IMG/VR virus record: IMGVR_UViG_3300037245_000841
Coordinates: 1 to 24,676 of that record
Source: a virus
Length of the DNA: 24,676 bases
Strand: one strand, 5' to 3'
The notes beneath the pieces are model-generated. The model was given only the letters and a program-made list of their open reading frames with translations. It did not search any database and was not told where the DNA came from. Positions 1 to 24,676 of the stretch are shown in pieces (the first letter of the stretch is position 1; the number at the start of each line of letters is the position of its first letter). A program made the position numbers and the translations under genes.

Positions 1-811
1 GTCGTCCGGCTGGGTTCGGGTCTACGCACACGCCGTCGCTCGGTGGAGGGTCTACCGGCGGTGGCTCCGTTCCCGGCTCTTCCGGCCACGTTGCGCCCGT
101 GCAGTCCACGTTCCACCCGTCGAGCTTCGCGCCTGGGTACCAGCGCACGCCGTCTTCGTTCGGGTTGATCACGCGGTAGTTCTCATGGAAGTCGCCGTCA
201 CAGAACGACCCACGCTTGATCGAGATCTGGTCGGAGCAGCCGTCGCCTGGAGGGCACACCTGTCCCAATGGGGATTCCACATGACGACCACAGGAGAACT
301 TGACGATCTCGTCCCCTACGCGCACGCCCGCATGAAGCTGCTTGCAGACTGCTTGGAACCAGAGGTCCACGTGCAACGACACTGGGCACGGCTCTTGGCC
401 GACGTAGCAGCCCGTCAGTGTGGCCATCGCCTTGTTCAGGGCGGATCCGTAGTTGCCTGGGTTGCCTCGCACCGCCGTGATCTGATCCTGCGGAACGACA
501 GGGAACCACTGGTTCTCTACGGGAGGGTCCACGGGTGGGGGATCGACAGGAGGGGGCTCTACGGGGCAGTCAGCCGCCTTCTCGCAGTGCTTGGGGTCGA
601 GCGTCGGGTTGTGGAGGCAGTCACCACAGGTCATGCCCTCTACGTGGCACCAAGGCAGTCCTTGGTCAAGCAGGGCCTGACAGGATTCCGTGTACGGCGG
701 ATCGACCGGGGGATCAACGGGTGGCTCGGTTGGGTCGGGTGGCTTTGGTAGCCAAGAACACCCCACGAGAAAGATGGTTGCAAGAGCAACGGTAATCAGC
801 TTCTTGTTCAT
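1..811 (-). CDS. Pro- and Cys-rich lipoprotein (partial, runs off left edge)
   Basis: An open frame of 270 codons starts at the ATG at 811 and is still open at base 1, so the C-terminus is missing. The N-terminus is a lipoprotein signal: Met-Asn-Lys-Lys, a hydrophobic run, then lipobox LVGC with the predicted lipidated Cys18. Mature sequence has PPVDP-type repeats just after the Cys (about residues 22-40), again near residues 82-95 and near the visible end. Between them are Cys-rich blocks that could form disulfides. The ATG overlaps the stop of the holin-like gene as ATGA, so it is the third gene of endolysin-holin-lipoprotein. Position suggests an outer-membrane role in lysis (o-spanin-like) or superinfection exclusion. 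It is much longer than ordinary o-spanins and no i-spanin is seen, so function is open. Lipoprotein call is firm. Confidence 0.8.
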   Translation of the reverse strand, partial: MNKKLITVALATIFLVGCSWLPKPPDPTEPPVDPPVDPPYTESCQALLDQGLPWCHVEGMTCGDCLHNPTLDPKHCEKAADCPVEPPPVDPPPVDPPVENQWFPVVPQDQITAVRGNPGNYGSALNKAMATLTGCYVGQEPCPVSLHVDLWFQAVCKQLHAGVRVGDEIVKFSCGRHVESPLGQVCPPGDGCSDQISIKRGSFCDGDFHENYRVINPNEDGVRWYPGAKLDGWNVDCTGATWPEEPGTEPPPVDPPPSDGVCVDPNPAGR

Positions 812-1104
812 GACTTCTCCTTGAAGATCCCGATCCCGATGATCAGGGATAGGATCGCGCCGAACACAATCACTGGCAGTACGGTCGTGGCCCACACCAA
901 ATGTAGCGTAAGCGATACAAGGAAGATGAACAGCACGCCCCGGCGTAGCTTGCTGAACTTCCTTCCAGTCTCCGACCACTCCGGAACGCCCGTCCAATCT
1001 CCAACCGTCTCGGATAGGGTGTCCCCCTCGACCTTGTTGAATGCGGCCTTGATCTCAAAGAATAGGAAGATGACTAGCCATGAGCCCCAAATGATTTCGT
1101 TCAC
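808..1104 (-). CDS. Small membrane protein, putative holin
   Basis: 98 aa from a GTG at 1104, chosen because it overlaps the endolysin stop as GTGA and follows a purine-rich GGAGAGGGG. A longer frame begins at 1167 but would overlap the endolysin further with charged, unlikely sequence. Hydrophobic stretches lie near residues 4-18, 57-74 and 77-93, separated by a polar loop with several acidic residues and a basic KLRR before the second segment; the C-terminus is charged (FKEKS). Two or three membrane segments, small size, charged tail and position directly after the endolysin fit a holin. No specific holin family was recognised, so function rests on context. Confidence 0.65.
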   Translation of the reverse strand: MNEIIWGSWLVIFLFFEIKAAFNKVEGDTLSETVGDWTGVPEWSETGRKFSKLRRGVLFIFLVSLTLHLVWATTVLPVIVFGAILSLIIGIGIFKEKS

Positions 1105-1520
1105 AATGTTCCCCTCTCCATCGCCTTCGCCATGCGTTCTGCGCGGCCAGGAGTCTGACGCGCCCACTTCGAAGAACGCATCCCCTTCGCTGCCTGGGTA
1201 TAACGCCCGTGCCTCACGTGGTCCAACGTCCTACGGAACGACAGGAGGCCGCGTAGCCCCATCTGGTACGCCATCGCGAACAGGACCGTCCTACGGTCGT
1301 GATCCAGAAAATGGACCCACGGCAGAGCGTCGGTGACCTCATCGCACATCGCCGCAACGTACGACAGCAGCAGGTACTCGGCCTGCTTCTCGGTGATCCC
1401 CCCGCCCTTGCGGGCGTCGATGAGTGTTCCGTACCCGATGGTCCAATAGCCTAGATGATCCTGATACGCAGATGACCTGAAGCCCTCCTCCTTCTTCAAG
1501 ATCTCTAGTAGCTGCTTCAT
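1101..1520 (-). CDS. Endolysin, GH24 phage lysozyme (T4 type)
   Basis: 139 aa muramidase cleaving the MurNAc-GlcNAc bond of peptidoglycan. The catalytic triad has exact T4-lysozyme spacing: Glu12 in EEGFR, Asp21 and Thr27 in DHLGYWTIGYG, matching E11/D20/T26 of T4. The C-terminal region has the family signature SKWARQTPGRAERMAKAM, equivalent to the W-x5-TPNRA segment. The length is slightly below T4 lysozyme. No signal peptide or SAR segment is visible, so release should need the holin, whose likely gene follows with a GTGA overlap. The ATG at 1520 overlaps the preceding stop as ATGA. Confidence 0.93.
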   Translation of the reverse strand: MKQLLEILKKEEGFRSSAYQDHLGYWTIGYGTLIDARKGGGITEKQAEYLLLSYVAAMCDEVTDALPWVHFLDHDRRTVLFAMAYQMGLRGLLSFRRTLDHVRHGRYTQAAKGMRSSKWARQTPGRAERMAKAMERGTL

Positions 1521-1738
1521 ACCGGGCCTCCAAAGCTCGTCTTCTTTGCGAATGGCATCGTGTCCAGCTTCCAGATCTCATCGAAGACCTTGCCGTGATC
1601 ATTCCCGTTCGGGACGATACCCCTGTCGTCCATTGTACCGTCGAACTTCGCGATATCGAACGGTGCTCTCAGGTAGCCCCCTTCGCACTTGACGAAGATG
1701 GCAACGAAGCGTGTCTTGTCCTCCGCCGCCTTATCCAA
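1517..1738 (-). CDS. Hypothetical protein, 73 aa
   Basis: Not recognised. The frame begins at a TTG at 1738 and ends in an ATGA overlap with the endolysin. It overlaps the end of the zinc-ribbon gene by 8 bases, the same kind of junction used throughout the operon, which supports translation although no clear Shine-Dalgarno precedes the TTG. The middle contains a conserved-looking block with DIAKFDGTMDDRG and PNGNDHGK; there is one Cys and no membrane segment. It could be a small cytoplasmic protein or a lysis accessory; there is no basis to choose. Confidence 0.5.
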   Translation of the reverse strand: MDKAAEDKTRFVAIFVKCEGGYLRAPFDIAKFDGTMDDRGIVPNGNDHGKVFDEIWKLDTMPFAKKTSFGGPV

Positions 1739-2057
1739 TACGCACCAGCCTTTCGATGTAGGACACGAGACCGTCGAGGTTGTGTTCAGAGGCCCACGGA
1801 GCCACGCCCCTGGCCAGGAAGAGCTTCACTGTGTACTTTGCGATGTCTGGCCTCACCCACTCGATAGTTCTTGGCCACGACGGCGAGTACCGAGTGCTTC
1901 CGCACGGGCACATCGAATCTTCCTCCATGCGCAAGATCTCCGTCTCGCGGGAGAGCACTCGCCCGCACTTAAAGCAGCGGTAGAAGTCGTAGACCCGATC
2001 ACTCTTCGGTGTCTTACGGTACTCCGCGAATACCTTACTCTCACTCAGCACTGTCAT
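1731..2057 (-). CDS. Zinc-ribbon protein, 108 aa
   Basis: Starts at the ATG at 2057, preceded by AAGGAGG with good spacing; an upstream extension of this frame to 2207 reads Arg/Ser-rich junk and is rejected. Two Cys pairs form a zinc ribbon: CFKC around residues 28-31 and CPC near residues 50-52, separated by about 20 residues with aromatic flanks. The C-terminal half is an alpha/beta-looking segment with no known motif. The gene starts 17 bases inside the end of the glycosyltransferase gene. A structural or nucleic-acid-binding zinc ribbon is likely; the specific role is unknown. Confidence 0.65.
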   Translation of the reverse strand: MTVLSESKVFAEYRKTPKSDRVYDFYRCFKCGRVLSRETEILRMEEDSMCPCGSTRYSPSWPRTIEWVRPDIAKYTVKLFLARGVAPWASEHNLDGLVSYIERLVRIG

Positions 2058-2796
2058 TGCTTTCCTCCTTTTCTGCCTGTTCCTTCGCTGCCTTCGCTGC
2101 GTCCCTCTGCGCCTTCGCGGCGAGGTAGTGCTCCCGCGTGACGATGACCGGAGGACCGGAGTGTCCCACCTGAACGGTGGTGTTGCACTGCAACTGCACT
2201 CCGACATTCATAGCCTGATGGCAGAAGCTGAGGTCTTCGCCAAAGCCTTCCTCGGCGTCTCTCGTGTCTGGGAACCACTTCCCCTTCGGGTCGAAGTCGG
2301 GCGAGGCCGCGATCTTCTCGACTACCTCCAGGCCAGTCCAGCAGAAGCCGAACCCGCATCCATCCACTTGGAAGAACGCGTTCTCCGGGTAGTTTGCCAT
2401 CTGCTTGTACGTGACGCCCTCCCTGTCATAGTCGTACAGGGTCGGCCAGAGGAAACCCTCTCGCTGGTGGTACACCCCTGTGACGAACGACGAGTTGTAG
2501 ACCAAGGCGGACTTCAAGAGGTTGGCGATGTCTGCGGCACCAACCATGATGTCCGAGTCGATCCACATGACGCCGTCTGCGTCTTCCTTGTTCTCCATCA
2601 GAGACCCCGCGACATACGTGCGGGCATCACCGTAGGGTAGGCGATCCGGAGAGGAGTCCCCCACCCACTTGAGCCCCATGTTGGTGGCGGTCATCATCGC
2701 GACCCTTACCGACTTCTGGCAGATCGGGTCAACGTGTCCGTACGTTGGGACCGCCAGGATGGCTCGCAGCCCCTCTAGTGGCTTCTCTTCGCTCAT
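2041..2796 (-). CDS. GT-A fold glycosyltransferase-like protein
   Basis: 251 aa. The N-terminal strand RAILAVPTYGHVDP and the later DGVMWIDSDIMV (DSD at residues 80-82) match the nucleotide-sugar and metal-binding layout of GT-A family transferases found in many phages. A GFGEDLSFC segment near residue 184 resembles the catalytic-acid ED region. The last 30 residues are Ala/Lys/Glu-rich and probably a helix or coiled coil. The start overlaps the methyltransferase stop as ATGA, so it is translated in series with the radical SAM and methyltransferase genes. Acceptor unknown: a virion protein, host glycan or modified base are all possible. Confidence 0.75.
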   Translation of the reverse strand: MSEEKPLEGLRAILAVPTYGHVDPICQKSVRVAMMTATNMGLKWVGDSSPDRLPYGDARTYVAGSLMENKEDADGVMWIDSDIMVGAADIANLLKSALVYNSSFVTGVYHQREGFLWPTLYDYDREGVTYKQMANYPENAFFQVDGCGFGFCWTGLEVVEKIAASPDFDPKGKWFPDTRDAEEGFGEDLSFCHQAMNVGVQLQCNTTVQVGHSGPPVIVTREHYLAAKAQRDAAKAAKEQAEKEESNDSAE

Positions 2797-3311
2797 TGTG
2801 CCTCCAGCACAAAACGGAATGCGTCGTCCTTGTAGTTCGCCAACAAGATTTTGAAGTCGGCCTTGTAGCAGAACCGGTAGTCAGTCATCGAAGTCTTCCC
2901 TACCTGCTCCTCGTACTCCGCCTGAGACAAGAAGGTGAGAGACCCATCGTTAAGCTCACGCGTGTGGCCTGGGTCGCCCCTGGCCCACTTCGACCGATAG
3001 TTGGGAACGGTCGCACAGAAATAGCCGCCCTTCTTCAGCATGCGATGGAACTCAGAGAATTGGTCGAAGAAAAACTTCCAGTCACCCTGCATGCCGGTGT
3101 GCTCAAGAATTTCGTACGCGTGGATTTCGTCGTACTCGCCAGCCTGCGACCAGTCGTACGGAAGCTGGTCGAGGTTGGCCAGGATGTCGGGGTTGTGATC
3201 CGCGTTCATGTCCATCGTTGTCAGTTCCCCGCACCAGTCCTCCAGGCCGTGACAGAAGATCCGCTTCTGCGTACTGGATCCGGCTCCGAGTAGTAGGATC
3301 TTTCGCCTCAT
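2793..3311 (-). CDS. SAM-dependent methyltransferase (class I, Methyltransf_11-like)
   Basis: 172 aa from the ATG at 3311, which shares one base with the radical SAM stop (TGATG). A TTG one codon upstream is a weaker alternative. A Rossmann SAM site is visible: LLLGAGSS (residues 6-13) as motif I, TTMDMNAD (31-38) as the acidic motif II, YDEIHAYEILEH (60-71) as the post-II strand, and HRMLKKGGYFCATVPN (89-104) as the typical KPGG-like turn and strand. It is short for the family, with a small C-terminal cap. Order with radical SAM and glycosyltransferase genes suggests a shared small-molecule, glycan or protein substrate rather than DNA; no DNA methylase DPPY/NPPY motif is present. Confidence 0.8.
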   Translation of the reverse strand: MRRKILLLGAGSSTQKRIFCHGLEDWCGELTTMDMNADHNPDILANLDQLPYDWSQAGEYDEIHAYEILEHTGMQGDWKFFFDQFSEFHRMLKKGGYFCATVPNYRSKWARGDPGHTRELNDGSLTFLSQAEYEEQVGKTSMTDYRFCYKADFKILLANYKDDAFRFVLEAQ

Positions 3312-4138
3312 CAAATCCTCGTGCAGTTCTTGCAGATGTCGTAAGCGTCGGCTCGATTTTCACTATGATCCAGCCGGAATCCCAGGTACTCCGCCGATGA
3401 GTACACTTCAGCCAGCGTCTGCTTGTTGAGGTCTCCGAAGATCATCTTCCCGGTCGGGTCGAAGCAGCAGGCTGTCACCCTGCCGTCGTACATGACGTAG
3501 ATCTGCTTGACGGCCCTTTCGCAGCACTCGTTCGCCTTGAACGGACGCCGCGCCAGCATGTCTCCAGACCAGTTGCCGACGTAGACGCACTTCCCTCTGC
3601 CATTGGTCCGGCGGTCTCCCCACTTCCGGAGGAAGTTTCTGGCGTCCTCCTCGGTGAAGTTGTCGATGTCCATGATAGCCGTACACTCGACATCCGTGGT
3701 CTCCGAGTTGGCGATGGCGTCGGTCAGATTATTACAGACCTTGTCATATTTCCCGACGAGACCCATCGCCTTCTCGTGCTGCTCGGCGTTGAGTGCGTTG
3801 ACGCTAACGCTCACAAATGATGTGCCAGCGTCCTGTAGCGCGCGGAAGCGATCAGATGTGAGGTATACGCCGTTGGTGTGGAAGTAGATGAACCAGTCCG
3901 GACGAAGGTCGCGAGCCATCTTGATGCGCTCTGCGAGCTTGGGGTCCAGCAGCGGCTCACTCAGCCCATTGAGAGTGAGGAATGTGATGCTGGTAAAAGT
4001 CGCTGCCTCTCGGACGATCTTGCTGTAGAGGTCCATGCTCATGAGCTTCCCGCGACGGGACTCTTCCACCACCGGGTAGATACAGAAACGGCAGGCGGCA
4101 TTGCAGGTTGAGTTGGTTTCAATCTGTAGCTGGAGCAC
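3311..4138 (-). CDS. Radical SAM protein with SPASM-like C-terminal domain
   Basis: 275 aa. The iron-sulfur/SAM motif CX3CX2C is at Cys12, Cys16 and Cys19 (CNAACRFC), followed by LNGLSEPLLDP (57-66), the counterpart of the SAM-binding GGEP motif. The C-terminal third carries extra cysteines (C184, C205/206, C224/225, C269, C272) with VMYDGRVTACCFDP and the LAEVYSS region typical of SPASM domains, which hold auxiliary Fe-S clusters. SPASM enzymes commonly modify peptides or sugars. The start is a GTG at 4138: an in-frame TAA lies two codons upstream, so nothing longer is possible. There is no Shine-Dalgarno and a TATA-like element lies only bases upstream. First gene of the leftmost transcription unit, just past a terminator. 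Confidence 0.88.
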   Translation of the reverse strand: MLQLQIETNSTCNAACRFCIYPVVEESRRGKLMSMDLYSKIVREAATFTSITFLTLNGLSEPLLDPKLAERIKMARDLRPDWFIYFHTNGVYLTSDRFRALQDAGTSFVSVSVNALNAEQHEKAMGLVGKYDKVCNNLTDAIANSETTDVECTAIMDIDNFTEEDARNFLRKWGDRRTNGRGKCVYVGNWSGDMLARRPFKANECCERAVKQIYVMYDGRVTACCFDPTGKMIFGDLNKQTLAEVYSSAEYLGFRLDHSENRADAYDICKNCTRI

Positions 4139-4143
4139 AGTCT

Positions 4144-4165
4144 GTTATACCACGTTGTATACCAA
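4144..4165 (-). promoter_or_regulatory. Candidate promoter/operator with 12-bp-period GGTATA repeat
   Basis: On the minus strand GGTATA occurs twice with a 12-base period, the second as TGGTATAAC, which resembles an extended -10 box. It lies between the capsid-unit terminator and the GTG start of the radical SAM gene. A nearly identical element is at 23458-23480 and a degenerate one at 23720-23743. There is no good -35 box. A start about 7 bases past TATAAC would fall on the GTG, implying a leaderless mRNA. Promoter role is inference. Confidence 0.45.
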
Positions 4166-4174
4166 GGATTTAGA

Positions 4175-4217
4175 CAAAAAACACCCCTGGCCGAGATCCG
4201 GAGACCCCAGCCAGGGG
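4175..4217 (-). terminator. Rho-independent terminator after the capsid unit
   Basis: On the minus strand an 8-bp perfect stem CCCCTGGC/GCCAGGGG (arms 4210-4217 and 4184-4191) with an 18-base loop is followed two bases later by six T residues. It lies 16 bases past the stop of the decoration-like gene and closes the head transcript. Confidence 0.85.
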
Positions 4218-4233
4218 CAAAGTTGTCACCACC

Positions 4234-4671
4234 TTAGAGAGCGCGGAGGAAGATCTCGGAGGTCACCGGTACGGTGGTGGACCCCGTCGCGACCGTTGCC
4301 AGAGCACTCGCAAAGCCGAAGCCTTCGGTGATGCCTGGGGTAGCCGTTGCGATCTTCAGGCTGCCTGCGTCGGTGGACGGAACGAGCGGGTAGCCAGCGG
4401 TCACAGCGACGGACGAATTGGCAACCAGCACCTTTGCGTACGAGCAGTAGCCACCGACCTGAACGCGACCGTACCCGGAGTCAGCGATAGCCTCGGCCAC
4501 GATGCCACGGAACAGGTTGCCCTTAGCGCTGGGACTGGTTACCCGAACGCCATCCGGAGAGGAAGTGGAAACCTCTGCGACACCGCCCAAGGGCAGTGCT
4601 GCGCCTGCGATGTTGTACACGACAGTGAAGACAGAGTCGTCGTCTTCACGTTGAAATGCGTGGAAGATCAT
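4234..4671 (-). CDS. Probable capsid decoration/stabilisation protein
   Basis: 145 aa, rich in Val, Ala, Gly, Ser and Thr with alternating beta-strand-like patterns (for example YGRVQVGGY near residues 67-75 and a VAVTAGYPLV segment), no Cys pairs and no membrane segment. It sits directly after the major capsid gene and before a strong terminator, the usual place of small head-decoration proteins. The ATG at 4671 is preceded by AGGAGA with good spacing. No family was recognised with certainty; a head fibre or minor coat protein is the alternative. Confidence 0.6.
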   Translation of the reverse strand: MIFHAFQREDDDSVFTVVYNIAGAALPLGGVAEVSTSSPDGVRVTSPSAKGNLFRGIVAEAIADSGYGRVQVGGYCSYAKVLVANSSVAVTAGYPLVPSTDAGSLKIATATPGITEGFGFASALATVATGSTTVPVTSEIFLRAL

Positions 4672-4725
4672 GATACTTCTCCTGTGCCCAGACTCAAGAC
4701 ACTGTGTCCCTATCTAGACTCTTTG

Positions 4726-4760
4726 CTTGGGGGGCTCAGCACTATTGCCTACCCCCCAAG
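4726..4760 (-). other. GC-rich hairpin between major capsid and decoration genes
   Basis: Perfect 9-bp inverted repeat CTTGGGGGG/CCCCCCAAG (4726-4734 and 4752-4760) with a 17-base loop, beginning 3 bases past the major capsid stop. No T-tract follows on either strand, so it is not a canonical terminator. It could stabilise the capsid mRNA 3' end against exonucleases or partly attenuate read-through into the next gene. Confidence 0.6.
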
Positions 4761-4763
4761 GGA

Positions 4764-5843
4764 TTAGGACGCTGTGGTCAACGTGATGTTGCCCAGAACG
4801 CCGTTCTTGTCGCGACGGGATGCCCAGTGGCAGCCGTACCACTGAACGATGCTCGTCTCGCCTGCACCGTTAGGTGCGCGAACGAACTCGCCAGGGGTGA
4901 AGTCTGCCCCGGAGAAGACCGTCACTCCAAGGTACTTGGTGTTTGCGGCGTACATGGTGCCCTTCTCGGAAGATGCGTCCACCGAAGAGGTACCGTTTGC
5001 CACGTCAGGGGTGAACTGATCGAAGCACAACGGTGCTCCGTTCAGGCGGATTGCCTTCCACGGGAAGTTGACTTCCTCGTAGTCCACGAAGCGCTGGAGG
5101 GCGCGGAGTGCTGCGCTGACCAACTCGTAGGTGTAGATGTCGGACACGAAGAGGTCAGGCCCCGGTCCGGCGCTCTTGGAGGTGAGGTTGATGAGGTGGT
5201 CGATCTCCTTGAGGAACGCGGAGTAGGACGACGCCGCAGACTTCACGGAGATGTTCTTCCACCACGTCTCGGTCGCGGAGTTGATCTGTCCCACGGTTCC
5301 CACACCGGTCTGTCCGGTGTCGGTAGCGTGGTACTGGATCATCAACGGGATCGGCTCGATGAAGGTGGAGCCGTTCACTGCGGAAGTGCGTGCGGTGGTG
5401 ATGCTGGAGTCGTCCGTTGCGCCCTGGCCCTGCATCAGCCAACGACCGAAACGGTCTTCTAGGCCAGACATCGCCTGCTCGGTCTTGCTCTTCAGCAAGT
5501 CGAGTGCTGCGCCCTTGTTCTGTGCGCGTTCGAAGTCTCCGATGGTGATCGAAGAAGCCATACGTGCCCAGTCGAAGAACGCGGGGGTCTGCCCGTCGAT
5601 GGGAGTCACATCCACCTGACCGACGCCGTTCGGGCCGAAGGTGTCAATGGGTGCGAACTCGTACATGAGAGGCACGCGGTAGCGGTCGCCAAGCTGCGAA
5701 ACGGTCTTCCAGTTGCCGCTCTTCTTGTACTTGAAGTAGAACGGGTTCGCGGTGGTGATCTGGTTCTGCATCACCGGGCGAATCTTGTCGAGAAGCGCAG
5801 TCAGGCGGGCATTGTACGTGCGAGAAAGAGTGGTTGCCGCCAT
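4764..5843 (-). CDS. Major capsid protein
   Basis: 359 aa, in the head module downstream of the scaffold-like gene. The N-terminus (LSRTYNARLTALLDKIRPVM) is helical, followed by a beta-rich region with YRVPLMYEFAPI and a long helical segment with IGDFERAQNKGAALDLL. The C-terminal half has TYELVSAALRALQRFVDY and a final strand-rich region ending near WYGCHWASRRDKNGVLGNI. This composition and length fit HK97-fold phage coat proteins, but I assign it mainly by context. The start is well set: AAGGAGAT lies 7-8 bases before the ATG. It has its own upstream region between two terminators, consistent with very high expression. Confidence 0.82.
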   Translation of the reverse strand: MAATTLSRTYNARLTALLDKIRPVMQNQITTANPFYFKYKKSGNWKTVSQLGDRYRVPLMYEFAPIDTFGPNGVGQVDVTPIDGQTPAFFDWARMASSITIGDFERAQNKGAALDLLKSKTEQAMSGLEDRFGRWLMQGQGATDDSSITTARTSAVNGSTFIEPIPLMIQYHATDTGQTGVGTVGQINSATETWWKNISVKSAASSYSAFLKEIDHLINLTSKSAGPGPDLFVSDIYTYELVSAALRALQRFVDYEEVNFPWKAIRLNGAPLCFDQFTPDVANGTSSVDASSEKGTMYAANTKYLGVTVFSGADFTPGEFVRAPNGAGETSIVQWYGCHWASRRDKNGVLGNITLTTAS

Positions 5844-6124
5844 GAGAAATCTCCTTAAGTGTTTTGTTTCCAGGGGTGTAGGAGCCGTAGAAGTGGCAGC
5901 TTCCTGTCGCAGCAGACCACTAGGGTTCTAAATCCGACTCCCATTTGGTCTCGCTGCGTGTCGTCTCACCTACGTCGTTGCTGGTGCCACTGAATCGATG
6001 GGCAGTGTCTCCGTGTCGCCCGAATCCAGCTTTGTGTCGCTCGTACGTTGGCGGGACCGTTCATCCGCGAACCCGTCTATTTCAGGCTAAGGGTACAATT
6101 TACTTTCTGTCAAGGTTTTGAACC
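5844..6124 (-). promoter_or_regulatory. Untranslated leader/promoter region of the major capsid gene
   Basis: A 280-base stretch between the scaffold terminator and the major capsid gene, without a convincing ORF. On the minus strand a perfect -35-like TTGACA lies at 6113-6108. No good -10 box occurs at 16-18 bases; instead GTACCCTTAG is found at 6096-6087, a decamer repeated exactly at 22906-22897. The remaining leader of over 200 bases has several GTGTCG/TGTCTC-rich repeats but no strong stem that I can see. Likely the separate capsid promoter; the exact start is unknown. Confidence 0.5.
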
Positions 6125-6158
6125 AAAAAAAAGAAGAGCGCCCCGAAGAGCGCCCTTC
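6125..6158 (-). terminator. Rho-independent terminator after the scaffold gene
   Basis: On the minus strand GAAGGGCGC (6158-6150) pairs with GCGCTCTTC (6141-6133), 9 bp with one G-T wobble and an 8-base loop, followed directly by eight T residues. It lies about 30 bases past the stop of the scaffold-like gene and separates the packaging/scaffold transcript from the capsid gene. Confidence 0.88.
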
Positions 6159-6189
6159 CCGGCGAACGGTGGAGTGGGGTGGTGGAGTG

Positions 6190-7248
6190 TTACCGCTCGC
6201 CTTCCTCAAGTTCGGCCATCGCGATGTCGAGGGCTTCGCTGATGCTTTTGGCGTTAGCGACCTTGGACACCTTCTTGACGGTGCCTCCGCGACCGGACTG
6301 CCCCTCGGGCTCCCGATCTCTACGGTTGGCGGCGATCTTCTTCGCGAGGCGCGTGCTTGCCGACTTCTGCGTCTTCCCGGTGGACTTGCGAGCGTGGCGT
6401 GCGACCACGACCTCATGCAAGACCTCAAGGTACTCGTGCGGCGTCAGGTTGCCTGGGACGATCTTCTTGGAGTTGCCAAGCGCGATCATCTCCTTCTCGA
6501 TGGCCGGAGTGAGGTCTGTGTGCTTTGCCCTGAACGAGGCGTCGGCACCTACCAGCACTGCCACCTGACGCTCTCGCTCAACCGTCTTGAGTGAGGCCTC
6601 GACGGGCGCGATTGCCTTGCCGAAGCGAGCTTCCGCCCACTTGTCGAAGACACCACGGACCTTCGGGCCGATCTCTTCACCGAAGAGTTCCTCAAGCTCC
6701 TTGCCGGGATCCTCTGCGTTGGGATCGACGGCGGGAGTGCCTCCTGCCTTCAACTCGGCAGCCTTTGCCTCTGCTGCCTGCTCCATGGCTGGGGTGACCT
6801 TCATGTTGAGAGACTGCGCCATGGCGTGGAGTACGCCGACCGGATCCGACTTGTACGAGTTCCCTAGCTTCACAAGCTCGGAATGCTCGGTAGTCTTCTT
6901 GCTGTATGCCCGCATGAGCGTCCTGCGGATCTTGTTGGTGACCGGATTCGCCTTCGCTTCCGCAATCTCATCGGCAGTCAACTCATCGAAGAGGTCATCG
7001 CCGTCGTCTGCATCCGCGTCCGCGTCCGCGTCGGGGTCATCGTCGGTGTCGGCGTCTGGATCGGCATCCGGATCATCGGGATCATCGTCCGGGTCGTCCT
7101 CGGGATCGTCCGGCTGGTCCAATAGGGTGCCTCCACCCTCGTCCGGGTCGTCCTCTAGGACATTGCCATTGTCATCGACCACTTGTCCCTGGTCTTCGGG
7201 AACGTCTTCCTCGGTTACCGACTCGATTGCCTCACTGATTGTTGTCAC
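6190..7248 (-). CDS. Scaffold-like head assembly protein
   Basis: 352 aa. Residues about 15-90 are extremely acidic with DDPD/DADA runs, the centre (about 95-280) is mostly helical with Glu/Lys/Ala, and the last 75 residues are basic (KSTGKTQKSASTRLAKK region) before an amphipathic tail. Acidic front, helical middle and basic C-terminus, encoded immediately before the major capsid gene, is the usual build of phage scaffolding proteins, whose basic tail binds the coat protein. The start is a GTG at 7248 with AAGGAGG five bases upstream. No protease signature is seen. Assigned from composition and position. Confidence 0.7.
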   Translation of the reverse strand: MTTISEAIESVTEEDVPEDQGQVVDDNGNVLEDDPDEGGGTLLDQPDDPEDDPDDDPDDPDADPDADTDDDPDADADADADDGDDLFDELTADEIAEAKANPVTNKIRRTLMRAYSKKTTEHSELVKLGNSYKSDPVGVLHAMAQSLNMKVTPAMEQAAEAKAAELKAGGTPAVDPNAEDPGKELEELFGEEIGPKVRGVFDKWAEARFGKAIAPVEASLKTVERERQVAVLVGADASFRAKHTDLTPAIEKEMIALGNSKKIVPGNLTPHEYLEVLHEVVVARHARKSTGKTQKSASTRLAKKIAANRRDREPEGQSGRGGTVKKVSKVANAKSISEALDIAMAELEEGER

Positions 7249-7257
7249 TTGGCCTCC

Positions 7258-8337
7258 TTAAAAATTGCCACCACCGCCATAGCTATCGAACATCATGTCC
7301 GACATATCGTTTCTGCGATTGTTGCCGCGCTTCCAGTTCTGGTTGTTCATCATGTTGGCCATCCCAGGGCTGTAGTTGTTCGGCTCTTGCGGCCCTTGTT
7401 CTGCCGGGGCCACAGCGGCTTCTGAGCCTTCTTGTACGGCTTCTTGCGGCTGCCCCTGCTGCTGTTGCCTGTTGCGTCCGCGTCCGCGTCCCTGTTGTGG
7501 GGCCGCGTCTGGAGTTACCTTGGTGGCGTCGAACCCCTGGTTGAAGTCGTCTTGCCCCCACCACAATCCACCCCCGGCAAGCGTCTGCGCCTCGTTCTGG
7601 CTCTGGTCGTCGGCGTTCGCGTCCTCGCCCCCGACAGCGCGATCCTCTCCGAGTCCGAAGAGGTTGTTCCCTTGAGCGTACGTCGAGTCCTGGCCCGTGT
7701 TGAACTGGGTGATCAGCATGTCTTGCATCGTGTTGCCGGTCATGCCCAACTGGTTTCCGAACGTGGTTGGTGGTGGTGGTGGACCCCAACCGCCTCTCCC
7801 GCCGCCGCCCCCTTGACCGCCTGGACCGCCTTGGCCTCCAGCGGTGTCCGGTGGCTTTGCGACAAGGTCGCCAGCAGAGTTCCTGAACGAGCCGCCCTGC
7901 ACATCCCAACTCTCCTTGATCCACGCGCTCAGAATCTGATCGTTGTAGCGCTCGTAGTCCTCGTCCTGAGAGTTTCTGTCTCCACCAAGGTAACCGGAGT
8001 GCTGAGCCCTGGCCCACTTCCGAAGCTCCCCAACGGTCGGCTTGCGCTTGCCCATCCAATCGGCGGAGTCTGCGGCACTTCCGTAGGGAGCGATGGTCCC
8101 GCCCTCTTCGGCATCGTAGCCCGCGTTCGGGTTGCCGAGAGCGTCGGTAGGCCCAGCCTCTTCGTATGGATCGTCGGATCCCGCCTGAGCGCCTCCGATC
8201 CTGACTGCCTTGGGTACGCCCGCGTCGATAGCCGCCTGGAGCCAAGCAACACTGGGGCCACCGGAGGCGTCAACTGCCGCCTGCTCTTCTTCCGTCATCG
8301 TGTTGTAGTACTTGGTGGCCTGTGCTTGTGTTGCCAT
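7258..8337 (-). CDS. Gly/Gln/Pro-rich putative virion protein
   Basis: 359 aa from the ATG at 8337 with GAGGAG upstream; a five-codon longer start lacks such support. Not recognised. An N-terminal helical segment (TKYYNTMTEEEQAAVDASG) precedes a segment with Trp/Tyr-rich motifs around residues 90-140, then a flexible tract of Gly, Gln and Pro (GGQGGPGGQGG, then five prolines), and a Gln/Arg/Gly-rich C-terminus containing RGRGRNRQQQQ and asparagine-rich MANMMNNQN. It lies between the metallopeptidase-like gene and scaffold, so a disordered virion, internal or head-assembly protein is likely. Confidence 0.6.
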   Translation of the reverse strand: MATQAQATKYYNTMTEEEQAAVDASGGPSVAWLQAAIDAGVPKAVRIGGAQAGSDDPYEEAGPTDALGNPNAGYDAEEGGTIAPYGSAADSADWMGKRKPTVGELRKWARAQHSGYLGGDRNSQDEDYERYNDQILSAWIKESWDVQGGSFRNSAGDLVAKPPDTAGGQGGPGGQGGGGGRGGWGPPPPPTTFGNQLGMTGNTMQDMLITQFNTGQDSTYAQGNNLFGLGEDRAVGGEDANADDQSQNEAQTLAGGGLWWGQDDFNQGFDATKVTPDAAPQQGRGRGRNRQQQQGQPQEAVQEGSEAAVAPAEQGPQEPNNYSPGMANMMNNQNWKRGNNRRNDMSDMMFDSYGGGGNF

Positions 8338-8341
8338 GGAA

Positions 8342-8638
8342 CTACTCCTCACCTTCTAGGATAGCTGACCCTAGAAGTTTCAGGTATCGAGCCTTTTCCT
8401 TCCAACTCATTTTCTTCAATCGCTTCTTCGTGTATGCCTGAACGACCCTCTCGGGCCATTGCGGGTGATTTGCGTGTGCGATCTCATGAACAATCGTATC
8501 AATAAGGTCGTCACCGCCACGTGGGTCTAGCCAAATCGTGCGCCCCCTGGCCTTGCCGTGGAGGTAGAGTCCCGCCTCCCTGACTGCCTTGTCGCGTCTG
8601 AAGAGGGGGGCAAAGATGATACGGATCGCAGGGCGCAA
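8342..8638 (-). CDS. SprT-like HExxH putative zinc metallopeptidase
   Basis: 98 aa. The sequence DTIVHEIAHANHPQW carries the gluzincin HExxH motif (HEIAH, about residues 50-54); no third ligand can be assigned by eye. It is preceded by a strand with TIWLDPR and followed by a basic helix region. Small phage proteins of this type are related to SprT/WSS1-like domains. The start is a TTG at 8638 with GGAGA five bases upstream; the stop is 4 bases before the next ATG. Position inside the head module raises the possibility of a maturation or scaffold-removal role, but this is inference; no canonical prohead protease is visible in the window. Confidence 0.65.
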   Translation of the reverse strand: MRPAIRIIFAPLFRRDKAVREAGLYLHGKARGRTIWLDPRGGDDLIDTIVHEIAHANHPQWPERVVQAYTKKRLKKMSWKEKARYLKLLGSAILEGEE

Positions 8639-8647
8639 GCGGTTCTC

Positions 8648-8872
8648 CTAGAATTCGTGGTCCTCATGTTCGATCTTGTCGATCTCACTCTCATCCAGTT
8701 CGGGTTCGTCTGCTGGTGCGAAGTCGGCGGTGAGGCCGACGGTGGACAACATCTCGAAAAGTTCTTCCTCGCTCATGTGTAGAGCGTGGGGTGCGTTCGG
8801 CCCAACGAAGATTTCCAGGCCTCCAGTCTCCGTGGGACTGAAGATGTAGTCATCGAGGACGTACCTAGCCAT
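8648..8872 (-). CDS. Small acidic protein, 74 aa
   Basis: Not recognised. The first half has a beta-like segment (YVLDDYIFSPTE, GGLEIFVGPNAP), then a helical, strongly acidic tail with EEELFEML and ending EHEDHEF. Tandem ATGs lie at 8875 and 8872 after AGGAGG; the second has more acceptable spacing and is used here. The Shine-Dalgarno overlaps the stop of the preceding gene. In the head module between the zinc-ribbon protein and the HExxH protein; it may be a small head or assembly factor. Confidence 0.6.
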   Translation of the reverse strand: MARYVLDDYIFSPTETGGLEIFVGPNAPHALHMSEEELFEMLSTVGLTADFAPADEPELDESEIDKIEHEDHEF

Positions 8873-8880
8873 CATTCCTC

Positions 8881-9228
8881 CTAAGTCTGGAAGTACAGAG
8901 TCTTGCCGCGATTTTCAAACTTCTGGGATCCGTACTGCAACCCCTGCTGCTTCATGAGCGCGCGTCGCTCGCTGCGACTGTTGATCATCACGCCTGGAAT
9001 CCCCATGTTGTTCGTGTCCTGCACGCGGGGATCTTCCCGCGCCAGAAGCTGCGTGTCTACGTAGGGCTCGAACGCTTCATCAAAGCCGTACATCGTTCCG
9101 TGGTCACCAGGGTTTCCCTTGCAGAAGGGAAACGATCCGACCCCGACCGTCGCGCAGCACTTCTCACAGTGATGCTGCTTCTTCTTAGGCTCGTCTAGGA
9201 GAGCCTTGCACTTCTTGCAGTTCGTCAT
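8881..9228 (-). CDS. Zinc-ribbon protein next to portal, 115 aa
   Basis: The N-terminal 45 residues have CKKC (4-7), HHCEKC with an extra Cys (about 19-25) and a further Cys near residue 36, fitting a zinc ribbon or treble clef. The rest has MYGFDEAFEPYVDT and a basic helix with SRSERRALMKQQGLQ, a pattern common in small phage proteins that follow portal or terminase genes. The ATG lies 3 bases past the portal stop and uses a GGGA within the portal end as a weak ribosome site. Function unknown. Confidence 0.65.
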   Translation of the reverse strand: MTNCKKCKALLDEPKKKQHHCEKCCATVGVGSFPFCKGNPGDHGTMYGFDEAFEPYVDTQLLAREDPRVQDTNNMGIPGVMINSRSERRALMKQQGLQYGSQKFENRGKTLYFQT

Positions 9229-9231
9229 TCA

Positions 9232-11727
9232 CTATCCCTTCGATGCCGGTTGTGGTCCGCCCGGTTGCGGGCCTTGGGACGATCCTGCCCCCGGCTCTGG
9301 GCTGCCTGCTCCACCACTCGGTGCTACCCCGACCGGACCGGGGCCACCCATCATCGCCATCTGCTGCTCGTTCTGCATCTTGATCTGGAGCGCGCCAAAG
9401 ATGTTCTTCTGGTCGTTCGAGTTTCGGATGCCCATCAGGTTGAGGACGGTCTTGAGGAGGGGCGGCGACATGGCGAGAAGCTGGCCGACTCCAGGCGACG
9501 CAACCATGTTGAGGGCCTGGATGAGTCGGTTGCCGTGCTGCTCTTCCGTGACCGGCGAGAGCGACTCGACATCGACCGTCAGATCCCACTGCATGCCGTC
9601 GTCTGCCTGCTGTAGCTGTTCTGGTGTCACCTGCTGGTACTGCTGCGCCATCTTCCCAGGCATGCCAGGAATCTGCGTTGGCGGCGAGATCGGGGTGCCG
9701 AGATACATCCCCTGCTCCGACATCGGGGACGTGTCGGTCATGCCACCGATACTCGGCTCTGGAGGAGCTTGTCCCTCCGCACCCTGCATCCCTGGCATCT
9801 GCGGAGGTCCGCCCATGCCCTGCGGTGGTGGTGCTCCGCCCTGCGGTGGTGGTGCTCCGCCCTGCGGTGGTGGTGCTCCGCCCTGCGGTGGTGGTGCTCC
9901 GCCCTGCGGCGGCTGCCCCTCCATCCCCGGCTGTGGTGGCATTCCGCCCTGTGGCGGGCCGCCTTGACCCATCTGCTGGGGCTGAGGCTGAACCGACGGA
10001 GTCGCTGTCGCCGTCTTTGCCTGCTCGTCGGTCTGTACGCCGAAGGCCTTCATGTTCTCGTGGAGAAGCTGCATGTACTGGCTGAAGCTCTGGTTGATGA
10101 TCTGCGTCTCGATACCGAACGCTGGTCCGGTCGGGTCGGAGTTGATGATCACCCACTGTGGCAGGGTCATCTTCTCCAGTGCGCACTTGATGATGCTGGT
10201 CGCGATGCTGCCAAGCCAATCGGCCACTTCCTGCTGCTCGTACGAATCGCGAACGCTCCCCTTCGACCCCATCGCTTCGACTTCTGTAGCGGTCGGCTTT
10301 CCGCCAGCGCCACGCGTCATGCGATCTACGGGGGATGAAGCAGACTGCTCGGAGAATCCGGAGTCCGCCAGGGAGAGCGTACGGATGACCGCTTCGGCCA
10401 CCTGTGGCATCTCGACCGGAACGATAGGCTGGAGGTTCTGGTTATCGACACCGATCATCGTGAAGAAATCGTCCGTCTCCAGCTTTTCCAACTCGTCGGC
10501 AGAGAAGGCGCTCTTGTCATAGATGTAGCGAGGCCTCGTGCCCTTGCGGACGATGCGCAACCACTCGCGGCTGTCGTTGACCTCGTCCTGCTCGGTAAGC
10601 TGGTTGAAGATCGGCGGGATCGGGTACCACTCTCCCGGCATCACTTCGAAGCGAAGGAACGCCAGCGGGAGGAAGTAGAACCCGGTTGCCTTCAGGATGC
10701 GGTCGTGTCCCTCAGCGACCACGTAGCGAATCTTCTCTCGCATGTCCCAGATCTTCCAGACCTTGACCATGTCGGGCGGGATCTCCTTGGAGTTCTCGTC
10801 CTTGATGGTTGGGATGAGTTCTTGGTCAACGGTGCTACCTTCGGTGGCGTGCTTCGCGCTGGCCTTGAGTTCCTCTGTGCCTTCGAAGGTGTCTGTGCGC
10901 TTGATGTCTTCGACGTACATCCACTCCCAGTAGCCAACCCAGTCTTGTCGCTCGGTGGCGGATCGGTCGTTGCTTGCAACGTAGAACTGCTTTGCTGGAA
11001 TGTGCTTGACGTAGAACGTCTCCATGTGCGGCACTTCGTCCAGCTTCTGCATGGCTTCTTCGACGGAATCTTCTTCGGGAAGTTCCTCGATTGCCTCAAG
11101 AGTGCGCCGTACATCCTCGTTCTCGACAAGCGGACCCGGTGCTGCCTGGAACGGATTCTCGCCCCACTCCGCCTCATAGCCGACCTCCGTAACGCCGAAC
11201 GCCCAGTGAGCTTCCTTGAGGGCCAGCATGGTCTCGGGCTTGAAGCGAGTCCTTGGCTGACGCACGATGGTGTTCGCTGTGTCCTGCAAAAGCTGGGCGC
11301 GCTCATGCACCTGAGAATCCGCAGAGTCGGCACGTCCGTAGGAAGGCTTCACGCGGACGTAGGGGAAGTAGTAGAAGAGGGACGGGATGCGCGTCTTGAG
11401 CGCGGCGAGGATCTTGTTGATCTGGTACTTGCGATCCCCCTGCGCGTCTAGCTCGTCAGACTCGTCCCTCTGAAAGCCTCGGACGTAGTCGTGGGAGCGG
11501 TCAACCTCGTAGTTGTCCTCCCACTTCTTCTTCTGGATCTTGGACGCGGAAATCCGCTTGAAGATGAGGCGGACCTTCTCCTCCTCCTTGTGCAATTCCT
11601 CCGGGTCTGGCTCGTTGTCGCCGGTTCCACCTAGCAGTACTTCGGCTAGCTGGTCCACCCCAACCGGTGGCGCTGCTCCGGTCGGATCACCGAGAAGGTT
11701 CTCTGCGCCAGGAATTTCGTTGCCCAT
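9232..11727 (-). CDS. Portal protein
   Basis: 831 aa, directly downstream of TerL, where portal genes normally sit. It should form the dodecameric ring at one capsid vertex. Visible pieces include an N-terminal charged helix region, an EVGYEAEWGENPF strand region, EMPGEWYPIPPIFNQLTEQDEVNDSREW in the core and a helical SASSPVDRMTRGAGGKPTATEVEAM segment typical of podovirus-like large portals. After about residue 580 comes a long Gln/Gly/Pro-rich insert containing four GGAPPPQ repeats (about 608-635), then a helical QQYQQVTPEQLQQ part and a second Gly/Pro tail. The core is well supported by order and length. The low-complexity inserts are unusual. Confidence 0.82.
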   Translation of the reverse strand: MGNEIPGAENLLGDPTGAAPPVGVDQLAEVLLGGTGDNEPDPEELHKEEEKVRLIFKRISASKIQKKKWEDNYEVDRSHDYVRGFQRDESDELDAQGDRKYQINKILAALKTRIPSLFYYFPYVRVKPSYGRADSADSQVHERAQLLQDTANTIVRQPRTRFKPETMLALKEAHWAFGVTEVGYEAEWGENPFQAAPGPLVENEDVRRTLEAIEELPEEDSVEEAMQKLDEVPHMETFYVKHIPAKQFYVASNDRSATERQDWVGYWEWMYVEDIKRTDTFEGTEELKASAKHATEGSTVDQELIPTIKDENSKEIPPDMVKVWKIWDMREKIRYVVAEGHDRILKATGFYFLPLAFLRFEVMPGEWYPIPPIFNQLTEQDEVNDSREWLRIVRKGTRPRYIYDKSAFSADELEKLETDDFFTMIGVDNQNLQPIVPVEMPQVAEAVIRTLSLADSGFSEQSASSPVDRMTRGAGGKPTATEVEAMGSKGSVRDSYEQQEVADWLGSIATSIIKCALEKMTLPQWVIINSDPTGPAFGIETQIINQSFSQYMQLLHENMKAFGVQTDEQAKTATATPSVQPQPQQMGQGGPPQGGMPPQPGMEGQPPQGGAPPPQGGAPPPQGGAPPPQGGAPPPQGMGGPPQMPGMQGAEGQAPPEPSIGGMTDTSPMSEQGMYLGTPISPPTQIPGMPGKMAQQYQQVTPEQLQQADDGMQWDLTVDVESLSPVTEEQHGNRLIQALNMVASPGVGQLLAMSPPLLKTVLNLMGIRNSNDQKNIFGALQIKMQNEQQMAMMGGPGPVGVAPSGGAGSPEPGAGSSQGPQPGGPQPASKG
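9821..9904. repeat. Four tandem 21-bp repeats in the portal gene
   Basis: Four identical 21-base copies with period 21 (each beginning TGCGGTGGTGGTGCTCCGCC on the plus strand), with degenerate copies on both sides. They encode GGAPPPQ in frame, so copy-number change would lengthen or shorten the portal insert without a frameshift. Confidence 0.95.
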
Positions 11728-11743
11728 AGGTCTACTTTACCAC

Positions 11744-13399
11744 CTAGTATCCTCCGCCCCTGGAGCGCCAGCCCGGTCGATTGAACTTGCTGCCCTTGGA
11801 CGGCCTGAACTGATCCTCAACGGGGGGAAGGTCCACGATCACCCGGTCGTTGCGGACATTCACCTTCATTCGCGTATCCACCACTGGGGCGGACATTGGG
11901 ATCGGATGACTGTTCACCACGTACCTTACACAGTCTAGCGCATGGTCTGGAATCGAGGGATCGCGGTCGTTGTGGTAGATTGGCTTGCCGTCGTTCTCGC
12001 CCACCTGCAAACGCTTAGCGCTCCTGATGTCTCGGATCGCGTGGAAGATGCCATGTGGATGATCGTCGCTCTTCTTGACGAAGTAGATGTGCGGTGCCCC
12101 GATCATCTCCTCGACGATGGGGTGCTCGTGCGCTACGTCAAGGCGGAGGTACTGCGAGAGTCGCTGCCTGGAGAGAGCCTCGTTCTTGTCTGCTGGAGTC
12201 CAGTTGATCACGGTCCTGGCGTCGATGAGCTTCCGGTCTGTGTACTCGTCGGCCACCGACCATCGCTGCTGTCTGCGGGTGAACCCTGAGATGTTGCGAG
12301 TCTTGTCGAAGATGGACGCGTCAGCGATGTTGATTCTGAACGTCAGTCCCTGCGACAGCGTGGTGATCGCCTTGCGGTGATCGGAGACGTTGTACTCGTT
12401 CCCGTCCTCGTCCTGCCCCGGCTGCCAGTACTCCTGCCAGAAGAAGATGTTGTGGTACATGTCTACGCCGTACCAGAGGCAGCACGTCGGTGCGGAGTCA
12501 CCATGGTCAAGCACTCTGCCCAGGATGCAGTTGTTCTCGATCCACGAGATGAGTGCGGGATCGTAGTCGAGGATGGACGACTCGTCCAGGCGGAAGAGGT
12601 GACCCTTGGATCGAACCCACTCGCCTCGAACGAAGCGTGCGATGTACTCCTCGTCCTGCTGAAGGAGGATCTCAACGTTCTGCTTGCCAGCGAACTTGTT
12701 GCCGGTGGTCGGCATCATCAACTGACGGTAGCCCTGCTTCGAGAACTTCTCCTGCCAGGACTTCGACTCTGGACAGAAGCGTTGCCACAACCAGTGAAGC
12801 TCCGGGTCGCCATCCTCGGTCGGGTTCGCGGTCAGGACGACGGAGATCGGAGGGATCGGCTGACCGTTACGGTTCTTCCAGGGCCACTCGCCAGGATAGC
12901 CATCAAGAACCCACTTGGGGACGCGAGCGCCCTTCCAGCGACCAAGACGGCCCAGGAGGATGGTGAACGTCCTCTCCTGCATCTGCTCGGCTTGATCGAG
13001 GATCGCTCCGTTGATTTCGAGACCCTTCAGGATCGTGGCGGAGTTCGGGGAGTCAAGATGGTGAAAAATGAAGGACGAGCCGTTGTCGAGCACGACCTCG
13101 GTCGCGTTGTGGGTCTTCACCCGCTTGGGGTCGATCCACTGGTCAAACGAGGGGCGTGTCGTAAGAGAAAGATCCTTAAATGTCTTACGAAGGACGGCCA
13201 CCTTGTAGCCGGGGAAACTCCCGCAAAGTGCTAGCGCCTGGAGGATTGCGGCGGAGGTCTTGCCTGAGTTGAACCCTCCCATCATGAGCAGGGGTGATCC
13301 CGGCATCGACTCGACGGCCTGCTGCTGCTCGGGCGAAGCCCAGTCGAAGGGTGCCTCGCCGCCAATGTCATCGTCTACAAACTCTGGTTGTACTGTCAC
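11744..13399 (-). CDS. terL: Terminase large subunit
   Basis: 551 aa packaging motor ATPase and nuclease. Walker A is GGFNSGKTS (41-49), with an adenine-binding-type region in KVAVLRKTF (66-74). Walker B is GAILDQAEQM (131-140), with Asp135 then Gln where many terminases have DE; Glu138 may take the catalytic role. Coupling motif III is VVLTANPT (187-194). The C-terminal RNase H-like nuclease has candidate acidic residues Asp298 (GRVLDHGD), Asp360 (NIADAS) and Asp485/489 (PDHALD). It starts at a GTG at 13399 that shares one base with the TerS stop (TAGTG), with AAAGGA upstream. Length is normal for the family. Confidence 0.93.
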   Translation of the reverse strand: MTVQPEFVDDDIGGEAPFDWASPEQQQAVESMPGSPLLMMGGFNSGKTSAAILQALALCGSFPGYKVAVLRKTFKDLSLTTRPSFDQWIDPKRVKTHNATEVVLDNGSSFIFHHLDSPNSATILKGLEINGAILDQAEQMQERTFTILLGRLGRWKGARVPKWVLDGYPGEWPWKNRNGQPIPPISVVLTANPTEDGDPELHWLWQRFCPESKSWQEKFSKQGYRQLMMPTTGNKFAGKQNVEILLQQDEEYIARFVRGEWVRSKGHLFRLDESSILDYDPALISWIENNCILGRVLDHGDSAPTCCLWYGVDMYHNIFFWQEYWQPGQDEDGNEYNVSDHRKAITTLSQGLTFRINIADASIFDKTRNISGFTRRQQRWSVADEYTDRKLIDARTVINWTPADKNEALSRQRLSQYLRLDVAHEHPIVEEMIGAPHIYFVKKSDDHPHGIFHAIRDIRSAKRLQVGENDGKPIYHNDRDPSIPDHALDCVRYVVNSHPIPMSAPVVDTRMKVNVRNDRVIVDLPPVEDQFRPSKGSKFNRPGWRSRGGGY

Positions 13400-13911
13400 T
13401 ACTGGTCCTTTTCTGTAACATCTGAGGCTTCTGCCTCCACAATCTCTTCATCGGTAGACTCGGGAATCTCCAGCGGGACTGCCGCCGGGAGAATCTTGCT
13501 CTGCCAGGGGAACGCGGTGCCAGGAGGGAACACCACGAGAGGCTGAGCGGGGGCGATGTAGCCCTCCACCTGAATCTCCTTGTAGCGGTTGGAGAGTCGG
13601 ACCGCAGCGTTGAACGCCAGCTTGGCTCCCTCAAGCTGACGGTCCTTGTCCTCCTTGTCCTCGATCATCTCTCCGACGAGGACTGCTGCGTTGTTGGCCA
13701 AGCCGATCACGCGCGACTCGAACGTCTGACGCATACGCTCTAGAGCGAGTCGTAGCTCGTCTCGGAAGACTTCGTCGCGCATCCACTCCGTCATCGTGTT
13801 GGGACGCACGCCAACAGTCAGGGCTGCCTGATCCTGGGTCTGACCAGCAACAAGCAGCCCGATTGCCTTGATCTGCTTCGCGCTGACCTTCTTCGTCTTT
13901 ACCTTGGCCAT
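13399..13911 (-). CDS. terS: Terminase small subunit
   Basis: 170 aa. An N-terminal helix-turn-helix (SAKQIKAIGLLVAGQTQDQAALTVGV, with recognition-helix-like RPNTMTEWMR, about residues 9-45) precedes a helical, probably oligomerising middle (LERMRQTFESRVIGLANNA) and an acidic tail. This is the build of phage TerS, which recognises the packaging site and recruits TerL. The stop overlaps the TerL start by one base. The ATG at 13911 follows AGGA with 8-base spacing. Confidence 0.85.
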   Translation of the reverse strand: MAKVKTKKVSAKQIKAIGLLVAGQTQDQAALTVGVRPNTMTEWMRDEVFRDELRLALERMRQTFESRVIGLANNAAVLVGEMIEDKEDKDRQLEGAKLAFNAAVRLSNRYKEIQVEGYIAPAQPLVVFPPGTAFPWQSKILPAAVPLEIPESTDEEIVEAEASDVTEKDQ

Positions 13912-13930
13912 GTTAGTTATCCTGGCCGTG

Positions 13931-14887
13931 TTAGTGCGGAACAGGCAGCGGCAGGATCTCCTCCTCGTCTAGTGTTTCCCACGGCAGCTTCTCCACATTG
14001 AATCCAGCGGAGTTCTTGTGACCGCCACCACCGAACTGCTTCGCGACCTCCGACACGTCGAAGTCTCCCCTCGACCGGAGCGAGAAGAACCACTTGCCAG
14101 TGTCGCCCCGGAAGTACCCGGCAGCGAACGGCGCGTTCGGGTTCTCCTCTGCGAGCGTACCGACGTGGTCGCTGGCGTTCATGTACTGGACGTTGATGGT
14201 CGGCACCTTGTGTCCGGCGATCTTCTCGACCTTCCCGAACGCACGAGCCTTCGCTCCGTATTGCTCGATGTACTTCATGATGCCTGCACCCTGCTTGGCC
14301 ATCTCATCAGCGCCCAACTGGTACGCCGCCTCCCAGGCCTCGAACGTCATGGGGATTGAGGAGATGTACGCAGAGACCGCCTTGGAGTTTGGTAGCTCCC
14401 ACTTCCAGAGGTCTCGGTCCTCGATGTAGTCCACCAGCCAGAGATGGCGGCGACCGGTCGGGTGCGGCCTGTGAGCGCCAGCGCGCCTCCCCACGTCCCG
14501 CATCATCTCGTCGTGCAGGATTGCGGAGCCACAGCGCGTGTTGTCGAAGATGACCTTGTCTTGATCGCGCTGGAGGCCCATGCGCCGAACCTCGCCCAGG
14601 ATGTCGTCAAGGGCTTCCTCCGCGCTCTTGTGGTGATCGAACATGAACGTGCGCGTCGAAGGCTTGATGATCTTCTCCAGCATCACGTCACGCTTGTAGG
14701 AGAAGTCAACGATCCAGACTTCCTTCCCCTTGCAGTCCGGCGGGTCTGAGCCGTAGTTGGCGGCGAAGTACTCGACCGGCCTATCGGTAAGCCCTACGGA
14801 CAGGCTGCGGAGCTTGTCGAACACCCAAGCTGCGGTGAACCCGTCGAAGCACTTCCCGTGGTAGATGAACAGAATGGGTGCCCTCAT
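13931..14887 (-). CDS. DHH/DHHA1 phosphoesterase
   Basis: 318 aa from the ATG at 14887, which overlaps the previous stop as ATGA and follows GAGG; a longer in-frame extension to 14956 lacks support. DHH-family metal ligands are visible: HGKCFDG (10-16, Asp15), VDFSY (60-64, Asp61), DHH (84-86) and VDYIEDRD (152-159). The DHHA1 substrate-binding loop is GGGGHKNSAGF (286-296). The family hydrolyses short oligoribonucleotides, cyclic dinucleotides or related phosphodiesters using Mn. In a phage it could recycle nanoRNA, degrade signalling nucleotides used in defence, or support nucleotide supply. It links the small-gene operon to the packaging genes. Confidence 0.87.
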   Translation of the reverse strand: MRAPILFIYHGKCFDGFTAAWVFDKLRSLSVGLTDRPVEYFAANYGSDPPDCKGKEVWIVDFSYKRDVMLEKIIKPSTRTFMFDHHKSAEEALDDILGEVRRMGLQRDQDKVIFDNTRCGSAILHDEMMRDVGRRAGAHRPHPTGRRHLWLVDYIEDRDLWKWELPNSKAVSAYISSIPMTFEAWEAAYQLGADEMAKQGAGIMKYIEQYGAKARAFGKVEKIAGHKVPTINVQYMNASDHVGTLAEENPNAPFAAGYFRGDTGKWFFSLRSRGDFDVSEVAKQFGGGGHKNSAGFNVEKLPWETLDEEEILPLPVPH

Positions 14888-15129
14888 GCGTACCTCACTA
14901 CCCTCTCGTGCCCCTTGTGCCAGCGGTAGTGGACGGTCATCGCGCCCTCTTCGCACCCTGTCGCGCAGATGCTCAAGAGGTCAGAGTCGTCGTTGATGAG
15001 CTTGATCATCCTTAGCCCATGCACGGAGTTGTAGCTGTTGCGGAAGATCCGCCTGCGCTGCGGATCGTGCTCGTATACGCGAACGCCGTTACTTAGAGAC
15101 CGTCTTGGTCTGGGCTTCAGGTGTCCCAA
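14884..15129 (-). CDS. Small basic hypothetical protein, 81 aa
   Basis: Not recognised. The start is a TTG at 15129 supported by AGGAGG seven bases upstream, although it overlaps the preceding gene by 41 bases in another frame. The N-terminal 30 residues are strongly basic (KPRPRRS, PQRRRIFR), followed by a mixed segment with ICATGCEEGAMTVHYRWHKGH, which has two Cys and several His that might bind a metal. It ends in an ATGA overlap with the DHH gene, implying coupled translation. Confidence 0.6.
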   Translation of the reverse strand: MGHLKPRPRRSLSNGVRVYEHDPQRRRIFRNSYNSVHGLRMIKLINDDSDLLSICATGCEEGAMTVHYRWHKGHERVVRYA

Positions 15130-15439
15130 AATAGATCCTCCTATAGATCATTCCGAATGCCGGGGTCTTCGGTCCAACGTACGAACCGATCACGTTGAAC
15201 TCAAAGTGCTCCATGGCTTCTTCTTCGGTCATGCCGTCGTTGATCAGCTTGGCGAGGCAGGCTGCGGTGTCGTAGAGCGCAACCTCGTTCCCTGCCACCG
15301 TGACAACGCCGACTAGAGCGTCGTCAAATCCATCGGCCAGGAGAACGTCCTCGCCAATCGACTGGACAATTTCCTTGAGCGTCTCGGTTGTTACCGGCGC
15401 GTCAGCTTCGACCTTGACGCCGTTGCCGCCCTTACTCAT
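15089..15439 (-). CDS. Conserved phage protein of unknown function, 116 aa
   Basis: The ATG at 15439 has AGGAGG six bases upstream; a GTG two codons earlier would sit too close to it. The motif ADGFDDALVGVV, then VALYDTAACLAKLIND, then MTEEEAMEHFEFNVIGSYVGPKTPAF, is one I recognise from a widespread phage protein family without known function: an alpha/beta fold with an acidic helix before a conserved FNVxG turn. The gene overlaps the previous one by 8 bases. I have no functional assignment. Confidence 0.72.
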   Translation of the reverse strand: MSKGGNGVKVEADAPVTTETLKEIVQSIGEDVLLADGFDDALVGVVTVAGNEVALYDTAACLAKLINDGMTEEEAMEHFEFNVIGSYVGPKTPAFGMIYRRIYFGTPEAQTKTVSK

Positions 15440-15785
15440 CTCCACCCTCCTTTAGCCTACAGTACACGCCCATAGGCTCTCGCTCTTCCCTGTAGAGAAC
15501 GAGGGCAATCAGGGCGTATACCGCGATGTCCAGCAGCGAGTCTTCCACGCTCTCGTTGGCGAGAACGCCCCTTCTCGAAAAGGACTTCAGTCGAATGACC
15601 TTGTCGTGCAGCCGAATGACTGCGCCGATCCACGGGCTAACACCAAAATCCCGCGAAGCCCTCACGTTCGCGAATGGATCTCCGTCCGTGCCGTAGTCCT
15701 CCTGCTTCTTGTCGTGGAGATCAGCAATCTCCTTCAGCAGTGCGTGGAACCTTGGGTCTCCTGCCCTATCCCTTGTCGTTGCCAC
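15432..15785 (-). CDS. DUF1599/MazG-like all-helical protein
   Basis: 117 aa from the GTG at 15785, with AAGGAGG five bases upstream. The pattern LHDKKQEDYG, then WIGAVIRLHDKVIRL, then NESVEDSLLDIAVYALIALVLYRE, matches the all-alpha family known as DUF1599, associated with nucleotide modification or MazG-like NTP pyrophosphohydrolases. Conserved Glu/Asp at KKQED and ES-EDS-LDIA would bind a metal-nucleotide. Likely role: hydrolysis or housekeeping of a nucleotide in the phage pool. Family similarity is from memory of the motif; substrate unknown. Confidence 0.7.
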   Translation of the reverse strand: MATTRDRAGDPRFHALLKEIADLHDKKQEDYGTDGDPFANVRASRDFGVSPWIGAVIRLHDKVIRLKSFSRRGVLANESVEDSLLDIAVYALIALVLYREEREPMGVYCRLKEGGDE

Positions 15786-15975
15786 TTGTCCTCCTTTGAA
15801 GTTTCTCGATGGGCTGCTTCCATCCCCTGGCCACCTTGAAGAAGCACCCACAGCAGTAGTACTTCCCGTTGCGGCCCAGGGCGTAGAAATGGTTTTCCTC
15901 GTCATCTCCGCACACGTCACACCCTAGGCACGTGACCTTCGGATCGAGGACTGGCTTCCCCTTCAGTATTGGCAT
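15766..15975 (-). CDS. Cys-rich small protein, 69 aa
   Basis: Cysteines are arranged as CLGCDVC (about residues 16-22) and YYCCGC (about 40-44), so one or two zinc sites are possible. Aromatic and basic residues flank them (NHFYALGRNGKYY). Not recognised. The ATG at 15975 follows GGGGAGG at 9 bases. It overlaps the upstream gene by 59 bases and the downstream gene by 20 bases, dense even for this operon. Confidence 0.6.
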   Translation of the reverse strand: MPILKGKPVLDPKVTCLGCDVCGDDEENHFYALGRNGKYYCCGCFFKVARGWKQPIEKLQRRTSGNDKG

Positions 15976-16144
15976 TGAAGAAATCCTCCCCTTTCAGCCT
16001 GATCCTGACCTTGTAGCGCCCGCAGCGCAGGCACGTGTCGCTGTCCTGAATGAACCGGTAGCGGTTGTTGATCACATGGCTCGTGTTGATCATCCAGTGA
16101 CTGTGGTGCCAGATGAAGCACCAAATCCACTTGAGGGGGTTCAT
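15917..16144 (-). CDS. Small protein with one CxxC, 75 aa
   Basis: The ATG at 16144 shares a base with the SSB stop (TGATG), so translation is coupled. The N-terminus is aromatic and partly hydrophobic (PLKWIWCFIWHHSHW), perhaps a membrane-associated helix, followed by a basic region with a single CLRC pair (about residues 38-41) flanked by KVRIRLK. Not recognised. The long overlap with the next gene makes its C-terminal 20 residues less certain. Confidence 0.55.
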   Translation of the reverse strand: MNPLKWIWCFIWHHSHWMINTSHVINNRYRFIQDSDTCLRCGRYKVRIRLKGEDFFNANTEGEASPRSEGHVPRV

Positions 16145-16557
16145 CAGAATGGAACGTCATCGTCGGTCGATACCGGGCCTGGAGCCGGTGCTGAGTTCGA
16201 CCTCGGAGCGTTCTCTCCCTTGCCGCCCAGGAGGATGATCTTGGAATCGTAGCCACCCAGCTTCACCTTGGTGGTCTTCCGGTTGTTGCCGTCCTTGTCC
16301 GTCCACGCCTCGGTCACGAGCTTGCCTTCCACGAACAGCTTCTTGCCCTTCGTGATGTAGTCCTTCAACGATGCGGCCAGCTTCCCGAAGACCGTGACGT
16401 TGTGCCACTGCGTGTCCTCGTGCTTCTCTCCGTCCTTGTTCCACGTCTCCGTGGTGGCCAGGGAGAAGCTCAAGATCGCCTCCCCTGACTGCGTGTACCG
16501 AACCTCCGGATCACGCCCGACGTTTCCGATCAACGACACCCTGTTCAAACTTGCCAT
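16144..16557 (-). CDS. ssb: Single-stranded DNA-binding protein
   Basis: 137 aa bacterial-type SSB. The OB fold starts NRVSLIGNVGRDPEVRYT, followed by ILSFSLATTE and WHNVTVFGKLAASLKDYITKGKKLFVEGKL, the classic SSB core (residues 4-82). A short Pro/Ser linker leads to the acidic tip DDDVPF (132-137), the peptide through which SSB recruits replication and repair partners. The ATG follows AAGGAGG at 9 bases, and the preceding gene's stop is immediately adjacent. It would coat ssDNA during phage replication and recombination. Confidence 0.96.
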   Translation of the reverse strand: MASLNRVSLIGNVGRDPEVRYTQSGEAILSFSLATTETWNKDGEKHEDTQWHNVTVFGKLAASLKDYITKGKKLFVEGKLVTEAWTDKDGNNRKTTKVKLGGYDSKIILLGGKGENAPRSNSAPAPGPVSTDDDVPF

Positions 16558-16818
16558 CTACTTGACCTCCTTGTCACTTGTCCCGTCCGCCTTCCACCTT
16601 GGAGAAGCACTCGCAATAGGGGCGACCCCAGAGCCGTAGCACTGCGGGCAATCCCGCTGCCCCGGCATGAAGTACCCACTTCCATCACACTCTTTGCAAG
16701 GCGGCAAGAGGTCTTCGTTCATGAGGTTCTTGTCCGCCCACTTCTCCATCTTCTTGGACACCAGTCCGATGCCCAGCAAGATCACGACCGTGATCACCCA
16801 TACCCATGCAATGTCCAT
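16558..16818 (-). CDS. Membrane-anchored CxxCxGxG zinc-finger protein, 86 aa
   Basis: From the ATG at 16818, just after the previous stop; a longer frame to 16887 runs into the upstream gene and is rejected. One N-terminal membrane segment (WVWVITVVILLGIGLV, about residues 5-20) is followed by a short linker and a DnaJ-type zinc centre: CKECDGSGY and CPQCYGSGV, two CxxCxGxG motifs about 10 residues apart. DnaJ has four such motifs; two form one zinc site. A membrane-tethered thiol or zinc module in a phage is unusual. No J domain is present. Function unknown. Confidence 0.65.
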   Translation of the reverse strand: MDIAWVWVITVVILLGIGLVSKKMEKWADKNLMNEDLLPPCKECDGSGYFMPGQRDCPQCYGSGVAPIASASPRWKADGTSDKEVK

Positions 16819-16820
16819 GG

Positions 16821-17015
16821 CTAGTTCTTCGTGTTGACGCGTACGTTTCCGGCCACCACTCCACTCAGGATGAGCGAAGCGAGCCACGTCTTGAACGTGT
16901 ACGGAATCATCGTCCCGAACAACATGTTGACCGCCCAGATCGCCGCCAATGGCATCACTGCGATCAACACGATACCTAGGACGATGAATAGTCCTACGAT
17001 CCAGAACTCACTCAT
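16821..17015 (-). CDS. Small two-TM membrane protein, 64 aa
   Basis: From the ATG at 17015, overlapping the RNA ligase stop as ATGA and preceded by GGAGG and AAGGAAAG purine runs. Two hydrophobic segments, FWIVGLFIVLGIVLIAVMPLAAIWAV (about 4-29) and a second near TWLASLILSGVVAG (about 45-58), are separated by a short loop. The C-terminus is polar (NVRVNTKN). It could be a holin-like or inner-membrane effector, but it is far from the lysis genes. Not recognised. Confidence 0.6.
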   Translation of the reverse strand: MSEFWIVGLFIVLGIVLIAVMPLAAIWAVNMLFGTMIPYTFKTWLASLILSGVVAGNVRVNTKN

Positions 17016-17647
17016 TGTCTTTCCTTTCCTCCTTCGTCGTTCTCGTACGTCTTCTTGAATCCGAAGTTCGCAGCCGTGTGGAACATGACCACGCCTTCCG
17101 GGTTCGGATACCCGTGTGATGCGAGAGAGCCGGTTACCTTCATCCGGTCCATCTCGATGTCCATCACACCGGGGTAGTTCGGGCCTGCGTAGCAGACCGG
17201 CACGCGCAGCACAAGCGAGTCCGAGTGGCCGTCGAATGGAAGGTTCGCCCACCGCTCGGTGTTGAAGAGAGAGAAGCGCTTGTACCGCATGTCGTAGGTG
17301 CGCTGGATGCCAGCACCCCACCACTCACCGAAGTGACGACCCTCGCCAAGGATGTCGAAGAGTTCGCTCGCGTTGTCATTGACCCACTGCGCGAATCCGT
17401 GGTTGTCCCTGCCCTTGTCTGGGCTCAGCCAGCGGTTCCTCGATCCAGCGAAGATCTCGTACGTGACGAGGACTTGTCCAAACGGCTTGACTACCGTCGT
17501 GACCGCTTGGCTTTTCGGGTCGAGGTCCGTCGGCTTGATGCCGATTTGCCCGTTCGTTCCGTCGATCTTTTCTGTGATGACGACTGGTCGTTCCCATCTG
17601 GACATCTTTGGGTAGTGCTGAAATTCCAATGTCTTTCCTTTCCGCAT
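17012..17647 (-). CDS. RNA ligase (covalent nucleotidyltransferase family)
   Basis: 211 aa. Motif I is EKIDGTNG with the nucleotidylated Lys27. FGEWWG (106-111) and RFSLFN (124-129) correspond to motifs III and IIIa, PEGVV (183-187) to motif IV, and FKKTYEND (197-204) to motif V with its Lys pair. This is an RNA ligase-type adenylyltransferase core; no extra C-terminal domain is present, so it is smaller than T4 Rnl2. It should join RNA 3'-OH and 5'-phosphate ends. The ATG at 17647 lacks a clear ribosome site and lies inside the preceding zinc-finger ORF. A TTG seven codons in has AAAGGA upstream and is an alternative start. It overlaps the next gene as ATGA. Confidence 0.85.
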   Translation of the reverse strand: MRKGKTLEFQHYPKMSRWERPVVITEKIDGTNGQIGIKPTDLDPKSQAVTTVVKPFGQVLVTYEIFAGSRNRWLSPDKGRDNHGFAQWVNDNASELFDILGEGRHFGEWWGAGIQRTYDMRYKRFSLFNTERWANLPFDGHSDSLVLRVPVCYAGPNYPGVMDIEMDRMKVTGSLASHGYPNPEGVVMFHTAANFGFKKTYENDEGGKERQ

Positions 17648-17733
17648 GACTTACAGTGGACTGTGAAATTGAGAGCATCACACCGGCAGCAGGCCCACCC
17701 CTTGCCGCGCATGTCTTCGTACGGTCTGCACAT
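17491..17733 (-). CDS. RanBP2-like zinc-finger ORF overlapping the RNA ligase start
   Basis: 80 aa if read to its stop. The ATG at 17733 shares a base with the preceding stop (TAATG), which supports it. Residues 13-31 have W-x-C-x2-C-x3-N-x4-C-x2-C (GWACCRCDALNFTVHCKSCG), close to the RanBP2-type finger that binds single-stranded RNA in eukaryotes. After KERHW the frame runs 157 bases inside the ligase gene and becomes Ser/Arg/Thr-rich, probably an out-of-frame tail. Options: a separate mini zinc finger with a junk tail, or a finger domain joined to the ligase by a frameshift near GGAAAGGAAAG. Confidence 0.55.
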   Translation of the reverse strand: MCRPYEDMRGKGWACCRCDALNFTVHCKSCGKERHWNFSTTQRCPDGNDQSSSQKRSTERTGKSASSRRTSTRKAKRSRR

Positions 17734-17900
17734 TATAGCCCGTCGATGCCCCTTCTGCGGGTACGAAGTCGCTTTTCTCCCCGCACCTTCTCCTCCTGGG
17801 CCGCGATAGCCCTCAGGCGGAAGCGACGCAGGCGGTCCTTGGTCGCCTGATCCAACTCCAGGGCCTTCTCCTGGCGTGCCTTCTCTAGATCGTCAGACAT
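17733..17900 (-). CDS. Small charged helical protein, 55 aa
   Basis: From the ATG at 17900 with GGAGG six bases upstream. Almost entirely helical and charged: SDDLEKARQEKALELDQATKD, then a basic stretch RLRRFRLRAIAAQEEKVRGEKRLRTRRR. Heptad-like Leu/Ala positions suggest a coiled coil, and the basic half could bind nucleic acid. It overlaps the phosphoesterase end by 8 bases and the zinc-finger ORF by one base. Not recognised. Confidence 0.6.
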   Translation of the reverse strand: MSDDLEKARQEKALELDQATKDRLRRFRLRAIAAQEEKVRGEKRLRTRRRGIDGL

Positions 17901-18753
17901 TGAGCACCTCCCCTCGGAAGAGCACCTTCCCGTCTGGCAGTCCCCAGACCAACTCAGGCCCAGTGAACACGCCATTTCGGAAGTGCAGGACGACGAAACC
18001 GGAGTGCCAGTCCTGCGGGTTGTCTTCCGTGTAGTTCGTGAAAAGTGGGGAGTACGGGTCGCTGACTGTGCCAGCGTCGATCCCCCAGCGGAGACCCCGG
18101 TAGTCCGAGATCGGCTTGACCCAGAGCTTGTGATCGTGGCCTGTGACCATGCTCACGCCGCTCCAGAGAGCATTGTTGGAAGCGGAGTACATCCCGCCCT
18201 TGAAGCGATGCTTCACGACGACCTGGGGGCCGTTGAGGCTGGAGTGGTCCCGCATGACCCACGTGGACCACGCCGGGATCCAACCTGGGAAGTGATCCTT
18301 CAGGGTCATCCCGTGGACGCCTGCGTACTCAGGCACCTTCTCGGCCAGCTTCGTTTCGAAGCGTGCGTCGTGGTTGCCCAGGTTCCACACGAGGTAGTGG
18401 ACGTAGTTGAGATCCTCGTACTCCTTCAGACGTGACGCAGCCTCGTCCAGTTCGGCGGAGACGAGGGGACGCTCGCCAAGCTCGGTGAAGGAACTCACTG
18501 GCCAGCGAGAGATGGAAGCACCGTCGATGGCGTCACCGTTGCAGATGACGCCCCATGGCTTCAAGCGGTCGGCTAGAAGAATGCTGGCCTTGTGTACGGG
18601 GGAGGGGTCGGCTCCAGCGTAGTAGTGCTGGTCGCTGAGGACAAAGACGCATCCGTCTTGTGCGGGCAGAAGCACTCGGGCTCCCGACCGCGCCCTCTTA
18701 TAGCCGACGTTGCGGTTCACGAACTGCGAGAAGGGACTCGGTTCTGCGCTCAT
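17893..18753 (-). CDS. Calcineurin-like metallophosphoesterase
   Basis: 286 aa with the complete family signature: D-x-H in LSDQHYY (Asp41, His43), GDAIDG (73-78), GNHD (126-129), a later His in VKHRF (His182) and GHDH (205-208), which together hold two metal ions. The C-terminal part has a beta sandwich-like end (GLRWGIDAGTVSDP and FVVLHFRNGVF). Such phage enzymes hydrolyse phosphodiesters or phosphomonoesters on nucleic acids or nucleotides; substrate cannot be read from sequence. The ATG at 18753 overlaps the previous stop as ATGA and follows AAGGAG. It lies upstream of the zinc finger and RNA ligase, so an RNA end-processing role is conceivable. Confidence 0.88.
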   Translation of the reverse strand: MSAEPSPFSQFVNRNVGYKRARSGARVLLPAQDGCVFVLSDQHYYAGADPSPVHKASILLADRLKPWGVICNGDAIDGASISRWPVSSFTELGERPLVSAELDEAASRLKEYEDLNYVHYLVWNLGNHDARFETKLAEKVPEYAGVHGMTLKDHFPGWIPAWSTWVMRDHSSLNGPQVVVKHRFKGGMYSASNNALWSGVSMVTGHDHKLWVKPISDYRGLRWGIDAGTVSDPYSPLFTNYTEDNPQDWHSGFVVLHFRNGVFTGPELVWGLPDGKVLFRGEVLNV

Positions 18754-18998
18754 TCGGACTCCTTGTCGTGGGAACGACGGAAGTGGTCACGCACCATCGA
18801 GGAGGTAATCGCGAAGCCGACGTGACTAGAAATGTAACTAGCTACTAGGCTAGCGTATGCGGTGGGCTCTTTCGTGCTCAACCGGCCCTTCCGTAGCTCG
18901 CCTCGGATGTCTTCGGCCTCCGGTGGAAACTCCTCCTCGAACCGACAGTAGCGGCAGACCCTCAGGTTCTTGACCGCGTAGTCCCCGAACCTACTCAT
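18750..18998 (-). CDS. Small putative zinc-binding protein, 82 aa
   Basis: The N-terminal CRYC (Cys15, Cys18) and the C-terminal RDHFRRSH (two His 5 apart) could together form a distant C2H2-type site. Between them is a helical region with SLVASYISSHVGFAITSSMVRDH, which resembles a helix-turn-helix. Thus a DNA- or RNA-binding role is possible. The ATG at 18998 is preceded by GGGGAAGAAG and overlaps the previous gene by 8 bases. Not recognised as a known family. Confidence 0.6.
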   Translation of the reverse strand: MSRFGDYAVKNLRVCRYCRFEEEFPPEAEDIRGELRKGRLSTKEPTAYASLVASYISSHVGFAITSSMVRDHFRRSHDKESE

Positions 18999-19203
18999 GC
19001 TTCTTCCCCTGGACGTAGTTCAAGAGATGGACCAGATCCACGTTGCCACAGCGGCAGTCCGCCTCGATACCGCCCTCGCCCATCACCGCCTTGTACCATC
19101 GGTCAAGCTCTTCGCCCTGCATTTGGTTCTTCGCCATCAACGATGCGAGGTTGCTCACCAGCGTGGAGACGTTCGCGATGATGATCCGGTCTAGTTGGTT
19201 CAC
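18991..19203 (-). CDS. Small hypothetical protein, 70 aa
   Basis: The start is a GTG at 19203 in a GTGA overlap with the coiled-coil gene, with GGGAGGAGGA upstream. Helical N-terminus (LDRIIIANVSTLVSNLASLMAK), then a segment with one CRC pair (DCRCGN, about residues 49-53) and a hydrophobic HLLNYVQ helix. Not recognised. Only two Cys, so a zinc site would need a dimer or His ligands. Confidence 0.6.
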   Translation of the reverse strand: MNQLDRIIIANVSTLVSNLASLMAKNQMQGEELDRWYKAVMGEGGIEADCRCGNVDLVHLLNYVQGKKHE

Positions 19204-20012
19204 TCCTCCTCCTCCCAGGGTGTCAAGTCGTAGGTGATGTCACCGATCTCGCGGAGCGCGCCCATGGCCGCACGCAGCCTCCTGCCCCTCTCTTTGTGCT
19301 TCAAGGTGTCGCGGTGGCCGCTGGCGAGAGCTTCCTCCAGCATGTTGATCCGGTCCTTCGCGGCTCCCATTGCGACTCCCTGCTTCTCGATCAAGATCTC
19401 GACCTTCTTCGTGATCTCGGCCACACGGTCAGCCTCACGCTCCTCTGCGACGGCCTTGCCAGCGCTGAGGGCGGAGTAGCGGAACTGCAAGCTGTCACGC
19501 GACTGAGAGATCTCCTCGTTGCTGGTCTCCAAGACGCTGATCCTCGCCAACAACTCGCACGCGTCCCCGATGGGGATGCAGCACGGGCGAAACGTGTTGA
19601 CGTACGCCTTGGTCTGCTCGGCTGTCTTGACATCGCGATCACGGTCAGACGCGTGGTGATCCCCCTCCTGCTTGTCCCCCTTCGCGACCTTCTCCCGCTC
19701 CAACTCCGAACGGTAGTACTTACGGATGCGCTCCGTCTCCTCCTTCTGGGTGGTGACATCCTTCGCGAGCATGTCGTTGAGGTTCCTCTGCTTGTTGAGC
19801 GAGCACTCGGCGTCCTTGAGTTCAGTCCTGAGGTTCTGGCTGTTGATCGAGGAGAGCTTGGCTCTCTGCTCGTTCGTGCTCGCGTACTTGACCACGCTTC
19901 GGTAGTCCTCCAAGTGGTCAAGAATCTCCCGTGTCGCGTCCTTGTACTTCTGCGGCATCAACGGGTAGTACCACAGCATCTCATCGACCATTGTCTTTGC
20001 GTTCTCGTGCAT
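19200..20012 (-). CDS. Long coiled-coil protein, 270 aa
   Basis: Largely helical with heptad-like Leu/Ile and many Glu, Lys, Arg and Gln, for example the stretches around 50-110 (NLRTELKDAECSLNKQRNLN) and 155-260. The break near residues 140-152 holds FRPCCIPIGDACELL with three Cys, a possible hinge or metal site. There is no nuclease or ATPase motif. The start overlaps the upstream stop by one base (TAATG) with GAGGGG before it. A structural scaffold or SMC-like accessory is suggested only by shape; function unknown. Confidence 0.65.
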   Translation of the reverse strand: MHENAKTMVDEMLWYYPLMPQKYKDATREILDHLEDYRSVVKYASTNEQRAKLSSINSQNLRTELKDAECSLNKQRNLNDMLAKDVTTQKEETERIRKYYRSELEREKVAKGDKQEGDHHASDRDRDVKTAEQTKAYVNTFRPCCIPIGDACELLARISVLETSNEEISQSRDSLQFRYSALSAGKAVAEEREADRVAEITKKVEILIEKQGVAMGAAKDRINMLEEALASGHRDTLKHKERGRRLRAAMGALREIGDITYDLTPWEEEE

Positions 20013-20308
20013 TACGCCCCTCTCACTTCCCTGGCCTGCTTGATTGTCTTGCGAACACGTTCCCAGTACGTGATCGATGAATACTTCGCGCTGGTCTCGA
20101 CCGCGATGTTGTACCCCATGCCGTATCCCGGCTTCTTGAGCCTACGGGTCGCGTCGTAGCCCATGAGGACATCGTCTGCGGAGGAGATCAGCGCACGCAG
20201 TGCGTTATCGAGATTTGTGATATGTTGCCTGTCGATCTCCTTCCGCTCATCAAACGCCATGCGGAGACGGGCCTTCTGGTCCTCCAGTTCCGCCTCTCGT
20301 AGGGTCAC
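20012..20308 (-). CDS. Helical hypothetical protein, 98 aa
   Basis: The GTG at 20308 is chosen because it forms a GTGA overlap with the preceding stop and has GGAGG five bases upstream; a GTG 4 codons earlier is poorly spaced. First 50 residues are charged helix (REAELEDQKARLRMAFDERKEID), then LDNALRALISSADDVL, then a Tyr-rich region with KKPGYGMGYNIA and a basic end. Not recognised. Together with its neighbours it could belong to a helical-assembly set. Confidence 0.6.
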   Translation of the reverse strand: MTLREAELEDQKARLRMAFDERKEIDRQHITNLDNALRALISSADDVLMGYDATRRLKKPGYGMGYNIAVETSAKYSSITYWERVRKTIKQAREVRGA

Positions 20309-20547
20309 TTGTTCCTCCACTCCTCTCGCTGCTTATGAAGCCAAATCTTGATCCCCGTCGCGCCCCAGTAGATCGCCCCGCCGAACAAAAGGACAGGCCA
20401 AGCTGCCGACGCCGTCGCGGCCATGATCAGAAACATCGCCACGTCTTCGGTGTCTGGTCCGTAGCTCTTGCTGTACACCGCGTCGCGGTAGCCCCACAGG
20501 CAGCAGGCTGCGAACATCAAGAGGCCCGCCGTGATGTAGAGCACCAT
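20305..20547 (-). CDS. Small membrane protein, 80 aa
   Basis: From the ATG at 20547, which shares a base with the previous stop (TGATG) and has GGAG eight bases upstream; the longer frame to 20688 is non-coding-like. Two hydrophobic segments: VLYITAGLLMFAACCLWGY (about 2-20) and AMFLIMAATASAAWPVLLFGGAIYW (about 37-62), with a charged tail (HKQREEWRNK) and a polar loop with Asp/Glu between them. Part of a pair of adjacent small membrane proteins. Function unknown. Confidence 0.62.
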   Translation of the reverse strand: MVLYITAGLLMFAACCLWGYRDAVYSKSYGPDTEDVAMFLIMAATASAAWPVLLFGGAIYWGATGIKIWLHKQREEWRNK

Positions 20548-20750
20548 CAGAGAAGCTCCGCCGAGATTCCACCGATGATCAGGCTGGAAATCCCGATGAG
20601 GATCATCCCCAGCACCCAGTGGACGTAGATGAACGCGGCCATGATGAGGGTGAGCGCAATGAGTCCGGCTCCACCCAGCAGCAGGCACGCGATGACCACT
20701 TCCTTACGCTTCTCCTTGTCCAGCTTGTCCCACGCCTCTTGGAAGCTCAA
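20547..20750 (-). CDS. Small membrane protein, 67 aa
   Basis: The start is a TTG at 20750 in a TTGA overlap with the preceding gene, supported by AGGAGG seven bases upstream. A charged N-terminal amphipathic helix (FQEAWDKLDKEKRKEVV) is followed by two hydrophobic segments, IACLLLGGAGLIALTLIMAAFIYV and LGMILIGISSLIIGGI. It resembles small phage inner-membrane proteins in general shape, with no specific match. Coupled to the next membrane protein by TGATG. Confidence 0.62.
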   Translation of the reverse strand: MSFQEAWDKLDKEKRKEVVIACLLLGGAGLIALTLIMAAFIYVHWVLGMILIGISSLIIGGISAELL

Positions 20751-20938
20751 ACCTCTTCCTCCTGATCCTGACGGCCCTGCTTGTAGCCATCGTCCCAGGC
20801 CAGTTCGAGCCAGTCTGCGAGGGTGATTCGCATCTGCTCACGCCACATCATCGACCAGTCTCGCACGAACCCCTCAAGGTGTTCCTTGGAGATGGTCGTC
20901 CACATCTTCGGTCGATTCACCTTCGGTCGCTTCTTCAC
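20747..20938 (-). CDS. Small basic/helical protein, 63 aa
   Basis: The GTG at 20938 forms a GTGA overlap with the previous gene and follows AAGGAGG; an ATG six codons upstream is possible but overlaps more. Basic start (KKRPKVNRPKMW), then a helical Trp-rich section (DWSMMWREQMRITLADWLELAWDDGY) and an acidic end. The pattern of a basic arm plus Trp helix is reminiscent of small regulatory DNA-binding proteins, but this is weak. Not recognised. Confidence 0.58.
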   Translation of the reverse strand: MKKRPKVNRPKMWTTISKEHLEGFVRDWSMMWREQMRITLADWLELAWDDGYKQGRQDQEEEV

Positions 20939-21126
20939 TTGACCTCCTTCACGCATCGAGCGTGTACGTAGCGTCCGTCCGAATTTTTTTGGTGACGGGA
21001 GCCGTCAAACGCATCAACGAGCTTCCCTTCACGCATGATCGCGGGGAACGTGTCTCCGCAGACTGGGCATCGACTCTGGAGACTCTCCATGTTGAACGAG
21101 TTCAGGTTCATGTTGTCCTCTCTCAC
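20935..21126 (-). CDS. Small treble-clef-like zinc protein, 63 aa
   Basis: CPVC at residues 20-23 (RCPVCGDTFPAIM) and a downstream YVHARC (His and Cys near residues 55-58) fit a C3H-type zinc knuckle or treble clef. The GTG at 21126 makes a GTGA overlap with AGAGG upstream; an ATG five codons later also has a good ribosome site, so the start is ambiguous. The KLVDAFDGSRHQKNSDGRYVH segment resembles the beta-hairpin of small HNH/zinc domains, but no nuclease residues are certain. Confidence 0.58.
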   Translation of the reverse strand: MREDNMNLNSFNMESLQSRCPVCGDTFPAIMREGKLVDAFDGSRHQKNSDGRYVHARCVKEVK

Positions 21127-21644
21127 TTCTTGCCTCTAAGGGCCTTGATGATTTCGCAGTGCAAGCATCTTTCCGGCTTCCAGCAGTACACGCCTTCCGT
21201 GAGCACCAGCGCCGCGTCGATGCGGGCCTCGGCCCCTTGCCACCCTTCGCTCGACTCCTTCGCGATGACTCGCAGCCGCTCGATCTCCGCCTCAGCACCA
21301 TTCCTCGCGTCGATCAACGTGCTCACGGCCTTGTCTGATTCCTCTTGGAGTCGGAAGAGCGAGGCCTTGTCGGCGCGGATCTGGGCCTGTTGCTTCTCGA
21401 CCTCTTCGCTCAGGGTTTCCCTGTCCATGGCAAGGGTGAGAACCCTGTTCCACTCAGCCTCCGTGACGGGTGGCCCGTTCGGCCAGTCCTCCTGGCGTTG
21501 AGCGATGACGGCCTTCAGCCGCTCGTTCTCCTCCAGCACGGCGCGGATGGAGTCGGCTAGAATATCGCGCTCGTCTCTGTTGATCTCAGAGTTTCCTCGC
21601 AGGTAGACCTCTGCCTTCTCCAGCGTCTTGACGTGGTCGTTCAT
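21123..21644 (-). CDS. Coiled-coil protein with C-terminal Cys pair, 173 aa
   Basis: Helical throughout: NRDERDILADSIRAVLEENERLKAVI, then a coiled coil from about residue 75 to 130 (DRETLSEEVEKQQAQIRADKASL). The last 25 residues hold YCWKPERCLHCEIIK (three Cys), a possible zinc site. The ATG overlaps the previous stop as ATGA with GGAGGG upstream, so coupled translation is likely. Similar in build to the 270-aa coiled-coil protein further down the operon. No function recognised. Confidence 0.62.
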   Translation of the reverse strand: MNDHVKTLEKAEVYLRGNSEINRDERDILADSIRAVLEENERLKAVIAQRQEDWPNGPPVTEAEWNRVLTLAMDRETLSEEVEKQQAQIRADKASLFRLQEESDKAVSTLIDARNGAEAEIERLRVIAKESSEGWQGAEARIDAALVLTEGVYCWKPERCLHCEIIKALRGKK

Positions 21645-21895
21645 GCTCCCTCCGATGCTGCGAAATAGCGCTTCGATACAGGCTCGATTACCTCGATCTC
21701 CAACGGCTCTTCCAGGGGCTGGCCCGTGTCCTTCCGGTACGCCTCAGCGCAGCGGCGGTTCCATTCCTTCTCACCGAGAACGCCCTTGAAAAGCTCCTGC
21801 GCCTCTACCCCGGCCAGGACGTACCGGTTGTTGACCTTCACGATGGTGTACAGCATGTCCGGCTCTCCCCGGTCTGCGAACTCGTTGACGATCAT
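21641..21895 (-). CDS. Small hypothetical protein, 84 aa
   Basis: The ATG at 21895 overlaps the preceding stop as ATGA and has GGAGG within the end of that gene; an in-frame start 7 codons upstream is less likely. Front half is strand-like (MLYTIVKVNNRYVLAGVEAQELFKG), then a helix with GEKEWNRRCAEAYRKDTG, then a strand ending IEVIEPVSKRYF. One Cys, no metal site. Not recognised. Confidence 0.6.
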   Translation of the reverse strand: MIVNEFADRGEPDMLYTIVKVNNRYVLAGVEAQELFKGVLGEKEWNRRCAEAYRKDTGQPLEEPLEIEVIEPVSKRYFAASEGA

Positions 21896-22356
21896 GCTTC
21901 CTCCGGAAATGAGCAATCTGGACAGAAACCCTCACCTTTGGTGGGTGTTTCGAGCCATGCGTTGCACTTCTCGCAGGCCACGTTCAGCCCCTTCGACTTC
22001 GCGCGCTGACGGCGCTTCGCGTCACGGAGACGGGCCTTGCGTACGTCCTCGGTGTACTGCGCACGGTACTGTGCGTGAGAAACCACCAGCCAGCGCCCGT
22101 TGTCGGTCTCGATCAGGCGACGACCCTCGTGCTCCTTGTTCTTCGAACTGGGGTCCGGCTGAGTGTGGATGTCCCAGGCCTTCGCGATCTCCTCGACGGG
22201 CATCCTCCACGCCCTGGCGAGGTAGAGAGGGCTCAACGACGTGATCCCGTCTTGATCGGCTGTGGAGAGAATCGCGGTCCAAATCGCCCAAGGGAGTGGG
22301 CCTTCCAAGAACGCAGTCGAGAACATCGCCTGCGAATCCAAAGGGGTGTAAGGCAT
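21892..22356 (-). CDS. Winged-helix replication-organizer-like protein with C-terminal zinc ribbon
   Basis: 154 aa, first gene of the long leftward operon; ATG at 22356 with GGAGG seven bases upstream. The N-terminal part (PWAIWTAILSTADQDGITSLSPLYLARAWRMPVEEIAKAWDI) is a winged helix-turn-helix, followed by PDPSSKNKEHEGRRLIETDNGRWLVV and YRAQYTED. This PDP-S-EGRRL-GRW-V arrangement is one I know from phage replisome-organizer-like proteins. A basic linker (RLRDAKRRQRAKSKG) leads to a zinc ribbon with CEKC and CPDC (last 30 residues). DNA binding at an origin or operator is likely; there is no ATPase. The nearby repeats could be its target. Confidence 0.65.
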   Translation of the reverse strand: MPYTPLDSQAMFSTAFLEGPLPWAIWTAILSTADQDGITSLSPLYLARAWRMPVEEIAKAWDIHTQPDPSSKNKEHEGRRLIETDNGRWLVVSHAQYRAQYTEDVRKARLRDAKRRQRAKSKGLNVACEKCNAWLETPTKGEGFCPDCSFPEEA

Positions 22357-22457
22357 CAATCGACCTCCGTGAATGAGTCTAGCATGGAATTGGGGACAAA
22401 AGGGTACGTCATCGCTTGTCCATCCCGGTCAGAGTTGTCCCGAAATGTCACCGTCTC

Positions 22458-22486
22458 TGGTATGGTATGGTCTGGTCTGGTTGGTA
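22458..22486. repeat. Pentanucleotide tandem repeat TGGTA/TGGTC
   Basis: Six consecutive units on the plus strand: TGGTA TGGTA TGGTC TGGTC TGGT TGGTA, the fifth one base short. It lies about 100 bases upstream of the winged-helix gene. Iteron, leader RNA element or slippage product are all possible. Confidence 0.85.
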
Positions 22487-22513
22487 TCTCTTCTGAGTAG
22501 TAACAACGGAGCT

Positions 22514-22645
22514 ATGAAGAGACAGTATGTAGACTCTGTAGATGTTGTTGTTAGAGACAGAGTCAGGGGTTGCACTCTAACCTCCGTTCTGAGCGCCAAG
22601 GGGACGATAATCGCCCGTTATCGGTTCTCGCGCGATAGGCCCTGA
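22514..22645 (+). CDS. Doubtful small plus-strand ORF, 43 aa
   Basis: An ATG at 22514 follows GGAG by two bases, too close for an ideal ribosome site. The peptide alternates Val/Arg/Ser residues (DSVDVVVRDRVRGCTLTSVL, then AKGTIIARYRF) like a small beta protein. It lies divergent to the leftward operon and overlaps the inverted repeats, so the ORF may be incidental. A regulatory mini-protein is the alternative. Not recognised. Confidence 0.25.
   Translation: MKRQYVDSVDVVVRDRVRGCTLTSVLSAKGTIIARYRFSRDRP
22532..22564. repeat. Inverted repeat GACTCTGT/ACAGAGTC
   Basis: Perfect 8-bp arms at 22532-22539 and 22557-22564 with a 17-base spacer, nested with TAACAAC (22501-22507)/GTTGTTA (22547-22553). 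Could be an operator or an RNA hairpin in either transcript. Confidence 0.7.
22605..22623. repeat. Inverted repeat CGATAA-N7-TTATCG
   Basis: Perfect 6-bp arms with a 7-base spacer, a size typical of dimeric repressor operators. It lies in the intergenic control region, although it also falls inside the doubtful plus-strand ORF. Confidence 0.55.
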
Positions 22646-22669
22646 GAGCCTGTAGAGAGCATGGGGGTA

Positions 22670-22831
22670 TCAGGATGCCTCCGGATGGTCTAGAAGCTCT
22701 CCTGAGGCCGCACAGACCCCGTCAAGCCCATCTTGGATGCACTGCTCTGGCCGGTTCTGAGTCGAGAAGAAGAACCAAGCGCAAAGGATCGTCAGTGACC
22801 AGACGCAGACCCGGATGACCCGACTGGACAT
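22670..22831 (-). CDS. Possible small one-TM protein, 53 aa
   Basis: From the ATG at 22831; a GTG at 22897 would give 75 aa. A hydrophobic stretch VCVWSLTILCAWFFFS (about residues 9-24) is followed by a polar tail with two Cys (QCIQDG, VCAASG). The Shine-Dalgarno is poor (CTGTCTCTCC). Upstream are a TTGACA and a GTACCCTTAG element. Coding is plausible but unproven; the predicted membrane segment is the main support. Confidence 0.35.
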   Translation of the reverse strand: MSSRVIRVCVWSLTILCAWFFFSTQNRPEQCIQDGLDGVCAASGELLDHPEAS

Positions 22832-22896
22832 GGAGAGACAGTAGCATGCCCCAGGGTCCGAAATGGAAGCACCCGTAAATACCTGAGCACACAGCA

Positions 22897-22966
22897 CTAA
22901 GGGTACTTTTTGACAAAAAATGCCCGTTGGTTATTGGGGTATGGCCCTTTGAGATTGATTTGTCAA
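22897..22966 (-). promoter_or_regulatory. Candidate promoter/operator region
   Basis: On the minus strand a perfect TTGACA lies at 22966-22961 with CATACC 17 bases later as a weak -10. Further on, TTTTTGACAAAAA (22907-22919, plus strand) is a 13-base palindrome with a single central base, followed on the minus strand by GTACCCTTAG (22906-22897), identical to the decamer upstream of the major capsid gene. A plus-strand TTGACA is also present in the palindrome. Likely a regulated leftward promoter; start not determined. Confidence 0.45.
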
Positions 22967-23094
22967 GTGACCTCTATACTCCGGGGGGGGCCTTGATGTG
23001 AGGGTCCGATGGTGGTGCCCCCTGCCTTGCCTATGCCAACCAACCAGTGGGGGTAGGTGTCCATTGACTGTGCCTGCGTACGTGTGCTAGGGAT

Positions 23095-23253
23095 CTATGA
23101 CAACAGGCTAGTAGTGGTAGGTTGACCTACCCAATGAACACATGGTAGGGTGTAGGGTTGCCCCTGAGGGTGCTCATCAACTGCCACCCAACCATCCCGT
23201 TCGACGCCATGGGGTACCAGTACTGTCATGCCTTGGTACTTCCTCACGTACAT
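23095..23253 (-). CDS. Possible small protein, 52 aa, overlapping the upstream gene
   Basis: Begins at the ATG at 23253 (or ATG at 23229) inside the end of the 92-aa gene in another frame, overlapping by 77 (or 53) bases. The translation is protein-like: YVRKYQGMTVLVPHGVERDG followed by WVAVDEHPQGQPYTLPCVHWVG. GAGG lies 14 bases before the second ATG, a loose ribosome site. Not recognised. The overlap could instead reflect chance; confidence is limited. Confidence 0.4.
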   Translation of the reverse strand: MYVRKYQGMTVLVPHGVERDGWVAVDEHPQGQPYTLPCVHWVGQPTTTSLLS

Positions 23254-23455
23254 GCGGTGAGAACCTGTCCAGTGCCTCGTCCACGTCGCCTCGCAGGGCA
23301 GCGATCCAAGCGCTGTCAAGCTCATTGTCATGGAGTCTGGTGACAGTCGCTCTCAGGGTCTTCCTGCGCCTGCTAGTAGTGGCCTGTCGGAGCTTCGCAC
23401 GTGCTCTCGCCAGCCTCCGTTCAAGGCCCTCGCGAGCCATCGCATCCGCGTCCAT
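23177..23455 (-). CDS. Small basic helical protein, 92 aa
   Basis: From the ATG at 23455, preceded by AAGGAGG at 9 bases. Helical and strongly basic in the first half (LERRLARARAKLRQATTSRRRKTLRA across about 11-36), then a mixed helix (LDSAWIAALRGDVDEALDRFS) and a polar end. Could bind nucleic acid. The ribosome site lies inside the 23458-23480 repeat, so the same bases would serve translation and possibly regulation. Second gene of a small leftward unit. Not recognised. Confidence 0.55.
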   Translation of the reverse strand: MDADAMAREGLERRLARARAKLRQATTSRRRKTLRATVTRLHDNELDSAWIAALRGDVDEALDRFSPHVREEVPRHDSTGTPWRRTGWLGGS

Positions 23456-23457
23456 TC

Positions 23458-23480
23458 TTATATACCTCCTTGTATACCAA
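23458..23480 (-). promoter_or_regulatory. 12-bp-period TATA repeat upstream of the 92-aa gene
   Basis: On the minus strand GGTATA occurs twice with a 12-base period, the second extended to GGTATATAAG, separated by an AGGAGG ribosome site. It shares TTGGTATACAA exactly with the element at 4144-4165. It lies in the gap between the 74-aa and 92-aa genes. Operator or promoter role is inference. Confidence 0.4.
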
Positions 23481-23705
23481 CTACATCGCGGGACATGCCC
23501 TAGTTTCCACGGCACTGGGCGGGAGAACAGCACGACGCCATGCCTTGCGCACAATCCACGAGAATCGCTCCTCACGCAACCTAGACAGGGTCTGGACGCG
23601 TGCTGACTCGGCTCTGTACCCACGCAGTCCGATCATCGCGATGGCGGTCTCTTGGGCCTCAGACAGGGCAAGGATAGCGTCGGTCTGGAGCCTGTTCATG
23701 GGCAT
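23481..23705 (-). CDS. Small helical protein, 74 aa
   Basis: Starts at the ATG at 23705 (a second ATG two codons in is equally possible); no Shine-Dalgarno, and TATAAG lies 13 bases upstream, so transcription may begin only a few bases before the start. Helical: RLQTDAILALSEAQETAIAM, then GLRGYRAESARVQTLSRLREER, then a basic Trp segment (FSWIVRKAWRRAV). First gene of the small leftward cluster. Not recognised; possibly a regulator. Confidence 0.5.
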   Translation of the reverse strand: MPMNRLQTDAILALSEAQETAIAMIGLRGYRAESARVQTLSRLREERFSWIVRKAWRRAVLPPSAVETRACPAM

Positions 23706-23719
23706 GCAATCAGCCTATC

Positions 23720-23743
23720 TTATACGGTTCGTTATATGGTTCG
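23720..23743. repeat. Tandem 12-bp direct repeat TTATAYGGTTCG
   Basis: Two adjacent 12-base copies, TTATACGGTTCG and TTATATGGTTCG, immediately upstream of the 74-aa gene on the minus strand and of a short plus-strand ORF. TATA spacing is 12 bases as at 4144-4165 and 23458-23480. Candidate operator or bidirectional promoter. Confidence 0.7.
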
Positions 23744-24470
23744 CATGTCATGAAAAGGGAGGCACCAAAAGAAATCTCACGTCAACTGGCTCAGCAACTT
23801 ACGGGCATCCCGACCGGCCATTAGAAAGGAAGAGCTTGCGCTACGCAATCAACAGGCGCATACTCTGGGTGTCGTTGCAGACAGACCGGCGGGCAAGGCG
23901 AGACGAAGGCCCAACCGACCGGCGAGCGAAGCAAGAGTTCTTTGACAACTGACCTAGCCGAGAGAGCCGCACAAGGGATGAGCCCTGCCGAGACCCAGTG
24001 GGCGATGGCACTCCTCACCCCAGCGTGGCGGCACCTACCCCTCTCACTCAGGCGCACCTCTCGTGTGTGCCTCCCCCAAAGACGAGCGCTGGCCAGCAGC
24101 AGATCGCGACCCAGCGTAGGCAGCGCCGGATGGTCCCCCGCGAAGCGAGGACGCACGAGCCCCGGAGCGCACTGAGAAGATGGGCAGACACTGGCTAGGT
24201 CAACGGAATGCTTCCGAGGTACTGCCCTGCGATTCTCAGGATGAGGGCGATGCCACGGGATGGAACGATCACGGGTCCGACGGGTAGCGTAGGCTGATGA
24301 CCGCGAGAGACAACGCGGGCCACACTTGGTAACGGGATCACGACTCCATCCACAGACGGTCCAGAAGCGGTAGGCCAGCTTGCCTGACATGAGGTCACTC
24401 TCAGACGAGGCGCACGCTGGCGCAGTCACCGCAACCTAGTCGAGCACGTGGCGAAGGTAGGAAGCACGAG

Positions 24471-24505
24471 GAGGGGGCGAGGGAGCTAACATCCTCTCGC
24501 CTCTC
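24471..24505 (+). terminator. Terminator-like hairpin before the rightward gene
   Basis: Arms GAGGGGGCGAGGG (24471-24483) and CCTCTCGCCTCTC (24493-24505) form about 12 pairs with two G-T wobbles and one bulged G, with a 9-base loop. The following bases TTGTTCT make a poor T-tract on the plus strand. It could end a rightward RNA or act as a structured element upstream of the gene at 24634. Confidence 0.4.
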
Positions 24506-24633
24506 TTGTTCTGGTCTCATCACACTGTCAGTGCAACGGGCGTGTAGCCATGAGCCCTGCTGCCAGCGGACACCTAGCCAGTGCCCCGGTGAGATCAGAG
24601 CAAGAGGACACTTCACCTTTCGAGGAGGACACG

Positions 24634-24676
24634 ATGAGGGATGATCGAGATCTGTACGACGCGTGGTTCAAAACCT
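24634..24676 (+). CDS. Start of a rightward gene (partial, runs off right edge)
   Basis: An ATG with a strong GAGGAGG ribosome site five bases upstream opens a frame of 14 visible codons (MRDDRDLYDAWFKT). It is the only well-supported plus-strand start in the window and implies that transcription diverges in the preceding 0.9 kb. Too little sequence to assign function. Confidence 0.6.
   Translation, partial: MRDDRDLYDAWFKT

Follow-up and report, generated by a model that had tools for sequence, protein, structure and literature searches.

The three-gene cassette described here, which encodes a radical SAM protein (rSAM), a class I SAM-dependent methyltransferase (MT) and a GT-A glycosyltransferase (GT), probably (roughly 0.6) constitutes a virion-glycosylation module, whose enzymes would attach a sugar to the capsid, or cement, protein of an uncultured bacterial virus and tailor it. 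The window, i.e. the whole stretch of 24,676 bases analysed, is taken from an IMG/VR record, and its late block lies on the minus strand in the order of terminase, portal, scaffold-like protein, major capsid protein (MCP) and cement protein, followed by the cassette, a zinc-ribbon gene, a small ORF and the genes for lysozyme, a membrane protein and a Cys-rich lipoprotein (Table 1). Phage virion-protein glycosylation systems are marked by one or more GT genes within or next to the structural genes of the virion, an arrangement that was found here.

Table 1 Features of the late block of the window that bear on the cassette.
Feature	Coordinates	Strand	Size and evidence
Endolysin (lysozyme), closes the island downstream	1101..1520	-	Phage_lysozyme 4.9e-15
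Zinc-ribbon protein	1731..2057	-	~108 aa; homologues in L005, L006, L087-L094 etc.
GT-A glycosyltransferase (GT)	2041..2796	-	251 aa; WIDSDI, GFGF, GED, H212; phrog_1574, phrog_34859, alignment, fold
Class I SAM-dependent methyltransferase (MT)	2793..3311	-	172 aa; Methyltransf_23 sub-threshold, phrog_6636, orthologue in L006
Radical SAM/Twitch protein (rSAM)	3311..4138	-	275 aa; Pfam, BtrN best by sequence and fold, cysteine pattern in 17/17 relatives
Intrinsic terminator, boundary of cement gene and cassette	4182..4219	-	3' of cement gene; 17-bp stem, then TTTTTT; RNA z-score -6.75
Capsid cement/decoration protein, possible acceptor	4234..4671	-	145 aa; orthologue match to Phage_cement_2
Major capsid protein (MCP), favoured acceptor	4764..5843	-	359 aa; phrog_9953 major head protein 5.2e-26

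An earlier, sequence-only reading of this DNA had described three overlap-coupled genes, set apart from the capsid genes by a strong terminator and placed before the lysis genes, and each of these features was recovered. All three ORFs lie where that reading had put them; the rSAM-MT junction is TTTGATGAGG, in which the rSAM stop codon TGA and the MT start codon ATG have one base in common, and the MT-GT junction is ACAATGAGCG, in which the MT stop codon falls within the ATGA of the GT gene. Tight junctions of the same kind were also observed in the related records L006, L005 and L092. The terminator is real, no sigma-70-like promoter stood out just upstream of the cassette, and the lysozyme gene follows downstream, past the zinc-ribbon gene and the small ORF. 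The zinc-ribbon gene stays adjacent to or inside the cassette in relatives and is also kept in L175, a phage devoid of the cassette.

Pfam profile searches of the rSAM gave matches to Radical_SAM (7.7e-17) and SPASM (9.3e-13), both of which pass the cut-off. Its cysteines form a CX3CX2C motif (C12/C16/C19), a C206-X12-G-X4-C224 element and a C269-X2-C272 element, and the chain ends three residues past C272, with no further cysteine. The Twitch motif consists of CX9-15GX4C plus CX2C. Given that the C-X12-G-X4-C and C-X2-C elements sit at the extreme C-terminus, where the chain then stops, the auxiliary domain is a single-cluster Twitch, i.e. a SPASM domain truncated to one cluster (PMC9012708), and not a full SPASM. 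The protein thus has the CX3CX2C motif, core fold and one auxiliary cluster of BtrN-like radical SAM/Twitch enzymes and lacks the two-cluster, seven-cysteine arrangement of SPASM proteins; the radical SAM assignment made from the CX3CX2C motif stands, whereas the auxiliary cysteines first taken as SPASM-like are better assigned to a one-cluster Twitch. The closest solved relative by sequence is BtrN, a radical SAM/Twitch dehydrogenase of butirosin biosynthesis, and the best fold matches to the rSAM model (pLDDT 88.7) were, in order, BtrN, BlsE, anSME, DesII and MoaA. With BtrN, BlsE and DesII among them, three of the five best matches act on cyclitols or sugars. BtrN shares with the phage rSAM the CX3CX2C core and a four-cysteine Twitch auxiliary cluster, but the two proteins are only ~20% identical and BtrN works on a free aminocyclitol during antibiotic synthesis. 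Remoter phage rSAMs adjoin KdsA-family, CMP-sugar synthetase and aminotransferase genes, a sugar-related setting. Further identities were considered and rejected. Scores against NCBIfam equivalogs (W-rSAM maturase, MoaA, PqqE, NirJ and others) were far under the cut-off, and viperin (pVip) profiles gave weak generic rSAM matches only (PADLOC 1.6e-9; NCBIfam viperin 27.7 bits vs a cut-off of 180), an identity also disfavoured by the Twitch domain and by the better fold match of BtrN.

The chief rival to sugar tailoring is action of the rSAM at the peptide level, in which a capsid or cement residue would first be modified in a RiPP-like manner by epimerisation, crosslinking or hydroxylation-like activation and then decorated by the GT and MT. 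It is consistent with the Pfam label of the C-terminal domain, as SPASM domains are frequent in peptide-modifying rSAMs, with the good fold matches of the RiPP- or protein-acting enzymes anSME, EpeE and SuiB, whose scores are just slightly poorer than those of the sugar enzymes, and with the PLOD-type and COLGALT1-like GTs that work on modified lysine in collagen. We nevertheless consider this reading rather unlikely, given that the rSAM is a single-cluster Twitch protein nearest to BtrN, that no RRE-type leader-binding domain is apparent in its 275 residues, which have no N-terminal extension, and that L176 keeps a GT without an rSAM, next to a sugar-modifying pyruvyl transferase. No obvious precursor-peptide ORF was seen in a non-exhaustive examination of the small ORFs of the window, L005 and L006. 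A RODEO-type RiPP assignment was down-weighted, as there is no full SPASM and neither a leader-binding domain nor an obvious precursor was seen.

The MT profile matches are weak (Methyltransf_23, 4e-4, below the curated cut-off; phrog_6636 methyltransferase, 0.0017). It contains the GxGxx-type stretch LLLGAGSS, and an orthologue with 58% identity occupies the same operon position in L006, while the L005 homologue reaches the cut-off for Methyltransf_11. In agreement with the original assignment, the protein is thus a putative class I enzyme of small size, for which the orthologues are clear although the Pfam scores are low. No Pfam family matched the GT. PHROG searches gave phrog_1574 (3e-18) and phrog_34859, annotated as glycosyltransferase (3e-8), and the DxD pair D80/D82, E187/D188 and H212 are invariant in an alignment of 20 sequences, which also share WxDxD and GFG. 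The structural model (pLDDT 94) adopts a GT-A fold with matches to GT-A enzymes at 1e-9, bearing out the proposal of a GT-A transferase with a DSD motif. The nearest folds are COLGALT1, STIV A197, LH3/PLOD3 and the polypeptide GalNAc-transferases (ppGalNAc-T), so that the neighbours of the modelled GT are largely protein O-glycosyltransferases. The GT family at large is common in viral contigs without a cassette-type rSAM, and the GT alone therefore says little about the cassette.

To collect relatives, 2.9 million viral contigs were scanned with alignments, which were required because a single rSAM or GT sequence used as query gave no match. The resulting rSAM clade comprises 36 records including the window, or 33 after removal of three near-duplicates. 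The GT follows or flanks the rSAM in 27/29 clade records whose sequence extends far enough; 29/33 have a class I MT from any of three families, and 28/33 carry a cement gene on that contig, upstream of the cassette. The cassette is nearly always located just downstream of the MCP and cement genes, even where capsid proteins are down to 32% identical (range for the MCPs of relatives, 32-85%). Exceptions are L117 and L120, which have no nearby GT, and L118/L119, which have no MT. A scan seeded with the MCP, in which the rSAM was not used as query, recovered an rSAM in 12 of the 14 records with enough downstream sequence. Gene order varies among relatives (rSAM-MT-GT, MT-rSAM-GT, MT-rSAM-MT2-GT and rSAM-zinc ribbon-GT-MT), which argues for a shared function rather than descent as a frozen block. 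The cassette enzymes co-diverge with the capsid and terminase genes: their pairwise distances follow the corresponding distances for terminase, portal and capsid proteins (Mantel r=0.84 for rSAM-TerL and r=0.66 for GT-MCP). Two natural fusions were also found, a 478-aa MT-rSAM encoded by a single ORF in the 92-kb record behind L101/L108 and a 466-aa MT::GT, likewise a single ORF, in L127. Scans of GTDB with the rSAM motif and the MCP motif revealed no bacterial or prophage relative. The sole rSAM match among phage records, MT835743 (L002), was not counted as phage context, as it resembles a bacterial contig, its genes including those for V-ATPase, ABC transporters and the cell envelope.

The same trio, or an analogous set, recurs beside capsid genes of unrelated lineages. 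In the P22-type records L139/L140, the coat gene (PF11651; 4e-29, 7e-39) is followed directly by GT (phrog_1574), MT and rSAM, a layout shared by L138, L149 and L150. In the HK97-type record L127, the capsid gene (PF05065, 2e-50) precedes the MT::GT fusion and then the rSAM. A Phage_capsid_4/Mu gpT capsid gene in L132 and L136 is followed by genes for an MptE-like protein, an rSAM, a Methyltransf_24-type MT (by profile search in L132) and a GT4; the GT and MT of these two records are analogous, not orthologous, to those of the window. The sequence-only reading had taken the three genes to be related parts of a pathway directed at one substrate, and had named separation of the genes in related phages as grounds for abandoning it. 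Our neighbourhood survey instead showed that the enzymes travel together, and this co-occurrence, the recurrence in unrelated capsid lineages and the MT-rSAM and MT-GT fusions support a predicted pathway with one shared substrate. That chance alone brought three unrelated morons together, at a late-gene site permissive for insertion, is very improbable: the slot does accept other genes (endonuclease VII-like) and can be empty, but chance gathering accords poorly with a trio that recurs across unrelated capsid lineages, with overlapping start and stop codons, two different fusions and co-divergence. As a point against the glycosylation module, the capsid-adjacent position could reflect a tolerant, highly expressed insertion site.

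A capsid gene adjoins the enzymes in all of these lineages, whereas a cement gene does not. A Phage_cement_2 gene lies upstream of the L132 capsid gene. No cement gene adjoins the P22-type trio, which makes the MCP a more economical target than the cement protein. The decoration protein, suggested earlier as one target, is kept as a possible acceptor. Cement proteins were aligned across 20 phages, and comparison by eye of cassette-bearing with cassette-less phages revealed no feature that tracks the cassette; the cement orthologue in L175 matches PF09956 (Phage_cement_2) at 9.8e-5, just below the cut-off. The Cys-rich lipoprotein, the other target put forward, is not supported, as matches to it came solely from the lineage of the window.

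The slot itself varies naturally among relatives. In L175, whose MCP is 79% identical, the slot is empty and only a terminator-like hairpin lies between the cement gene and the zinc ribbon. In L176 (MCP 80% identical), the slot holds GT_PLOD (4e-9), PS_pyruv_trans (2e-6) and GT genes in place of rSAM and MT, and a search of the whole 93-kb record detected no radical SAM gene. A sulfotransferase (2e-8) is added in L005, GT2 (1e-26) is present in L099 and PS_pyruv_trans (1e-9) in L100, and PLOD-type GTs occupy the slot of L086, L099 and L100; endonuclease VII-like genes are taken up as well. The GT is the common denominator of filled slots, and the group that it adds seems to be tailored in alternative ways, by rSAM plus MT, by pyruvyl transferase or by sulfotransferase. 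On the basis of these gene contents, the cassette appears to be a module interchangeable in evolution. Because a pyruvyl transferase, a sulfotransferase and PLOD-type GTs occur as neighbours and the GT has an O-glycosyltransferase-like fold, a virion-linked glycan is the best-supported substrate. Among the substrates initially offered (a virion or host peptide, a glycan or a sugar nucleotide), the virion-linked glycan is accordingly retained, whereas a RiPP-like peptide is not, with a Twitch domain closest to that of BtrN and no precursor seen.

GTs of pelagimyophages and seroconverting phages are thought to alter the host surface and thereby block superinfection, and the cassette enzymes might likewise alter LPS or capsule sugars. 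Glycan enzymes, sulfotransferases and pyruvyl transferases also make surface polysaccharides, and host-surface modification is the usual interpretation of phage GT islands (PMC7029224). We consider it distinctly unlikely here, as the islands showed no gene for a flippase, a polymerase or a lipid-carrier enzyme, the cassette lies by capsid genes in the late structural block of several lineages and just ahead of lysis, when a surface change has little use, and the GT fold matches are mainly protein O-glycosyltransferases. A role in DNA hypermodification, in which GT, MT and rSAM would modify bases of the phage genome for restriction evasion, is very improbable. GTs do take part in phage DNA hypermodification pathways, some of which also involve radical SAM enzymes, and a weak DUF1599 'nucleotide modification associated' match (6e-4, below the cut-off) was detected at 15920-15432 of the window. 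However, the thymidylate-synthase family (PF00303), which includes dUMP/dCMP hydroxymethylases, was found in 0/14 long related records, which may be incomplete, while positive controls worked, and the cassette is located in the late operon beside capsid genes and not in the replication block.

Taken as a virion-glycosylation module, the cassette may be envisaged to work as follows. During late expression, the GT-A enzyme would transfer a sugar from a host nucleotide sugar to an assembling virion protein, most economically the MCP, with the cement protein, whose gene lies immediately upstream, as the alternative; the cassette of the window has no nucleotide-sugar synthesis genes, so the donor sugar must come from the host. 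The rSAM/Twitch enzyme, which we infer to act on the sugar (or its donor) and not on the polypeptide, would then alter it by radical chemistry of the BtrN, BlsE or DesII type, for instance by dehydrogenating, epimerising or deoxygenating a C-OH, and the class I MT would, presumably as the last step, cap it by O- or N-methylation. Sister phages use the same slot for a pyruvyl transferase and PLOD-type GT, for an added sulfotransferase or for nothing. The benefit may be shielding or receptor tuning. For the fuller proposal, that the rSAM participates in post-translational modification of the phage virion, with a sugar on the MCP (or cement protein) radically tailored and then methylated by a mobile module that passes between phages whose capsid proteins are unrelated, we put the odds at about even.

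To our knowledge, capsid glycosylation is documented for no more than a few phages, archaeal viruses and algal viruses. Glycosylation of mycobacteriophage capsid and tail-tube proteins has reportedly been described by Freeman et al. (2023, Cell Host Microbe 31:1216). As cited in parts of PMC12619734 and PMC11256854, mycobacteriophages that encode glycosyltransferases carry glycans on these virion proteins, a likeness to the present case; however, the phages are unrelated and the citing accounts, in those parts, mention no radical SAM/MT trio. The nearest viral analogue of the GT is A197 of STIV, a small soluble GT-A enzyme and the second-best fold match, proposed to glycosylate, in the cytoplasm and with host donor sugars, the MCP (B345), which is known to carry glycans (PMC10551542). 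Unlike the present system, STIV is an archaeal virus with a double-jelly-roll capsid, A197 is 18% identical to the GT, and the excerpt describes no tailoring rSAM or MT. In the chlorovirus PBCV-1, A064R is a GT-GT-MT fusion that builds and O-methylates the MCP glycan (PMC7019647, in excerpt), and thus joins GT and MT domains in one protein as does the MT::GT fusion of L127, but the virus is eukaryotic, its glycan machinery is larger and no radical SAM step is described in that excerpt. Host-recognition islands of pelagimyophages also contain GTs and radical SAM cassettes, the GTs being read by the authors as LPS modifiers, but they lie in the tail-fibre region and form no compact trio beside the capsid gene (PMC7029224). 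No description of a radical SAM step in virion glycosylation was found in the literature searched, which was seen partly in excerpt and had subscription journals mostly outside its scope. Capsid glycosylation itself is known; a recurrent, capsid-linked, swappable module for it with a radical SAM step has, as far as these searches went, no published description.

The natural empty, swapped and fused versions of the cassette make the claim testable. If it is true, these small soluble radical SAM proteins would represent a new class of sugar-tailoring enzymes, and widespread uncultured phages would make chemically unusual, variable capsid glycans, with a bearing on virion recognition, adsorption and clearance.

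The cassette genes rSAM, MT and GT are all missing from L175 (5540-5700), a relative whose MCP is 79% identical to that of the window, and at this natural empty site the cement gene is followed by a terminator-like hairpin and then by the zinc-ribbon gene. The window has a second hairpin that is strong, terminator-like and accompanied by a run of T; it is located 3' of the scaffold-like gene and just 5' of the capsid gene. Several relatives carry endonuclease VII/HNH-like genes between the cement gene and rSAM, which are possibly free-standing homing endonucleases aiding the mobility of the island.

Downstream of the lysozyme gene, a long gene for a Cys-rich lipoprotein, in which the segment 'ESCQALLDQGLPWCHVEGMTCGDC' is conserved, was observed in the window and in three cassette relatives. 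The sole hint of nucleotide modification within the window is a weak match to DUF1599 (nucleotide modification associated domain 1).

Features of the window and of cassette relatives
Feature	Contig	Position	Strand	Remark
Terminator-like hairpin	window	6131-6160	-	
DUF1599 match	window	15432-15920	-	6e-4, under cut-off
Endonuclease VII/HNH-like gene	L006	754-1299		PF02945
Endonuclease VII/HNH-like gene	L121	9042-9659		PF02945
Probable endonuclease VII/HNH-like gene	L107	9458-9964		
Probable endonuclease VII/HNH-like gene	L122	6369-6881		
Cys-rich lipoprotein	window	1-811	-	incomplete, runs off window start
Cys-rich lipoprotein	L005	11864-12976		
Cys-rich lipoprotein	L103	7342-8505		
Cys-rich lipoprotein	L087	3365-4474		

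Two cassette-family rSAM paralogues, with a PLOD-type GT in between, share one island in L114 (10001-12792) and likewise in L099. The phage contigs L151, L155 and L160 contain a tandem pair of short radical SAM genes (about 230-275 aa), an unusual arrangement that L154 and L156 share. MT835743.1, labelled 'Bacteriophage sp.' in the database, appears to be a bacterial contig under a phage label; inspection of the whole record by eye revealed V-type ATPase subunits, an ABC transporter, a lipoprotein and cell-envelope genes. In four large phage contigs (L129, L131, L133 and L142), radical SAM genes adjoin genes encoding KdsA-family (PF00793), cytidylyltransferase (PF02348), transaldolase and aminotransferase proteins, and these gene sets may represent phage Kdo-like sugar pathways.
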